A DNA stretch of 64,000 nt from contig VERJ01000004.1 of assembly GCA_018882795.1 (NCBI GenBank), positions 1-64,000 of the forward strand, in the 5' to 3' direction. The translations under genes and the position numbers were made by a program. This stretch comes from Burkholderiaceae bacterium (GTDB lineage Bacteria > Pseudomonadota > Gammaproteobacteria > Burkholderiales > Burkholderiaceae_A). Every line of letters begins with the position of its first letter. The stretch's first letter is position 1. Of the stretch, positions 1 to 64,000 are shown piece by piece. The notes under the pieces were generated by a model. The model had not been told where the DNA came from. It saw only the letters and a list, made by a program, of their open reading frames with translations, and did no database searches.

Positions 1-560
1 TCTCGTATCTGCGTCATGAGCGTCGGCCCTTGCCGATTCTGATCCTGGTCGATGTTTCTGGATCGATGGAGCGTTATGCGCGGCTGCTGCTGTCATTCCT
101 GCATCAGTCTACTCGCGGCGTTCGCCGCTCGGTGTTTTCTTTCGGCGTGGGACTCACCGATCTGAGTGTGGCCTTTCGAGAGCGTGACACTGACCGCATG
201 CTCACCCAGGCCAATGGCCTGATTCCGGATTTTGCGGGGGGCACACGGCTGGGCGAGTCACTCACCACGTTGCGCACCCGATACCGGAGTGCGCTGATTG
301 GCAGGCGCACGATTGTGCTGCTGATTAGTGATGGCCTGGATACAGGTGATATGGACCAGCTGGATCGCGAGCTGGCCTGGCTGAGTCGCCAGAGCCGTCA
401 TCTGGTCTGGCTGAACCCCTTGCTGCGTTTTGAGGCCTATCAGCCCATTGCTTCGGGCGCACGCGTGTTGGATCGGCATGCAGACCGCGCGATTGCGATT
501 CATAACCTGGCCCACCTGGAATCCCTGGCCAAGGCTCTCGCGGAATTGATTCGACTCTAG
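1..560 (+). CDS. VWA-domain protein, CoxE-like (5' end outside window)
   Basis: The reading frame is open to the left edge (codons from base 3, reading ...RHERRPLPILILVDVSGSM), so the start lies outside the window. The visible part is a von Willebrand A domain: a MIDAS-type DxSxS motif (DVSGS), a central GGTRLGESL segment and a later DGLDTGD acidic loop. An Arg-rich run before the domain is typical of CoxE-type proteins, which work with a MoxR-type AAA ATPase (CoxD) in maturing the metal centre of CO dehydrogenase/xanthine-oxidase-type molybdenum enzymes. The following xdhC and MocA-like genes support that role. The enzyme itself is not in view, so the substrate is unknown. Confidence 0.85.
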   Translation, partial: SYLRHERRPLPILILVDVSGSMERYARLLLSFLHQSTRGVRRSVFSFGVGLTDLSVAFRERDTDRMLTQANGLIPDFAGGTRLGESLTTLRTRYRSALIGRRTIVLLISDGLDTGDMDQLDRELAWLSRQSRHLVWLNPLLRFEAYQPIASGARVLDRHADRAIAIHNLAHLESLAKALAELIRL

Positions 561-617
561 AGGCATAAAATGAAGAACAGCAGCCTTCCTGTTCTGCTGT
601 GATTGTGAGAATTGAAT

Positions 618-1634
618 ATGGAAAATCTTGATGTCATCGTGTTGCGGCACTTGCGCGATTGGCGGCAGCAGGGCAAGCGTGCCTTGTTGGCAACGGTCGT
701 GCGCACCTGGGGATCTTCGCCCCGGCCCTTGGGTTCCATCATGGCGCTCTGCGAAACGGGCGCGGTGGTGGGTTCTGTTTCTGGGGGCTGCATTGAAGAT
801 GACCTCATCTATCGCTATACCAATGCGCGTTCGGAAAGGCATCCGGACGCGCTTGAGGACGGTCCCCCGGAACTGCTCCGTTACGGCATCACCGCTGATG
901 AAGCCCATCGCTTCGGTCTGCCCTGCGGTGGCACGCTTGAGCTTTTGTTGGAATTCAATCCCGACCCGCAGTCTTTGATCGATCTTGTGCAGCGGCTTGA
1001 GTCAGGCAGTCTTGTACGCCGAATCACTGACCTCAAAAGCGGCGGAGTGACGCTTGAGGCTGCGACTCGGGCTGATGAGCTGATCATTGATGATCAGCAC
1101 CTGGTCAATATCTATGGTCCGGAATACCGGATGCTGATTATTGGTGCGGGCCAAATGACTGAGTACCTCGCCACGATGGCACTCTTTACAGGCTTTATGG
1201 TCACAGTCTGCGATCCGCGCTGTGAATATTCTTCCTCTTGGTCTGTGCCGGGCGTGAAACTGCTCTCGGATTGGCCTGATGATGCAGTCAAAGCCTTTAA
1301 GCCTGATCGCCGCACCTGCGTGCTGGCGCTCACGCATGATCCGAAGCTTGATGACATTGCACTGCTGGAGGCCCTGCAGACCGATGCGTTTTATGTTGGC
1401 GCCATTGGATCGCGATCGAACAATCAGGCGCGGCATAAGCGCATGGTGGAGCACTTTGGCCAGAGCGAAGAAAGCCTGGGCCGATTGCGCGGGCCTATTG
1501 GTATTTACATCGGCAGCAAGACACCTGCAGAAATTGCGGTCAGTGTCATGGCCGAGGTCTTGGCTGTGAAAAATGCGGTCACCCTGCCACGCGATCTCAA
1601 CGTGGCCCACGCGAAGAACACCCAACAGACATGA
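618..1634 (+). CDS. XdhC/CoxI-family molybdenum-enzyme maturation protein
   Basis: A 338-residue protein of the XdhC/CoxI family. The N-terminal XdhC domain shows WGSSPRPLGSIM and GSVSGGCIEDDLI, and a Rossmann-like C-terminal half begins LIIGAGQMTEYLATMA. Family members bind the molybdenum cofactor, promote its sulfuration and deliver it to xanthine dehydrogenase-type hydroxylases. I chose ATG 618 over the in-frame TTG at 612 because it gives the usual short N-terminus (MENLDVIVL). The stop overlaps the start of the next gene (ATGA), indicating translational coupling, and a CoxE-like gene lies just upstream. Which hydroxylase it serves cannot be told from this window. Confidence 0.88.
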   Translation: MENLDVIVLRHLRDWRQQGKRALLATVVRTWGSSPRPLGSIMALCETGAVVGSVSGGCIEDDLIYRYTNARSERHPDALEDGPPELLRYGITADEAHRFGLPCGGTLELLLEFNPDPQSLIDLVQRLESGSLVRRITDLKSGGVTLEAATRADELIIDDQHLVNIYGPEYRMLIIGAGQMTEYLATMALFTGFMVTVCDPRCEYSSSWSVPGVKLLSDWPDDAVKAFKPDRRTCVLALTHDPKLDDIALLEALQTDAFYVGAIGSRSNNQARHKRMVEHFGQSEESLGRLRGPIGIYIGSKTPAEIAVSVMAEVLAVKNAVTLPRDLNVAHAKNTQQT

Positions 1635-2296
1635 AGGATGCTGGCCTGCCTGCAGCATCGGGTGTGTTGCTGTGCGCTGGCCGCGGTCGTCGTCTCGGCG
1701 GGATCTGCAAGGGCCGGATCCTGATCGATGGTGAGCCCCTGGTGGTGCGTCAGCTGCGCGTGATGCAGCAGTCGGGACTGCAGCGGGCTGTGGTGGTGAT
1801 GGGGTTTCAGGCGCAGCAGATTGCTGAGATCCTGGCACAGGCGAAAGATGAATTTTCCGCAATGGAAGTGGTGCCGCTAAGACTAGCGGACGACCAAATT
1901 TCAGATGACATCCAGGTCTCGGTGGCACATGGCCTGCGCGCGGCGGAGGCAGCTGATGCGCACTTGTTCATGACATTGGTGGACTTGCCGCTGCTGACTG
2001 CTGGCCATTATCAGGCGTTGCGTTTACATGCCCAGGCCGGGGGGGCTGATATTGCAATGCCCCAAAATGGTGCTGGCGTGCCAGGGCACCCCATATTTAT
2101 CGGGGCAACTGCGCTTGCCGCGATGCCACTTGCTTTACCGGGTTTTCGGTTGCGTGAGTGGATTTCCAAGGATTTTTTCCGGGTAAGGCCGATGATCACC
2201 GAGGATGCCGCCCATTTTTCTGATCTGGACACAGCCCAGGATGTTGCTGCACTCGCGCATGAATATGGTCTAAAGATCGTGATCCCCTCGCATTAG
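1631..2296 (+). CDS. MobA/MocA-like molybdenum cofactor nucleotidyltransferase
   Basis: A 221-residue NTP-transferase. The N-terminus holds a variant of the family signature (LLCAGRGRRLGG...KGRILIDGEPL), followed by VVVMGFQAQQI and a metal-site-like TLVDLPLLT. Such proteins (MocA, MobA-like) transfer CMP or GMP to molybdopterin; beside xdhC, the MocA role (making molybdopterin cytosine dinucleotide for a hydroxylase) is the better guess. The start codon overlaps the xdhC stop by ATGA. The usual Lys in the G-x-G-x-R-M-G-x-x-K signature is displaced by two residues (GGICKG), so activity is likely but not certain. Confidence 0.8.
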   Translation: MKDAGLPAASGVLLCAGRGRRLGGICKGRILIDGEPLVVRQLRVMQQSGLQRAVVVMGFQAQQIAEILAQAKDEFSAMEVVPLRLADDQISDDIQVSVAHGLRAAEAADAHLFMTLVDLPLLTAGHYQALRLHAQAGGADIAMPQNGAGVPGHPIFIGATALAAMPLALPGFRLREWISKDFFRVRPMITEDAAHFSDLDTAQDVAALAHEYGLKIVIPSH

Positions 2297-2305
2297 CGGT
2301 GGGAT

Positions 2306-3136
2306 ATGATCGCGGTCATTACACGCGGTAGTGCCATCAGGCGCATTCAGGGAGTGCCAGCCGACATCATGACCAATGAACTCAAAGAAGAGCTACTCGC
2401 CAGTGGCGTGACCTTGCACGAATTTGTCGCCAACTCCCTTGCTGATCGTATCAAGGCCGGTGAGTGGACAGTCGGTTCAGCATTGCCCTCCGAAAGCGTG
2501 TTTTGTCGCTTCTACGATGTCAGTCGTCATACCCTGCGCCATGCCCTCTCCACGCTGGAGGCCCAGGGCCTGATTCTTCGACGCCAGGGCGCGCCAACCC
2601 GCATCATTTCCAGGCAGCCTGCCATTCGCTATGTTCAAAGCGTTGAGTCGCCATCGGCACTGCTGCGCTATTCCGGCAACACTTATCGCGAAAATGAAAT
2701 AGAAGAGCATGTGGTCTGCGATGCCGAATTGGCGGAAGTACTCGGGGTGCCAGCAGGTTCAAATTGGTTCCACATCGGCGGTGCACGTCGGGAACAGGAC
2801 AGCCATCAGGTGGTGTCTTACAGCGACATCTACATCCTGCCGAAATTTTCCGATCTGGTGAAAGCGCAGGATCACAGTCGTGCCATGGTCTATGAGCAGA
2901 TCGAGCGCCGTTTTGGTGTTCAGGTCGAGCGGGCTACCGTGGACCTCTACGCCACGGGGCTTCCTGCAAGGCTTACCAAATCCATGCAGGTCAGCCGCGA
3001 CACGCCCTGCCTGGTGGTGGTCAGGCGTTACTTCGATCATGATGGAAATCTGTTCGAGATCTCGGTCACCCACCATCCCGAGCAGCGATTTGTCTACAGT
3101 CTGGAATATCGGCGCAGCGATCTGACAAAAACCTAG
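2306..3136 (+). CDS. GntR-family transcriptional regulator with UTRA domain (HutC type)
   Basis: An N-terminal winged helix-turn-helix of the GntR class lies at about residues 38-100 (ADRIKAGEWTVGSALPSE, SRHTLRHALSTLEAQGL), followed by a UTRA ligand-binding domain (about 115-270). HutC-type regulators repress nearby catabolic genes and are released by a small-molecule effector. The enolase-superfamily gene 60 bp downstream on the same strand is the likely target or partner. The start is uncertain: ATG 2306 and ATG 2369 (MTNELKEELL) are both possible and neither has a well-spaced ribosome binding site. The effector is unknown. Confidence 0.85.
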   Translation: MIAVITRGSAIRRIQGVPADIMTNELKEELLASGVTLHEFVANSLADRIKAGEWTVGSALPSESVFCRFYDVSRHTLRHALSTLEAQGLILRRQGAPTRIISRQPAIRYVQSVESPSALLRYSGNTYRENEIEEHVVCDAELAEVLGVPAGSNWFHIGGARREQDSHQVVSYSDIYILPKFSDLVKAQDHSRAMVYEQIERRFGVQVERATVDLYATGLPARLTKSMQVSRDTPCLVVVRRYFDHDGNLFEISVTHHPEQRFVYSLEYRRSDLTKT

Positions 3137-3196
3137 GCTGTTTTTTTTCGTGCATGGGGTAACCTTGCGCTCCAGCATCAACCCACGGGAGCTGCC

Positions 3197-4333
3197 ATGC
3201 CGATCATTGAATCCGTTGCCGTTACTGCCTGCGAGGTGCCGCTGGATCGTGTTACCTCGTTTTCCACCCGTACTGTTTCCTCACGCCACTATGGTCTGGT
3301 GAAGGTACGCAGCCGGGATGGCCACGAGGGCATCGGATTTTGCTATGTGGGCAGCCGCGCTGGCGGGATTCTGAAGTCTGCGGTTGAGTTACTGCTTGCG
3401 CCACTGCTGATCGGTAAAGAGAGTCATCAGACCGAAGGCCTCTGGCAGACGCTTTATCAAGAGGCGCTGCTACAGGGCAGGGCTGGCGCCGTGATGCGTG
3501 CACTCTCAATTCTGGATACTGCACTCTGGGATCTCAATGCCCGCTCGGTGGGGCTGCCGTTGCATGATTATCTTGGAAGCCTGCACCGCGAGAGCGTACC
3601 GGCATACGCCAGCGGCGGCTACTACCTGGATGGAAAGACGCCCGCCAAGCTTGGCGAGGAGTTGACGGGCTATGTGGCCCAGGGATTTCGTGCAGTAAAA
3701 ATCAAGACAGGTCGACTTTCTCCTGCAGAGGAAGAGGCCCGGATAGCGGCCGCCCGTGATGCAATCGGCCCCGATGTGTTGCTCATGTTGGATGCCAACA
3801 ATGCATGGTTCGATCTGCCCACCGCGATGGAATATATGCGCAGATTCGAGGCCTACGACCCATATTGGATTGAGGAACCCTTTTCACCCGATGCAATTGA
3901 TCTGCATGCGCGGCTGGCAGCCCGCACATCGGTGACGGTAGCGACTGGTGAGATTGAGGTTGGCCGCTGGCGTTTTCGTGAATTGATTGATGCCGGAGGC
4001 GCGGAGATTCTTCAGTCTGATGCAGCAGTGTGTGGTGGAATTTCCGAGTGGCGCAAGATTGCCGCCTACGCGGATTGTCGTGGTGTCACGGTTAGCCCCC
4101 ATTGGTTTCATGATCTCCATGCACCCCTGGTGGCGGCAACGCCGAATGCCCGATTTGTGGAATTTTTCACCGACGATCAGGTGCTGAATTTTCGCCGCCT
4201 GATCAACAACCAGTTACAGCTGCGCGATGGCCGTGTGGTGCTGCGTCAGGCGCCAGGCCTGGGCTTTGAGTTTGATGAGCAGGCGGTGCGCCGCTACGGT
4301 GGCCAGTGGGTGACGGTCTCCACACCGGCTTGA
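3197..4333 (+). CDS. Mandelate racemase/muconate lactonizing enzyme family protein (enolase superfamily)
   Basis: A 378-residue enolase-superfamily enzyme, full length for the family. The capping domain occupies about residues 1-130 and the barrel follows. Visible catalytic features: Lys168-x-Lys170 (VKIKTG) for proton abstraction; metal ligands Asp199 (LMLDANN), Glu226 (WIEEPF) and Glu252 (ATGE); His302 and His305 in PHWFHD. KxK plus a His fits mandelate-racemase-type sugar-acid dehydratases and racemases rather than muconate cycloisomerases, but the substrate cannot be read from sequence. ATG 3197 follows GGGAG. It is probably regulated by the GntR/UTRA gene upstream. Confidence 0.87.
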   Translation: MPIIESVAVTACEVPLDRVTSFSTRTVSSRHYGLVKVRSRDGHEGIGFCYVGSRAGGILKSAVELLLAPLLIGKESHQTEGLWQTLYQEALLQGRAGAVMRALSILDTALWDLNARSVGLPLHDYLGSLHRESVPAYASGGYYLDGKTPAKLGEELTGYVAQGFRAVKIKTGRLSPAEEEARIAAARDAIGPDVLLMLDANNAWFDLPTAMEYMRRFEAYDPYWIEEPFSPDAIDLHARLAARTSVTVATGEIEVGRWRFRELIDAGGAEILQSDAAVCGGISEWRKIAAYADCRGVTVSPHWFHDLHAPLVAATPNARFVEFFTDDQVLNFRRLINNQLQLRDGRVVLRQAPGLGFEFDEQAVRRYGGQWVTVSTPA

Positions 4334-4376
4334 TTGGACTCGGGCTTTCGGATTTTTCAGGCTAAACTTTCAGCCC

Positions 4377-4985
4377 ATGAGCGACCCCCACCACGATTCA
4401 AAGCTAGAGCAGGCAGCCTTTCGGCCGCTGCGTCCTATGCCCGCCTTGATTTTTGCCAGCCGCTGGCTGCAGCTGCCACTTTACCTTGGCCTGATCGTGG
4501 CCCAGGCGGTTTATGTGGTGCTGTTTTTGCAGGAACTTGCCCACCTGGTTCCCATTCTTTGGGATCCCAATGCCCTAGCATCGACTGCCTCCACCCTGGG
4601 CGTGAAGGCAGTGAGCAAGGAAATTGTGGTGATGCTGATGGTGCTCTCGCTCATCGATGTGGTGATGATCTCCAATTTGCTCATCATGGTGATCATTGGC
4701 GGTTATGAGACATTCGTGTCGCGCCTGGATTTGGAAGGGCATCCGGATCAGCCGGAATGGCTCTCGCACGTCAATGCCAATATCTTGAAAGTGAAACTCG
4801 CCACGGCCATCATCGGCATTTCATCGATTCATCTGCTGAAGACCTTTATTTCGGCCGATGCCATGTCGGACAAATCCCTGTTGTGGCAGACCATCATTCA
4901 TGTCACCTTCATTTTGTCGGCGGTCAGTATTGCTTGGATTGATCGGCTGCTCAGCCACGTTGGGGCCGGCCAGAAGCCTCACTGA
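4377..4985 (+). CDS. YqhA/UPF0114-family inner-membrane protein
   Basis: A 202-residue protein with four hydrophobic segments: about residues 34-56, 81-111 (VVMLMVLSLIDVVMISNLLI), 140-160 and 168-190. The FASRWLQLPLYLGLIVAQ start and LIMVIIGGYETFVSR segment are characteristic of the UPF0114/YqhA family, whose function is not established. Its last seven bases overlap the 3' end of the convergent PerM-like gene. The nearest upstream gene (enolase superfamily) ends 43 bp away, so it could be cotranscribed, though no functional link is apparent. Confidence 0.85.
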   Translation: MSDPHHDSKLEQAAFRPLRPMPALIFASRWLQLPLYLGLIVAQAVYVVLFLQELAHLVPILWDPNALASTASTLGVKAVSKEIVVMLMVLSLIDVVMISNLLIMVIIGGYETFVSRLDLEGHPDQPEWLSHVNANILKVKLATAIIGISSIHLLKTFISADAMSDKSLLWQTIIHVTFILSAVSIAWIDRLLSHVGAGQKPH

Positions 4986-5980
4986 TTTGTGTACCAGCTG
5001 CTGTCTTGATAGCGGCTTCTGATAAAGCGCAGGGCCACCAGCGTAATCGCTGCGGCGGGTAGGGCGAGCAGCACACCGAAAAAACCGAAGAGACTGCCGA
5101 AAAACATCAGCGCAAAGACCACTGCGACCGGATGCAGGCCGATTTTTTTTCCAACCAGTGTTGGGGTGAGCAGAAAACTCTCCAGCAACTGGCCCAGGCC
5201 ATAGATCGCCACAATGCCCAGCAGCGTAATTCCTGGTCCAAACTGCAGCGCGCCTGATATCAGGGCCAGTGCCAGGCCGATTCCAAATCCGATGTAGGGG
5301 ATAAATATCGCCAGTCCCGTGAGGATGCCGATGCCAACGCCTCCCGCCATGCCCAGGAGCGACAGCGCGATGGCGTAATAAATCGCCAGCACCATCATGA
5401 CCGAGAGCTGGCCACGTAGATACTGCGAGAGCAGCGCATCACATTCCTGCGCGAGGGACTTGACCGTGGGCCGAAGCCTGGGGGGGAGCAGCTCGGCGAT
5501 GCGGCCAAAAAAACTAAACCAGTCCACCAGCAGATAAAACACTACAAACAGAACCAGCACCAGGGAGGCCACCGCGGCAATAAAGCTCTGGACAGATGCC
5601 AGGAGCGTATCCAGCAGTCGTGACATCAGTACATCTGCATTTTCAGAGAACTGACGCGTGACCCGCTCGATGAGCGCCGCTTTCAATTCATCCCAATTCA
5701 GATTGATCTGCAGACGCTCGAGCTGCGGGCCAAGCCAGGTCTGGGTCCTCTGAATCCAGCCGGGCGCCTGTTCGCGGATCATGGGGAGATCGCGCTGCAG
5801 AATATTGATCAGTAGCACTGCGAGCGTGGACAGAGCAGCGATGCCAATCAGCACCGCAATCAGCGCGGCAACCGCCCGGTTTGCCCCGATGCCACAAAGC
5901 CGATCCACGATGGGCTCCAGAACATAGGCCAGAATGAGTGCGGCCATGAAGATTGACAGGACGGTGAGCATGGCTGGCAT
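4979..5980 (-). CDS. AI-2E/PerM-family permease
   Basis: A 333-residue polytopic membrane protein of the AI-2E transporter (PerM/YdiK) family: N-terminal helices (ILAYVLEPIVDRL), a hydrophilic stretch around QREL-like segments (QRDLPMIREQAPGW), and a C-terminal helix bundle with FIPYIGFGIGLALAL and VGKKIGLHPVAVVFALM, the family's most conserved region. Family members export small molecules, sometimes autoinducer-2; the substrate here is unknown. The frame is open further upstream (to 6121) but that would run into the divergent RraA-family gene, so I chose the ATG at 5980 (MPAMLTVLSIF), which starts just before the first membrane helix. Confidence 0.82.
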   Translation of the reverse strand: MPAMLTVLSIFMAALILAYVLEPIVDRLCGIGANRAVAALIAVLIGIAALSTLAVLLINILQRDLPMIREQAPGWIQRTQTWLGPQLERLQINLNWDELKAALIERVTRQFSENADVLMSRLLDTLLASVQSFIAAVASLVLVLFVVFYLLVDWFSFFGRIAELLPPRLRPTVKSLAQECDALLSQYLRGQLSVMMVLAIYYAIALSLLGMAGGVGIGILTGLAIFIPYIGFGIGLALALISGALQFGPGITLLGIVAIYGLGQLLESFLLTPTLVGKKIGLHPVAVVFALMFFGSLFGFFGVLLALPAAAITLVALRFIRSRYQDSSWYTNQ

Positions 5981-6020
5981 TTTTGCATGACTGGCCTGCA
6001 CTGGTAGTCTTACGGGCACG

Positions 6021-6572
6021 ATGAACAAACCCAAGCATTTTTCTTCCAAACCCCAAGGGCCCCAGTCGCAGCGCCTGGAGTGTCCTCCGACCACCGATCT
6101 GTGCGACGCGCATGAGGACATGCTGGCGGTGGGCAGCCTGCGTGTGCTGCCTCCGGTGTTTCAAAACTATGGTGGCGAGGCCGCCATGGCTGGCCCGGTG
6201 GTCACCCTGAAGTGCTTTGAGGACAACAGCCATGTGCGTCAGATCCTCGAAACCGCTGGGCAGGGCCGGGTGCTCGTGGTCGATGGCGGAGGTAGCGATC
6301 GATGTGCCCTTGTGGGCGGCAATCTGGGCCTGCTGGCGGTAAAGAATGGATGGGCTGGCCTCGTGGTCAACGGCTGCGTCCGGGACTCCCTGGAGCTCTC
6401 AGAGTGCGCCGTGGGTCTTTGGGCCATGGCCACCCACCCGCGCCGTAGCGACCGGCAGGGCGTGGGCCAGCGGGATATTCCGGTGGACATCGCTGGCGTG
6501 GTGGTGCGTCCGGGAAACTGGTGCTACGCCGATGCCGACGGGATACTTGTCAGCGACAAGAAGCTGGGCTAA
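6021..6572 (+). CDS. rraA: RraA-family protein (RNase E activity regulator or HMG/oxaloacetate aldolase)
   Basis: A 183-residue RraA-like protein. Diagnostic segments: [20 protein letters not shown], then CVRDSLEL (Arg-Asp of the aldolase active site), then [20 protein letters not shown]. The family includes RraA, which inhibits RNase E, and class II 4-hydroxy-4-methyl-2-oxoglutarate/oxaloacetate aldolases; the conserved Gly-Asn...Arg-Asp residues are compatible with the aldolase. An RNase E gene is in the same window but 9 kb away. The N-terminus has about 20 residues more than the E. coli protein. It is divergent from the PerM-like gene with a 40-bp gap. Confidence 0.8.
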
Positions 6573-6607
6573 CTGGTTAAAAAATTACCAGTCCGAAGGG
6601 ATCCTTG

Positions 6608-6636
6608 TTGTGACAAACGTGTGACGTTTTTGTGAC
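6608..6636. promoter_or_regulatory. Three TGTGAC direct repeats phased at 11 bp upstream of parE
   Basis: TTGTGAC at 6608, GTGTGAC at 6619 and TTGTGAC at 6630 lie on the same strand at exactly 11-bp steps, one helical turn. Read on the minus strand this is GTCACAA-N4-GTCACAC-N4-GTCACAA, the 7+4 layout used by OmpR/PhoB-type response regulators. It sits about 110-135 bp before the parE start in the only gap ahead of parE. The binding protein is unknown and the operator role is inferred. Confidence 0.4.
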
Positions 6637-6640
6637 CAAG

Positions 6641-6663
6641 TTTTCCACAAAATCTGTGGACAA
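6641..6663. promoter_or_regulatory. Inverted repeat with DnaA-box-like arms upstream of parE
   Basis: TTTTCCACA (6641-6649) and TGTGGACAA (6655-6663) form an inverted repeat separated by 5 bp. The left arm fits the relaxed DnaA-box consensus TTWTNCACA and the right arm (TTGTCCACA on the minus strand) differs at one position. It directly follows the phased TGTGAC repeats. It could be an operator or a DnaA-responsive element for the topoisomerase IV genes; two boxes are too few for an origin. Confidence 0.35.
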
Positions 6664-6742
6664 CTTTTTGGTCAGTAGGCGATTTCCCTCCCGCATTTTT
6701 CATTCTCCGAGTTGACACGCGACCAATTTTTTTATTCCAAAA

Positions 6743-8710
6743 ATGGCTGATCCAAGAAAAACCGGTTACGACGAATCCTCCATTCGTGTGTTGAAAGGCC
6801 TTGAGCCTGTGCGCCAGCGGCCTGGCATGTACACGCGTACGGAAAATCCGTTGCACATCTTGCAGGAGGTGATCGACAACGCCGCTGATGAGGCGCTTGC
6901 GGGTCACGCGAAAAATATTTCAGTACTGCTGCATGAAGACGGTAGTGTGAGTGTCACCGATGATGGCCGAGGCATTCCTGTGGGCAAGCATCCAGATGAA
7001 AAAATCTCGGTGGTGGAGATCGTGTTCACGCGGCTGCATGCGGGGGGCAAGTTCGATAAGAGCTCGGGTGGTGCCTATGCGTTTAGCGGTGGCTTGCATG
7101 GTGTGGGTGTCTCGGTCACCAATGCGCTGTCGCGGCGCTTGGAGGTCACCGTCTGGCGCGATGGTGGTGAGCATCGCATCGTATTTGCGGATGGCGATGT
7201 GATTGAGCCACTCAAGCGCATGGGTGCCGCATCCGGCCGCAGCGGCACCCAGGTGCGTGTCTGGCCTGATGCGAAGTACTTTGATGACGCAGCGATGCCT
7301 GCGCCTGAGTTGGCCCGAAGCCTGAAGGCCCGCGCCGTGCTGCTGCCCGGCGTGAGCACGCATTTAAAGATTGAGAAATCTGGCAAGGCGGAGTCCTGGC
7401 GTTATCAGGGCGGCTTGCGGGACTATTTGCTTGAGCTGATCAGTGGCGAGTCTGCTGTGGTCGATCCCTGGATGGGCGAGGGCTATGTCGGTGCGGGTGA
7501 TGACACCTTTGCAGTGGGTGAGGGCGCCCAATGGGCTGTGGCCTGGACGGCCGAGGGGCCGACTGCCCGCGAGTCGTTTGTGAACCTGATCCCCACCACT
7601 GCAGGGGGTACCCATGAGGCCGGCCTGCGCGAGGGCCTGTTTTCCGCAGTGAAGGGATTTATCGAACAACATAACCTCACGCCCAAGGGCGTGAAGATCC
7701 TGCCTGAGGATGTGTTTTCCCGTGTGAGTTTTGTGCTCTCAGCCAAGGTGTTGGATCCGCAGTTTCAGGGCCAGACCAAAGAGAAACTCACCAGCCGCGA
7801 TGCCTTGCGATTGGTCGCTGCCCAGGTGAGGGCGCCGCTGGAGTTGTGGCTCAACCGGGATATCGAGTCTGCGCGCAAGATCGCTGATCTGGCGATCCGT
7901 GCCGCCCAGACGCGTGTGCGCTCTGCGCAGAAGGTCGAAAAGAAAAAGGGCTCGGGTGTTGCTGTGCTGCCGGGCAAACTTACCGACTGTGAATCCACCG
8001 ACATCACGCGCAATGAATTGTTTCTGGTGGAAGGCGATTCAGCGGGTGGCTCGGCGAAGATGGGCCGCGATAAGGAATTCCAGGCCATTCTGCCGCTGCG
8101 GGGCAAGGTGCTCAACACCTGGGAGACCGAGAAAGAGCGGCTCTTTGCCAATGCCGAGGTCCACGACATTGCCGTAGCCCTTGGACTTGATCCCCATGGC
8201 GTGAATGATGAAATCAACTGGGCCAATCTGCGCTATGGAAAGGTCTGTATCTTGAGTGATGCGGATGTCGATGGCGCCCATATTCAGGTGCTGCTGTTGA
8301 CATTGTTTTTCAAGCACTTTCCGCAACTCGTTGAGCGTGGGCATGTATTCGTTGCGCGGCCGCCGCTTTTTCGCGTGGATGTCAATGCCAGTGGCAAGCG
8401 CGCAGCGCGCAAGATCTATGCGCTGGACGAGGGGGAACTCACCCACGTGCTGGACAAATTAAAGCAGGAAGGCCTGCGGGAAACCGCATGGAGCATTTCG
8501 CGATTTAAGGGCCTGGGCGAGATGAGCGCTGAGCAGCTCTGGGAGACCACACTGAATCCCGACACACGCAGGCTGTCAATGGTGGGATTTGGTGCTGTCG
8601 ATAGCCTGGACACCACCAAGCGTTTTCATTTGCTCATGGGCAGAACCGAGGCCGCATCCCGCCGGGCATGGCTGGAGGAAAAGGGCCATGAAGTTGAGGC
8701 AGATATCTGA
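6743..8710 (+). CDS. parE: DNA topoisomerase IV subunit B
   Basis: A 655-residue type IIA topoisomerase ATPase subunit. GHKL ATPase motifs: [19 protein letters not shown] and [21 protein letters not shown] metal site: [13 protein letters not shown] and DADVDGAHI. ParE rather than GyrB is indicated by the length (no GyrB-type insert), the opening [21 protein letters not shown] and the adjoining parC. The enzyme decatenates daughter chromosomes as a ParC2ParE2 tetramer. No clear Shine-Dalgarno sequence precedes ATG 6743. The stop overlaps the parC start by one base (TGATG), so the two subunits are coupled in translation. Confidence 0.95.
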
Positions 8711-11151
8711 TGGCAGGAAAGAAAAATTCAACGGGTTCTACGCCCGATTTGTTCGACAACGCTGGATCGCCACGGGCCGGTGGCCCTCGCGATGACGGTT
8801 CAGTCGGTGGCCTTCGCGATGAAGGTTCTGCGGAGTCGTCATTGCGAGCGAGCGTAGCAATCCAGGGCCTGACTTTCGACGGCGAGCACCTCACCCTTGC
8901 CGACTTCGCAGAGCGCGCCTATCTCGATTACGCCGTCTCGGTGGTGAAAGGCCGCGCACTGCCTGATCTCTGCGATGGATTAAAGCCCGTGCAGCGGCGC
9001 ATTCTCTATGCCATGCACCGCATGTCCCTGGCGGTCACCGCAAAACCGGTGAAATCCGCCCGCGTGGTGGGCGATGTGCTGGGCAAGTATCACCCGCATG
9101 GCGATCAGTCCGCCTACGATGCCCTGGTGCGACTCGCACAGGGCTTCTCCGTGCGTTATCCCTTAATCGATGGCCAGGGCAATTTTGGTTCACGTGATGG
9201 TGATGGTGCGGCGGCCATGCGCTATACCGAGGCACGACTGACCGCATTTGCTTCGCTGCTGCTTGATGAAATCGATGAAGGCACGGTGGATTTTGGTCCG
9301 AATTACGATGGGTCGTTTACCGAACCGCTGCGACTGCCTGCACGACTTCCTGTGGCCCTGCTCAATGGTGCCTCGGGCATTGCAGTCGGCATGGCCACCG
9401 AGATTGCGCCCCACAATGTCCACGAGGTCGCTGCTGCTGCGATCACGATGATCGATAAGCCCGAGCTTTCCGATCAGGAGCTGATGAAGCTTATTCCTGG
9501 CCCGGATTTCCCGGGTGGCGGGCAGATCATTTCCTCTGCCGATGAGATCGCCCAGGCCTATGCCACGGGCAAGGGGTCGCTTAAGACCCGCGCCCGCTGG
9601 TCGATCGAGGAAATGGCACGCGGCCAGTGGCAGGTGGTGGTCCATGAATTACCGCCGGGTGTGTCTTCGCAGAAGGTGCTGGAGGAGATCGAAGAGATCA
9701 CCAATCCCAAGGTCAAGGCGGGCAAGAAGAGCCTGTCTGCCGATCAGCAGCAGTTGAAGTCACTGATGCTGGGCGTGCTGGATACGGTGCGCGATGAATC
9801 GGGCAAGGATGCCGATGTGCGTCTGGTGTTCGAGCCGAAGTCATCCCGCCAGGATCGCGATGAGTTCATCAAGGTGCTGCTGGCCCACACCCCGCTGGAG
9901 AGTTCGTTTGCGATGAACCTGGTTGCGGTGGATATTGACGGCAGGCCGCGATCGCTCTCCTTGCGCGAGATGCTCTCCCAATGGGTGACCTATCGCATCG
10001 CCACCGTCCGTCGCCGCACTCAGCATCGGCTGGAGCAGGCCCAGCGGCGCATCCACATTCTGGAGGGCCGGGCGATTGCCCTGCTCAACATCGATAAGGT
10101 GATCAAGGTGATTCGCGAAAGCGATGAGCCCAAGCCTGCGCTCATCAAGAAGTTCGATCTCACTGAGATTCAGGCCGAGGATATTCTGGAGATTCGGCTG
10201 CGTCAGTTGGCCCGGCTTGAGGCCATCAAAATCGAGAAAGAGCTCAAGGCGCTACGCGAAGACGAAGGCCGGCTCATGCATCTCTTGGAAAATGAAAAAG
10301 CCCTGCGCAAATCGGTGGCCAAAGAGATCGAGGAAGACGCCAAGAAATTTGGCGATAAGCGCAGGACACTAATCAAAGCTGCAGAGAAGACCAGTGTGGA
10401 AGTGCCCGTGGTGGATGAGCCGGTCACCGTGATTGTGTCGGTCAATGGCTGGGTGCGTGCGCGCCAGGGCCATGGCCACGATGCTGCGCAGTTCACCTTC
10501 AAGACAGGCGATGCACTTTATGACACCTTCGAATGCCGCACGGTGGATACCCTGGTGGCCCTGTCTTCCACCGGCCGCAGTTATTCGGTGGCGGTTGCGA
10601 ACCTGCCTGGTGCCCGGGGGGATGGCGCACCATTGACCTCCATGGTGGAGGTGGAGCCCGGTGCGGTGCTCACGCAATTCTCGGCAGGCCCAGCGGCCAC
10701 ATCGCTGGTGATCGGCACGCAATTCGGCCTGGGCTTTATCACCACGATTGAGGCCATGACCACGCGTCAGCGGGCGGGTAAACAGTTCATGACGATTGAG
10801 CGCGGCGATACACCGTCATTCATTCGGACCTTGCCTGAGGCACCTGCCCACTTGGCCATGTTATCTGCCAAAGGCCGCCTGCTGGTCGTTGACATCCGCG
10901 ATGTAAAAGTGCTGCCCACTGGGGGCCGTGGTGTGCTGCTGCTTGATCCAGAGCCCAAGGCCGACGGTTTTATCGATGCCGCCGGCCTGTCGGCCAAGGC
11001 AGGACTCGTGGTCTGCGGGATTGGCCGTGGCGGCAAGCTGGCTGAAGCGGTTCTGGAGGCCCGGGAGTGGAAATCCTATGTGGGCAATCGCGCCCGGCGC
11101 GGCAAACTTCTCGAGGTGAAGTTCAAACCCAACCGCCTCCGCGCGGGCTGA
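8710..11151 (+). CDS. parC: DNA topoisomerase IV subunit A
   Basis: An 813-residue topoisomerase IV cleavage subunit. The winged-helix region reads [20 protein letters not shown] and [20 protein letters not shown], with the catalytic Tyr172 in [11 protein letters not shown]; a coiled coil ([20 protein letters not shown] onward) and a degenerate beta-propeller C-terminal domain follow. Conserved sequence begins only near residue 58. Residues 18-52 (Gly/Arg/Asp-rich, ending [10 protein letters not shown]) are encoded by a palindromic repeat inserted in frame, so this N-terminal extension is probably disordered and dispensable. The gene overlaps parE by one base. Confidence 0.95.
8762..8865. repeat. 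Palindromic repeat, family 1, in frame inside parC
   Basis: The left arm begins CTGGATCGCCACGG (8762) and ends CTCGCGATGACGG; the right arm is CGTCATTGCGAG (8837-8848) to GTAGCAATCCAG (8865), which is its imperfect reverse complement. Between them CGGTGGCC-TCGCGATGA-GG is tandemly duplicated (8779-8798 and 8805-8826). The arms match a dispersed bacterial repeat type of general form GTCATTGCGAG...GCAATCCA, also seen here in thiD and at the end of nagZ. Insertion keeps the parC frame open and encodes about 35 residues. Confidence 0.75.
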
Positions 11152-11156
11152 TCGTC

Positions 11157-11365
11157 CGGTGTTAGACATCGAGATCGGACACCGAGATCATAAGGGGAGA
11201 GCATCGGGATCTCAGAAATCTAGATCTCGAGGGGAGAGCATCGGGATGTCGACGAGTTGCGCGTCGGAGGCAAACGCTTTGAGCTGTTGTTTGCCGACCG
11301 CGAAACGAGCGACACCCGAGGCTAGGCCCCGAGCCTTCGAAGTGAAACGCGCTAGGCCCTGAGCC
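11157..11365. repeat. Short direct repeats in the parC-htpG gap
   Basis: The 292-bp gap has no convincing gene. A 17-bp direct repeat (GGGGAGAGCATCGGGAT) occurs at 11194-11210 and 11231-11247, and GCTAGGCCC(C/T)GAGCC occurs at 11321-11335 and 11351-11365, exactly 30 bp apart. GGTGTTAGACATC near 11157 resembles a decayed copy of the GGTGTCNGACACC family found elsewhere in the window. The stretch looks like degenerate repeat debris. Confidence 0.5.
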
Positions 11366-11369
11366 ACCC

Positions 11370-11398
11370 CTTGAAATTCTGGCGCCCGGCCCCCACTT
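11370..11398 (+). promoter_or_regulatory. Sigma-32 (RpoH) heat-shock promoter of htpG
   Basis: CTTGAAA (11370-11376), a 14-bp spacer, and CCCCACTT (11391-11398) match the heat-shock consensus CTTGAAA-N11-16-CCCCATNT with one mismatch. Transcription would begin near 11405, leaving a leader of about 40 bases with an AAAGGAAG ribosome binding site before the htpG ATG at 11444. Position, spacing and gene identity all agree. Confidence 0.8.
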
Positions 11399-11443
11399 CC
11401 TTTTCAGCCCAATTTTCTGCAATTCCGCAATAAAGGAAGCACC

Positions 11444-13363
11444 ATGTCCAAAGAAACCCTGTCATTTCAGACCGAGGTGAAGCAGCTGCTTCATCTCATG
11501 ATTCACTCGCTCTACAGCAACCGCGATATTTTTCTGCGGGAGCTGGTCTCCAACGCATCGGATGCCTGCGACAAACTGCGGGTCGAGGCCCTGCAGAAGT
11601 CCGAGCTCTATGAGGGCGATGGCGAGTTAAAAATTCGCATCAGCATCGATAAGGATGCGCGCACGATCACCATTTCGGATAACGGTATTGGCATGAGCCG
11701 CGAGGAAGTCATCGACAACCTGGGCACGATCGCCAAGTCCGGCACCAAGGAGTTCATGAAAAGCCTCACTGGCGATGACTCCAAAGACAGTAACTTGATT
11801 GGCCAATTTGGTGTTGGTTTTTATTCTGCCTTTATCGTGGCCGATCAGGTCACCGTCATCAGCCGTCGTGCAGGCCTGCCCGCAACGGATGGGATCCGAT
11901 GGGAGTCGGACGGCACCGGTGAGTTCAGTGTTCAGGAGGTGGAGCGGTCCAGCAGGGGCACGGATGTGATTCTGCACCTGCGTCCCAAGGAAGCGGGTGA
12001 TGAAGAGGCGAAGGGCCACGATGATCTGCTGGAGCATTGGACCATTAAGGAGATCTTGAAGCGCTACTCCGACCACATCGGCATTCCCATTCAAATGAAA
12101 AAACGTGACTGGGATGAGAAGAAAAGTGAGTATTTGGAGTCTGATGAATGGGAAACCATCAACCAGGCCTCGGCCCTCTGGACTCGTTCGAAAAGCGAGA
12201 TCACCGATGACCAGTACAAGCAATTCTTCAAGGGCCTGAGCTTTGGCGGTGACGAGCCGCTTGCCTGGACCCACAACCGGGTAGAGGGCCGCACTGAATA
12301 CACCCAGCTGCTGTATGTGCCCACCAAGGCACCCTTTGATCTCTGGGATCGTCAGCAGCGCCATGGATTAAAGCTCTATGTGAAACGCGTCTTTATCATG
12401 GACGATGCAGAGCAACTGCTGCCCGCCTATCTGCGCTTCGTGCGTGGGGTGGTGGATTCTGTAGATCTGCCGCTTAATGTCTCGCGCGAGATCCTTCAGG
12501 AGAGTCGTGACATCAAGGCTATCCGCGAGGGCTGCACCAAGCGCATTCTGTCGCTGCTTGAGGATGTTGCTGCGAATCGGCCCGATGACTACGCCGCATT
12601 CTGGAAGGAATTTGGCCAGTGCCTGAAAGAGGGCTTTGGCGAGGACTTCTCCAACCGCGATCGCTTGGCGGGCCTGATGCGATTTGCTTCGACCACATCC
12701 GATTCAGAGGAGCCGAAGGTCTCGCTTAAGGATTACGTGGGCCGCATGAAGGAGGGCCAGGAGAAAATCTATGTGGTCACGGCAGACTCGCTTGCGGCCG
12801 CCAAGGCCAGCCCGCATCTGGAGGTCTTCCGCAAAAAGGGCATCGAGGTACTGCTGCTCGCAGATCGCATCGATGAGTGGATGCTCAATTTTTTGACCGA
12901 GTTTGAGGGTAAGTCGATCCAATCGATCGCCAAAGGCGCATTGGATCTTGGCAAGCTGGCGGACGACGACACCAAGCCAGCCAAGGATGTCGAAAAACAA
13001 TTCAAGCCCATCATCGAGCGTGCCCACAAGGTGTTGAGCGACAAGGTGAAAGAAGTGCGCATGACCGGCCGGCTTACTGAATCGGCCTGCTGTCTGGTCT
13101 CGGATGAGCACGATATGAGCGGCCATCTGGAGCGTCTGCTGAAGCAGGCTGGCCAGAAAGCACCCGAGCGCAAACCAATCCTGGAACTCAACCCGGAGCA
13201 CCCTCTGGTGAAAGCCTTACTCGCCGATCAGAACAGCAACTTTGATGACCTTGTATGGGTCCTGTTTGATCAGGCCTTGCTCTCTGAAGGGGGCCAGCCA
13301 CAGGATCCCGCAGCTTTTGTCAGGCGTCTGAATACCTTCATGCTGCGAGGCCTGATGGCCTAA
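11444..13363 (+). CDS. htpG: Hsp90-family molecular chaperone HtpG
   Basis: A 639-residue bacterial Hsp90. N-terminal GHKL ATPase: [42 protein letters not shown] cut across ATP-lid residues, and [15 protein letters not shown]. The middle domain (about 230-500) includes the conserved [19 protein letters not shown], and the C-terminal dimerisation domain ends near ALLSEGG. It assists folding and remodelling of client proteins in the cytoplasm. ATG 11444 is preceded by AAAGGAAG, and a sigma-32 promoter lies just upstream, so expression should be heat-inducible. Confidence 0.97.
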
Positions 13364-13438
13364 AGGCAGCCGGGCAGGGCCGGGGAATTTCTGGTCTTGC
13401 CCGTGCTACACTCCGCCTCGTTCAACACGGGGGGAGAC

Positions 13439-13825
13439 ATGCTGAACAAACACCAACGATCCGCGCTGATCGGCGTTGCTGCGATTGCTGGCCTAGTGGT
13501 CGCCAGCGCTGCACAGGCCCAGGGCGCCGCAAAAGCCAGCGCACCAGCAGCTGCCGCGCCTGCAGCGATTGTGGGCAATGCTGATGCCGGTGCCAAGAAA
13601 AATTCCATGTGCATTGGCTGCCACGGCATACCAGAGTACAAAACTGCATTTCCAACCGTATATCGTGTGCCCAAGATCAATGGCCAGAGCGAGAAATATC
13701 TCATCGCTGCATTGAATGCCTACAAAACTGGTGAGCGCAATCATCCCAGCATGAAGGGCATTGCGGTGGGCCTGTCCGATCAAGACATGGCCGATCTTGC
13801 CGCTTACTACGCCAACAAGAAATAA
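13439..13825 (+). CDS. Exported class I cytochrome c
   Basis: A 128-residue periplasmic c-type cytochrome. A signal peptide ([19 protein letters not shown]) is followed by an Ala/Pro linker, then one haem site CIGCHG, and a distal Met probably in [14 protein letters not shown] 13439 follows GGGGAGA; the frame is open further upstream but has no better start. A second single-haem cytochrome starts 10 bp downstream, so the two form a pair of cytochrome c4/c5-like subunits that probably pass electrons to a terminal oxidase. Exact partners are unknown. Confidence 0.88.
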
Positions 13826-13835
13826 GGAGCCTGAG

Positions 13836-14177
13836 ATGACGCTGCATCGAAAAACCATTCAGGCGGCCTTGCTATTCGGTCTTGGGCTATCCGTTTCGGG
13901 TGCAATGGCGGGCAATATCGCCGCCGGCAAAGAAAAGGCAACAGCCATCTGCGCTGCATGCCATGGCGCCGATGGCATCACTGCGATTGATCCCAGCTAT
14001 CCGAAACTGGCCGGCCAGTATCCCGATTACTTGACCCGTGCATTGAGCGATTACAAGTCGGGTGCGCGCAAAAACGCCATCATGGCTGGCATGGCGGCCG
14101 CCCTCTCGAAAGAGGACATCGCCAATATTGCTGCGTACTACGCCAGCCTGCCTTCGCCGCTGAATAACAAGAAGTAA
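13836..14177 (+). CDS. Exported class I cytochrome c (c553-like)
   Basis: A 113-residue single-haem cytochrome: signal peptide ending around SVSGAMAG, haem-binding CAACHG, a [14 protein letters not shown] segment typical of cytochrome c4/c553 halves, and Met ligand candidates in [17 protein letters not shown] (13824-13829) fixes the ATG at 13836. It is cotranscribed with the preceding cytochrome (10-bp gap); the two share the YPKLAGQ/VPKINGQ pattern and probably arose by duplication. Confidence 0.88.
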
Positions 14178-14198
14178 TTTTTTCCGTCCGGTGGGCCC

Positions 14199-14225
14199 AA
14201 CGGGTGCTGCCCAGCAGCGCCCGTT
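14199..14225. terminator. Hairpin between convergent cytochrome c and moaA genes
   Basis: AACGGGTGCTG and CAGCGCCCGTT form an 11-bp stem (one G-T pair). It lies between the ends of two convergent genes, where a terminator is expected, but neither side has a good T-run next to the stem, so intrinsic termination is doubtful. Confidence 0.35.
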
Positions 14226-14229
14226 GCAA

Positions 14230-15351
14230 TCAGCCCCCGATATAACTCATCTCCACCTTTTTAACGCCCTGCTCGCGTAGCACGGCGCGCTGCTCCGAGT
14301 AGCGGTCAGTGCGTTGCTGCCAGATGCCTGCGAGGACACGAGAAATGTCGTCATCGCTGGGCGTATTGCCCCGCAGTAGGCCTCGAAGATCTGTGCCAGA
14401 GTGGGCGAATAGGCAGGTGTAGAGCACGCCTTCGGCGGAGATGCGCGCGCGGCTGCAATTCCCGCAGAAGGGATTGGAGACCGAGGAAATCACGCCCACT
14501 TCGCCCCGGCCATCGGCGTAACGCCAGCGTTCGGAGACCTCGCTGGGCGTATCCCGACCGATGGGCACCAGGGGGTGTTCCAAAGAGATCATCTGGATCA
14601 CCTCGCGCGAGGGCACCACATGATCCCACTGCCAGGCGTTGGATGAGCCCACATCCATGAACTCAATAAATCTCAGGGTATGACCGCGTGCGCGGAATGC
14701 ATTGGCCATGGGCAGAATCTCGTGATCGTTGACGCCCCGTTGCACCACCATGTTGACCTTCACGCGCAGGCCAGCCTCTGCCGCTGCATCAATTCCTTTC
14801 AGCACCTCGGCAACCGGAAAATCCACATCATTCATTGCGCGGAAAGTGTCGTCGCTGAGCGCATCCAGGCTTACTGTGATGCGATGAAGTCCTGCTGCCT
14901 TAAGTGCCTTGGCTTTCTGCGCCAGCAGCGCACCATTGGTGGTCATGGCAATCTCGACGGGCCGACCCTGCTGGGTATGAATGGCCGATAACCGCGTGAT
15001 CAGCGATTCGATGTTTTTGCGCAGCAGTGGCTCCCCACCCGTTACACGCAATTTCTCTACACCCAGTCCGACAAAGGCCCGTGCCAGTCGCTCGATTTCA
15101 TCGAATGACAGCAAGGACTCTTTGGATAGGAAGTTGTAATCCCTGCCAAAGACTTCTTTTGGCATGCAATAGGTGCAACGGAAGTTGCACTGGTCGATCA
15201 CTGAGATCCGAAGATCTTTGAGAGGTCGTTGATGCTGGTCCTGCAAGGGACCAAGGGGGAGGGGGCCAAGGTGATCCACCTTGGCCGCTTCGACATGGGA
15301 TGCGGCGGTCGAATCCGGAACGATCGAAAAAATGCGCTGGCCGTAAGACAT
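14230..15351 (-). CDS. moaA: GTP 3',8-cyclase MoaA (molybdenum cofactor biosynthesis)
   Basis: A 373-residue radical-SAM enzyme that makes cyclic pyranopterin monophosphate precursor from GTP, with MoaC. The N-terminal 4Fe-4S site is CNFRCTYCMPKE, the SAM-site GGEP is in RVTGGEPLL, and the C-terminal cluster motif is CGNCSRARISAEGVLYTC; the C-terminal Gly-Gly (MSYIGG) needed for activity is present. It lies 19 bp downstream of rne on the same strand, probably cotranscribed. The xdhC cluster at the left edge would need the cofactor this pathway makes. Confidence 0.95.
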   Translation of the reverse strand: MSYGQRIFSIVPDSTAASHVEAAKVDHLGPLPLGPLQDQHQRPLKDLRISVIDQCNFRCTYCMPKEVFGRDYNFLSKESLLSFDEIERLARAFVGLGVEKLRVTGGEPLLRKNIESLITRLSAIHTQQGRPVEIAMTTNGALLAQKAKALKAAGLHRITVSLDALSDDTFRAMNDVDFPVAEVLKGIDAAAEAGLRVKVNMVVQRGVNDHEILPMANAFRARGHTLRFIEFMDVGSSNAWQWDHVVPSREVIQMISLEHPLVPIGRDTPSEVSERWRYADGRGEVGVISSVSNPFCGNCSRARISAEGVLYTCLFAHSGTDLRGLLRGNTPSDDDISRVLAGIWQQRTDRYSEQRAVLREQGVKKVEMSYIGG

Positions 15352-15370
15352 GCGCGCAATTATCGACCGG

Positions 15371-18058
15371 TTAGGGATTGTTTTGGCGCGTCTCCACCAT
15401 TACCAAGGGCTCTTGTGGGGCTGTCTCGGTGTTTCTACGGGGGGTGCGGCCAAGTTTGGGTGGTGGCTCTGCGCTTGCCTCTTCCACTGCCTTGCTCGGG
15501 TCCGTCTGCACCCATTGCAGGCCAGCCTCATCAAGATTTTTCTTCAACGCTTCTTCAGAGACCTGGATAGGTGCCGCAGCAACGGGTGCTGCAGTCACAA
15601 TCGGCTCGGAGACCGGAGGCAGCGATGTGGACTGCACTTCGGGTGCAATGGACTGTGGTTCGACTGCCGCAGGCGTCTGCGCAAACGATTCCGTCACAGG
15701 GGTGGCAGCCAATGGCGTGATTGCCTCCGACGCCGGTGCCTGGGCAACGATCGTGGGCGCTACAGTCGGCACAGCGATATCGGACACCGGGCTGGTGTCC
15801 GACACCGTGCCTGACACCAGCGCAGTATCTGCAGCAGGCTGTGTAGCGGCTTCGATGTTTGTCCCTTCTTCATCGCGACGTCCACCCCGGCCGCGACGGC
15901 GGCGACGACGGCCTGAGCGTTCCTGATCCAGTGATTCTGCAGCTGAGGCTGTCGCGTCAGAGCCAGAAGTCAATGCGACCTCGCGGCTGGCCTCGGGCGC
16001 CTGTTCGGCACTGCGGTCGCCACGCTCCTGGCGTCCACGACGGTCTCCGCGATCCTTGCGGCCCTCTTGCTTTTGTTCCGCGGCTTGCTCGGCACGCGGC
16101 TCTCTTGGCTCACGGTCCTCGCGACGCTGGTCACGCTGACGATTGGCGTCCTGGCGCTGGCGCCCATCGCGTGGCTCGCGGCCCTCGCGTGATTCTCCGC
16201 GTTGCTCACCACGTTGATCGCGGCCCTCGCGCTCACCACCACGACGGTCGCGTTGATCGCTACGTCCGCCGCGTTCATTGCGGCCGCGGCCGCGTCCGCC
16301 ACGATCACCGCGCTCACTGCTGGCCTCGGGTTTGCGTTCTGTGGTTTCGGCTTTCTCACCGCTGGAGAACCAGCCCATGATGCGGGCAAAAAGGCCTTTC
16401 TCAGCGGGCGTGGATTCGACGGGCTTGGCCGCGGGCAGGGGCGCTGGCTGTGCAGGGGTGATGCCTTTGACAACGGCTTCCTGGCGGGGCTTGGCTGCCG
16501 CCTGTTCGGTTTTCTGCTGTTGATACGGTGTCTCGGTGGCGGGTTCATCCGCCATTGCATAGCTGGCCCGTGCATCCTCAAGCCGCGGGTCGTCATGCTT
16601 GAGCCGCTCGATTTTGTAGTTCGGTGTTTCGATAAATTTGTTTGGAATCAACACCACGGTGACTTTCAGGCGGAATTCCAGCTTGGCAATATCCGTGCGT
16701 TTTTCATTGAGCAGGAAGGTTGCTACTTCCACCGGCACCTGCACATGCAGTGCAGCAGTGCCTTCCTTCATTGCTTCTTCTTGAAGGATGCGCAGAATGT
16801 GCAGCGCACTCGAATCGACATCGCGGATCACGCCGGTGCCATTGCAGCGCGGGCAGGTGATGTGTGAGCCTTCATTTAATGCAGGGCGCAGACGCTGGCG
16901 GGACAATTCCATTAAGCCAAAGCGCGAGATCTTGCCCATCTGTACACGGGCCCGATCAAAGTGCAGGGCATCACGTAGCCGCTGCTCGACCTCACGCTGA
17001 TTCTTGGCCGACTCCATGTCGATGAAGTCGATCACAATCAGTCCGCCCAGATCGCGCAGACGCAGCTGTCGGCCAACCTCTTCTGCAGCCTCCAGGTTGG
17101 TGCGAAAGGCGGTCTCTTCAATATCCGAGCCGCGTGTGGCACGGGCCGAGTTCACATCCACGGCGACCAGGGCCTCGGTGTGATCGATTACGATCGCGCC
17201 GCCCGAGGGCAGGGGCACCACGCGTGAGTAGGCCGTTTCGATCTGATGTTCGATCTGAAAGCGAGAAAAAAGCGGCACATCGTCGCTGTAGCGCTTCACA
17301 CGTGCGCCCATATCGGGCATCACATGCAGCATGAACTGGCGGGCCTGTTCATAGATGTCGTCGGTATCGATCAGGATCTCGCCGATATCCGGATGGAAGT
17401 AGTCGCGGATGGCGCGGATCACCAGGCTTGATTCCTGGTAAATCAGATAGGCGCCGGGCTGCAGTTTGCGGGCGTCATCCACAGCACGCCAGAGCTGCAG
17501 CAGGTAGTTCAGATCCCATTGGAGCTCATTCGCACTGCGGCCAATGCCAGCGGTCCGTGCAATCAGGCTCATGCCTGTGGGCACATCCAGCTGATCCATG
17601 GTCTCGCGCAGTTCTTGCCGCTCCTCCCCCTCAATGCGGCGCGAGACGCCACCGCCGCGTGGGTTGTTGGGCATTAGCACCAGATAGCGGCCAGCCAGAG
17701 AGATGAAGGTGGTGAGCGCCGCCCCCTTGTTGCCGCGCTCTTCTTTTTCCACCTGCACGAGCATCTCGGTGCCTTCGGCAATCGCCTCTTTAATGGTGGC
17801 GCGGCCGACATCGACACCCGGCTTGAAGTATTCGCGGGCGATCTCTTTGAAGGGCAGAAACCCGTGGCGCTCTTCGCCATAGTTCACAAAGCAGGCCTCG
17901 AGGCTGGGCTCGATTCGGGTGACGACACCCTTGTAAATATTGCTTTTGCGCTGCTCGCGGCCGGCGGTCTCGATGTCCAGATCAATCAGGCGCTGGCCAT
18001 CCACAATCGCAACCCGCAGCTCCTCTGCATGGGTTGCGTTAAACAACATACGTTTCAT
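15371..18058 (-). CDS. rne: Ribonuclease E (Rne/Rng family)
   Basis: An 895-residue endoribonuclease, the core of mRNA decay and rRNA processing. It opens MKRMLFNATHAEELRVAIVD, with an S1 domain (about 35-120), the DNase I-like catalytic region (VAVDVNSARATRG and IVIDFIDM), and the Zn-link CPRCNGTG. The C-terminal half (about 530-895) is low-complexity and Arg/Gly/Asp/Glu-rich, as expected of the RNA-binding scaffold, with an SDTSPVSD-type segment derived from a palindromic repeat. AAGGAG precedes ATG 18058. moaA follows after 19 bp. Confidence 0.95.
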   Translation of the reverse strand: MKRMLFNATHAEELRVAIVDGQRLIDLDIETAGREQRKSNIYKGVVTRIEPSLEACFVNYGEERHGFLPFKEIAREYFKPGVDVGRATIKEAIAEGTEMLVQVEKEERGNKGAALTTFISLAGRYLVLMPNNPRGGGVSRRIEGEERQELRETMDQLDVPTGMSLIARTAGIGRSANELQWDLNYLLQLWRAVDDARKLQPGAYLIYQESSLVIRAIRDYFHPDIGEILIDTDDIYEQARQFMLHVMPDMGARVKRYSDDVPLFSRFQIEHQIETAYSRVVPLPSGGAIVIDHTEALVAVDVNSARATRGSDIEETAFRTNLEAAEEVGRQLRLRDLGGLIVIDFIDMESAKNQREVEQRLRDALHFDRARVQMGKISRFGLMELSRQRLRPALNEGSHITCPRCNGTGVIRDVDSSALHILRILQEEAMKEGTAALHVQVPVEVATFLLNEKRTDIAKLEFRLKVTVVLIPNKFIETPNYKIERLKHDDPRLEDARASYAMADEPATETPYQQQKTEQAAAKPRQEAVVKGITPAQPAPLPAAKPVESTPAEKGLFARIMGWFSSGEKAETTERKPEASSERGDRGGRGRGRNERGGRSDQRDRRGGEREGRDQRGEQRGESREGREPRDGRQRQDANRQRDQRREDREPREPRAEQAAEQKQEGRKDRGDRRGRQERGDRSAEQAPEASREVALTSGSDATASAAESLDQERSGRRRRRRGRGGRRDEEGTNIEAATQPAADTALVSGTVSDTSPVSDIAVPTVAPTIVAQAPASEAITPLAATPVTESFAQTPAAVEPQSIAPEVQSTSLPPVSEPIVTAAPVAAAPIQVSEEALKKNLDEAGLQWVQTDPSKAVEEASAEPPPKLGRTPRRNTETAPQEPLVMVETRQNNP
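15780..15818. repeat. Palindromic repeat, family 2, in frame inside rne
   Basis: The stretch contains GGACACC, then the palindrome GGTGTCCGACACC (15794-15806), then a GCCTGACACC half-unit. The same building block, GGTGTCNGACACC, occurs in yceD and thiD. On the rne strand it encodes VSGTVSDTSPVSD in the disordered C-terminal tail, where an insertion would be tolerated. Confidence 0.65.
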
Positions 18059-18483
18059 TCTCTACTCCTTGGGCGGGCCCAGCGTCTGCAGTGCAGACAA
18101 CCTAACCCTGGCTACCGCGTCAGCGGCACAATGGAGCGAGCAATCGGCACGAAATCGGCAAACGAGACCAGCCGCGGAGGGTGCGATGGGCCGCACTCCC
18201 CGGGGACTGTTGGATGAATTGGAATGTCAATCAGGCTGGAAAACACTACAAATCCGTTGCAATCAATCTTCTCGTCGGCCGGGCCGCGCGAAATTGCGCT
18301 CCTCGGTCAAATACAATCCGGTGCAACCGCATCGCACTCGGGGCGGAGGCATCGACCGGCTCTGCGTTTCTTCCTATGTATCCAGCCCGGGAATGGAACT
18401 CTTCCAAAGCGGCTGATCCAAAGGGACGCAACAATCGGTCGGCAATCATCTCCGACCAGCCGAGTATAACCTTGAACTTGAAG
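18059..18483. promoter_or_regulatory. Divergent rne-rluC intergenic region (rne leader)
   Basis: About 425 bp between the divergent rne and rluC starts. The rluC frame happens to be open back to 18181 but its translation does not look like protein. On the rne side there is a strong AAGGAG site next to the start and a 15-bp palindrome GTCTGCAGTGCAGAC (18084-18098) just upstream of it. rne leaders in other proteobacteria are long and take part in autoregulation; a similar role here is inference. I see no convincing -35/-10 pair. Confidence 0.4.
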
Positions 18484-19554
18484 ATGCCAACAAATCCCCT
18501 TGATTCGATGTCAGCAGCGCCGCACCCAGGGGCGGTGGGCGCCCCATCGACCCCCGCCCCCGCAGTCCAGCAGTGGCTGGTCGGTGCCGAATATGCCGGT
18601 CAGCGTATTGATAACTTCCTGCTGGCCCGGCTTAAAGGGGTGCCCAAGACGCGGATCTATCGGATGCTGCGGACCGGCGAAGTCCGGGTCAATGGGGGCC
18701 GGGTGGGCAGTGACTATCGGGTCCAGGAGGACGATCGGCTGCGCATCCCGCCGATCCGGGTGGCGGCCAATGCGCCCGAGGGTGGCGATCTGCGCTCCGC
18801 GGCATCGCGGGTATCGCCCTCGATGGCCAGATCCGTGGCCGACAAAATCGGTGTGGTGATGGAAGATGAGGTCATGCTGGCCATTGATAAGCCCTTCGGG
18901 CTTGCCGTGCACGGCGGCAGCGGGGTGAAGCTCGGGGTGATTGAAGCCCTGCGCGCTTCCGGTGATCGCGATGATGCTTATCTAGAGCTCGTTCACCGCC
19001 TGGATCGTGAGACCTCCGGCCTGATGCTGCTGGCAAAACGGCGCTCAAGCCTGACAGAGTTTCACCGTCAGCTGCGGGAAGGAGAGATGCGCAAGCGCTA
19101 TCTTGCCCTGGTCTGGGGAGGCTGGCCTGCCGATGTCGTGCGCATCGAGGCCCCCCTGCACAAGTGGGTCAATGCCAAGGGCGAGCGCTGGGTCCGAGTC
19201 CAGGCCGGCGGCCAGGCAGCGATTACAAAAGTAAAAGTGCTGCAGCATCTGCATCACAACGCGCTCGGTGAATTGTCGTTGTTGCAGTGTGAGCCGTTGA
19301 CCGGCCGCACGCATCAGCTGCGGGTTCACCTGGCAAGTGTTGGCCATCCGATTGTGGGCGATCCCAAGTATGGGCTGCACGAGCGCGATGCCCAGCATGG
19401 GCCCAAGGGCACTCGGCGAGTGGCGCGAATGTATCTGCATGCCTGGATGCTGCGCCTCAAACATCCGGCCAGTGGTGAGACACTGCATCTGAAGGCAACG
19501 CTCGAGGCATGCTTTCAGGCGATGCTGCAACTCCTGGGGGCGAGGGCACTATGA
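18484..19554 (+). CDS. rluC: 23S rRNA pseudouridine synthase, RluC type
   Basis: A 356-residue RluA-family pseudouridine synthase. An S4 RNA-binding domain (QRIDNFLLARLKGVPKTRIY to GSDYRVQEDD) precedes the catalytic domain with the signature HRLDRETSGLML, whose Asp is the nucleophile, and GRTHQLRVHLASVGHPIVGD. RluC modifies U955, U2504 and U2580 of 23S rRNA in E. coli. I chose ATG 18484; ATG 18508 is also possible, and sequence upstream of either is not protein-like. The neighbourhood next to rne and upstream of the HAD-sppA-maf group is the usual one in Burkholderiales. Confidence 0.9.
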   Translation: MPTNPLDSMSAAPHPGAVGAPSTPAPAVQQWLVGAEYAGQRIDNFLLARLKGVPKTRIYRMLRTGEVRVNGGRVGSDYRVQEDDRLRIPPIRVAANAPEGGDLRSAASRVSPSMARSVADKIGVVMEDEVMLAIDKPFGLAVHGGSGVKLGVIEALRASGDRDDAYLELVHRLDRETSGLMLLAKRRSSLTEFHRQLREGEMRKRYLALVWGGWPADVVRIEAPLHKWVNAKGERWVRVQAGGQAAITKVKVLQHLHHNALGELSLLQCEPLTGRTHQLRVHLASVGHPIVGDPKYGLHERDAQHGPKGTRRVARMYLHAWMLRLKHPASGETLHLKATLEACFQAMLQLLGARAL

Positions 19555-20213
19555 TGCCGGCGATTGAATTGGTGGTGTTTGATTGGGATGGCACTGTGGT
19601 GGATTCCACCTTGAGCATCACGGATTCCATTCGTGAGGCCTGTCGCGATATTGGCATTGCAGTGCCACCGGCGGAGGACGCCCGATGGGTGATTGGCCTG
19701 GGCCTGCAGGATGCACTCTCACGCGTGGCCCCGAATCTGGATGCTGATCAGCAATTGCAGCTCACAGATCGGTTTCGCCATCATTACCTATCGCGCTATG
19801 AGAGTCTGCAGATGTTTCCTGGCGTGATGGAGATTCTGCTGCGCCTTACCAAATCCGGCATACCTCTGGCGGTGGCCACGGGTAAGACCCGTGTTGGTTT
19901 GGAGCGTTCGTTTGATCTCACCGCGACCCGGCATCTGTTTCAGACATCGCGTTGCGCGGATGAATCAAAGCCGAAACCTGCACCTGCAATGGTGTTGGAA
20001 ATCTGCAGCGAGCTTGGCATTTCTCCAAGCTCGACGCTGGTGATTGGTGATACTACCCATGATATTTTCATGGCCAAATCTGCAGGGGCTCGTGCCCTGG
20101 CCGTGGGCTACGGCGCGCATGCTGCCGATGAACTGCTTTCGGCCCAACCTATGGGCTGTATGCATAGTGTTCAAGAACTTGATGATTGGATTTCCGCATG
20201 GATAACGAAGTAA
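19551..20213 (+). CDS. HAD-superfamily hydrolase, phosphoglycolate phosphatase-like
   Basis: A 220-residue HAD phosphatase. Motif I is FDWDGTVVDS (nucleophile Asp11, acid Asp13), motif II is AVATGKTRVGLE, motif III is the Lys in ADESKPKPAP, and motif IV is VIGDTTHDI. A helical cap lies between motifs I and II (about 20-85), as in Gph-type enzymes that dephosphorylate small phosphate esters. Start ATG 19551 overlaps the rluC stop (ATGA), and its own end overlaps sppA. The substrate is unproven. Confidence 0.88.
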   Translation: MMPAIELVVFDWDGTVVDSTLSITDSIREACRDIGIAVPPAEDARWVIGLGLQDALSRVAPNLDADQQLQLTDRFRHHYLSRYESLQMFPGVMEILLRLTKSGIPLAVATGKTRVGLERSFDLTATRHLFQTSRCADESKPKPAPAMVLEICSELGISPSSTLVIGDTTHDIFMAKSAGARALAVGYGAHAADELLSAQPMGCMHSVQELDDWISAWITK

Positions 20214-21121
20214 TTGAAAAGGTGCTGCTGGCCAATGTTCAGGAGCAGCGTCGTGCAAGGCGGTGGGCTAACTTCTGGCGGTTCGTGACCTTCGGCTTAC
20301 TCGCGGTGGTGCTGATGACATCTTATTTCGGCAGCGGGTCGCATATGGTGGCCAATCCCACGATGCGGCACACCGCAATGATTGATTTGCACGGCGTGAT
20401 CGACTACAACAGCCCTGCAAGTGCTGAGCTGATCAATGACTCTCTGCGAGAGGCCTTCAAAAACACCCATGCGGCCGGCATCATTCTGCGCATCAACAGC
20501 CCCGGCGGAAGTCCCGTGCAGTCGGGCATGGTGTACGACGAGATCCGCAGACTCAAGGCTGCGCATCAAGACAAGCCTGTGATCGCGGTGGTGGAGGATA
20601 TGGCCGCTTCGGGCGGCTACTACATCGCTTCGGCAGCAGATGCGATCTATGTGGACAAGGCCAGCCTGGTGGGATCTATTGGCGTACGCATGGACAGCTT
20701 CGGTTTTACAGAGGCCATGAAGAGGATGGGCATTGAGCGGCGTATCCTCACTGCGGGTGAAAACAAAGCCATTTTGGATCCCTTCCTTCCGGTTGATCCC
20801 AAGCAGAGGGCTTTACTTCAGCTGATGATCAATGACATCCATGATCAGTTCATCAATGCTGTGAAGCAGGGCCGGGGTGATCGACTCAAACCCTCGCCCG
20901 AAATCTTCTCAGGTATGGTCTGGACGGGCGCTAAGAGTGTGGAGCTTGGCCTGGCCGATGGCCTGGGCACTGTCGATCACGTGGCCCGGGAAGTGATCAA
21001 GGCTGAAGAGGTGATCGATTACACGCTGCAGCCGAATTTTGCTGAACGCCTGGTGCGCCGGATTGGCGCCTCAGCGGGCGAGGCAATGGCCCGCGCGATG
21101 ATGCGCTGGTCCGTGTACTAA
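20198..21121 (+). CDS. sppA: Signal peptide peptidase SppA (S49 family, short form)
   Basis: A 307-residue membrane-anchored S49 serine protease that degrades cleaved signal peptides. One N-terminal transmembrane helix (FWRFVTFGLLAVVLMTSYF) precedes the protease domain; the nucleophile is Ser138 in DMAASGGYYIAS, and conserved INSPGGSP and GSIGVRMDSFGF segments are present. It is the single-domain form, about half the length of E. coli SppA. ATG 20198 lies inside the 3' end of the HAD gene (16-bp overlap), which indicates cotranscription. Confidence 0.92.
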   Translation: MDNEVIEKVLLANVQEQRRARRWANFWRFVTFGLLAVVLMTSYFGSGSHMVANPTMRHTAMIDLHGVIDYNSPASAELINDSLREAFKNTHAAGIILRINSPGGSPVQSGMVYDEIRRLKAAHQDKPVIAVVEDMAASGGYYIASAADAIYVDKASLVGSIGVRMDSFGFTEAMKRMGIERRILTAGENKAILDPFLPVDPKQRALLQLMINDIHDQFINAVKQGRGDRLKPSPEIFSGMVWTGAKSVELGLADGLGTVDHVAREVIKAEEVIDYTLQPNFAERLVRRIGASAGEAMARAMMRWSVY

Positions 21122-21130
21122 ACCCGCGAT

Positions 21131-21736
21131 TTAAAGGGCCGGCTGGACCAGCGGCGTCACACCGAATTTCGCCAAGAGATCCGTGAGCGCAATCAGTGGC
21201 AGGCCCACCAAGGCGGTGGGATCAGGTCCCTGTATGGATGCAATCAGCGCAATGCCCAGGCCCTCTGATTTTGCGGCCCCCGCGCAATCAAAAGGTTTTT
21301 CAACTGCGATATATGACTTCAGCATGTCGTCGGACAGACTCTCTGCACTTCGGAATCGCACGTGGGTGGTGACCAATGTTTCTTCAATGCAAAGGCCTCC
21401 ATCGCCGGCCAGACAGAGTGCTGTGTGAAATTCGGATACGCGTCCGCGTTGATGCTGTAGTTGGGCGAGTGCGTTCTCGGCATTGCCAGGTTTATCTAGC
21501 CGCATGCCTGCGCAGGCGGCGACCTGATCCGAGCCAATCACGATGGCGGTGGGGTGTTGCTTGGCAACGCAAACCGCTTTTTCTCGGGCCAGCCGAATCG
21601 CGGTGTCGGTAAAGGATTCACCTCTGTATGGCGTTTCATCCACATCGGGCCGCGCAACAACAAAGTCAAGGCCAAGACGCGAGAGGAGTTCTCTGCGATA
21701 AATGCTGCTCGATGCAAGGATCAGTGGTGCGGGCAT
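21131..21736 (-). CDS. Maf-family nucleotide pyrophosphatase (YceF type)
   Basis: A 201-residue Maf/Ham1-fold house-cleaning pyrophosphatase. It opens with ILASSSIYRRELLSRLG, the Maf signature, followed by DVDETPYRGE and IGSDQVAACAG. The SSSxYRRELL form is that of the YceF group, which hydrolyses m7GTP; the dTTP/UTP (YhdE) group is less likely. It is the only minus-strand gene in the 18.5-41 kb block and is divergent from yceD with a 44-bp gap. Confidence 0.9.
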   Translation of the reverse strand: MPAPLILASSSIYRRELLSRLGLDFVVARPDVDETPYRGESFTDTAIRLAREKAVCVAKQHPTAIVIGSDQVAACAGMRLDKPGNAENALAQLQHQRGRVSEFHTALCLAGDGGLCIEETLVTTHVRFRSAESLSDDMLKSYIAVEKPFDCAGAAKSEGLGIALIASIQGPDPTALVGLPLIALTDLLAKFGVTPLVQPAL

Positions 21737-21780
21737 ATTGACTTGAAACGTGGTCTGAAGGCGGCTAAGGTCTGCGCATT

Positions 21781-22365
21781 ATGAATGCCAAATTTGATCT
21801 CAATGACGCGCTGTCCTCGGTCCTGCTTGAGCGGGCCTTGGATTCCGGGGCTCTGCCCGCAAGCGGTACGCTCAGCGCTGACGCATTCCTGCGACTTGCT
21901 GATTCTGTCGTGGCTGTATTGGGCCCTGTGCAATGGGCCTTTCAGCCGGATGATCGCCCCCTGGGTCCTGGGCACCCTAGGCGACGCTGGTGGCTCTCGG
22001 CCCGGGTCGAGGTCACCTGTACCTGTGAGCGTTGCCTTGAGCCTGTTCGACTGCAGCTCTCTGCGAGGCGGGGCTTTGAGTTTTTTGAAACGTCGGCGCT
22101 GGCAGATGCCGGCACTGAGCGTATTGGCCAGGCGGAAGAGGCCCTTGATCCGGCGCTTGCGCAGGTCGACTTTCTCTCCCCTGAGGATGGCGCCAGTCTC
22201 CAGTCTCTGATTGAGGATGAATTGCTCCTGGAGCTGCCCATGGCCCCCAAGCATGGGGATTGCCTTCGGCCCGGGGGGGTGTTGGGGGAGGTGTCAGACA
22301 CCCGCCGGGTGTCTGACACCTCCCGTCCCTTCGCGGGACTCAAGGACCTGCTGAAAAAGACCTGA
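21781..22365 (+). CDS. yceD: YceD/DUF177-family protein (23S rRNA accumulation)
   Basis: A 194-residue DUF177 protein. The conserved core is RVEVTCTCERCLEPVRLQL, with the CxxC pair, then an acidic segment (LDPALAQVDFLSPEDGASLQSLIEDELLLELP core positions 117-148) and KHGDC. YceD is coupled to rpmF throughout proteobacteria and its loss affects 23S rRNA accumulation. Residues about 171-180 (VSDTRRVSDT) are encoded by a perfect palindromic repeat, so the C-terminus is longer than usual. rpmF starts 45 bp downstream. Confidence 0.9.
   Translation: MNAKFDLNDALSSVLLERALDSGALPASGTLSADAFLRLADSVVAVLGPVQWAFQPDDRPLGPGHPRRRWWLSARVEVTCTCERCLEPVRLQLSARRGFEFFETSALADAGTERIGQAEEALDPALAQVDFLSPEDGASLQSLIEDELLLELPMAPKHGDCLRPGGVLGEVSDTRRVSDTSRPFAGLKDLLKKT
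22289..22321. repeat. Perfect palindromic repeat, family 2, in frame inside yceD
   Basis: AGGTGTCAGACACCC (22289-22303) and GGGTGTCTGACACCT (22307-22321) are exact reverse complements separated by GCC. Each arm is itself nearly palindromic (GGTGTC-N-GACACC), so a compact hairpin or cruciform is expected. On the yceD frame it encodes VSDTRRVSDT near the C-terminus, close to the variable end of the protein. Confidence 0.8.
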
Positions 22366-22381
22366 AAAAGGATAAATGCCT

Positions 22382-22387
22382 TATAAT
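22382..22387 (+). promoter_or_regulatory. Possible -10 box ahead of rpmF
   Basis: A perfect TATAAT lies 23 bp upstream of the rpmF ATG, in the 45-bp gap after yceD. No good -35 hexamer is found at 16-18 bp spacing, so this is only a candidate internal promoter that would give rpmF extra transcription over yceD. Confidence 0.3.
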
Positions 22388-22410
22388 TCAAGGTTTTCCG
22401 GAGTTCGAAC

Positions 22411-22593
22411 ATGGCTGTTCAACAGAATAAGAAGTCACCCTCAAAGCGCGGCATGCACCGCTCGCACGATTTTCTGACCAACCCGTCGACGGCGGTTGAG
22501 CCGACCACGGGCGAGATTCATCTGCGCCACCACATCAGCCCGTCGGGCTATTACCGTGGCAAGAAAGTCGTCAAGACCAAGGCCGCTGCCTAA
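22411..22593 (+). CDS. rpmF: 50S ribosomal protein L32
   Basis: A 60-residue basic protein: [20 protein letters not shown] at the start and [14 protein letters not shown] near the end are characteristic of L32. This version lacks Cys pairs, as do other proteobacterial L32 proteins that do not bind zinc. It sits between yceD and plsX, the standard arrangement coupling ribosome and fatty-acid synthesis genes. GGAG lies at about 8 bp from ATG 22411. Confidence 0.97.
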
Positions 22594-22611
22594 GTTTTTT
22601 CGTCTGCCGCT

Positions 22612-23700
22612 GTGACATCGTCGCAGTCAGTCTGTGTCGCCATCGATTGCATGGGTGGCGACCATGGTCTTCCCACCACCATTCCCGCCGCGTTGAATTT
22701 TCTGGGGCATAGCCCCAGTCATCGCGTATTGCTTGTGGGCCTGGAGCCCCAGGTCTCCCAGGCGTTGGAGGCAAAAAATCCCCCGGCATCCATTCGCAGC
22801 CGAATCGAGATTCTTGCTGCCGAGGAAGTGGTGCTGATGGATGACCCTCCCGCGGTGGCCCTGCGCAACAAGCGCCGTTCTTCCATGCGGATGGCGATTG
22901 AGGCCGTGAAAGACGGCCGTGCCCAGGCCGCAGTCAGTGCCGGCAACACCGGCGCCCTGATGGCCATTGCCCGCTATGTACTGAAGACCATGGAGGGCAT
23001 CGATCGGCCTGCGATCGCCACCGCGATGCCCAATCAGGCTGGAGGCGTGACCACCATGCTCGACCTGGGTGCCAATGTTGATTGCAACGCCGATCACCTG
23101 CTGCAGTTCGCTTCCATGGGCGCTGCGTTGGTGTCGGTGATTCATGGCAAATCAAATCCCAGCGTGGGGCTGCTCAATATCGGCGAGGAAGTGATCAAGG
23201 GTAATGACACCGTGAAGATGGCCGGTGAGCTGCTGCGTGCAAGCCACTTGAATTTCTATGGCAACGTAGAAGGCAACGATATTTTTAAAGGCACGACCGA
23301 TGTCGTGGTCTGCGATGGCTTTGTGGGCAATGTGGCCTTAAAGACCTCTGAGGGTCTGGCGCAGATGTTGCGCAGTTTTATTAAAGACGAATTTACCCGC
23401 AACGCCTGGACAAAAATACTTGGCTTTTTGGCGATGCCGGTACTCAAGCAATTCTCAAAGCGTGTGGATCATCGCCGCTATAACGGCGCATCACTGCTGG
23501 GCTTGCGGGGCATTGTGATCAAAAGCCATGGTTCAGCCGATGCCTTTGCCTTTGAACATGCCTTGCAACGCGCCGCGGATGCCGCAACACACGGCTTAAA
23601 TGAAAAGATCGCCCAGGCGATTGCGCTGGATCGGCCAGAGAGTATTCATCATCCTGACCTAAAATCGCTCTCCACTGAAGCATCCGAGGACATGGGCTGA
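22612..23700 (+). CDS. plsX: Phosphate acyltransferase PlsX
   Basis: A 362-residue enzyme converting acyl-ACP and phosphate to acyl-phosphate for phospholipid synthesis. Family signatures: IDCMGGDHG near the start, [31 protein letters not shown] and [10 protein letters not shown]. It starts with GTG 22612 ([16 protein letters not shown]), 18 bp after rpmF, with no alternative ATG before the conserved core. Its stop shares a base with the fabH start, indicating translational coupling. Confidence 0.96.
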
Positions 23701-24677
23701 TGGAGATCTTTTCGCGCATTGTGGGCACGGGCCGTGCCATGCCTGGCCAGGCCGTGACCAATGCCCAGCTGGTGAAGCAGCTGGCCGCCTCCGGCATTGA
23801 GACATCTGATGAATGGATTCGCGAGCGCACCGGCATCTCCCAGCGTTTCATTGCATCAGAGGGCATCAATACCAGCGACTTGGCAGCCGAGGCTGCGGCT
23901 AATGCGCTGCAGGCCGCTGGTATGTCAGCGCAAGACATTGATCTGATCATTCTGGCCACCTCCACGCCCGATATGATTTTCCCCTCCACGGCCTGCCTGG
24001 TGCAGAAAAAAATTGGCGCCTCGGGCTGCCCCGCATTTGATGTGCAGGCAGTCTGCAGTGGATTTGCCTATGCTATGGCCACCGCCGATCTGTTTATTAA
24101 GGCGGGCAAGGCGAAGACGGCCTTGGTGATTGGCGCCGAAGTCTTCTCAAGAATTCTTGATTGGACTGATCGCACCACCTGCGTCCTGTTTGGCGATGGC
24201 GCCGGCGCCGTGTTGCTTGCAGCGGATTCGAAGCCCGGCATTCTGGGCCATCGGCTGCATGCCCGAGGCGAATTTGAAAACATTTTGCGCACCCCGGGCA
24301 CGGTGAGTCATGGCAAGGCCACGGGCCACCCTTTTCTCACCATGGATGGACAGGCGGTGTTTAAGCTTGCCGTCCAGGTACTCGATAGTGTTGCGCGTGA
24401 AGTGCTGGCCGATGTGGGCCATCAGGTCTCGGATATCGACTGGCTGATTCCGCATCAGGCCAATGTACGCATTCTCTCTGCGACTGCGAAGCGACTGGGT
24501 ATTGACGAATCCAAGGTGATTGTGACCGTGGGTCAGCATGCCAACACCTCGGCAGCTTCTGTGCCCTTGGCGCTGGATCTTGCAGTCCGTGATGGCCGTA
24601 TTCAGGCAGGCCAGCGGCTGATGCTGCAGGGCGTGGGCGGCGGCTTTACCTGGGGCGCGGTTTACCTTCAGTACTGA
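23700..24677 (+). CDS. fabH: 3-oxoacyl-ACP synthase III (KASIII)
   Basis: A 325-residue initiating condensing enzyme of type II fatty-acid synthesis, joining acetyl-CoA to malonyl-ACP. The catalytic triad is Cys119 ([10 protein letters not shown]), His in PHQANVRI and Asn in [11 protein letters not shown]; the C-terminal [13 protein letters not shown] is conserved. It overlaps plsX by one base and is followed by fabD after 45 bp. Confidence 0.97.
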
Positions 24678-24722
24678 GACCGCAGGCATCGGTGTTTTGA
24701 TCAATCGGATAACGGGACGACT

Positions 24723-25658
24723 ATGAATTCATTTGCATTTGTTTTTCCTGGCCAAGGGTCCCAGGCCGTGGGCATGTTGGCGGGATTCGCTGGCAATCCC
24801 GCTGTGGCTGCAGCGATTCAGGAATCCTCCGATGCCCTTGGCCAAGATCTGGGCAAACTGATTGCCGAAGGCCCCGTAGAGTCTCTGAGTCTCACCGTGA
24901 ATACACAGCCGGTCATGCTGGCAGCATCGGTTGCGTTTTATCGCGCATGGATTGCCTCGGGTGGTGCCACACCGGGTTTTGCTGCAGGCCATAGCCTGGG
25001 TGAATACTCCGCGCTCACAGCAGCAGGCGTGTTCGAATTGGCAGACGCCATCCGGCTAGTGCGTTTTCGTGCGGAGCAGATGCAGTCGGCGGTGCCTGTT
25101 GGTGTGGGCATCATGGCTGCGGTGTTGGGCATGGAATCAAAGGACGTGATTGCGGCCTGCATGGAAGCAGCGCAGGGCCAGGTGGTGGAGGCCGTGAATT
25201 TCAATGCACCGGATCAGACAGTCATTGCGGGCCACAAAGAGGCCGTTGATCGGGCCTGTGCCTTGGTTAAGGAGCGGGGTGCAAAACGTGCGCTGCCGTT
25301 GGCGGTCTCTGCACCGTTTCATTCCACCATGCTCAAACCCGCAGCGGATGCATTACGTGCTCGGCTCGCTGACACTGCGCTGGCAGTGCCCAAGATTCAC
25401 GTCGTCAACAATGTCGATGTGAAAGTGGAATCTGATGCGGATCGGATTCGCGATGCACTCTCCCGCCAGGCCATGAGTCCTGTCCGTTGGGTCGAGGTGA
25501 TTCAATCCCTTGAGCGCAATGGCGTGACCACGATTGTGGAGTGCGGGCCTGGCAAGGTGCTGACGGGACTGATCAAGCGTATCGCCCCATCGGTGGCCAC
25601 TTATGCGATCAATGATCAGGCAAGCCTTGATGCTGCTTTGGCCGAATTAAGGAGATAA
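24723..25658 (+). CDS. fabD: Malonyl-CoA:ACP transacylase
   Basis: A 311-residue acyltransferase loading malonate onto ACP. It opens FVFPGQGSQAVGML; the active-site Ser91 is in GHSLGEYSA, and the partner His is in APFHSTMLKP. The C-terminal ECGPGKVLTGLIKRI is also typical. It lies in the fabH-fabD-fabG-acpP-fabF run, three bases before fabG. Confidence 0.97.
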   Translation: MNSFAFVFPGQGSQAVGMLAGFAGNPAVAAAIQESSDALGQDLGKLIAEGPVESLSLTVNTQPVMLAASVAFYRAWIASGGATPGFAAGHSLGEYSALTAAGVFELADAIRLVRFRAEQMQSAVPVGVGIMAAVLGMESKDVIAACMEAAQGQVVEAVNFNAPDQTVIAGHKEAVDRACALVKERGAKRALPLAVSAPFHSTMLKPAADALRARLADTALAVPKIHVVNNVDVKVESDADRIRDALSRQAMSPVRWVEVIQSLERNGVTTIVECGPGKVLTGLIKRIAPSVATYAINDQASLDAALAELRR

Positions 25659-25661
25659 ATC

Positions 25662-26411
25662 ATGACGACCAACGATCCTCCTCGCGTCGCTCTGGTCACC
25701 GGGGCGACCCGTGGCATCGGCCAGGCCATCGCGCTTGGTCTTGGTCAGGCCGGCCACACTGTGATTGGCACAGCGACCACTGCGGAAGGGGCCCAGAAAA
25801 TCTCGGATTACCTAAAGGCGGCCCAGGTTCAGGGTGAGGGCCTGGTGCTGCAGGTCAACGACGCCGTGGCCTGCGATACCGTCATCGATGAGATCTCCAA
25901 AAAATACGGACCGATCGGCATCCTGGTCAACAATGCGGGCATCACACGGGACAATCTCTCTATGCGTATGAAGGATGAGGAATGGGATGCCGTGATCCAG
26001 ACCAATCTCACCTCAGTGTTTCGGCTCTCCCGTGGTGTGTTGCGGCCCATGATGAAGGCGCGCTGGGGACGGATCATCAATATCACCTCGGTGGTGGGCC
26101 TTTCGGGCAACCCAGGCCAGATGAACTACGCAGCAGCCAAGGCTGGCGTGGCCGGCATGTCCCGTGCTCTGGGCCGTGAGGTCGCCAGCCGCGGCATCAC
26201 GGTGAACTGCGTGGCACCGGGCTTTATTGATACCGACATGACTAAAGCCCTGTCGGAGGATCAAATTCAAAGCCTCACCAGTCAGATTCCGGCACAACGT
26301 CTGGGAACGCCCCGGGATGTGGCTGCATCTGTCGTCTTTTTGGCCTCAGAAGGGGCGGCCTACATTACCGGTGTGACCCTGTCCGTGAACGGCGGCATGG
26401 TCATGTCCTGA
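25662..26411 (+). CDS. fabG: 3-oxoacyl-ACP reductase
   Basis: A 249-residue short-chain dehydrogenase. The NADPH site is TGATRGIGQAI, the NNAG motif is present, and the catalytic Ser143, Tyr156 and Lys160 (ITSVVG, MNYAAAKAG) are intact; the C-terminal GGMVMS ending is typical of FabG. It performs the first reduction of the elongation cycle. AAGGAGATAA precedes ATG 25662, just after fabD. Confidence 0.97.
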   Translation: MTTNDPPRVALVTGATRGIGQAIALGLGQAGHTVIGTATTAEGAQKISDYLKAAQVQGEGLVLQVNDAVACDTVIDEISKKYGPIGILVNNAGITRDNLSMRMKDEEWDAVIQTNLTSVFRLSRGVLRPMMKARWGRIINITSVVGLSGNPGQMNYAAAKAGVAGMSRALGREVASRGITVNCVAPGFIDTDMTKALSEDQIQSLTSQIPAQRLGTPRDVAASVVFLASEGAAYITGVTLSVNGGMVMS

Positions 26412-26449
26412 TACAATCGACACAGTTTTACCCCTAAGGAAAAAGGTTC

Positions 26450-26689
26450 ATGGAAGACATTGAAAAGCGCGTTATTGGCATCGTTTCCGAGCAACTTGGC
26501 GTAAAGGTTGAAGACGTCAAAAAAGAGTCCAAGTTCGTGGATGACCTCGGCGCTGATTCTCTTGATACCGTCGAGCTCGTCATGGCCCTGGAAGATGCCT
26601 TCGGCTGCGAGATCCCCGACGAAGAAGCCGAAAAGATCACCACGGTTCAGCAGGCGATCGACTACGTCACAGCCCACCTGAAGAAGTAA
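26450..26689 (+). CDS. acpP: Acyl carrier protein
   Basis: A 79-residue acidic protein carrying acyl chains on a phosphopantetheine arm attached at Ser37 in [18 protein letters not shown]. AcpS, which adds that arm, is encoded in this window at 36.8 kb. TAAGGAAAAAGG precedes ATG 26450, and TACAAT at 26412-26417 could be part of an extra promoter in the fabG-acpP gap, though no matching -35 box is clear. Confidence 0.98.
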
Positions 26690-26704
26690 GCGGGTTTCTT
26701 GCCG

Positions 26705-27964
26705 ATGAGCGGTCCTTCATCATCAGGCGCCGCGGGTCGGCGGCGTGTTGTTGTCACCGGGATGGGCTGCATTTCCCCTCTGGGGAATGACATTGCGTCC
26801 TCCTGGGCTGCGCTTGTTGCGGGCAAAACCGGCATTGCTACGGTCACCAAGTTTGATCACAGCGGTCTGCCTGTTCATTTCGCAGGCGAGGTCAAAGGCT
26901 TTAGCGTCGAGGACTACATCCCCGCCAAGGAAGCCCGGCACATGGATACCTTTATCCATTACGGGATCGCGGCGGGTATTCAGGCGCTGAGAGATTCTGG
27001 CCTGCAAGTTACCGAGGCGAATTCAGAGCGCATTGGCGCCTTCGTGGGCTCCGGGATCGGTGGCCTGCCGCTCATTGAAGAGACCCACACCGAATACACC
27101 AATCGCGGTGCCCGGCGTATTTCCCCATTTTTTGTGCCGGGTTCGATCATCAACATGATCTCCGGGCACCTCAGCATTCTCCATAATTTGAAGGGCCCCA
27201 ATGTCGCTGCAGTCACCGCTTGCACGACGGGCCTGCACAGCATTGGTCTTGCAATGCGGCTCATCCAGTATGGCGATGCCGACGCCATGCTTGCCGGCGG
27301 TGCCGAGTCCACCATCTCGCCCTTGGGCATTGGCGGTTTTGCTGCCGCACGTGCGCTGTCCACGCGTAACGATGATCCTGCTACGGCCTCGCGGCCCTGG
27401 GATAAAGACCGCGATGGTTTTGTACTGGGCGAGGGCGCGGGCGTGCTCATGTTGGAAGAGTATGAACATGCGAAGGCCAGGGGGGCCAGGATTTATTGTG
27501 AGCTCGCAGGCTTTGGTATGTCGGGCGATGCCTTCCACATGACAGCGCCGAATATGGATGGTCCGCGTCGCTGCATGGTCAATGCCCTGAAAGATGCGCA
27601 GATTCCGGCCGAGCAGGTGGATTTTGTGAATGCCCATGGCACCTCCACACCGCTTGGGGACAAGAATGAAACCGAGGCGATCAAGGCCGCCCTGGGTGAG
27701 CGTGCTAAAAGCGTGGTGGTGAACTCGACAAAATCCATGACCGGCCATTTGCTTGGCGGTGCAGGGGGCCTGGAATCGGTATTTACCGTGCTGGCCCTGC
27801 ATCACAAGATCAGCCCGCCCACCATCAACATCTTCAATCAGGATCCGGAGTGCGATCTTGATTACTGCGCCAACACTGCTCGTGATCTTCCGATCCGGGT
27901 GGCGCTGAAAAATAATTTTGGATTTGGCGGCACCAACGGCACTCTGGTCTTTCGCAGTCTTTGA
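26705..27964 (+). CDS. fabF: 3-oxoacyl-ACP synthase II (KASII)
   Basis: A 419-residue elongating condensing enzyme. Catalytic residues: Cys173 (TACTTGLHS), His in NAHGTSTPLGD and His in KSMTGHLLGG. I start at ATG 26705 (MSGPSSSGAAGRRRVVVTGM); a TTG two codons upstream is less likely. It follows acpP after 15 bp and completes the fab cluster; rpoE begins 22 bp downstream. Confidence 0.97.
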   Translation: MSGPSSSGAAGRRRVVVTGMGCISPLGNDIASSWAALVAGKTGIATVTKFDHSGLPVHFAGEVKGFSVEDYIPAKEARHMDTFIHYGIAAGIQALRDSGLQVTEANSERIGAFVGSGIGGLPLIEETHTEYTNRGARRISPFFVPGSIINMISGHLSILHNLKGPNVAAVTACTTGLHSIGLAMRLIQYGDADAMLAGGAESTISPLGIGGFAAARALSTRNDDPATASRPWDKDRDGFVLGEGAGVLMLEEYEHAKARGARIYCELAGFGMSGDAFHMTAPNMDGPRRCMVNALKDAQIPAEQVDFVNAHGTSTPLGDKNETEAIKAALGERAKSVVVNSTKSMTGHLLGGAGGLESVFTVLALHHKISPPTINIFNQDPECDLDYCANTARDLPIRVALKNNFGFGGTNGTLVFRSL

Positions 27965-27986
27965 CTAACCCCGAAAGGACATTCGG

Positions 27987-28592
27987 GTGAGCAATCAGCG
28001 TGAGGCGGATGCCGAACTCGTCGAGCGCGTCCAGCAGGGTGACCGGCATGCCTTCGAGCTGTTGGTGGCGAAATATCAGCGTCGGGTGTTGCGGCTGATT
28101 TCGCGCCTGATTCGAGACCCTTCTGAAATCGAGGACGTCGCCCAAGAGGCCTTCATCAAGGCCTATCGCGCGCTGCCTCAATTTCGTGGTGAGAGTGCCT
28201 TCTACACCTGGCTCTACCGCATTGCGGTAAACACAGCCAAGAATTATCTCGTCAGCCAGGGCCGACGGCCCAGGCCGCTCGCGGGCATACAGACCGATGA
28301 AGACGGGGAATCTTTTGATCTCGAGGATGTCGTAGAAGATATCAATACGCCGGATGCGGTCTTGCATAGCCGTCAGGTGGCCGAGGCAGTGAACTCGGCC
28401 ATTGACGGGCTGTCAGAGGATCTGCGGCTGGCCATCACGTTGCGTGAAATCGAGGGCCTCAGCTATGAGGAAATCGCCCAGGCTATGGATTGTCCTGTCG
28501 GCACAGTCCGATCCCGGATTTTTCGGGCGCGGGAGGCGATTGCCGAGCAGCTCAGGCCGCTACTGGGCACATCGGAAGGAAAGCGTTGGTAA
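27987..28592 (+). CDS. rpoE: RNA polymerase sigma factor RpoE (ECF, envelope stress)
   Basis: A 201-residue ECF sigma factor. Region 2 (about 20-95) has ELLVAKYQRRVLRLISRLIR and DVAQEAFIKAYRALPQF, and region 4 (about 135-190) has SYEEIAQAMDCPVGTVRSRI. It is RpoE/AlgU-like in sequence and is followed by its anti-sigma gene and mucD, the standard envelope-stress module. It starts at GTG 27987 behind GAAAGGAC. Sequence upstream is inside fabF, so any autoregulated promoter would lie there. Confidence 0.95.
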   Translation: MSNQREADAELVERVQQGDRHAFELLVAKYQRRVLRLISRLIRDPSEIEDVAQEAFIKAYRALPQFRGESAFYTWLYRIAVNTAKNYLVSQGRRPRPLAGIQTDEDGESFDLEDVVEDINTPDAVLHSRQVAEAVNSAIDGLSEDLRLAITLREIEGLSYEEIAQAMDCPVGTVRSRIFRAREAIAEQLRPLLGTSEGKRW

Positions 28593-28652
28593 TCGTGCAG
28601 ACATTGGGCGTATTCAAAACAAGAACCAGCCAGTGCTGCTGTGGGGAGAGAT

Positions 28653-29420
28653 ATGAATTCGCATGAAGAGTTATCGGCCTGGATGGATGGCCAGGCAGGG
28701 GAAGACCGTGCCGAGACCATGGTGAAAAGTGTGCTGCAGGATCCCGAGCGCCGGGCCAGGTGGAATGAGTGGCACCTGATCGGTGATGTGATGCGCAGCG
28801 CCGCCCTGGCCCGGCCTACTTCGTTGGCTGATCGTGTTTCTGAGGCGCTCGGGAGCGAGCCAGTGCACCTGCCTGCCCCCGCTGCCCATCATCCAAAGCC
28901 TGTGACACCCATTCGGCGTCGTATGCCCAAGGCGATGGCAGGAGGTGCGGTGGCTGCCGCCCTGGCCTTCGTCGCGTTTGTGGCGCTTGCGCCTCAGATG
29001 CAGGATGCGGACGGGCTCCTACAGCTGGCGGATTCGGTCGGCCAGCAGGCTCCTGCAACGCAGCCAGCCCCCGCGACAATGAACCACCCTGAAGTCATTC
29101 GCCCCGTATCCTCTGCGCCACCCCTGAAATACAAGCCGGAATCCTTGAAAGGCTTCAAGGTCGTGGGGGTCTATGAGCGCCATGGACAGTCAGGCGTTGA
29201 GATGCGCCGTTATGTCCTGTCAGACGGCACCACGGCGGTGTCAGTCCTGGTCCAGCCTAGTGCAAGCGCGGCCCGCCCGGTCGAGACCGCCTTGCCGACG
29301 GGTGCTGTTAGCATGCTTTCCCGAGACATCGAGGGCCTGCGGTTTGTCGTATCCGGGGATGTGCCCCCCGATGCCCTTCGTCAGTTTATTCAGACCATTG
29401 AATGGAAAAACACCCAATGA
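28653..29420 (+). CDS. rseA: Anti-sigma-E factor RseA fused to an RseB/MucB C-terminal domain
   Basis: A 255-residue inner-membrane anti-sigma factor. Residues 1-60 are the RseA N-terminal domain (LSAWMDGQAGE, WNEWHLIGDVMRSA) that binds RpoE in the cytoplasm. One membrane helix lies at about 95-114 (AMAGGAVAAALAFVAFVAL). Residues about 160-252 resemble the C-terminal domain of RseB/MucB: LKGFKVVGVYERHG, YVLSDGTTAVSVLVQ, PTGAVSMLSRD and VVSGDVPPDALRQF line up with the order and spacing of E. coli RseB. No separate rseB lies before mucD, and the lipid-sensing LolA-like N-terminal domain of RseB is missing. ATG 28653 follows GGGGAGAG. Confidence 0.85.
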   Translation: MNSHEELSAWMDGQAGEDRAETMVKSVLQDPERRARWNEWHLIGDVMRSAALARPTSLADRVSEALGSEPVHLPAPAAHHPKPVTPIRRRMPKAMAGGAVAAALAFVAFVALAPQMQDADGLLQLADSVGQQAPATQPAPATMNHPEVIRPVSSAPPLKYKPESLKGFKVVGVYERHGQSGVEMRRYVLSDGTTAVSVLVQPSASAARPVETALPTGAVSMLSRDIEGLRFVVSGDVPPDALRQFIQTIEWKNTQ

Positions 29421-30946
29421 ATCAGCATGGATCATTGTTGATGGCCGGTTATTCAGCCCGCGTGGCCCGCGTATCGCGGCGCTTGCTTGCCTCCCTGGCC
29501 CTCGTGGCTGGCGCTACGGTGGCCGCCTTGCCGTTGTTTTATACGGCGCCGGTCCATGCGCAGACAGCGGCAGCCAGTCGCGGCCTGCCAGATTTTGCGG
29601 ATCTGGTGGAAAGCGCCGGTCCTGCGGTGGTCAATATCCGCACCATCGAGAAGGTTCGGGTACAGCAGTCCCAGGCAGGCCCGCAGATGCCGGAGCTGGA
29701 TGAAAACGATCCCTTCTATGAGTTCTTTCGTCGGTTTTTTCCACCCCGGCCTAATGCCCCGCGCAATCCGCGTGGCGGCCCCCAGCCCGAGGAAGTGCCG
29801 CGCGGTGTTGGCAGCGGCTTCATTATTTCGAATGACGGTTTCATTCTGACCAATCATCATGTGGTCGATGGTGCCGACGAAATCATCGTGACGCTCGCCG
29901 ATAAGCGCGAGTTCAAGGCCAAGCTGATTGGTTCTGATCGGCGTACCGATGTTGCGTTGGTCAAGATCAATGTCTCGGGCCTCCCATCGCTGAAGTTTGG
30001 TGACTCCAATAAACTGCGCGTGGGCGAGTGGGTGTTGGCGATCGGCTCTCCTTTTGGCCTGGAAAACACCGTGACCGCCGGCATTGTCAGCGCAAAGGGC
30101 AGGGATACGGGCGATTACCTGCCTTTCATTCAGACTGATGTTGCGGTGAATCCTGGCAACTCCGGTGGCCCCTTGCTGAATATGCGTGGCGAGGTGGTGG
30201 GCATCAATTCACAGATCTATAGCCGAACGGGTGGATTCATGGGCATCTCGTTTGCGATTCCGATTGATGAAGCCAATCGTGTCGCGGAGCAGCTACGTAC
30301 ACAGGGCCGGGTGACCCGCGGCCGCATCGGTGTAGGCATCGGCGAAGTCACCAAGGAAGTGGCCGAGGCTCTTGGGCTTTCCAAGACATCTGGTGCGCTT
30401 GTGCGAAGTGTCGAGGCCGGTGGCCCCGCAGAGAAATCGGGCCTTGAGCCTGGTGACATCATGCTGCGCTTTGATGGCAAGGCAATCGAGAAATCCTCCG
30501 ACCTGCCGAGGATTGTGGGCAACACCAAGCCAGGCGCCCGCGTGGCGGCCCAGGTCTGGCGTAAGGGCGGCATGAAGGAGCTGACCATGGTGGTGAGCGA
30601 GATGGAGCCCGATCGCACCGCCAAGGCGGCGGCCAAGCCTGGCCAGCCTTCCGTGACCGTGACGGCCAACTGGCTGGGCCTTGCGGTGGCGGATCTGCCC
30701 GAGGCCCGTCGCAATGAACTGAAGATCAAATCCGGTGTGCTGGTGGAGGCTGCCGACGGCGCAGCGGCCAGGTCTGGGATTCGTCAGGGGGATGTGCTGA
30801 TCAGTGTGAACAATACCGATATCACCTCGGCAAAGCAGTTTGGCGAATTTGTCAATAAGCTCGATAAGGCCAAGCCCTTGGTGGTGCTGGTCCGCCGCGG
30901 AGATGGGGCCTTATTTATTCCGGTCCGGCCGACCAATGCGAAATGA
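29417..30946 (+). CDS. mucD: Periplasmic DegP/MucD-family serine protease
   Basis: A 509-residue HtrA-family protease/chaperone for damaged envelope proteins. A signal sequence (LLASLALVAGATVAALPLF...HAQT) is followed by a trypsin-like domain with His148 (LTNHHVVDG), Asp178 (RTDVALVK) and Ser249 (NPGNSGGPLLN), then two PDZ domains (about 295-385 and 405-500). ATG 29417 overlaps the rseA stop as ATGA and has GGAAAA upstream; ATG 29402 is an in-frame alternative. Location in the RpoE module suggests RpoE control. Confidence 0.95.
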   Translation: MNQHGSLLMAGYSARVARVSRRLLASLALVAGATVAALPLFYTAPVHAQTAAASRGLPDFADLVESAGPAVVNIRTIEKVRVQQSQAGPQMPELDENDPFYEFFRRFFPPRPNAPRNPRGGPQPEEVPRGVGSGFIISNDGFILTNHHVVDGADEIIVTLADKREFKAKLIGSDRRTDVALVKINVSGLPSLKFGDSNKLRVGEWVLAIGSPFGLENTVTAGIVSAKGRDTGDYLPFIQTDVAVNPGNSGGPLLNMRGEVVGINSQIYSRTGGFMGISFAIPIDEANRVAEQLRTQGRVTRGRIGVGIGEVTKEVAEALGLSKTSGALVRSVEAGGPAEKSGLEPGDIMLRFDGKAIEKSSDLPRIVGNTKPGARVAAQVWRKGGMKELTMVVSEMEPDRTAKAAAKPGQPSVTVTANWLGLAVADLPEARRNELKIKSGVLVEAADGAAARSGIRQGDVLISVNNTDITSAKQFGEFVNKLDKAKPLVVLVRRGDGALFIPVRPTNAK

Positions 30947-30972
30947 GAAAATCACAAAAAGAACAACAACCC

Positions 30973-30999
30973 ATGGTGCGTCTTGGAGAACATCCGTAA
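30973..30999 (+). other. Eight-codon reading frame overlapping the lepA start
   Basis: ATG 30973 opens a short frame (MVRLGEHP, stop TAA 30997-30999) in a different phase from lepA and spanning its TTG start. It could affect lepA initiation by ribosome reloading, or be chance. No ribosome binding site of its own is clear. Confidence 0.25.
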
Positions 31000-32776
31000 C
31001 TTTTCAATCATTGCCCATATCGACCATGGCAAAAGCACGCTCGCCGATCGCATCATCCAGCTCTGTGGGGGCCTCTCCGACCGTGAGATGGAGTCTCAGG
31101 TGCTGGACTCCATGGCCCTTGAGCGCGAGCGCGGCATCACCATTAAGGCCCAGACAGCCGCACTAAGCTACCGTGCGCGCGACGGTAAGGTCTATGCGCT
31201 TAATCTCATTGACACGCCGGGCCACGTCGATTTTTCCTATGAGGTAAGCCGCTCGCTTTCAGCCTGTGAGGGCGCCTTGCTTGTGGTGGATGCCTCACAG
31301 GGGGTCGAGGCACAGACGGTAGCCAACTGCTATACGGCCATTGAGTTGGGTGTGGACGTGGTTCCGGTGCTCAACAAGATCGATCTTCCCGCAGCAAATC
31401 CTGAGCAGGCCATTGCAGAGATCGAAGATGTCATCGGCATCGATGCCCACGATGCTATTCGCGCCAGTGCAAAAACCGGCGAGGGTGTGCAGGACATTCT
31501 GGAGATGCTGATTGCCCGCGTGCCGCCGCCCAAGGGCGATCCGAATGCACCGCTGCAAGCCCTGATCATCGACTCGTGGTTCGATAACTATGTGGGCGTG
31601 GTGATGCTGGTCCGTGTGGTCAATGGCACGCTTTGCCCCAAGGAAAAAATTCTGCTGATGTCCACCGGTGCCACCTACCCGGTGGAGCATGTCGGCATCT
31701 TTACTCCCAAGTCAAAGAATCTGGAGCGTCTCTCCGCAGGTGAAGTCGGCTTTGTGATTGCCGGTATTAAGGAGTTAAAGGCCGCTAAGGTGGGTGACAC
31801 TGTGACCCATGCGGGCCATGCTGCGGCCGGTCAGCCTTTGCCGGGATTTAAAGAGATTAAGCCCCAGGTCTTTGCGGGCCTGTATCCGGTGGAATCCAAT
31901 CAGTACGAAGCGCTGCGCGATGCGCTCGATAAGCTGAAACTCAATGATTCTTCACTGCAGTACGAGCCTGAAGTCTCCCAGGCCCTTGGTTTTGGTTTTC
32001 GTTGTGGCTTTCTGGGCCTGCTGCATATGGATATTGTGCAGGAGCGGCTGGAGCGCGAATACGATATGGACCTGATTACCACCGCACCCACGGTGGTCTA
32101 TCAGGTGCTGATGCGTGATGGCACGCTGATTGATGTCGATAATCCTTCTAAGATGCCCGACCCGTCGCGTATTGAAGAGATTCGTGAGCCGATTGTCACC
32201 GTCACACTCTTCATGCCCCAGGATTATGTCGGCGCGGTGATCACACTGTGTACCGGCAAGCGTGGCGTGCAGACTGCCATGAACTATCACGGCCGACAGG
32301 TCAATCTCACCTATGAAATGCCCATGAACGAGATCGTGCTGGATTTCTTTGACAAGCTGAAGTCGGTCTCGCGCGGCTATGCCTCGATGGATTATGAATT
32401 CAAGGAATACCGCGCATCCGATGTGGTGAAGCTGGATATTCTGATCAATGGTGATCGTGTCGATACCTTATCGGTGATCGTCCATCGGGCAAGTTCACAG
32501 AGCAAGGGCCGCGAGTTGGCCTCGAAGCTGCGCGAACTCATTCCGCGCCAAATGTACGATGTCGCCATCCAGGCGGCCATTGGTGCGAACATCATCGCCC
32601 GCGAGAACATCAAGGCCCTGCGCAAGAACGTGCTCGCCAAGTGTTATGGCGGTGATATCTCGCGTAAGCGCAAGCTGCTGGAAAAGCAGAAGGCCGGTAA
32701 AAAACGTATGAAACAGGTCGGTACCGTGGAAATCCCGCAAGAGGCCTTCCTTGCTGTACTTCAGGTAGAGGGCTAA
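30983..32776 (+). CDS. lepA: Elongation factor 4 (LepA)
   Basis: A 597-residue ribosome-bound GTPase that back-translocates or remodels stalled ribosomes. G motifs: [10 protein letters not shown] (P-loop), [14 protein letters not shown]; the C-terminal LepA-specific domain includes [17 protein letters not shown]. The start is TTG 30983: the encoded [19 protein letters not shown] matches E. coli LepA from residue 1, and the frame has no ATG or GTG upstream before a stop at 30944-30946 (the mucD stop). No strong Shine-Dalgarno precedes it. lepB follows after two bases, as in most proteobacteria. Confidence 0.97.
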
Positions 32777-32778
32777 CC

Positions 32779-33570
32779 ATGAATTTCGCCTTAATTGTGT
32801 TTCTGTTGTGCGTCTTCACGGGCCTGTTGTGGATTGCCGATCGCCTTGTCTGGCGCAAACGGCGTGCCCCGGATGCCCCGCGGCCGCTTTGGCTGGAATA
32901 CACCGCCGGTTTCTTTCCGGTCATCTTTGTGGTGTTCATTCTGCGCAGCTTTCTGGTCGAGCCCTTCAGTATTCCCTCGGGCTCTATGATCCCAACGCTG
33001 CGGGTGGGTGATCTGATCCTGGTCAACAAATATTCCTATGGTGTTCGTCTCCCGATCATTCACACTAAGATCGTGTCCACGGGCGAACCACAGCGCGGCG
33101 ATGTTGCTGTATTCCGTTATCCGGAAGATGAATCCGTGGATTACATCAAGCGCGTCATTGGTGTTCCCGGCGATGTGATCCGCTATGAACAAAAGCGGCT
33201 CTATGTGAATGATCAGCCTGTGAGCGTTCGGCCGCTGGACCCTTTCTTTGATTCGGGCCGCATCTCGTTGCAGTTTCAGGAGCAGCACGGCGGGAGGACC
33301 TATCGCATCCTCAACGACGACAACCCCATGGCCATGGGCTTTATTCCGCAATCCGGCCCCAGGGGCTGTCAGGCCACCGATCGGGGCCTGCGCTGCGAGG
33401 TGCCCAAGGGCCACTATTTCATGATGGGCGACAATCGCGACAACAGCAGCGACAGTCGGGTCTGGGGCTTTGTGCCTGAGCGCAATCTGGTAGGCCGGGC
33501 GTTTTTCATCTGGTTTAACGCCGGCGAGGTCATGGGCGGCAAGTTCGATCGATTGGGAAATTTTGAGTAA
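32779..33570 (+). CDS. lepB: Signal peptidase I
   Basis: A 263-residue inner-membrane protease that removes signal peptides of exported proteins. Two N-terminal membrane helices (about 2-20 and 44-60) precede the Ser/Lys dyad Ser69 ([10 protein letters not shown]) and Lys124 ([12 protein letters not shown]); [11 protein letters not shown] is the conserved C-terminal box. It is coupled to lepA upstream and overlaps rnc downstream by eight bases. Confidence 0.97.
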
Positions 33571-34333
33571 TTCAACCGAGAGCCTCGAGAAGCAGCTGGG
33601 TTATACCTTCAAGGACCCCGCGCTGCTCAAGCTCGCGCTCACCCATCGTAGTCACAGTGCTGCGCATAATGAGCGGCTTGAATTTTTGGGCGACAGTGTG
33701 CTCAATTGTGCCGTGGGCCATCTCCTGTATCGGCAGCTCAAGCAGTTCGATGAGGGCGACCTCTCGCGGGTGCGCTCCAATCTTGTTCGTCAGCAGGCCC
33801 TGCACGATATCGCCCAGACACTCTCGCTCCATCAGTTCCTGTATTTGGGTGAAGGGGAGCTGAAAAGCGGCGGACTGCGTCGGCCATCGATTCTTGCCGA
33901 TGCCCTGGAAGCTTTATTTGGTGCGATTTTTCTTGACGGCGGTTTTGAAGAGGCTGCGCGCGTGATTGATGGTCTCTATAACCCGATTCTGAAACAGGTG
34001 GATCCCAAGACCCTGGGTAAGGATGCCAAGACACTGCTCCAGGAATTTCTCCAGGGCCTGGGCCTGCCCCTGCCAGCCTATTCCGTCGTGGCCACCCATG
34101 GCGCAGCCCACAGCCAGGTCTTCGAGGTCGAGTGCGCAGTCGCGAAACTCTCGATCACTGTGTTGGGGTCAGGTGCGAGCCGCAGGGCAGCTGAGCAGAT
34201 GGCCGCCACGCAGGCACTCAGCGCTGTCCGCGAGGCCACTGCCAGCGTGCCCAAGAAATCACGCCGTGCCAAGAAGTCCGGTCCGCCGCCGCAGGCCGCC
34301 CTGGTCTTCGGGGATAAAGAACAGAAGCGGTAG
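33563..34333 (+). CDS. rnc: Ribonuclease III
   Basis: A 256-residue double-stranded-RNA endonuclease for rRNA and mRNA processing. The catalytic domain has the signature [13 protein letters not shown] and [14 protein letters not shown]; a double-stranded-RNA-binding domain (about 150-220) follows, then a basic tail. It starts at TTG 33563, the only plausible start: it overlaps the end of lepB and gives the normal N-terminus ([20 protein letters not shown]). era follows after 7 bp. Confidence 0.95.
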
Positions 34334-34340
34334 TCGCAGC

Positions 34341-35252
34341 ATGAGCCATCGATGTGCTGTCGTGGCCATTGTTGGCCGGCCCAATGTCGGCAAATCCACC
34401 TTGCTCAATCATTGGGTGGGGCAAAAAGTCAGCATCACCTCCAGAAAAGCCCAGACCACCCGGCATCGCATCACGGGTGTCTTCACCAAGCCCGACCTGC
34501 AGGTTGTGTTTGTGGATACACCTGGAATTCAACGTCGCCACGGCGCCGCACTGAATCGCCAGCTCAATAAGACCGCGGTCCAGGCCTTGTCTGATGTGGA
34601 CCTTGCACTCTGGGTAATTGAGGCTACGGGCATGACGGCCGAGGACGAAGCGGTGCTGTCACTCATTCCCAAATCACTGCCGGTCATCGCGGTGTTGAAT
34701 AAATCTGATCGGATCAAATCGGAACGGGACCGCCAGGCGGCCTTTGGCCTGGGGGATCGGCTTGCTGCAATGAACCGCTTTGCCGCCCTGGTGCCGGTCT
34801 CCGCGGAAAAGGGCAGCCAGTGCGATATCGTGATTCAGGAAATCGAACGGATTGCGCCGCAAGGCGAGGCGATGTTTGCCGAGGATGAAATTTCGGATCG
34901 CAGCATACGATTTCTTGCGGCTGAACTGATTCGTGAAAAACTTTTTCGGCTCATGGGGGATGAATTGCCCTATGAGGCCACCGTGGTGATGGATAAGTTT
35001 GACGAGTCCGCCTCGCAATCCATGCCAGGAAAGATGCATGCCGACATCAGCGCCAGCATCGTTGTCTCCAAACCCTCACAAAAGGCGCTGGTGATTGGCG
35101 AGGGGGGCGAGCGCATTAAGCGTATTGGCTCAGAGGCTAGGCAAGACATTGCCAGGCTGATCGATGGCACGGTGCGCCTGGAACTCTGGGTGAAGGTGAA
35201 AAGCGGCTGGGCCGACGATGCGGCCGCCATTCGCGCCTTTGGCTACGAATGA
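34341..35252 (+). CDS. era: GTPase Era
   Basis: A 303-residue ribosome-assembly GTPase binding the 3' end of 16S rRNA. G1 GRPNVGKST, G3 DTPG and G4 NKSD lie in the GTPase domain, and a C-terminal KH domain has KALVIGEGGERIKRIGSEAR. I start at ATG 34341 (MSHRCAVVAIVGRPNVGKS); the frame is open back into rnc but that is a shadow. Its stop overlaps the recO start (ATGA). Confidence 0.97.
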   Translation: MSHRCAVVAIVGRPNVGKSTLLNHWVGQKVSITSRKAQTTRHRITGVFTKPDLQVVFVDTPGIQRRHGAALNRQLNKTAVQALSDVDLALWVIEATGMTAEDEAVLSLIPKSLPVIAVLNKSDRIKSERDRQAAFGLGDRLAAMNRFAALVPVSAEKGSQCDIVIQEIERIAPQGEAMFAEDEISDRSIRFLAAELIREKLFRLMGDELPYEATVVMDKFDESASQSMPGKMHADISASIVVSKPSQKALVIGEGGERIKRIGSEARQDIARLIDGTVRLELWVKVKSGWADDAAAIRAFGYE

Positions 35253-36007
35253 ATGCGGCCAGTGATCTTGGCCTGGTGCTGCATGCCATGGCCTGGCGCG
35301 AGACCAGCCTGATCATCGAGGTCTTCACACGTACCCATGGCCGGATTGGACTGATCGCCAAGGGTGCGCGTCGTCCGCGTTCTGCGCTGCGGGGTCTGCT
35401 GCATCCTTTTCAGCCCTTGGATCTGCGCTGGTCGGGTAAATCAGAGCTGCGCAATCTGATTGGCGCTGAGTGGGTGGGCGGTCTGGCGGTGCTCGGTGGT
35501 TCAGCCATCATGCCTGGCTTTTATTTGAATGAGCTGATGATGCGTTTGATCCCGCGCGATGATGCTCATCCTGCATTGTTTGATGATTATCTGGCCACGC
35601 TCGGCCTGCTGGCCAAGAACGCGGAATCCAGCAGCCGCGAGATGACCGAGCCTATTCTTCGACGTTTCGAGTGCAATCTACTGCGCGAGATGGGCTATGC
35701 CCCAAGTTTCGCGAACGAAACCCAGCCCTCGGGCGCCGACATTGATCCTGCGGGGCTTTATCAGGTGGATCCGCAAACAGGTATTCATCGGCTTGGAGTA
35801 CAAGAGCCTGGTGAGGACGCCTTTCATGGCGCGACCTTGCTGGCCCTGGCCAGTGCCGGCGGCTCTATCGAAGAGGCGGTGCATGCCCTGGAAAATCCGC
35901 GGATCGCCACCGAATCCAAGCGCCTATTGCGCCGATTGATTGGCCATCATCTCGGTGAAGAGGGCCTGCAGTCCCGGGAAATCATGCGGGAGCTGGTTCG
36001 GATTTAA
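35249..36007 (+). CDS. recO: DNA repair protein RecO
   Basis: A 252-residue recombination mediator that loads RecA with RecR. The N-terminal OB fold reads VLHAMAWRETSLIIEVFTRTHG and RIGLIAKGARRPRSALRGLL, which is typical RecO, followed by the helical C-terminal region (RRFECNLLREMGYAP). The Cys4 zinc cluster found in some RecO proteins is absent. The start overlaps era by ATGA; the end lies 28 bp before pdxJ. Confidence 0.93.
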   Translation: MNAASDLGLVLHAMAWRETSLIIEVFTRTHGRIGLIAKGARRPRSALRGLLHPFQPLDLRWSGKSELRNLIGAEWVGGLAVLGGSAIMPGFYLNELMMRLIPRDDAHPALFDDYLATLGLLAKNAESSSREMTEPILRRFECNLLREMGYAPSFANETQPSGADIDPAGLYQVDPQTGIHRLGVQEPGEDAFHGATLLALASAGGSIEEAVHALENPRIATESKRLLRRLIGHHLGEEGLQSREIMRELVRI

Positions 36008-36035
36008 GATAGCAGGCCTTACGGGACTGAAAACC

Positions 36036-36782
36036 ATGATTGAACTGGGCGTCAACATTGATCACGTGGCCACACTGCGCCAGGCGCGTCGGGGTATCGA
36101 GCCAGATCCCCTCTGGGCTGCGCTGGAGGCCCAGTTGGGCGGTGCCGATGGCATCACGGTGCACCTGCGCGAGGACCGCCGCCACATCCAAGATGAAGAT
36201 GTCCGCCGGCTGCGTGCCCAGTCGCCACTTAAATTGAATTTCGAGATGGCCGCGACCCGCGAGATGGTGGCCATTGCCTGCGACATCAAACCCGAGATGG
36301 CCATGCTGGTGCCCGAGGGCCGTCAGGAAATTACCACCGAGGGTGGGCTGAATGTCATTGCGAATCGAAAGTCGCTGGCTGCATCAATTCAGAAGCTGCG
36401 CAATGCGGGCATTGCGGTGAGTGCGTTTATCGATGCCGATCTGAAACAGATCAAGGCCGCTGCCGAGCTGGGTGTGCAGGTCTGCGAGGTCCATACCGGC
36501 CCCTATGCGGCCGTCTTTCAGACGCAGGGCCGACAGGCCGATGCGCCTGCGGTGGCAAAAGAAATTACCAAGGTTGCTAAAGCGGGAGAAAAAATCATGG
36601 CCTTGGGCATGCAGTTCAATGCGGGCCACGCCTTGAATTACGCCAATGTGCAGCCGATTGCTGCGCTTGCGGGCGTGCGTGAATTGCATATCGGCCATGC
36701 CATCGTCTCGCGTGCGGTCATTGTGGGCATGCGCGAGGCCGTGCGTGAAATGAAACGTCTGATGCGCGAGGCCCAGCGATGA
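36036..36782 (+). CDS. pdxJ: Pyridoxine 5'-phosphate synthase
   Basis: A 248-residue TIM-barrel enzyme condensing deoxyxylulose phosphate with aminoacetone phosphate in vitamin B6 synthesis. It opens LGVNIDHVATLRQARRG and contains GADGITVHLREDRRHI, MLVPEGRQEITTEGGLNV, and VCEVHTGPYA. I start at ATG 36036; upstream in-frame sequence belongs to recO. Its stop overlaps acpS (ATGA), as in many proteobacteria. Confidence 0.96.
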   Translation: MIELGVNIDHVATLRQARRGIEPDPLWAALEAQLGGADGITVHLREDRRHIQDEDVRRLRAQSPLKLNFEMAATREMVAIACDIKPEMAMLVPEGRQEITTEGGLNVIANRKSLAASIQKLRNAGIAVSAFIDADLKQIKAAAELGVQVCEVHTGPYAAVFQTQGRQADAPAVAKEITKVAKAGEKIMALGMQFNAGHALNYANVQPIAALAGVRELHIGHAIVSRAVIVGMREAVREMKRLMREAQR

Positions 36783-37186
36783 TCGTAGGCATTGGCACCG
36801 ATACCGTGATCATCAACCGGGTTGCAAAGCTGGTTGACCGTTGGGGAGACCGATTTGCACAGCGGGTGCTGGGGCCCGCTGAATACGATGAGTATCAGCG
36901 GCGAAAGGGCAGGGGTGTGGCGGGAGAAGACCGTGCGATTCGCTATATCGCCAAGCGCTTCGCTGCGAAAGAAGCCATTGGCAAGGCCCTGGGTGTGGGG
37001 CTTTTTTACCCAATGTCGTTGCATTCGGTCGAGATTCTGAATGATCGGCGGGGCGCCCCGCAGGCATCTCCGCGCAAGGCGCTTGCCCAGTATCTGAGTG
37101 AGCGTAACTATCAGGTTCATGTCTCGATCTCTGATGAGATTGAGCATGCGCAGGCCTTGGCCATTGTCGAGACGGTCGCCGCATGA
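36779..37186 (+). CDS. acpS: Holo-ACP synthase
   Basis: A 135-residue phosphopantetheinyl transferase that activates AcpP. The Mg-binding Asp8 lies in GIGTDTVIINR and the catalytic Glu in RFAAKEAIGKALG. It overlaps pdxJ upstream and nagZ downstream, each by ATGA, so the three are translationally coupled. Confidence 0.95.
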   Translation: MIVGIGTDTVIINRVAKLVDRWGDRFAQRVLGPAEYDEYQRRKGRGVAGEDRAIRYIAKRFAAKEAIGKALGVGLFYPMSLHSVEILNDRRGAPQASPRKALAQYLSERNYQVHVSISDEIEHAQALAIVETVAA

Positions 37187-38190
37187 GTCGGCTTGGCCCC
37201 TTCATTATCGACGTGGAGGGATTGGAACTTACCGCCCGTGATCGTGAGCTTCTGGCCCATCCCTGGGTGGGGGGTGTGATTTACTTCGCACGCAATTTTG
37301 AAAGCAAAGCGCAGATTGCAGCACTCACCCGGGCGATCCATGCCGTGCCGCGTCCAAAGGGCTGCGCACCGATATTGATCTGTGTGGATCACGAGGGCGG
37401 CCGCGTGCAGCGCTTTCGCGAGGGCTTCACGGAGATCCCTGCCATGAGCACGATTGGCGCACTCTGGCGGGACGATGATCCGAATGCTCGCCTTGCTGCC
37501 TTGGCCCGGGCCCGACAACTCGGATTCGTCTTGGCCAGTGAGCTGCGCGCCGTCGGGGTCGATTTCAGTTTCACGCCAGTGCTGGATCTGGATTGGGGCA
37601 GGAGCGAGATCATCGGCGAACGGGCTTTTCATCAGGATCCGCATGTGGTGAGTGAACTCGCCGCTGCGTTAATGCACGGCCTGCTGCTTGCGGGCATGAA
37701 GAATTGCGGCAAACATTTTCCTGGCCACGGGTGGCCCAGTGCGGATTCGCATCTGGCCCTGCCGATGGATGAGCGGCCGCTGGAGGAAATCCTCAGCCAA
37801 GATGTGCTCCCGTATGCCCGTATTGGGTCACCAGCCCTTACCGCTGTCATGCCTGCTCACATCCGTTATACCCAGGTGGATCAGGCGCCAGCGGGGTTTT
37901 CTGAAATCTGGCTGAAATCGATTCTGCGCGAGCGATTGGGTTTTGATGGCGTGATCATTTCCGATGACCTCTCCATGGCTGGCGCGGCCGTCTATGATCA
38001 TGTCGCCGATCGGGCCTGTGCCGCATTTGAGGCGGGGTGTGATGCCACGCTGATATGCAATCGGCCCGACCTTGCGGAGCAGGCTTTGGATGAAGTGCCC
38101 AAACGTATGCCGCAATTTCTGAATGACCCCAATCGGCGGGGATTGGAAATGCTGTTGCCGTGGATTGCTTCCCCGTTATTGCGAGCGTAG
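37183..38190 (+). CDS. nagZ: Beta-N-acetylhexosaminidase NagZ (cell-wall recycling)
   Basis: A 335-residue glycoside hydrolase family 3 enzyme removing GlcNAc from recycled muropeptides in the cytoplasm. Signatures: CVDHEGGRVQRFR, DFSFTPVLDL, NCGKHFPGHGWPSADSH and GVIISDDLSMAGA, which includes the nucleophile Asp. The last residues (PWIASPLLRA) and the stop codon are encoded by a family 1 palindromic repeat, so the native C-terminus may have been replaced or extended. It overlaps acpS. Confidence 0.94.
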   Translation: MSRLGPFIIDVEGLELTARDRELLAHPWVGGVIYFARNFESKAQIAALTRAIHAVPRPKGCAPILICVDHEGGRVQRFREGFTEIPAMSTIGALWRDDDPNARLAALARARQLGFVLASELRAVGVDFSFTPVLDLDWGRSEIIGERAFHQDPHVVSELAAALMHGLLLAGMKNCGKHFPGHGWPSADSHLALPMDERPLEEILSQDVLPYARIGSPALTAVMPAHIRYTQVDQAPAGFSEIWLKSILRERLGFDGVIISDDLSMAGAAVYDHVADRACAAFEAGCDATLICNRPDLAEQALDEVPKRMPQFLNDPNRRGLEMLLPWIASPLLRA

Positions 38191-38205
38191 CGTAGCCATC
38201 CATCG
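38161..38205. repeat. Palindromic repeat, family 1, across the nagZ stop codon
   Basis: TGGATTGCTTCCC is followed by CGTTATTGCGAG, then GTAGCC and ATCCATCG. CGTTATTGCGAG and ATCCATCG are shared with the copy in thiD. The repeat supplies the last codons and the TAG stop of nagZ and ends 6 bp before the next gene. Confidence 0.7.
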
Positions 38206-38210
38206 ACCGA

Positions 38211-38849
38211 ATGACTGCTGTCTATAACGAGCACTGCCGCGACTGCCCAAGGCTTGCCGCCTTCCTCGATCAAGTCAAGGCCAAGCACCCGACTTATTTC
38301 TGTAAACCCGTGCCGCCTTTTGGCAGCGATCAAGCCGCACTCTTGGTGGTGGGCCTTGCGCCCGGTCTACATGGTGCCAACGCCACGGGCAGGCCCTTTA
38401 CGGGTGACTGGTGTAGCGATCTACTCTACGGCACGCTGCACGCGTATGGATTTGCTAAGAAGCCGCGCTCCATTGCAGCGGACGACGATCAAGCCCTGAT
38501 CAATTGCAGGCTAACCAATGCGGTGAAGTGCCTGCCGCCAGAGAACAAACCAACCCCTTTGGAAGTCAACACCTGCCTGCGGTACCTCAAAAACGAAATC
38601 CTGTTAATCAAACCCAAAGTGATTGTCGCCCTGGGCGCTGTTGCACACAACGCTGTGCTCTCCTGCCTGTCGGCCGAAGATAAAACAATCAGGCGCAGCG
38701 CATTCAAGTTTGCCCATGGCGCTGTCCATCAGTGTGGCCCATACCGATTGATCGACAGCTATCACCCCAGCCGTTACAACACCAATACCGGCCGCCTGAC
38801 CCCAGAGATGTTCAGGGCCGTGTTTGCCAAAGTGCGCGAATATGTCTGA
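38211..38849 (+). CDS. Uracil-DNA glycosylase, family 5 (UDGb-like)
   Basis: A 212-residue Fe-S uracil-DNA glycosylase. The motif [19 protein letters not shown] is that of family 5 (UDGb), which lacks the catalytic Asp/Asn of family 1 at the first motif; [17 protein letters not shown] is the C-terminal motif. Four Cys are placed for a 4Fe-4S cluster (CRDC near residues 9-12, then NAVKC and NTCLRYL). It acts in base excision repair, and sits between nagZ and uvrC with an 8-bp overlap into uvrC. Confidence 0.88.
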
Positions 38850-40692
38850 GTCAGTTCCCGAGACCACGCGGCCAGACATCAAATCCAAGGTGCAGTCCAT
38901 GCCGAATCTGCCGGGTGTCTACCGGATGCTGGGCGGGGAGGGCCGAGTGCTCTATGTCGGCAAGGCCCGTGATTTGAAAAAACGAGTGGCCTCCTATTTT
39001 CGGACCACCGGGCTCTCGCCACGGATCGCCAAGATGGTGAGTCTGATTCAGGATATTGAGATCACCGTGGTACGCAGCGAGGCCGAGGCCCTGCTGCTCG
39101 AAAACAACCTGATCAAAACCCTCGCGCCGAAATTCAACATTCTGTTTCGGGATGACAAGTCTTATCCATTTCTGAAGCTCAGTGGTCATGCTTACCCGCG
39201 TATTTCCTATTACCGAGGGGCATTGGACAAGCAGTCTCAGTTTTTTGGCCCTTTTCCTAATGCTTGGGCAGTCAAGGAGAGCCTGCAACTCTTGCAAAAA
39301 GTCTTTCAGCTGCGCAGCTGTACCGATTCGGTATTTTCCAACCGCACTCGGCCATGCTTACTGCACCAGATCCATCGCTGTAGTGCTCCGTGTGTGAAGA
39401 AGATTTCCGCGCAAGATTATGCGGGCGATGTCGATCGTGCCGCACGGTTTCTGAAAGGTGACTCTAGTGCAATTTTGCAGGAGCTCGAAGGCAAGATGAC
39501 TCAGGCGGCTGCGGATCTCCACTATGAACAGGCAGCGGTGTTTCGCGATCAGATGGCCTCGCTGGCCAAGGTCCTGGAGCAGCACAATATGGAGACGCAT
39601 CCTGACCTGGATTGCGACCTTTTGGCGGTGGCTACCGATGGCAAAACTATCGCGGTGAATCTGGCGATGGTTCGTGGTGGGCGGCATCTGGGCGATCGTG
39701 CCCATTTCTCAACGATCACCATCGATCTCGCCGAGTCGGACCTGAGCGATGTCCTTGATGAAGCGCTCATGGCCTTTATTTCCCAACACTATGCCGTGCA
39801 GGAGCCGCCCGCAGTGATTGTGGTGAATCGGCATGAGATTGCTGTGGCGATATCAGAGTGGCTCTCTGCCCGGGGTGGACGGGAGATTCGCGTGCTGCAT
39901 CAGCCTCAGGGCAAGCGGCGCGAGTGGCTCGAACAGGTGGAGTCCAATGCACGGTTGGCTTTGGCCCGTCGTGCCCAAGAGATGGGAAGCCAGCAGTCCA
40001 AGACACAGGTCCTTGCAGAATCACTTGGCGTTACTTCGGATGGGCAGGATCCCTACGACCTGCGGATTGAATGCTTTGATATCAGCCACTCCGCCGGGGA
40101 ATCGACCCAGGCTTCTTGTGTGGTGTATCAGCACCACGATATGCAGCCCTCCGAATACCGCCGATTCAACATTGCGGACATCACGCCGGGTGATGACTAT
40201 GCCGCCATGCGTCAGGCCCTGACCCGTCGGTATCAAGAGATGGCTCACCTGCCTGATTTGGTGCTGATTGACGGGGGCAAAGGCCAGCTGGGGGTGGCCG
40301 TCGCGGTGTTTGAGGAGCTCGGGCTTGATGCGGATGTGCTGGTAGGGGTGGCCAAGGGTGAGAAACGCAAGGTGGGCCTGGAAACACTGGTCTTCCCCGA
40401 TGGCCGGGAGATTGCGCTTGGGCCGGGTCATCCGGCCTTGCTGCTGATCGCCCGGGTTCGCGATGAGGCCCACCGTTTTGCTATCACCGGCATGCGCGCC
40501 CGGCGTGCCAAGGCCCAGCTGGGCTCGGTGCTGGATGAGATTGAGGGCATCGGTCCCAAGCGCCGCCAGAAGCTTCTGGCGCGGTTTGGTGGTCTGGCGG
40601 GCTTGCGGGCTGCGAGCGCCGATGACCTGGCTTCGGTGGACGGTATCTCCCGTACCACGGCTCAGGAGATTTATCGGCGCCTGCGGTCATAA
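38842..40692 (+). CDS. uvrC: Excinuclease ABC subunit C
   Basis: A 616-residue nucleotide-excision-repair nuclease making both cuts around a lesion. N-terminal GIY-YIG domain ([20 protein letters not shown]), UVR motif (about 200-235), RNase H-like C-terminal nuclease ([26 protein letters not shown]) and tandem helix-hairpin-helix (about 560-616). ATG 38842 starts inside the end of the glycosylase gene. pgsA follows after 7 bp; uvrC-pgsA is a conserved pair in proteobacteria. Confidence 0.97.
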
Positions 40693-40699
40693 TTCATCG

Positions 40700-41272
40700 A
40701 TGATCTGGAACCTGCCAAACCTCTTGACCTGGGCCCGTATTATCGCGATTCCCTTGCTGGTGGCTTTGTTTTATCTGCCTATGGGACTCTCAGGGCAGGA
40801 GATCAATCTCTTCGCAACGATTGTCTTTGTCGTGGCCGCCATCACGGATTGGATTGATGGCTGGCTTGCGCGCAAGTGGAACCAGACATCACCGTTCGGT
40901 GCATTCCTGGACCCTGTGGCCGATAAGCTCATGGTTTGTGCGGCTCTAGTGGCCTTGATCGAATTTGGCAGGCTCAATCCGATCATCGGCCTGATCATTA
41001 TCGGGCGCGAGATCACCATTTCAGCACTGCGGGAGTGGATGGCCTCGGTGGGGGCCCGCTCTAGCGTGGCGGTCAATTGGATGGGCAAGGCGAAGACGAT
41101 TGCCCAGATGGTGGCGATTCCCTTTTTGCTGTTCGATGGGCCGATATTCGGTGGCTTGATCCACACCCGTCCCTGGGGCGAGGTCCTGGTCTGGATTGCT
41201 GCGGCGCTGACCGTGGTGTCGATGGTCATCTACCTGCGGGCCGCCTGGCCGGAGTTGCAAAAGCGGGCCTGA
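40700..41272 (+). CDS. pgsA: CDP-diacylglycerol-glycerol-3-phosphate 3-phosphatidyltransferase
   Basis: A 190-residue membrane enzyme making phosphatidylglycerol phosphate. The CDP-alcohol phosphotransferase motif D-x2-DG-x2-AR-x8-G-x3-D-x3-D is complete: DWIDGWLARKWNQTSPFGAF, then LDPVAD. Four to five membrane helices are visible. ATG 40700 (MIWNLPNLLTWARI) follows uvrC by 7 bp. Confidence 0.96.
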   Translation: MIWNLPNLLTWARIIAIPLLVALFYLPMGLSGQEINLFATIVFVVAAITDWIDGWLARKWNQTSPFGAFLDPVADKLMVCAALVALIEFGRLNPIIGLIIIGREITISALREWMASVGARSSVAVNWMGKAKTIAQMVAIPFLLFDGPIFGGLIHTRPWGEVLVWIAAALTVVSMVIYLRAAWPELQKRA

Positions 41273-41284
41273 AAAGGCTAGAAT
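41255..41284 (+). promoter_or_regulatory. Probable sigma-70 promoter of the tRNA-Gly/tRNA-Cys pair
   Basis: TTGCAA (41255-41260), an 18-bp spacer and TAGAAT (41279-41284), followed by a G+C-rich discriminator (CGTGGGC) typical of stable-RNA promoters. Transcription would start near 41290, about 37 bp before the tRNA-Gly. It overlaps the end of pgsA. Inferred from match and position only. Confidence 0.45.
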
Positions 41285-41326
41285 CGTGGGCTTCGCGCAG
41301 GTGAAAGCAGTTGGATTAAAAAGCGC

Positions 41327-41402
41327 GCGGGAGTAGCTCAGTTGGTAGAGCGCAACCTTGCCAAGGTTGAGGTCGCGAGTTCGAGACTCGTCTCCCGCTC
41401 CA
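41327..41402 (+). tRNA. tRNA-Gly (GCC)
   Basis: The 76-base cloverleaf is complete. The acceptor stem GCGGGAG pairs with CTCCCGC, the D-arm reads GCTCAGTTGGTAGAGC, the anticodon stem-loop CCTTGCCAAGG carries anticodon GCC, and the T-arm is GCGAGTTCGAGACTCGT. The 3' CCA is encoded (41400-41402). Confidence 0.97.
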
Positions 41403-41422
41403 AGTCTTCAAGAAAGCCCACC

Positions 41423-41496
41423 GGCGGGGTGGCAGAGTGGTTATGCAGCGGCCTGCAAAGCCGTGGACGCCGGTTCGATTCCGACCCCCGCCTCCA
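41423..41496 (+). tRNA. tRNA-Cys (GCA)
   Basis: The 74-base cloverleaf is complete. The acceptor stem GGCGGGG pairs with CCCCGCC, the anticodon arm GGCCTGCAAAGCC carries GCA, and the T-arm reads CCGGTTCGATTCCGA. The 3' CCA is encoded. It lies 20 bp after tRNA-Gly and is surely cotranscribed with it. Confidence 0.97.
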
Positions 41497-41739
41497 AAAA
41501 AGCCAACCATCGGCGCCGTGTGCCTGAGCAGGCAGCCTAGCCAAAATCAAGCCCGTTTGTTGCCGGCGCATTGATCAGTTTCTAAATCCATCGCACTTGA
41601 ATTATTTTCAGCTTGAAGATGAAAAAATTTCACGCTCATTCTGGCTGATTTCTCTGAAAAATCACTATGAAAAATACTCTTATTAAGTAGACTGCATTTC
41701 CGGATAAACAGCCTTAAACATCAGGGCGGGACCAGACCC

Positions 41740-42738
41740 ATGTTGCCGGACAATCCTCAATCGCTCGCGTTTGGCGGGCCTACTGCAAAAATTTGTCAGA
41801 CCCGATCCGAGGCAGCAAACGACGCTGTTCGTCTGATTCCGGGCCTTCTTGACCTTGAGATTCCCGAGAAGTCGAATTTCTATTTCTTTACCAGCGCTAA
41901 AAGCGTCAATGGCCTGCGGCTGGCTGCTTTCTCTTCCTCTGCAAGCAACCTGGAATTGGGTGCGGAATGCGAGGACTCCTGGGTGCTGCCGCTGGCGGGT
42001 CGATTACGGCTTACCGATGGCATGTCATTGATGACTGCTGAGGGTGGGAAGAATGCCTTTTTTATCCCCGCGGGTCGGCCGAATCGAATCGAGGCAACAG
42101 ACCGCTCGTTGGTCAGAATTAGAATTAACTCTGATCGATTGCAGCAGACTGCCAAGACCATGTTGGGTACCCTTTGGGAGAGTGGCGGCCCGATTGAATC
42201 TGGAAATCCACGCGAGATCCCGCTGAACATGAATCAGATCTCGTTTGACCCGATTTTTCGGGTGCTTTTTAACCAGATCGATAGCTACTCTGGCCAGCAG
42301 CATCTGCTTGATTATTCCGGCATTGACGATACCCTCTATCGCACGATGGCCATGGCGATGGCGCCTGATGTCTTTGTGAAGGCCGCAGCGGTGCGAGATG
42401 CTCCCGAGAGCGTCAGGCGGCTGCAAAGGGTTTGCGATTACGTGATGTCCCATCTGGGCGACTGCATCACGATTACTGAGTTGGAACGTATTGCGAATCT
42501 CTCCCGGCGTAGCCTGCACAATGCATTCACCAGGGCCTTTGATCTTAGCCCCATGGCCTGGGTGAGGGAGCAGCGCCTTGTCGCTGCCCATGGCCTGCTC
42601 AGTCGCCCTGGCAAAGTGCGGTCGGTGACTGAGGCCGCCTTGTCTTGCGGGTATGCCAGCGCATCACTCTTTGCAGCCAATTATCTCCGACGCTTTGGCG
42701 AAGTACCGTCCGCTACTTTTTCCCGGGCGCACAGGTAA
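41740..42738 (+). CDS. AraC-family transcriptional regulator
   Basis: A 332-residue regulator. The C-terminal AraC DNA-binding domain (about 225-328) has two helix-turn-helix units: ITELERIANLSRRSLHNAF and VTEAALSCGYASASLFAANY, followed by RRFGEVPSATF. The N-terminal part (about 50-190) looks like a cupin-type sensing domain (AraC-binding-like-2 form). The 243-bp stretch upstream, after the tRNAs, is clearly A+T-rich (41570-41730) and contains no gene. Target genes and effector are not evident; no metabolic gene adjoins it. Confidence 0.88.
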   Translation: MLPDNPQSLAFGGPTAKICQTRSEAANDAVRLIPGLLDLEIPEKSNFYFFTSAKSVNGLRLAAFSSSASNLELGAECEDSWVLPLAGRLRLTDGMSLMTAEGGKNAFFIPAGRPNRIEATDRSLVRIRINSDRLQQTAKTMLGTLWESGGPIESGNPREIPLNMNQISFDPIFRVLFNQIDSYSGQQHLLDYSGIDDTLYRTMAMAMAPDVFVKAAAVRDAPESVRRLQRVCDYVMSHLGDCITITELERIANLSRRSLHNAFTRAFDLSPMAWVREQRLVAAHGLLSRPGKVRSVTEAALSCGYASASLFAANYLRRFGEVPSATFSRAHR

Positions 42739-42855
42739 ATTATCAATCCAACCTCCGTTTTTCTATTTTTGAGTACAGATTTGCCTTTATTTGCTAGGCA
42801 GCGTTGCGGAGGGCTGCAAAAATCCCGGTTCATGCGGTTCTAAAGAGTGACTGTC

Positions 42856-43263
42856 ATGACCCGATTACAGATTCAAGAAAATTTTTCCTCCCAACTGCGA
42901 CAACAACTGCAGCAGCGTTTCAGGGGGAGGCTTCCATCGGCAGCAACTTTCGCGGCCCACTTCAACTGCCGGGTGTCGGATACCACCTCAGGTATTTCTG
43001 CAGAGACAGCAAGGCGCTGGCTTCGTGGAGAGTGCATTCCCGATAAGTGGCGAATGCGTATTCTGGCGCAATGGCTGGAAATCGACCTTCAAGAGGCGCT
43101 GTTTCTGCCGGGTTTTCACCACGAACAGCCAGAGGCACATGTGGACGAGGCGACCAAAGAGATGGTGAGTCTTTTCTCCCAACTCACCGAAAGGCATAAA
43201 TCTGTTTTTCTAAACCTGCTGAGAGTGAGCGCCTCTGACGAGGTCCTCTTGACTGAGTCGTGA
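42856..43263 (+). CDS. Small helix-turn-helix protein, repressor-like
   Basis: A 135-residue protein I cannot assign precisely. Residues about 25-80 resemble a Cro/CI-type HTH: AATFAAHFNCR, then ISAETARRWLRGECIPDKWR and LAQWLEIDL. The C-terminal part (about 95-130) is probably helical. Such small proteins occur in betaproteobacteria and are sometimes annotated as phage-type regulators. GTG 42847 is an alternative start; there is no strong ribosome binding site at either. No phage genes are nearby. Confidence 0.6.
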   Translation: MTRLQIQENFSSQLRQQLQQRFRGRLPSAATFAAHFNCRVSDTTSGISAETARRWLRGECIPDKWRMRILAQWLEIDLQEALFLPGFHHEQPEAHVDEATKEMVSLFSQLTERHKSVFLNLLRVSASDEVLLTES

Positions 43264-43326
43264 AATAACAATCCCCCGGTCATGCGGCGTTGGTCGAATG
43301 TTTATTTCGACGAGATTGGACGGGGC

Positions 43327-44205
43327 TTAGGACAAACATGCCAGGAGCCAGGAGCGAAATTCGGCGACATGAGGCCGATCAAGGTATTTTTCGGGATAGA
43401 TCAAGTGCTGGCCTGGCCCCTGCATCGCAGGAAGTTTTGGAAGGGCTCTGACCAGCCGTTTATTCTTCAGGAACGGCTCGGACAGTTCCAGCGACTCCAG
43501 CACCACCCCAAGGCCTTGCACGGCCGCTTGCAGGCTGTGTCCCGCGTGCGTAAACGCCAGATCCCAGTCGAGCTTCAGCTTCCCGCATCCGTTCGTTGCG
43601 AACCAGTCGGGCCAAGCCGGCGTGGCGCGGGAACAGTAAATCAGAGGTGCGTTCGCCAGATCCGAGATGCTTTTCAAGGGGTTTGATTTCAGAAAGGCGG
43701 GAGATGCGAGCGGGACAAATTGTTCGGTGAAGAAATTTTCAACTACAAAATCCCCCTTGGCCGGCTTCCCCCGCTGCACCCACAGGTCTACCGAATCATT
43801 GCGAAAATCGACGGGATCGAAAGATGATGAGAGCTCCACCTTGATTTTCGGATGCTTTTCCCGAAAGAGAGTCAGGCGCGGCATCAGCCAGAGCCGGGCA
43901 AAGCCCGGTCCGGTGTGAATTCGCACAGGGTCATCGGTATCGGGAGGATTCAGGCACTCCGAAATCTCCGACAGCCTGCCCAGTGTTTCGCTCAGCGCTT
44001 CGTTGTAGCGTCGGCCTTTCTGGGTGAGCCCGATCCCGTGGGAAGTTCTCAGGAAAAGGCTGGTGCCAAGCTGCGCTTCGAGTTTGGCAATTCTGTGGCT
44101 GATCGCCGATGGTGTGAGATGGAGTTCGTTGGCCGCTTTCGAGACGCTGCCTTGGCGGGCCACCGCCTCAAACGCGATTAATAGGTGGAGGGCGGGCATT
44201 CTCAT
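43327..44205 (-). CDS. LysR-family transcriptional regulator (GcvA-like)
   Basis: A 292-residue LysR regulator. The N-terminal winged HTH (about 3-60) reads ALHLLIAFEAVARQGSVSKA and LHLTPSAISHRIAKLEAQLG; the substrate-binding domain follows (IHTGPGFARLWLMPRL, VDLWVQRG). The GcvA-like form of the HTH is clear. I start at ATG 44205 (MRMPALHLL); in-frame TTG codons at 44220 and 44214 are possible. It is convergent with the small HTH gene and shares a strand with the K+ channel gene downstream-to-upstream; no target is obvious. Confidence 0.88.
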   Translation of the reverse strand: MRMPALHLLIAFEAVARQGSVSKAANELHLTPSAISHRIAKLEAQLGTSLFLRTSHGIGLTQKGRRYNEALSETLGRLSEISECLNPPDTDDPVRIHTGPGFARLWLMPRLTLFREKHPKIKVELSSSFDPVDFRNDSVDLWVQRGKPAKGDFVVENFFTEQFVPLASPAFLKSNPLKSISDLANAPLIYCSRATPAWPDWFATNGCGKLKLDWDLAFTHAGHSLQAAVQGLGVVLESLELSEPFLKNKRLVRALPKLPAMQGPGQHLIYPEKYLDRPHVAEFRSWLLACLS

Positions 44206-44288
44206 GTTTGGCAAATTCAAAAAATTCTAATTCGCTGGCACATCAGCAGATCAGATGGGTTATCAGCGCGAGTGCATGCCGCTTCAGT

Positions 44289-45239
44289 TCAACGCTGTGA
44301 GGATCGCGTGTGCTCCTGACGGACACGTTTCACGATCGCATTGGCGTGTTCCTTGGATAAATTGAACGTCTGCCGCAAATGTTCCAGCATCTCCTCCTCT
44401 TCGTGGCTGATATGGCCATCCTGTAGCGCCTTGATGAGCTCCGCTTCGAAGATGGCACGTTTGCGCGCCATCTGGTTGGCAAATGAACTCGCCACAATAC
44501 CGGTCAGCAACGCTACCGTACACACGCCCATCAAGGCGGTGGCCACGCCGATCAGTTTCCCGATCGCGGTGACCGGTGCCGCATCGCCATAGCCCACCGT
44601 GGTGAGTGTCACCACCGACCACCACATGGCATCGGGAATGGATCCGAACTTGTCGGGCTGAACGTCGTGCTCGGCGTAATAGGCAAGGCATGATGTCATC
44701 AGAATCGCGATGCCAAGAATATAAAGCGCCGAGACAAACGACTCGTGTTCATCGCGAATGGCCCGAAACAGATCCTCGAGTGCCGTGTTGTAGTGTGAGA
44801 GTTTTAAAAATCTCAGCATCCGAACCGCCCGCATAAAACGCATATCAAGGCCCGGGAAGACCGCGTGCAGGTAAAAGGGCAGCGTCGCGCATAAATCAAT
44901 GAGGCCATGGAAACTGGTGATGTAGCCCCAGCGCGCTGCTGTGGGGGATAGATGCGCCTTGCCCGCTGGCACGCACCACAGCCTGAGCAAATACTCGACT
45001 GTGAATATAGCGATAGAGAACACCTCAAAGGCGTCGAACTGTGATTGAAATCGATCCTGAAGACTGGGAACTGATTCCAAGATGATGGCGATGATGCTTC
45101 CCAGCACCAGCAGCGTGATGCCCCAGTCCAACACCTGGCGGGTCAGGTCTCCGGGCGTCTTGCCGAACAGAATCTCAAAGGCCCTGAGCTGCAGCCCTGA
45201 GGCCTCCGGGTGGGCGTTGAAGTAGCGCTGGCGTGCCAT
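44289..45239 (-). CDS. Voltage-gated potassium channel (6-TM ion transporter family)
   Basis: A 316-residue channel subunit with six membrane helices. S4 carries regularly spaced Arg (RFMRAVRMLRFLKL), and the pore has the K+ selectivity filter TLTTVGYGD. A cytoplasmic C-terminal tail (about 255-316) contains DGHISHEEEEMLEHLRQ, a short helical module often found in small channels and SHOCT-like tails. It forms a tetrameric K+ channel in the inner membrane. Divergent from the TrpB2-like gene, with a 141-bp gap. Confidence 0.9.
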   Translation of the reverse strand: MARQRYFNAHPEASGLQLRAFEILFGKTPGDLTRQVLDWGITLLVLGSIIAIILESVPSLQDRFQSQFDAFEVFSIAIFTVEYLLRLWCVPAGKAHLSPTAARWGYITSFHGLIDLCATLPFYLHAVFPGLDMRFMRAVRMLRFLKLSHYNTALEDLFRAIRDEHESFVSALYILGIAILMTSCLAYYAEHDVQPDKFGSIPDAMWWSVVTLTTVGYGDAAPVTAIGKLIGVATALMGVCTVALLTGIVASSFANQMARKRAIFEAELIKALQDGHISHEEEEMLEHLRQTFNLSKEHANAIVKRVRQEHTRSSQR

Positions 45240-45380
45240 CAGGGTGGGATACTACTCCGCTGACGCGATCCGACAACCGATTGTCATTGCCCGGATCAGG
45301 AAATTCGGGCCGCGTGGCCCCCTCATTTGATCCAGTTCGATCAGCCCGTCAGAATTAGTCCCATACACCCAGGAGGCCCC

Positions 45381-46754
45381 ATGTCTGACCAAACCAAATA
45401 CCTGCTCGACGAATCCCGTATCCCCAAAGCCTGGTACAACATACAGGCCGATCTGCCGGTGCCCGCGCCCCCCGTGTTGCACCCCGGAACGATGCAGCCG
45501 GTTGGTCCGCAGGACCTGGCGCCCTTGTTCCCCATGACCATCATTGCGCAGGAAGTCACGACCGAGCGCGAGGTGGAGATTCCCAAAGAAGTCCGCGATA
45601 TCTATCGCTTGTGGCGGCCCGCGCCGCTGTACCGCGCCCACCGTCTGGAGAAAGCGCTCGGCACACCCGCAAAGATTTTTTATAAATATGAAGGCGTGAG
45701 CCCAGCGGGCAGCCACAAGCCCAACACGGCTGTCCCGCAGGCGTTCTATAACGCTGCAGAGGGTGTGAAGCGTCTCACCACCGAGACGGGTGCTGGACAG
45801 TGGGGCACATCACTCTCGTTTGCAGGAAATGTCTTTGGCCTGGAGGTGCTGGTCTTTCAGGTACGCGTTTCTTACGATCAAAAACCTTATCGTCGCGCCG
45901 TGATGGAGACCTATGGCGCCCGTTGCCTGCCTTCGCCCTCCACAGAAACAGAATTTGGCCGCAGCGTGCTGGCACAGCGGCCCGATCATCCCGGTAGCCT
46001 GGGTATCGCCATCTCCGAGGCGGTGGAGCTTGCGGCCCAGCGCGATGACACCAAATATGCACTGGGTTCTGTGCTCAATCACGTGCTGATGCATCAAACG
46101 ATCATTGGACTGGAATCGATGGAGCAGTTGCATATGGCCAATACCGAGCCTGATGTCGTCGTGGGCTGCACGGGTGGCGGTTCCAACTTTGCGGGCATTG
46201 CCTTTCCGTTTATCGGCCAGGGCCTGCGCGGAGGCAAGAAAGCCCGAATCGTGGCGGTGGAGCCCGCTGCATGCCCGTCACTTACCCGGGGCAAGTATGC
46301 CTATGACTTCGGTGATACCGGCCACATGACGCCACTGACCAAAATGCACACCCTGGGATCCACTTTCACACCACCGGGCTTTCATGCGGGTGGTCTGCGT
46401 TATCACGGCATGGCACCGCTGGTGTCGCATTTACGCAATCTCGGCCTGATCGAGGCAGTCGCCTATACACAGGGCGAATGCTTCTCGGCAGGAGTGTTGT
46501 TTGCGCGTGCCGAGGGGATTGTGCCCGCGCCGGAAGCCAACCATGCCGTGAAGGGTGCAATCGAAGAGGCCCTGCGTTGCAAGCGCGAGGGCCGCAGCGA
46601 GACCATCCTTTTCAACCTCTGTGGTCACGGTCATTTTGATATGACCGCTTATCAAAAATATTTCTCAGGTGAGCTGAAGGACGAGGCCTACGACGAGAAA
46701 GAACTCGCCATGGCACTCTCCGGCCTGCCATCAGTGCCAGCGGAGTACGCTTGA
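45381..46754 (+). CDS. TrpB2-type tryptophan synthase beta chain / PLP-dependent enzyme
   Basis: A 457-residue PLP enzyme of the TrpB2 group. The long N-terminus (PKAWYNIQADLP, RPAPLYRAHRLEKAL) is typical. The PLP Lys is in EGVSPAGSHKPNTAV, the Gly-rich phosphate loop is GCTGGGSNFAGIAFPF, and the Glu-bearing region is TGAGQWGTSL. TrpB2 proteins make tryptophan from indole or indole and serine and may act in salvage, independent of TrpA; no trpA is nearby. ATG 45381 follows a perfect AGGAGG. Confidence 0.9.
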   Translation: MSDQTKYLLDESRIPKAWYNIQADLPVPAPPVLHPGTMQPVGPQDLAPLFPMTIIAQEVTTEREVEIPKEVRDIYRLWRPAPLYRAHRLEKALGTPAKIFYKYEGVSPAGSHKPNTAVPQAFYNAAEGVKRLTTETGAGQWGTSLSFAGNVFGLEVLVFQVRVSYDQKPYRRAVMETYGARCLPSPSTETEFGRSVLAQRPDHPGSLGIAISEAVELAAQRDDTKYALGSVLNHVLMHQTIIGLESMEQLHMANTEPDVVVGCTGGGSNFAGIAFPFIGQGLRGGKKARIVAVEPAACPSLTRGKYAYDFGDTGHMTPLTKMHTLGSTFTPPGFHAGGLRYHGMAPLVSHLRNLGLIEAVAYTQGECFSAGVLFARAEGIVPAPEANHAVKGAIEEALRCKREGRSETILFNLCGHGHFDMTAYQKYFSGELKDEAYDEKELAMALSGLPSVPAEYA

Positions 46755-46804
46755 TTAGATATTAAGTTTGCGTGCGGTGATGGTGCTGACGGGAACCCGG
46801 TTGT

Positions 46805-47269
46805 TCAGTTTGGCCGTACGCCACGGCACAAGAAGGCGAGCACGGTGCCCTCGTGGGTGCTGGGGGTGGCCACACGCGGCACGCCAGATCGCTCGAACGT
46901 GCTCTCATAGACTGGGGCGCCTTTGCCTTCGGTATCGGGGAATACCTGAATCGCCAACTCTGTGTAGAGATTTCTTTTGCAGTCCACCTGTACATAATCT
47001 TTGCGTGAGCGATAGGCCAGGTTCAGTCGGGGCCCGAGGGGTTCCGGGCTGGCCAGCTCCAGCCTCTGCTCCTGTTTGAAATTCAGCAGGATCCAGGTTC
47101 TCAGCAGATTGCGGCCTGCCGAGACCTGGAAATCGGGCTCGGTGGCCACCGAGACAGCGTCTAAGTCAGCAAGTTGGTCAAACTTAGCCTTACCCAGGCT
47201 GGGCATCAGCCCAGTGACCAGGGCAAGCAGGGCAGCGGCCAGTCTGCGGGCCACCGGCTTTGGCGGCAT
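46805..47269 (-). CDS. Exported protein, surface-adhesin E-like
   Basis: A 154-residue predicted periplasmic or surface protein. A signal peptide (ARRLAAALLALVTGLMPSLG) is followed by a small beta-rich domain with paired Cys (VDCKRN and FLCRG) and a RTWILLNFKQEQ stretch, resembling the surface-adhesin E-like family of short exported proteins. Function unknown. I start at ATG 47269; the in-frame ATG at 47305 would add residues encoded by a repeat-like sequence (KIAFVPRKRES). It stands alone, convergent with the TrpB2-like gene. Confidence 0.6.
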   Translation of the reverse strand: MPPKPVARRLAAALLALVTGLMPSLGKAKFDQLADLDAVSVATEPDFQVSAGRNLLRTWILLNFKQEQRLELASPEPLGPRLNLAYRSRKDYVQVDCKRNLYTELAIQVFPDTEGKGAPVYESTFERSGVPRVATPSTHEGTVLAFLCRGVRPN

Positions 47270-47300
47270 GGATTCGCGTTTCCGAGGGACGAATGCAATC
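47266..47300. repeat. Repeat-like hairpin at the 5' end of the adhesin E-like gene
   Basis: GGATTCGCGTTTCCGAGGGACGAATG has ATTCG/CGAAT arms and reads DSRFRGTN in the plus direction. This is close to a common dispersed repeat whose translation gives DSRFRGND. Only one copy is seen here, so assignment is tentative. Confidence 0.35.
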
Positions 47301-47422
47301 TTCATGATCTTTCATTACGGCTCTTGCCGGGGGATCGTTTATCCCACCTTCTTTTGAAATTACGCTCAAAAAAATCTAGTATCGCTTTGATTTTTATGGG
47401 GATTTCACTCTAAAATCCGGTC

Positions 47423-47863
47423 ATGCTTAGACGCTGCGCCCTGTTGATTTCAGTCTGTCTGCCTCTTGGGGGCTGTGTCAGCGTCTCTTCTTCCACCTTT
47501 GCCGAACTGAGGCGGGATCACCCCAAGTTCGAGTCCCAGGATTGCCAAGTTGCTGCGGATGACACTCGTATTCACGATGAGCTCAAGTTGTTGCGTACTC
47601 TGATCTCGCCGGTGGTCGTGGCCCTCTCGGGCGGCCTGCTGCTCCCGGCTGTGGTGGTGGCCAATGCTAGCCTGGATACCGCTGATCGGCTCGATGCCTC
47701 ACGCATGGAGGTCCACTGCGGGGGGGAGGGTAAGACCTCCTTTGATATCGCCCAGGGGGTTGTGGGTAACGCGGCTCTCGGACTTGCCACAGGGGCTGCC
47801 GTGAACGCTGTTGGTGCCCCGTTGCCCTTGCCAGCGATGGGCGGGGGAACCCCCTCAAAATAG
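47423..47863 (+). CDS. Predicted lipoprotein of unknown function
   Basis: A 146-residue exported protein. The signal sequence ends in a lipobox (LPLGGC, lipid-modified Cys18), so it should be anchored in the outer or inner membrane. The rest has two Cys (SQDCQV, VHCGGE), a hydrophobic segment (ISPVVVALSGGLLLPAVVV) and a Gly/Ala-rich C-terminus. I do not recognise the family. It is convergent with thiE, with a 25-bp gap, and unlikely to belong to the thiamin operon. Confidence 0.65.
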   Translation: MLRRCALLISVCLPLGGCVSVSSSTFAELRRDHPKFESQDCQVAADDTRIHDELKLLRTLISPVVVALSGGLLLPAVVVANASLDTADRLDASRMEVHCGGEGKTSFDIAQGVVGNAALGLATGAAVNAVGAPLPLPAMGGGTPSK

Positions 47864-47888
47864 ACGTTTGTCTTTCCTTGCGGCCTGA

Positions 47889-48896
47889 CTAGCTGGACAC
47901 CGAGAGCGTTGGTCTCGCCAGTAAAGACTCATGGCGCGAGACAGATCCTTTCATTTGGGTTTCCAAGTCCTGCCAACGTGATTGCAGTTTCAGGAATGCA
48001 GCGGTTGGATCCAGGTCACCAGTGACTGCGCCAATCACAGAGGCACTCGCACAGCCTGTGGCATGGACTTCCGCCAGATTGCCTGCGTTCACACCGCCTA
48101 TCCCGATCACGGGATAAGGAATGAGCGAGACCCAATAGCGCAGATTGTCAGTGCCCCGCGCGATCCAGGGCATCGCTTTCACCCGTGTGGGAAATACTGG
48201 CCCGCAGGCCACGATGCTCGGTTGAAGCGACAGCGCCCGGGCCACTTCCCAAAAGGAGTGGGATGACACCCCCAGTCGCAGGCCTGCCTTGGCAATCGCA
48301 TCCAAGTCGGCTGAAAGAAGATCTTCCTGGCCAAGATGCACGCCCCAGGCGCCCGCATCGATGGCGGCCTGCCAGTAGTCATTGATAAAGAGCTGACAGT
48401 CCGGATACTGCCTGCCCATGGATACGGCCTGCTGAATCTTGCGGCCGATCTCGGTTGTGAATGATGGTGATTTGATTCTGAGCTGCAGGATCCGCGCGCC
48501 TGCCTCGAGCATCAGAGCAAGATGCTCAAGATTATCCACGATGGGATAAACCCCGGGCCTTGGGTTGCGCATGGCGGGAAATACGCTTGAAGGTCTTGGA
48601 CCGCATTCCAGATCCACAAGCCTGGGATAGGCATCGCGTTTGGGCGGTGAATCATTCAGCGACCGCACGCCGTGTAATGCACGTGATGCATACCCAAAAA
48701 GGGCCAGTACACAGGCATCTTCAAGCACATAGCCTTGTGCCTGCCAACTCCTAATATCGCTTTCGATTGCGGTGCGGACTGCTTCGTCATCTTTCGCTAT
48801 TGCTACCGCAGGAAGCAGATCCGCATGCAGCCAGCGGGTTTTGAGCCGCAGCGCAAGTCGGTTCTCTTGCACATGAAATTGACAAGACGGATTCAT
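47889..48896 (-). CDS. thiE: Thiamin-phosphate synthase with N-terminal extension
   Basis: A 335-residue protein. Residues about 113-310 are ThiE: GVYPIVDN, LQLRIKSPS, FINDYWQAAIDAGAWGVHLG, VSSHS, ACGPVFPTR and IGIGGVNAGN. It joins HMP-PP and thiazole phosphate to give thiamin phosphate. The first 110 residues are extra compared with E. coli ThiE; the segment EDACVLALFGYAS recalls the C-terminal helix of HMP kinases, and similar extended ThiE proteins are known from Burkholderiales. Whether the extension is active is unknown. It overlaps thiG by four bases and ends the operon. Confidence 0.88.
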   Translation of the reverse strand: MNPSCQFHVQENRLALRLKTRWLHADLLPAVAIAKDDEAVRTAIESDIRSWQAQGYVLEDACVLALFGYASRALHGVRSLNDSPPKRDAYPRLVDLECGPRPSSVFPAMRNPRPGVYPIVDNLEHLALMLEAGARILQLRIKSPSFTTEIGRKIQQAVSMGRQYPDCQLFINDYWQAAIDAGAWGVHLGQEDLLSADLDAIAKAGLRLGVSSHSFWEVARALSLQPSIVACGPVFPTRVKAMPWIARGTDNLRYWVSLIPYPVIGIGGVNAGNLAEVHATGCASASVIGAVTGDLDPTAAFLKLQSRWQDLETQMKGSVSRHESLLARPTLSVSS

Positions 48897-49705
48897 ATCG
48901 TGAACGGCTGGCCTGTGACCGGTGTCGATGGTGTGGCGAAGGGCTGGGGCGTGATCACGCCTGCGAGAAAGCCGGCGCGGCCCGCGCGAATTGCATCTCG
49001 AAATGCTGCCGCCATCTTTACTGGGTCTTTGGCTTGCGCGATTGCGGAATTCAGCAGCACGCCATCAAAACCGATTTCCATTGCCTGTGCTGCATGTGAA
49101 GGCGCACCGATGCCTGCATCCACAATCAGGGTGGTGTTGGGGAATCTGTCCCGCAGCCGCTGTAGGGCATCTTTGTTGGTGATGCCTTGTCCTGAGCCGA
49201 TCGGTGCCGCCCAGGGCATGAGAATTCTGCAGCCGACATCCACCAGACGCTGGGCCACCAGCAGATCCTCTGTGCAATAAGGAAACACTTCAAAACCCAG
49301 ATCAACAAGCTGCTTTGCCGCAGGCACCAGTTCAAAGGTGTCGGGCTGCAGCGTGTAGTCATCGCCGACTACCTCCAGCTTCACCCAGTTGGTTTCGAAG
49401 ATTTCCCTGGCCATCTGGGCCAGCGCAACAGCCTCCGCTGCTGTGCGGCAGCCAGCGGTGTTTGGAAGAATGCGCTTGCCAGTCTTGCGAATCAGATCCC
49501 ACCAGGCCTTGCCACCGCTGCCCGAGACATTGGCGGCCTGGCGTTTGATGCCCATCGTCAGAATTTCCGCCTCTGATACAGAAATTGCCGCCTCCAGCAC
49601 CTGGGGTGATGGGTAGCCGGCCGTGCCCATGAGGAAACGGCTCGTGAGCTGCGTATCGCCAAAGCGAATGGGGTCGGCCGAATTGGATATTAAGGATGTC
49701 GTCAT
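48893..49705 (-). CDS. thiG: Thiazole synthase
   Basis: A 270-residue TIM-barrel enzyme forming the thiazole ring of thiamin from deoxyxylulose phosphate, dehydroglycine and ThiS thiocarboxylate. Family segments: SRFLMGTAGYPSP, LPNTAGCRTAAEAV, WVKLEVVGDDYTLQPD, MPWAAPIGSGQGI and VDAGIGAPSHAAQAME. It lies between thiS and thiE in the riboswitch-controlled operon. Confidence 0.95.
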   Translation of the reverse strand: MTTSLISNSADPIRFGDTQLTSRFLMGTAGYPSPQVLEAAISVSEAEILTMGIKRQAANVSGSGGKAWWDLIRKTGKRILPNTAGCRTAAEAVALAQMAREIFETNWVKLEVVGDDYTLQPDTFELVPAAKQLVDLGFEVFPYCTEDLLVAQRLVDVGCRILMPWAAPIGSGQGITNKDALQRLRDRFPNTTLIVDAGIGAPSHAAQAMEIGFDGVLLNSAIAQAKDPVKMAAAFRDAIRAGRAGFLAGVITPQPFATPSTPVTGQPFTI

Positions 49706-49722
49706 AGAAAACAGTAAAAAAT

Positions 49723-49923
49723 TTAACCGCCCGTGATCGGCTCAAAGGTCATCACCTGATCGTTGTCAGATAACGATCTTTCCTGGCGCGCATCGCGTGG
49801 CACGAACACGCCGTTCACAGCAGTGGCGCAGGACTTCTGCTCAATCCCAGCCTGATCCAGCAAGGCCGAGAGCGTGCAGCCTTCTGCGCAAGCATGGGCC
49901 GTGCCGTTAACGAAGACCTGCAT
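49723..49923 (-). CDS. thiS: Sulfur carrier protein ThiS
   Basis: A 66-residue ubiquitin-fold carrier ending in the Gly-Gly (FEPITGG) that is thiocarboxylated. It begins MQVFVNGTAHACAEG and contains TAVNGVFVPRD, a ThiS hallmark. The ATG at 49923 overlaps the end of thiO; the frame is open further upstream but that is thiO sequence. ThiF, needed to adenylate ThiS, is not in the window. Confidence 0.93.
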   Translation of the reverse strand: MQVFVNGTAHACAEGCTLSALLDQAGIEQKSCATAVNGVFVPRDARQERSLSDNDQVMTFEPITGG

Positions 49924-50956
49924 CGCCCAATGCCTTTTCAATAACAGCAGGGGCCAGCAGCCAGCCATGCCGAAAAAGCCCGTTGATGCGAATCAGCCCG
50001 TCTTCCACATTCATGTAAGGTAGATTATCGTGGGTAGCTGGCCGCAGATTGGTATCTGTCCAGAGCACCCGGGCCTCGGCCAGAGCGGGGAAGATACTAA
50101 AGGCTGCTGAGAGCAGCTCCATCGTGCTCTGCACCGAAATGGGTGATCGGTCTTCGCTTTCAATTTCGGTGGCGCCAATCACCAGACGATCATCTGGGTG
50201 GGGCACGATATAGACCCGCCAGCGCGGATGCAGCAGCCGCACCGGGCGGTGTAGCACGAAGCCGAGTGCAGAGAGCACAATCACCTCGCCACGTACACCG
50301 CGGACATCCAGCGTGTCGCTTGCCCCGGTGCCGCGGACATCAATCACCCAGTCAAAACGCAGTGATTCACCATTGGAGACGATACCGCCTGGTTCAATCG
50401 CGTCTGCCCGAGCACCCCAGCGCCAATTCACCTGGGGCAGGGCTGCGTGCAGGCTGCTCATGGCTTCTGTCGGATGCAGATGGCCTTCGCCTTTTAAGCG
50501 CCATGCATGCAGTGTGCCCTTGAGCATGGGTGCGAGCGGTGCGATATCCCGGGCTTCAAGTTCAATCATGTGATCAGGGTCGTTATCCAAGAGCCGCAGG
50601 ATGCGTTGCGCTGATCCCGCATCCGATGCGTGGCAGACCATGAGGCTGTCATTGAGCGCAAGACCTAGCGGCGATACCGCATCACATGGCCGTGGCAGCA
50701 TCGATCTCAGGGCTTTGTCCATGTCTTGCCAGAGTGCAAGCGACCTCAGCCCGAGATCACGTACCACTGGCCCGCCGCACTCCATTTCGGCAATGGGACT
50801 GAGCATGCCCGCTGCTGTCCAGCCTGCGGCCCGGATCGTATTGGGCCCGGGCGAGGGCGGAGAGGGTTCAAAGACTGTTACATCGTGACCAGCCTTGGCG
50901 CAATGAAAGGCGGCAAGCCTTCCCAGCACACCAGCGCCTGCAATGCCAATACGCAT
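49907..50956 (-). CDS. thiO: Glycine oxidase ThiO
   Basis: A 349-residue FAD-dependent amine oxidase (DAO family) that makes dehydroglycine for the thiazole ring. The FAD-binding motif is GIAGAGVLGRLAAFHCAKAG, and the C-terminal region has VIGATEIES and NGLFRHGWLLAPAV, typical of ThiO. Its presence implies the ThiO, oxygen-using route rather than the radical-SAM ThiH route. It overlaps thiS by 17 bp. Confidence 0.92.
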   Translation of the reverse strand: MRIGIAGAGVLGRLAAFHCAKAGHDVTVFEPSPPSPGPNTIRAAGWTAAGMLSPIAEMECGGPVVRDLGLRSLALWQDMDKALRSMLPRPCDAVSPLGLALNDSLMVCHASDAGSAQRILRLLDNDPDHMIELEARDIAPLAPMLKGTLHAWRLKGEGHLHPTEAMSSLHAALPQVNWRWGARADAIEPGGIVSNGESLRFDWVIDVRGTGASDTLDVRGVRGEVIVLSALGFVLHRPVRLLHPRWRVYIVPHPDDRLVIGATEIESEDRSPISVQSTMELLSAAFSIFPALAEARVLWTDTNLRPATHDNLPYMNVEDGLIRINGLFRHGWLLAPAVIEKALGDAGLR

Positions 50957-50972
50957 GTTGCTGTAATACTCC

Positions 50973-52898
<1,926 letters not shown>

Positions 52899-53831
52899 TT
52901 AATCTGTTGAGGTGTCAGGCACGGTGTCAGACACCGTGCCTGACACCTTCGGGGTAAGGTGCATCGGCTGGGGATCAAAGCCATGATTCACTGGGCCATG
53001 TCCATGGCCTACCCGCATGGCTACCGAATGCGAAATCGCCTGATAAACATAGTCTTGCGCGCCTTTGACTGCTGCCTTGAGTGGGTAGCCGAGCGCCAGG
53101 TAGCAGGCAATCGCAGAAGAGAGCGTGCAGCCCGTGCCGTGCAGGTTATTGGTGTCGATGCGGGGCTTGACGATCTCGGTGATCGACCGATGGATTGCCA
53201 CGTCGTCCTTCGGGCTCCTCGCAATAACGGCTTCTTTAAGCGTAGATGGCGTGAACTCCACCAGCATATCCATCAAATTCGGTGACTTCATGTGGCCGCC
53301 CTTTACCAATACATTGCGGGCGCCCATCTCATACAGTTGTACTGCGGCCGACTCAAACTGCTCCCAACGCGCCACCGTCTGCCCGATCAGCCAGGAGAGT
53401 TCATCGAGATTGGGTGTGACGAGTGTGGCCAGTGGGAAAAGAAGCCGCACAATCTCTTCCTGGGTCTGGGGCGTGATGAGCTTATCGCCACTGGTGGCCA
53501 CCATCACGGGGTCCAACACCACGAACCCCGGCCGATATGTTTTCAAGGCATCGGCTACCACGGCCACGATCTCGGGCGAGTGCAGCATGCCGATCTTCAC
53601 CGCATCTGCACCGATGTCCTCGAACACTGCATCTAACTGGGCGCCCAAGAATGCCGGGTCTGGTGCATGAATCGCACGCACACCCTGGGTGTTTTGTGCA
53701 GTGAGCGCGGTGATGGCCGTGAGCCCATAGCAGCCCAGCGCTGAAATGGTTTTTAAATCCGCCTGAATGCCTGCACCGCCTCCGCTATCGGAGCCGGCGA
53801 TGGAGAGAACTTTTTTGGGAGTGAAGGCCAT
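52899..53831 (-). CDS. thiD: Hydroxymethylpyrimidine (phosphate) kinase ThiD, repeat-expanded
   Basis: A 310-residue ribokinase-like enzyme phosphorylating HMP to HMP-PP. It opens VLSIAGSDSGGGAGIQADLK, with DPVMVATSGD, TPNLDELSWLIG and the anion-hole motif NLHGTGCTLSSAI. It is 40 or more residues longer than usual (about 265). Two stretches are repeat-derived: residues about 201-213 (VIARSPKDDVAIH, family 1) and the C-terminus VSGTVSDTVPDTSTD (family 2). Both keep the frame open. First gene of the thi operon, 10 bp after the TPP riboswitch. Confidence 0.93.
   Translation of the reverse strand: MAFTPKKVLSIAGSDSGGGAGIQADLKTISALGCYGLTAITALTAQNTQGVRAIHAPDPAFLGAQLDAVFEDIGADAVKIGMLHSPEIVAVVADALKTYRPGFVVLDPVMVATSGDKLITPQTQEEIVRLLFPLATLVTPNLDELSWLIGQTVARWEQFESAAVQLYEMGARNVLVKGGHMKSPNLMDMLVEFTPSTLKEAVIARSPKDDVAIHRSITEIVKPRIDTNNLHGTGCTLSSAIACYLALGYPLKAAVKGAQDYVYQAISHSVAMRVGHGHGPVNHGFDPQPMHLTPKVSGTVSDTVPDTSTD
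52910..52948. repeat. Perfect 39-bp palindrome, family 2, at the thiD 3' end
   Basis: AGGTGTCAGGCACGGTGTC and its exact reverse complement flank a single central base. It ends 9 bp before the thiD stop codon and 24 bp before the thiC start. On the thiD strand it encodes KVSGTVSDTVPDT. In mRNA it would form a strong hairpin at the thiD-thiC boundary. No T-run follows, so it is not a standard terminator. Confidence 0.85.
53191..53230. repeat. Palindromic repeat, family 1, in frame inside thiD
   Basis: TGGATTGCCACGTCGTCC...CTCCTCGCAATAACGG; on the minus strand CGTTATTGCGAG...GGCAATCCATCG. It is the general GTCATTGCGAG...GCAATCCA repeat form, with CGTTATTGCGAG identical to the nagZ copy. It encodes VIARSPKDDVAIH between conserved parts of ThiD, in what should be a surface loop. 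Confidence 0.75.
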
Positions 53832-53840
53832 GATTGCTTT

Positions 53841-53919
53841 CCTACGCCGGTATCAGCCGGATCAGGTTCAAGGGTATTTCTCAGACCGACAACCCTGCCG
53901 GTCACCCCTAGCGAAGGTT
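53841..53919 (-). promoter_or_regulatory. TPP riboswitch (THI element) controlling the thi operon
   Basis: Read on the minus strand, the conserved TPP aptamer parts appear in order: GGGGTG (5' stem), CTGAGAAATACCC, TTGAACCTGATCCGG and TACCGGCGTAGG. The 3' end lies 10 bp before the thiD start, and its terminal GTAGGAAAG contains the likely thiD ribosome binding site, which suggests control of translation: bound TPP would hide the site. No terminator hairpin with a T-run sits between aptamer and thiD. Confidence 0.95.
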
Positions 53920-53988
53920 TAATGCTAACGGATAAGTGGGCTGCCGTGTGGCGCCTGAGGGGCAGCAGGCCCAGCCTTGAAACGGGCG

Positions 53989-54018
53989 AAAAAAAGCCCG
54001 CCGGGTGAGGGCGGGCTT
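53989..54018 (-). terminator. Intrinsic terminator of the DUF4212-symporter operon
   Basis: On the minus strand AAGCCCGCC, a short loop, GGCGGGCTT and then a run of T (seven in all). This is a textbook intrinsic terminator, about 55 bp after the stop of the symporter gene and before the thi riboswitch. Confidence 0.85.
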
Positions 54019-54070
54019 GAGTTGTTTTGGCAAACCCCCCGGGAAGGGGACTCCCCGAGGTGCCTAAGGG

Positions 54071-56110
54071 TTACTTCGCCATCTTCAGATCAGGGTAGCG
54101 AACCGACTCCACCAGCTCTTGAACCTGACGGTTCGGAGCGGGGGTGATCAAGCTCACGATGATGATCACGGCAAAGCCCAGCGGCACGCCGAACAAGCCG
54201 GCCGAGATCGCGGAGATCTCAAACCACTCGTTCACAATCGGGGCCGAACGGGGGATACCCAGGAAGACCTCACGCAGCCATGGCTGGTTCTGCACCATAT
54301 AGAAGAAGGTGATGCCGATACCTGCGACCATGCCCAAGCTTGCTGCGATACCCGTGGTGCGTTTCCAGAAGATGCCCATCACGAGAGCCGGGAAGAATCC
54401 TGCCGCAGCGAACGAGAAGGCCGCAGACACCAGGAACAGAATGTCAGCAGGTTTCTGTTGCGCCACCAGGGCAGCCAACACGGCAACAATCAGCAGCATG
54501 GTCTTGGAGAGCACCACACGGCGGGCCACAGGGGCCGACGGATCGATCATCTTGTAATACACGTCGTGCGAGAGTGCGTTAGCAATGGTCAGCAGCAGAC
54601 CGTCAGCTGTTGACAGTGCCGCAGCGAGACCACCCGCAGCCACCAGGCCGGAGATCACATAGGGCAGGCCCGCGATCTCTGGCGTTGCCAGCACCACAAT
54701 GTCTGCACCGATGGAGACCTCGGCAAGCTGCACGATCCCGTCCTTATTCAGGTCAACAATCGACAGTAGACTCGGATCCACCTTCGCCCAGTTCTGCACC
54801 CAGGCCGGCAGCGATGCATAGGCCGAGCCAACGATGTCGTTGTACATCACGAACTTCACCAGCACAGCAAGTGCAGGCGCCGAGAAGTACAGCAGGAAGA
54901 TGAAGAACAGCGACCAGGTCACGGAGTTACGGGCCTCACGCACCGATGGTGTCGTGTAGAAACGCATCAGGATGTGTGGCAGTGCTGCGGTACCCACCAT
55001 CAGACAGAAGATGAGCGCCAGGAAGTTCTTGCGAGACTTGTTCTGGGCGGCTTCGTCCTTGCCAGGGAAGGCCTGGGCATGCGGCAAGGGTGGGTTGCCG
55101 CGAGCGGCACCGGCCTTGGCCTTATCCAAGCTTGCCTTGTAGGCTTTTTCATCGGCCGGGAACTTGTCCGCCGTGCCAGCAGCTTCTGCAGCGGCCTTGT
55201 CAGCAGCGTAAGAGGCTGGAACATCCTTCAGCTTCTCGGTTGCAGCAGCAGCCCGATCCTTGAAGATCTGACGGACTTCAATTTCCTTGGGATCAGCCGT
55301 GATCTTCTTCTCAAGCTCCGTGACCTTTTGGAGCTGCTGGCCGTAGACCAATTGCGGCACAGGCACGCCTGTCTGCTTCACGCCAAGCCAAACCAGCGGA
55401 ATCATGTAGGCAATGATCAGGATGATGTACTGGGCTACCTGGGTCCAGGTCACCGCCTTCATACCACCCAGGAAGGAGCAGACCAGAATACCGGCCAGTC
55501 CCAGGAACACGCCAACTTCAAACGACACACCAGTGAGGCGGGTTGTGATCAGGCCCACACCGTAGATCTGCGCCACCACATAGGTGAAGGAGCACAGAAT
55601 CGCAATACACACACCGATGAATCGGGGCAGATTGCCGCCGTAGCGTGCGCCGAGGAAGTCCGGAATCGTGAACTGACCGAACTTGCGCAGGAAGGGCGCC
55701 AGGAACACGGCCACCAGCACATAGCCACCGGTCCAGCCCATGATAAAGGCCAGGCCACCGTAGCCCTGCAGGTAAAGACCACCGGCCATACCGATAAACG
55801 ATGCAGCCGACATCCAGTCGGCGCCCGTCGCCATCCCGTTAAACACAGCGGGAACGCGGCGGCCGGCGACGTAGTATTCGTCAGCATCGCTGGTGCGGCT
55901 CATAATGCCGATGCCGGCATAGAGCAGCACGGTCGCAGCCAAGAAGACGTAGCCCATCATTTCACGTGAGAGACCCATCTGCTCGGCAATGCCCAGCAGA
56001 ATCACGAAAATGGCGAAGCCACCTGTATAGAAGCCGTAGACCTTTTTCAGTTGGCTGGTGAAGGCCTTCTGAGATTGGGCCGGAGCGGCAATAGGATTGT
56101 TAGAAGCCAT
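54071..56110 (-). CDS. Sodium:solute symporter, VC_2705/acetate-permease type
   Basis: A 679-residue SSS-family transporter with about 13 membrane helices. Family segments: DEYYVAGRRVPAVFNGMATG, ADWMSAASFIGMAGG, WTGGYVLVAVFLAPFLRKFG and [18 protein letters not shown]. Between about residues 250 and 355 lies a hydrophilic Lys/Ala/Glu-rich insert (EKKITADPKEIEVRQIFKDR onward) absent from E. coli ActP but known from Burkholderiales members. It follows a DUF4212 gene by two bases. Likely substrate: acetate or another short-chain organic acid with Na+, by family; unproven. Confidence 0.92.
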   Translation of the reverse strand: MASNNPIAAPAQSQKAFTSQLKKVYGFYTGGFAIFVILLGIAEQMGLSREMMGYVFLAATVLLYAGIGIMSRTSDADEYYVAGRRVPAVFNGMATGADWMSAASFIGMAGGLYLQGYGGLAFIMGWTGGYVLVAVFLAPFLRKFGQFTIPDFLGARYGGNLPRFIGVCIAILCSFTYVVAQIYGVGLITTRLTGVSFEVGVFLGLAGILVCSFLGGMKAVTWTQVAQYIILIIAYMIPLVWLGVKQTGVPVPQLVYGQQLQKVTELEKKITADPKEIEVRQIFKDRAAAATEKLKDVPASYAADKAAAEAAGTADKFPADEKAYKASLDKAKAGAARGNPPLPHAQAFPGKDEAAQNKSRKNFLALIFCLMVGTAALPHILMRFYTTPSVREARNSVTWSLFFIFLLYFSAPALAVLVKFVMYNDIVGSAYASLPAWVQNWAKVDPSLLSIVDLNKDGIVQLAEVSIGADIVVLATPEIAGLPYVISGLVAAGGLAAALSTADGLLLTIANALSHDVYYKMIDPSAPVARRVVLSKTMLLIVAVLAALVAQQKPADILFLVSAAFSFAAAGFFPALVMGIFWKRTTGIAASLGMVAGIGITFFYMVQNQPWLREVFLGIPRSAPIVNEWFEISAISAGLFGVPLGFAVIIIVSLITPAPNRQVQELVESVRYPDLKMAK

Positions 56111-56112
56111 GA

Positions 56113-56379
56113 TCAGTCGTCCTCCGCCTCAGCCACGCCAAACTCTTTGTCCATCTGATTCATCGATCGGGCGTAGTACCAGATGATGGCGATGTAGATG
56201 ATCAGAGAGCCTTGTGCGCCCATGTAAAAGGCGAACGGCCAGCCGAAAAAGTTAAAAGAAAGTTCGCGGGCATAAAACCCCACGACATAGGTAACGACAA
56301 ACCACAGAGCGAGCAGCCAGGCTGTCTTTCTGAGTGTCGCCTGCCAATAGGCAACGTGTTTTTCACTTAATTGCATCAA
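56113..56379 (-). CDS. DUF4212 small membrane subunit of sodium symporter
   Basis: An 88-residue protein with two membrane helices (WLLALWFVVTYVVGFYA and GAQGSLIIYIAIIWYYA) separated by the conserved FNFFGWPFAFYMGAQG. DUF4212 proteins occur almost always directly before a VC_2705-type symporter, as here, and are thought to be its partner. TTTAGGAGG precedes the ATG. The acidic tail (MDKEFGVAEAEDD) is typical. Confidence 0.92.
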   Translation of the reverse strand: MMQLSEKHVAYWQATLRKTAWLLALWFVVTYVVGFYARELSFNFFGWPFAFYMGAQGSLIIYIAIIWYYARSMNQMDKEFGVAEAEDD

Positions 56380-56471
56380 AAGCCTCCTAAAGGAAGTGTT
56401 GTAAAGCCTCTACGGCTTATCCCGCCGCTTCTTGAATCAATTCTGTTTTGAGTAGACGCGCCTTTACGGGC

Positions 56472-57071
56472 TCATCTCCTGTATTTCGCAAATGGGTCCT
56501 CCACGCCAGCCTGCACACCTGTCTCCCGTTGCAGTTGCACAGCAAGCTGTGGCTCGAACTTGTGTAATTTTTTGACCAGCTTGATGCAGGCTTTTTCGTC
56601 TCCAAGCCGATGGTGCAGGCTGGCCAACTGGTAGTAGCCATAAGGGCTCATGGGCTGCAGGTCGATGGTGCGCTCAAGTGCCGCTTTGGCTTCTGCTGGC
56701 CGGTTCATGGCGATTAGGGAGAGCGCACGGCCGTAGTGGGCACGGTCCATCTTTTCCTGGTGGCGGATCGCCTGGTCAAAGCAATGCAGGGCTTCTTCGT
56801 GGTCCTCGCGCTTCTGAATCAGGAAACCCAGATTGAACCAAGCGGACGAGTAGCTGGGTTCGACTTCAATGGCCTTGCGCAGCAGGGCCTCGGCCTCGTG
56901 GTTACGTTTGACCTCTGCCATGCAGGTGGCGGCAGTGGTCAGTGGCAGGGCCCCTTTTTCAGGTTTGGCTTCAGCAACACGCAGCCAATACTCCGCGGCA
57001 ATCTCGAACTTCTTGAGCACCATGGCCCAATTCGCGATCTGTGCATAAAACCAGGCGTTGAGCGCGCGCAT
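56472..57071 (-). CDS. Tetratricopeptide repeat protein
   Basis: A 199-residue soluble protein built of about five TPR units, for example AEALLRKAIEVEPSYSSAWF, EEALHCFDQAIRHQEK and AKAALERTIDLQPMSPYGYY. TPR domains mediate protein-protein contact; the partner is unknown. No signal peptide. It begins one base after the stop of the small membrane-protein gene upstream, so the two form an operon, and lies 92 bp before the DUF4212 gene on the same strand. Confidence 0.82.
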   Translation of the reverse strand: MRALNAWFYAQIANWAMVLKKFEIAAEYWLRVAEAKPEKGALPLTTAATCMAEVKRNHEAEALLRKAIEVEPSYSSAWFNLGFLIQKREDHEEALHCFDQAIRHQEKMDRAHYGRALSLIAMNRPAEAKAALERTIDLQPMSPYGYYQLASLHHRLGDEKACIKLVKKLHKFEPQLAVQLQRETGVQAGVEDPFAKYRR

Positions 57072-57072
57072 C

Positions 57073-57357
57073 TTAGGCTGCCTGCTCCAGCATCATGCTG
57101 AATTTGGTGTAAGAGAGAAACAGCCAGATCCAAAACAGCAGCATCAGCGCTACAAAAGGCACATGCTGATTAGCGACTTTGTTCGGGGTAATGATTCGGG
57201 TTACGCGGACTACGGGGGACGTGATGAGCCGAAACATCTTGTAGACCGCGTTGCCCTCGTGTTTGCCGAAGCTCAGGGCATAGACCAGCCCCTGGCCAAT
57301 CAGCAAAAGGCCCGCAAATTCAGCGAGCCCTTTCAAAATCACCACCACAGAAAGCAA
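57073..57357 (-). CDS. Small two-helix membrane protein of unknown function
   Basis: A 94-residue protein with two hydrophobic segments (LKGLAEFAGLLLIGQGLVYAL and HVPFVALMLLFWIWLFL) flanking a basic stretch (YKMFRLITSPVVRVTRIITP). I recognise no named family. The frame is open to 57474, but a TTG at 57357 with AAGGGGA six bases upstream gives a start just before the first helix and clears the promoter region of the divergent CBS gene, so I prefer it. Cotranscribed with the TPR gene (one-base gap). Confidence 0.6.
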   Translation of the reverse strand: MLSVVVILKGLAEFAGLLLIGQGLVYALSFGKHEGNAVYKMFRLITSPVVRVTRIITPNKVANQHVPFVALMLLFWIWLFLSYTKFSMMLEQAA

Positions 57358-57495
57358 ATTTGTCCCCTTTGTTGTCCTGCCTTGATCTGCTGCAAACCCC
57401 ACGGCTATCTTCCCCAAGCCGACGGATGGTCTAATCCTTGTTGGCAGGGCACGATACTTCGCCCAAGCCGCCATGTCTACTTAGGGAATAACACT

Positions 57496-58995
57496 GTGTC
57501 TGATGCATCGCAACAAGATCTGACGGAACTGGCCCTGGATACCCGGGTCGGCCAACTCATCCGTAAGAGCCCCCTCGTCTGCCTGCCGACCACCCCGCTC
57601 AAGCAGGTGTTCGAGGCCATGGACAAGGAAAAGGCGGGTTCTATGCTGGTCTCGGATGAGACCGGCGTGGTCCAGGGCATCCTGACCCGCTATGACCTGA
57701 TCAGCCGGGTGATCCTGCCCGCACTTCCGCTTTCAACCCCAATTTCCCAGGTGATGAGTACGGGAATTAAGACCATTGATGCCGAAAGCGGCGCGCTGGA
57801 GGCCATGCTGATGATGGCCCGGCACAAGGTGCGGCATCTGCCCGTGCTGCACCAGGGCTTTCTGGTGGGCATGGTGTCGGAGGGAGATCTATTTAATTTT
57901 CAGCGATCCAGCCTGCGGATCCTCTCGGCCAGTATTGAGCAGGCCGAGACCATCGCCGATCTGAAGGTCTGTGCCGCAGAGGTCCTGCGGCTGGCCCGGC
58001 GGCTCATGGCCCAGGGGGTGGCGGCAACCTCCCTGGCCAGACTGGTGAGTCATTTAAACGACAGCCTGACTCGGCGCGTGATTGTGATCACCGAGCAGGA
58101 CCTGCGCTCCGAGTTGGGCGAGCTGCCCGCCTGGTGCTGGCTTGCCCTGGGCTCGGAGGGTCGGGAAGAGCAGACGGTTGCCACAGATCAGGACAACGCG
58201 ATTATTTTCGAGGGCGATGGCGAGACCTATCGCTCAAGATTCAAGCAACTCGCAGGCGAGATCAACCGCGCCCTGGCTGACATTGGATTTCCCCTGTGCA
58301 AGGGCGGTGTGATGGCCATGAATGACAAGTGGTGCCGCAGTGTCGATGAATGGCACGATCTTCTGGCGGGCTGGTTTCAATCGCCCATGCCCGAGGCCTT
58401 GTTGGATGCGAACATCTTTTTTGACTTTCGCGGGCTGTATGGCGAGGTGGGGCTTGCCGAGTCCCTGCGCGATTGGTTATCGAAGCAGGTGGGCAGCCAT
58501 GGCCTGTTTCTCAGGTCTCTGGCCCAGGATGCCATGCGCGATGAGGTCTCCAAACTCACCAGCAACGGGGTGATCATCAGCATTGCCCGTGCTTTAAGAA
58601 AGCGTGGGCACAAGGCGGATTGGCTCGCCCCCGCAAGTCTTGAGATGAAGCGTGGCGGCACGGCGCCGGTGGTTTATTTTGCCCGTGTGCTGGCCCTGGC
58701 CAAGGGAATTGCGGCCACATCGACCGATGAGCGGCTTCGGATCCTGGTGGATCTTAAGGCCATGAGTGAATCGGAATCGCACCAGATGCGGGATGCCTTC
58801 AATGTGCTGCAGCGCTATCGACTGCGGGCCCAGCTGGATTACGCCACTCGGGCCGAGACTGCCGATCAGGGCGATCTTTCACCCAATCTCCTGGCCCTGG
58901 ATGAGCTCAGTTCGCACGAGATCGAGCGCCTCTCCGAGGCCTTATCTCACCTGGGTGGGCTACGCGCACGACTGGAGATGGATTTTCTGCGCTAA
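57496..58995 (+). CDS. CBS-pair DUF294 nucleotidyltransferase-like protein (no cNMP domain)
   Basis: A 499-residue protein. Residues about 15-135 are a CBS pair (VGQLIRKSPLVCLPTTPLKQ, then ISQVMSTGIKTIDAESGALE and VRHLPVLHQGFLVGMVSEGD). About 215-240 is a GlnD-like nucleotidyltransferase motif, GSEGREEQTVATDQDNAII, with the Asp pair intact; a DUF294 C-terminal domain follows (about 320-495). I start at GTG 57496; the open frame upstream overlaps the divergent gene. The CBS pair should bind adenine nucleotides. Such proteins accompany Na+/acetate-type symporters in proteobacteria, but the target of transfer is unknown. Confidence 0.87.
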   Translation: MSDASQQDLTELALDTRVGQLIRKSPLVCLPTTPLKQVFEAMDKEKAGSMLVSDETGVVQGILTRYDLISRVILPALPLSTPISQVMSTGIKTIDAESGALEAMLMMARHKVRHLPVLHQGFLVGMVSEGDLFNFQRSSLRILSASIEQAETIADLKVCAAEVLRLARRLMAQGVAATSLARLVSHLNDSLTRRVIVITEQDLRSELGELPAWCWLALGSEGREEQTVATDQDNAIIFEGDGETYRSRFKQLAGEINRALADIGFPLCKGGVMAMNDKWCRSVDEWHDLLAGWFQSPMPEALLDANIFFDFRGLYGEVGLAESLRDWLSKQVGSHGLFLRSLAQDAMRDEVSKLTSNGVIISIARALRKRGHKADWLAPASLEMKRGGTAPVVYFARVLALAKGIAATSTDERLRILVDLKAMSESESHQMRDAFNVLQRYRLRAQLDYATRAETADQGDLSPNLLALDELSSHEIERLSEALSHLGGLRARLEMDFLR

Positions 58996-59006
58996 AGGGG
59001 GCTGAC

Positions 59007-60833
59007 ATGCCGAGTGGATTTAATTTCGCAGCATCGCCATTTGATTGCTTAAGCCGCCAAGAGCAGGAGCTGGTGAGCAACAGCGTGGATGTCGCCTATT
59101 TCCGACAGGGGGAAACCATCCTGGATGTCGGCGCAGAGCCCACACACCTCTATGTGGTGATCAAGGGCTATGTGCAACAGGTCGAAGATGGCGAAGAGGT
59201 GGGGGTGTATGGGCCGGACGACTGCTTTGATGGCCGGGGCCTGGTCGCAGGTAAGGTCTCAGATCAGTTCATCGCCATGGAGGAGGTAGTCGCCTACGAG
59301 CTCTCCAAGGCTGCGGTCATGGAGCTGATTTCTCGTAACAGCACCTTTGGTGCTTTATTGTTCGAGGATCTCTCCAAAAAGCTTACCGCACTGTCAGAGC
59401 GGCGTAGTCAGCATGAACTCCACACCCTCAGCATGGCGCGTGTGGATCAGGCCTTTCTCAGGCCACCGGTGTTCGTGGAGATTACAGAAAATGTCCGCGC
59501 GGTTGCCGAGATCTTCAACAAAGTGCGCACCAACAATGTCATGGTTCGCGACAACAGCAGTGTACCGCCGCGGCTAGGTATCTTCACGCTGGGCAGCCTC
59601 AGTCGAGCCATTTTGGATGGCACACCGCTGGATCAGCTGCAGGTGGGCAAGCTCGCCCATTGGGGCCTGATCAAGGTCAGGCCCAGTGATCATCTCTATG
59701 ATGCCCTGGCGATCATGGTGCGGCATAAGGTCACGCGGGTTGTGGTCATGGATAACGAAGAAGTGGTGGGCCTGCTGGAGCAGGTGGATCTTCTGAGCTT
59801 CATGACCAATAGCTCCTCGTTGATTGTGCAGAGGATTCTTCAGGCCCAATCGTTGCAGCAGCTGCACGAGGCCGCCCAGGAGATCACCCGATTGGTCGCA
59901 CTGCTGCACCGAAACGGCACCCGAGTGGGCATGATCGCCAAGCTGGTCCAGGAATTGAATGCAACCCTGTTTGATCGGACCTGGTCGCTCTTGGCGAGTC
60001 CGGAGTTGCGGGCCAACAGCTGCCTCTTTGTGATGGGCAGCGAGGGCCGTGGCGAACAGCTGCTGAAGACCGATCAAGACAATGGTCTGATCATTCGCGA
60101 TGATTACCCTGATCTGGCAGAGGCCGAGCGGACCTGTGAGCGGTTCTCCAAGGCCCTGGAAGGCTTCGGTTATCCCGAGTGTCCAGGAAAAATCATGGTC
60201 AATAATGCTGAGTGGCGACTCACGGCATCGCAGTTTTCCCTGCGCGTGCGCAACTGGCTGCTGGAGCCCACAGCTGAGGGGCTGATGGCACTGGCCATCT
60301 TCATGGATGCCCATGCGGTAAGCGGCGATTCGGAGCTCTTGAGGGCTGTCAAACAGAGCCTGCACGCGTTTCTCACTGATAACGATTTTCTGCTCGCGCG
60401 ATTTGCATCGGTGATTGAGGCGTTTTCATCGGAGACTGGCTGGTGGAATCGATTGTTGCAGATCGGCGATAGCAGCCCAGAGATGGTCAACCTGAAAAAA
60501 GCAGGCATTTTTGCCATCGTGCATGGCACGCGCAGTCTTGCCTTACAGCATCGGCTGTTTGAGACATCGACGGTGGAGCGGCTAGAGCGCTTGGTGGAGA
60601 TGGGCAGGCTCTCCAAAGACACATCCCTGCATCTGATCGAAGGGCTGCACTTTCTAATGGGATTGAAACTCAAGGAGGGCCTGCGCCAACTGGAGACCCA
60701 TCAACAGGTCACAGGCGATGTGGATATGCGCAGCCTGTCTACATTGGAGCGTGACTTACTCAAAGACACGCTCAATGAGGTGAAGAAATACAAGACCTTT
60801 CTGCGGCAGCATTTTCATCTCGAGGCCGCATGA
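59007..60833 (+). CDS. cNMP-binding/CBS-pair DUF294 nucleotidyltransferase-like protein
   Basis: A 608-residue paralogue of the preceding protein with an added N-terminal cyclic-nucleotide-binding-like domain (about 12-125; FRQGETILDVGAEPTHLYVV, EEVGVYGPDDCFDGRGLV). A CBS pair follows (about 150-275; WGLIKVRPSDHLYDALAIMV, VTRVVVMDNEEVVGLLEQVD), then the nucleotidyltransferase motif GSEGRGEQLLKTDQDNGLI near residue 346, and DUF294_C (about 440-600). It starts 11 bp after the first gene with GGGG upstream; its end overlaps the exonuclease gene by ATGA. Confidence 0.9.
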   Translation: MPSGFNFAASPFDCLSRQEQELVSNSVDVAYFRQGETILDVGAEPTHLYVVIKGYVQQVEDGEEVGVYGPDDCFDGRGLVAGKVSDQFIAMEEVVAYELSKAAVMELISRNSTFGALLFEDLSKKLTALSERRSQHELHTLSMARVDQAFLRPPVFVEITENVRAVAEIFNKVRTNNVMVRDNSSVPPRLGIFTLGSLSRAILDGTPLDQLQVGKLAHWGLIKVRPSDHLYDALAIMVRHKVTRVVVMDNEEVVGLLEQVDLLSFMTNSSSLIVQRILQAQSLQQLHEAAQEITRLVALLHRNGTRVGMIAKLVQELNATLFDRTWSLLASPELRANSCLFVMGSEGRGEQLLKTDQDNGLIIRDDYPDLAEAERTCERFSKALEGFGYPECPGKIMVNNAEWRLTASQFSLRVRNWLLEPTAEGLMALAIFMDAHAVSGDSELLRAVKQSLHAFLTDNDFLLARFASVIEAFSSETGWWNRLLQIGDSSPEMVNLKKAGIFAIVHGTRSLALQHRLFETSTVERLERLVEMGRLSKDTSLHLIEGLHFLMGLKLKEGLRQLETHQQVTGDVDMRSLSTLERDLLKDTLNEVKKYKTFLRQHFHLEAA

Positions 60834-61477
60834 GCAATCCCAAGGGGGGGCTGATGCAGTCCCTGCAGCAGAAGTGGATGCGCATGCGTCTTACCGATAC
60901 GCGCTTTCAGTTCATGTTCGATGCCGCACCCGATCAGGAGTGGGTCTGCCTAGACACGGAGACCACGGGTCTGAATGTGGAAACCGAAGAAATCATTGCG
61001 GTGGGCGCAGTCCGAATCGTGGGCAACCGCATCCTGACCAGTGAGCGGCTGGAGCTTCTGATTCGCCCGGAGAAAAAGGTCTCTGAGGGTGCGGTGAAGG
61101 TCCACCGGATCCGTGAGCAGGATCTTTCAGCGGGATTAAAGCCAGAGGATGCCATGGAACGGCTGCTGAATTTCATCGGCAGCAGACCGCTGGTGGGCTA
61201 CTTCCTGGAGTTCGACGAGGCCATGGTCAACAAAACCGTGCGTCGCATGATGGGCATTGGCCTGCCCCAGCCCAAGATCGAGGTCTCATCGATGTACTAC
61301 GAGTACAAAACCAAGCAGCTTCCCCATCACCTGCGGGAGATGACCCAGATTGATCTGCGATTCGCCAGCATGATGAAGGATCTGGCCCTGCCGCTGCGCG
61401 AGGCCCACGATGCAATCAATGATGCGGTCATGACGGGCATGGCCTTTATCAAGCTGCGCAATATGCTGGCTTCTTAG
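60830..61477 (+). CDS. DEDDh 3'-5' exonuclease, DNA polymerase III epsilon-like
   Basis: A 215-residue exonuclease. ExoI is VCLDTETTGLNVETEEIIAV (Asp-x-Glu), ExoII lies around VGYFLEFDEAMVNK, and ExoIII is HDAINDAVMTG, giving the DEDDh set. It is not DnaQ itself (a short, stand-alone form with a distinctive RMRLTDTRFQFMFD N-terminus), and is the type regularly found next to DUF294 genes. Natural substrate unknown. Coupled to the preceding gene by ATGA overlap; a terminator follows. Confidence 0.88.
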   Translation: MSNPKGGLMQSLQQKWMRMRLTDTRFQFMFDAAPDQEWVCLDTETTGLNVETEEIIAVGAVRIVGNRILTSERLELLIRPEKKVSEGAVKVHRIREQDLSAGLKPEDAMERLLNFIGSRPLVGYFLEFDEAMVNKTVRRMMGIGLPQPKIEVSSMYYEYKTKQLPHHLREMTQIDLRFASMMKDLALPLREAHDAINDAVMTGMAFIKLRNMLAS

Positions 61478-61507
61478 AAAAGAAAAACCAGACCCGTAGG
61501 TCTGGTT
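61478..61507 (-). terminator. Intrinsic terminator of the actP operon
   Basis: On the minus strand AACCAGACC, a short loop and GGTCTGGTT, followed by TTTCTTTT. It lies about 70 bp past the actP stop. Confidence 0.75.
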
Positions 61508-61517
61508 AGAGTGGTCT

Positions 61518-61546
61518 CCCGGGGTGCACCCCCGGGGCTTTTCTTC
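61518..61546 (+). terminator. Intrinsic terminator of the CBS/DUF294-exonuclease operon
   Basis: CCCGGGG-TGCA-C-CCCCGGG stem followed by GCTTTTCTTCTTCTT. It lies about 40 bp after the exonuclease stop, back to back with the opposing actP terminator. Confidence 0.7.
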
Positions 61547-61578
61547 TTCTTGATTCTTCTTCTGCTTGTAATTTTTCC

Positions 61579-63312
61579 TTAGTGGCCGGATGCGCCCGAA
61601 GCTCCGAGCCCAGTTTCGGAGCGGACCTGCTGGGCGTCGAAGTCCTCGCGCTCTTTCGCTGCCTGCGCACTGTTATCGAGCTTGGAGAAGATATAGATCG
61701 ACACAAAGGCAATGGTCATGGAGAAGAGTGCGGGTGAAGTGTAAGGGAAAAGCGCGGATCCCTTGGGATTGCCAAACACTGCCTCCCAGACCGATGGCGA
61801 GACCACGGTGAGTGCCACCGAGGAAATCAGGCCCAGAAACCCACCAATCACCGCACCCTTGGTGGTGCAGTCTTTCCACAGCACCGACATGAAGAGCACT
61901 GGAAAGTTGGCCGATGCCGCGATGGCGAATGCCAGCGACACCATGAAGGCGATGTTCTGTTTCTCGAAGATGATGCCCAGCAGCACAGCGATCACGCCAA
62001 GCGTTAAGGTGGTGAGCCTTGATACGCGCAGCTCTGCCTTGGTATCGGCTTTGCCCTGCTTGAATACCGTGGCATACAGGTCGTGTGAGACTGCCGATGC
62101 GCCGGAGAGCGTCAGGCCAGCCACCACCGCAAGAATCGTGGCAAAGGCGACCGCTGAAATGAAGCCATAGAACACATCACCGCCTACTGATTTCGCCACC
62201 AGTACGGCCGCCATATTGGCCGTGCCCGCCCCGCCCTTGATCACGCCTTTCGCGGTATCTGCAAACTCGGGATTGGTCAGCACCAGGGTGATTGCGCCAA
62301 AGCCGATGATGAAGATCAGGATGTAGAAGTAGCCGATCCAGGTCGTGGCCCAGAACACCGATTTGCGTGCTTCCTTGGCATCGGGCACAGTGAAAAATCG
62401 CATCAGGATGTGGGGTAGGCCTGCGGTGCCAAACATCAGCGCCATGCCGAAGGAGATTGCGGAGATCGGGTCTTTCACGAATCCACCCGGATTCATGATC
62501 GATCCACCCATCTTTGCCGCCTCTTCCGCGCTCTTGCCGGCATTGACCTGAATCGCAGTCTTGACCTCAACGCCCTTGGCAAAGAGCGCCTCGGGGCTAA
62601 AGCCATACTGGGCCATCACCATGATCGCCATGAACGTCACACCGGAGAGCAGCAGACAGGCCTTAATGATCTGCACCCAAGTGGTGGCGGTCATGCCACC
62701 AAAGAGGACATAGACCATCATCAGACCGCCGACAATGACCACGGCCACCCAGTACTCCAGGCCGAAGAGCAGTTTGATCAGCTGACCCGCACCCACCATC
62801 TGGGCGATCAGGTAGAAGGCCACGACCACCAGGGTGCCGGAGGCCGCAAATGCTCGGATGGGTGTCTGTTTAAAGCGGTAGCCGGCCACATCAGCGAAGG
62901 TGAATTTGCCAAGGTTGCGCAGGCGTTCGGCCATCAGAAAGGTAATCACCGGCCAACCCACCAGAAAGCCAATCGAATAGATCAGACCGTCGTAGCCACT
63001 GGCCATGACCGCAGCTGAAATACCAAGGAAAGATGCGGCCGACATATAGTCGCCCGCAATCGCCAGGCCATTCTGAAAGCCCGTGATTCCACCACCTGCA
63101 GTATAGAAATCGGCAGCTGATTTGGTGCGTGCGGCTGCCCATTTGGTGATCCAGAGTGTCGCCAGCACAAAGGCGCCGAACATGCCGATCGCAGTCCAGT
63201 TAGTGGCCTGTTTTTCCGCCTGTCCTACGTCACCCCCGGCCGCAATCACGGCTCCGGAGAGGGCCAGCAGCGCCACAGCGCCTGCGAATTGTTTAAGGGT
63301 GCTCATGCTCAT
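61579..63312 (-). CDS. actP: Cation/acetate symporter ActP
   Basis: A 577-residue SSS-family transporter of the ActP type. It begins with a signal-like hydrophobic segment ([14 protein letters not shown]), then about 13 helices; family segments include [53 protein letters not shown] and [16 protein letters not shown]. It takes up acetate and similar short-chain acids with a cation. Its start overlaps the DUF485 stop, the usual yjcH-actP pairing. The ATG at 63306 is an alternative start. Confidence 0.95.
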
Positions 63313-63620
63313 TTGCCGCCCTCCTTTTTCAGGATTTCAGCGGTCAGCGCATCGAACTCGCTGTTGGCACGGCGGACATAGATGCCGGTGATCACAACGG
63401 TGAAGATGATCACGCCCATGCCGATGGGCACGCCGATGGTGGTGACGCCCTCGCCAAGTTTTGTAGACAGAAACTCTTTGTTAAAAGCGATCAGAGCGAT
63501 ATAGCCGTAGTACACGATCATCATGAGGATCGTGAGCATCCAGCCAAAGCTGCTGCGTTTACTTTTTAGTTCGTGATACTTCGGATTCGCCTTGATACGG
63601 GCGACGACGTCGTCACTCAT
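63309..63620 (-). CDS. yjcH: DUF485 (YjcH-like) inner-membrane protein
   Basis: A 103-residue protein with two membrane helices ([22 protein letters not shown] and [22 protein letters not shown]) and the N-terminal [16 protein letters not shown] typical of DUF485. It is regularly found directly before actP, as here (overlap by three bases), and is presumed to assist the transporter. GGAGAAGC precedes the ATG on the minus strand. Confidence 0.93.
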
Positions 63621-63757
63621 GGTGCTTCTCCCTGTTTGCCCGGTGCCTGGAGTGGCCCGGCTCTTCTTATGTGGGCCTGATCATAACCCTTTCATTCTTA
63701 TGGTGGGGTTCTTACTGATTAGGGGGCAGGTAGAAGCAGTGTGCGTCGCACAAAAAT

Positions 63758-64000
63758 CTAGAGCACTTGAAAACAGATGATCGTGATCAAGGTGGGTCCC
63801 CCGGCGGCGGCCAGCAGGCCTAGGGGATTGATGTTTTCGTCCTCGAACCGGTTTCTCAGGATGGCGGCACCGGCAGGGTTGGGCGCATTGGCAATGATGG
63901 TGAGACCGCCACCGGTGACTGCGCCCGCCACCAACGCGTATTTGAATTCCTCGCTCAGGCCCTCCACCAAGGAGCCCAGATAGGTCAGAGCAGCGTTATC
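63758..64000 (-). CDS. Putative Na+/H+ antiporter, C-terminal part (5' end outside window)
   Basis: The frame is open through the right edge (NAALTYLGSLVEGLSEEFKY...), so only the last 80 or so residues are seen. TGGGLTIIANAPNPAGAAIL is a hallmark of the putative Na+/H+ antiporter family related to NhaD/CitM-type carriers. The final helix (TLITIICFQVL) ends the protein. It would run upstream of the DUF485-actP operon on the same strand, with a 137-bp gap, and might share the sodium economy of the two symporters. Confidence 0.8.
   Translation of the reverse strand, partial: DNAALTYLGSLVEGLSEEFKYALVAGAVTGGGLTIIANAPNPAGAAILRNRFEDENINPLGLLAAAGGPTLITIICFQVL

Follow-up and report, generated by a model that had tools for sequence, protein, structure and literature searches.

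We have found that two old control modules of separate evolutionary origin, both concerned with the sodium-driven import of small organic acids, are joined in the window (the whole 64,000-nucleotide stretch of DNA that was analysed), and that DUF294 proteins, the family of the two encoded here (A and B), are usually coupled to a DEDDh exonuclease (here C). The association of DUF294 protein, exonuclease and symporter has already been published, while the split into two modules and the natural fusions of exonuclease to DUF294 protein appear to be new. DUF294 proteins are common in Proteobacteria, where they occur beside acetate/pyruvate transport genes. Matched phylogeny, fusions, predicted fold, a non-canonical cyclic-nucleotide (cNMP) domain and an exonuclease-less lineage together narrow a published puzzle concerning growth on pyruvate to a choice between two mechanisms. 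We give about an even chance to a protein AMP-transferase switch on the uptake or use of short-chain carboxylates, with the exonuclease as its functional partner and the two modules joined at this locus. Some bacteria have fused both enzymes into one protein, so that their joint role is directly testable.

Two symporter modules joined at one locus

The three genes described in the earlier note are real and lie where it had placed them (Table 1), with the stop of B and the start of C overlapping as ATGA. Pfam and NCBIfam agree with its domain assignments and with the DUF4212 and DUF485 neighbours. Two CBS domains, DUF294 and DUF294_C were detected in A, with PF03445 and PF10335 at 151.5 and 75.3 bits; cNMP, CBS, DUF294 and DUF294_C were detected in B, with the same two families at 133.2 and 127.8 bits, all four scores being above the curated cut-offs. 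C matches RNase_T and NCBIfam NF006601/PRK09145 (283.8 bits; cut-off 189) and contains the exonuclease residues D42, E44, D129, H193 and D198, of which D42, E44, H193 and D198 are conserved and D129 belongs to an FD at 128-129. The VC_2705-type symporter scored 785.8 bits against TIGR03648 (cut-off 320.75) and its DUF4212 subunit 89.9 bits against TIGR03647 (cut-off 26.05). The start of the small hydrophobic protein, which gave no family matches, was judged by its homologues; a longer open reading frame reaches 57474.

Table 1. Features of the two joined modules (positions in the window)
Feature	Position	Strand	Remarks
Sodium/solute symporter, VC_2705 family	54071..56110	-	TIGR03648; A-clade partner
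DUF4212 small subunit of VC_2705-type symporter	56113..56379	-	TIGR03647; A-clade partner
TPR protein	56472..57071	-	Recurrent beside VC_2705-type symporter
Small hydrophobic protein, ~94 aa	57073..57357	-	TTG start at 57357; recurrent beside VC_2705-type symporter
Divergent control region, small hydrophobic protein / A	57358..57495	.	No convincing ACTU (CrbR) site
Gene A, putative nucleotidyltransferase CBS-CBS-DUF294-DUF294_C, 499 aa	57496..58995	+	GTG start; without cNMP
Gene B, putative nucleotidyltransferase cNMP-CBS-DUF294-DUF294_C, 608 aa	59007..60833	+	ActP-linked clade, PP_0354/PA3233 type
Gene C, DEDDh 3'-5' exonuclease, 215 aa	60830..61477	+	NF006601, PP_0353/PA3232 type
ActP-type cation/acetate symporter	61579..63312	-	NF006903; partner of B and C
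DUF485 (YjcH-like) subunit, ActP operon	63309..63620	-	Pfam DUF485

A and B share 26% identity and fall into separate clades of a 124-protein DUF294 tree, B among 16 members (support 100) and A among 60 (support 96). Each clade has its own partners in other genomes: across a neighbourhood survey of about 200 loci, the A clade occurs with the DUF4212/VC_2705-type symporter, and the B clade with its exonuclease occurs with DUF485-ActP, one symporter family per clade being steady company. A is found without B at two loci within the window's family (L163 and L165) and B without A in other genomes, while another species of the genus has both modules joined in the same gene order as the window. Among further genes that recur in DUF294 neighbourhoods are those for acetyl-CoA synthetase and histidine kinases. 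The neighbourhoods of Vibrio and Aeromonas plasmid records were read from those records' own open reading frames only. Three neighbour clusters without a family (147, 98 and 88 loci) appear to be reverse-frame open reading frames overlapping listed genes.

The exonuclease is a more constant neighbour of DUF294 than the symporter is. It was found close to DUF294 at 99 of the 118 loci sampled, and 94 exonuclease matches lay within 1.5 kb of DUF294 versus 2 in the 1.37 Mb farther off. The exonuclease tree splits cleanly by the type of DUF294 neighbour with a single change (support 100; 0 of 500 shuffles). Seven genomes encode an exonuclease-CBS-CBS-DUF294-DUF294_C fusion protein, in five of them beside a DUF4212-symporter; exonuclease residues are intact in six of the seven, and in the remaining one (L063) the exonuclease part has decayed with DUF294 retained. 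The recurrent association that the earlier note described for DUF294 proteins, symporters and such exonucleases is thus widespread, far above chance and by no means confined to this strain.

Within the window's family, A is kept beside its symporter without a cognate exonuclease. None was found for A elsewhere in the window's own genome, so that A may share C, nor was one found in the genome of LSUCC0115, which has A and the symporter; the exonuclease would therefore not be the sole target of the DUF294 protein. Since A keeps its catalytic site in such a setting, an enzyme reversing its action would not always be needed.

Catalytic site, predicted fold and sensor domains

The catalytic Asp pair is kept in both proteins, as the earlier note had read it, within an intact GSx10DxD motif (residues 219-233 of A and 344-358 of B) that is also intact in practically all of 112 relatives; the site is not degenerate. 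Other family-invariant positions, D310, R397 and R413, are likewise kept in A and B, D310 being considered as a third catalytic carboxylate. The same motif has been shown to AMPylate in MntA (PMC7641770). A search of the literature for an activity, reaction or target of DUF294 proteins of this type found none.

Sequence searches for solved relatives returned only CBS pairs and DnaQ-type exonucleases, and predicted folds were therefore used. The top VIA-align matches of both A and B were the N- and C-domains of GlnE and DrrA (Z 22.9-27.1), with the match covering both the nucleotidyltransferase and the helical domain. From these models we infer that A and B are GlnE-like protein AMP-transferases; fold similarity alone is no proof of the AMP transfer reaction.

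Both CBS domains of A carry the GhhT/SxxD adenosine motif (GILTRYD and GMVSEGD). Both motifs are altered in B (GIFTLGS and GLLEQVD), the second change being common to most of the B clade. The cNMP domain, assigned by the earlier note to B alone, does have the fold of a cyclic-nucleotide-binding domain in the predicted structure, but it has different residues where CRP has Glu72 and Arg82, and the canonical Glu/Arg are absent in nearly all members of the three clades. The domain has been lost at least four times on the 124-protein tree, A representing one of these losses, so its absence from A does not have to mean that A and B differ in role. The proposal that cNMP and adenine-nucleotide levels drive modification of a transporter or regulator is reasonable as regards modification, given the AMP-transferase folds; its cNMP component is not borne out, the domain lacking the canonical residues.

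Possible roles of the exonuclease

Under the AMP-transferase reading, the DUF294 protein would modify a symporter or else a protein involved in using acetate or pyruvate, with its activity set by nucleotides bound at the CBS pair. A would sense energy status for the VC_2705-type system, perhaps sharing C in this genus. The exonuclease would be an opposing phosphodiesterase that removes the attached nucleotide, a role we propose tentatively; alternatively, it could be a target instead of the reversing enzyme. That a nuclease can act as deAMPylase has a precedent in RNase Z (PMC12663964). In P. putida, growth on pyruvate is slower after loss of the exonuclease or ActP-I, and not after loss of the DUF294 protein (PMC9927547), as would be expected if the unmodified target were the active form. 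The most specific version, in which DUF294 and DEDDh exonuclease are a dedicated AMPylation writer and eraser, gated by adenine nucleotides at the CBS pair and switching sodium/carboxylate symporters or an acetate-activating enzyme, is possible but rather doubtful. If true, carbon uptake would have a nucleotide-gated AMPylation switch as glutamine synthetase does, in parallel with the way GlnE controls nitrogen assimilation, and the exonuclease would be the first deAMPylase among DEDDh nucleases. A DUF485 tyrosine was considered as the acceptor and rejected, the position being mixed Tyr/Phe in B-linked proteins with no conserved Tyr.

The nearest competing explanation, credible yet unlikely, gives the effector role to the exonuclease, which would degrade particular RNAs of carbon metabolism or transport, with the DUF294 protein modifying C to restrain it, as MntA AMPylates HepT. 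The tightest genomic link is indeed that between DUF294 and exonuclease, with co-evolution and fusion; the pyruvate phenotype belongs to the exonuclease, for which mRNA decay was proposed by the authors of that work (PMC9927547); and GSx10DxD is common to the MntA-HepT precedent (PMC7641770). Such an arrangement is difficult to reconcile with the persistence of A beside a symporter without cognate exonuclease in the window's family, and with the L063 fusion.

It is improbable that the three genes are merely co-regulated, serving separate functions under shared carbon conditions with no mutual action. In Pseudomonas, DUF294, exonuclease and symporter are under joint CrbR/ErdR control (PMC5715377, PMC8402216), and the DUF294/exonuclease genes of P. 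putida are unlinked from actP. Shared control would explain neither the fusions and matched phylogeny nor the separate symporter families of the A and B types, and the association persists here without an SSF-type sensor kinase or a clear ACTU site. No CrbS-like kinase was found in the genome (99.8% complete, 85 contigs), whose only SSF proteins are ActP, the VC_2705-type symporter and a 508-codon frame, none long enough for a kinase fusion. The best ACTU score upstream of A was 9.3 versus 16.8-22 for listed sites, on a matrix of 7 sites, all from P. fluorescens; by this matrix no CrbR/ErdR site at the level of known sites precedes A, DUF4212 or DUF485. A conserved block just before the start of A was also considered as a regulatory site and is better explained by the ribosome-binding site of A.

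RNase_T-family DEDDh exonucleases have RNA 3' ends as substrates, and some polymerase-beta-type nucleotidyltransferases extend RNA. The DUF294 protein might therefore extend an RNA 3' end (e.g. of tRNA) that the exonuclease trims, and the module would then act on translation and not on a protein. The natural fusion of the two enzymes would suit this scheme, which we nevertheless regard as still less probable, since the folds that A and B match best, catalytic and helical domains included, are those of protein AMP-transferases, and it leaves no place for one symporter family per DUF294 clade.

That A and B form a locally duplicated pair now acting as two sensors with one output, as the earlier note suggested, is exceedingly improbable: they are adjacent on the same strand with the same core architecture and have one exonuclease in reach of both, but their low identity and separate deep clades rule out recent or local tandem duplication, each occurs without the other, and modules with separate symporter families make a single output other than the default reading, even if C may be shared.

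Comparison with known systems

B, C, ActP and DUF485 have the same architecture as PP_0354/PP_0353 of P. putida, Pflu5625 of P. fluorescens, PA3232-PA3235 of P. aeruginosa and the CrbSR/MxtR-ErdR regulon, and their grouping also matches that of PA3232-PA3235 (locus L244). The arrangement compared with P. aeruginosa and Methylocella, in which a cNMP-CBS-DUF294 gene is followed by an NF006601 exonuclease near DUF485-ActP, is present in the window. In contrast to PP_0354/PP_0353 and PA3232-PA3235, the window adds the A/VC_2705 module; relative to the Pseudomonas unit, C and B are transcribed towards ActP and are not downstream of it, and the sensor kinase and clear ACTU site are lacking.

A and B resemble GlnE in combining a nucleotidyltransferase with a helical domain (model Z 24-27) and in the DxD pair. 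They differ in having one catalytic unit where GlnE has two, in their identity to it of only ~12-15%, and in having CBS/cNMP sensors and an exonuclease partner where GlnE has PII control. The AMP-transferase domain of DrrA/SidM, grouped earlier with DUF294_C (PMC3710099), ranked third among the fold matches (Z 22.9 and 24.8), but DrrA/SidM is an effector that is secreted, acts on a host GTPase and has no sensors of the CBS/cNMP kind. MntA-HepT likewise has GSx10DxD and pairs a nucleotidyltransferase with a nuclease (PMC7641770), although it consists of a small MNT and a HEPN RNase in a toxin-antitoxin setting, with no CBS domain and no symporter. RNase Z is a ribonuclease that removes protein AMPylation from SelO substrates, whereas the DEDDh enzyme RNase T removed no AMP from them in the same assay (PMC12663964), which speaks against C as an eraser; the SelO/RNase Z system would resemble the proposed one in using a ribonuclease as deAMPylase and differs in the folds of both writer and eraser.

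Two transporter modules side by side

The positions reported in the earlier note for A and B (DUF294-family putative nucleotidyltransferases) and for the DEDDh exonuclease C were matched exactly by our annotation, in which A and B are spaced by 11 bases and B and C overlap at ATGA. Homologues put the probable start of the small hydrophobic protein divergent from A at a TTG (57357); this would leave a divergent control region of ~138 bases ahead of A.

Features of the A/B/C region and its flanks
Feature	Position	Strand	Description
A	57496-58995	+	GTG start; Pfam CBS-CBS-DUF294-DUF294_C
B	59007-60833	+	Pfam cNMP-CBS-DUF294-DUF294_C
C	60830-61477	+	Pfam RNase_T
VC_2705-family symporter, its DUF4212 subunit, TPR protein, small hydrophobic protein	left flank	-	
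ActP, DUF485	right flank	-	
TPP riboswitch	53822-53919	-	ahead of same-strand thiamine genes; adjoins symporter operon
Thiamine-gene ORFs	52899-53831, 50973-52886, 49907-50956	-	behind TPP riboswitch

DUF294 loci were collected at two levels, the class (185 genomes) and the order (100 genomes), and their neighbours were mapped, with genes called as stop-to-stop ORFs; the 80 named loci were picked by similarity, not at random. The counts take in a few genes found in more than one locus as well as loci cut short at contig ends. In a tree of 124 DUF294 proteins obtained by a short tree search, the B clade (16 members, support 100) is accompanied by ActP/DUF485 and a C-type exonuclease. Members of the A clade (60 members, support 96) and of a third clade (36 members) mostly neighbor symporters of the DUF4212/VC_2705 type, together with an exonuclease of another subtype, and a minority of them adjoin a more distant ActP-like symporter. 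A and B had been regarded as one duplicated pair, a reading that is contradicted by their 26% identity and their placement in separate clades, each with its own neighbors. The window is a left (A) and a right (B/C) module placed together. The left half (symporter, DUF4212, TPR and small protein divergent from A) occurs likewise in Curvibacter L174, Rhodoferax L176, Tepidimonas L214 and L165, and the right-hand genes occur in the order DUF485-ActP-B-C in P. aeruginosa pHOU1-1 and Methylocella tundrae, whose copies were used as stand-ins for P. putida PP_0354. Among the sampled loci, the genus of the window was alone in combining a B-type gene with a nearby symporter of the VC_2705 type.

The host genome spans 2.03 Mb in 85 contigs and is 99.8% complete; it falls in a large order in which its relatives carry the names Burkholderiales or Betaproteobacteria. 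Another species of its genus, G247, has identical gene order across the whole stretch (locus L128; identities of ~83% for A, ~79% for B and ~85% for C), so the arrangement predates the window strain. A has its closest named relatives in WB4_1_1048, an aquatic metagenome-assembled genome (75%), and in Burkholderiales bacterium LSUCC0115 (50%).

Several sampled loci depart from these layouts. In five (L069, L070, L076, L081, L085), two DUF294 genes of different clades flank one DUF4212-symporter pair with a single exonuclease, possibly two sensors on one transporter. L187 encodes a DUF294-DUF294_C protein with no recognizable CBS domain (7156-8523) ahead of a second DUF294 gene. An in-frame TAG breaks the B-type gene of L061 (8743-10515; genome G149), through decay or sequencing error, and its exonuclease remains open. 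The pHOU1-1 locus (L244) is a plasmid record with a complete DUF485-ActP-DUF294-exonuclease stretch and chromosome-like flanks.

Coupling to the exonuclease

Of the 118 loci in the first set, 99 have an exonuclease close to DUF294. Exonuclease matches numbered 94 within 1.5 kb of DUF294, versus two in the remaining 1.37 Mb of the same loci, and were nearly always on the DUF294 strand, usually just downstream. A tree of 97 DUF294-adjacent exonucleases, again from a short search, separates A-type-adjacent from B-type-adjacent copies by a single change (support 100; 0 of 500 shuffles as low). Most tellingly, L062:8828-10999 encodes a single RNase_T-CBS-CBS-DUF294-DUF294_C protein adjacent to a DUF4212-symporter pair. 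Its relative L063:8156-10267 has the same fusion, in which the exonuclease part has decayed, with loss of catalytic residues, and the rest is kept. A search of 299 Pseudomonadota genomes gave another five full-length fusions, spread over three families (L267-L271; L268 domains checked with Pfam). The D-x-E, FD, H and D residues are intact in all five, and three of the fusions adjoin DUF4212-symporter genes.

Open clustering of neighbors also placed acetyl-CoA synthetase near DUF294 in 33/118 loci, a histidine-kinase cluster in 30/118 and response regulators in 20/118. One of these kinases recalls CrbS through a weak SSF match.

Active site, sensors and fold

Invariant or nearly invariant positions among 112 proteins (A numbering: G219, S220, R223, E225, Q226, D231, Q232, D233, N234, C268, G270, M273, D310, K385, R397 and R413) are all carried by both A and B. 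Their motif spacing, GSx10DxD, is that of MntA, which was shown to AMPylate HepT (PMC7641770). The adenosine-binding pattern is kept in both CBS motifs of A; both are altered in B, the second in a manner common to most of the B clade. The cNMP domain of B retains the fold, and the domain has been lost at least four times within the A clade. In all three DUF294 clades, the cNMP domains of nearly all members lack the Glu and Arg by which CRP holds its nucleotide, making the published label "cAMP-binding" (PMC5715377) doubtful. In L083 (5975-8530) and L067 (8745-11525), an extracellular-type sCache_2 sensor and PAS precede CBS-DUF294, giving this output a membrane-bound form.

AlphaFold models of A and B were of good quality (mean pLDDT 90.9 and 87.5). 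In VIA-align, the three best matches of each model were the N- and C-domains of GlnE and DrrA, at Z 22.9 to 27.1; individual CBS or CNB domains ranked next. The GlnE domains and DrrA are protein AMP-transferases, the reverse reaction in GlnE being run by the N-domain. The matches agree with a previous classification that placed DUF294_C together with GlnE and DrrA (PMC3710099). The modeled fold speaks for modification of a protein rather than for chemistry on RNA or small molecules, although a shared fold is no proof of AMP transfer.

A candidate AMPylation switch and its Pseudomonas counterparts

Based on fold, motif, LSUCC0115 and P. putida phenotypes, we favor a model in which the DUF294 protein, as a nucleotide-gated AMPylation switch, would control the uptake or use of carboxylates, and the exonuclease would serve as eraser. 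On pyruvate, P. putida grows more slowly after deletion of pp_0353 or actP-I, and not after deletion of pp_0354 (PMC9927547), which fits the switch if the active form of the target is the unmodified one. Silencing of the exonuclease by DUF294, as MntA silences HepT, would explain both these phenotypes and the fusions about equally well; however, LSUCC0115 has A and the symporter, and no cognate exonuclease was found in it, which points to a DUF294 target other than the exonuclease. For the favored switch, a ribonuclease, RNase Z, is able to act as a deAMPylase, but RNase T gave no deAMPylation in the same assay (PMC12663964), which is a warning for the exonuclease as eraser.

No SSF-type sensor kinase was found in the window genome, nor any convincing ACTU (CrbR) site ahead of A, DUF4212 or DUF485, and its regulation therefore probably differs from that in Pseudomonas. 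There, B/C correspond to PP_0354/PP_0353, Pflu5625 and PA3233/PA3232, which are CrbSR/MxtR-ErdR targets, the P. aeruginosa pair adjoining actP and yjcH (PMC5715377, PMC8402216, PMC9927547), and propionate raises PA3232-3235 about 16-fold (PMC9765439).
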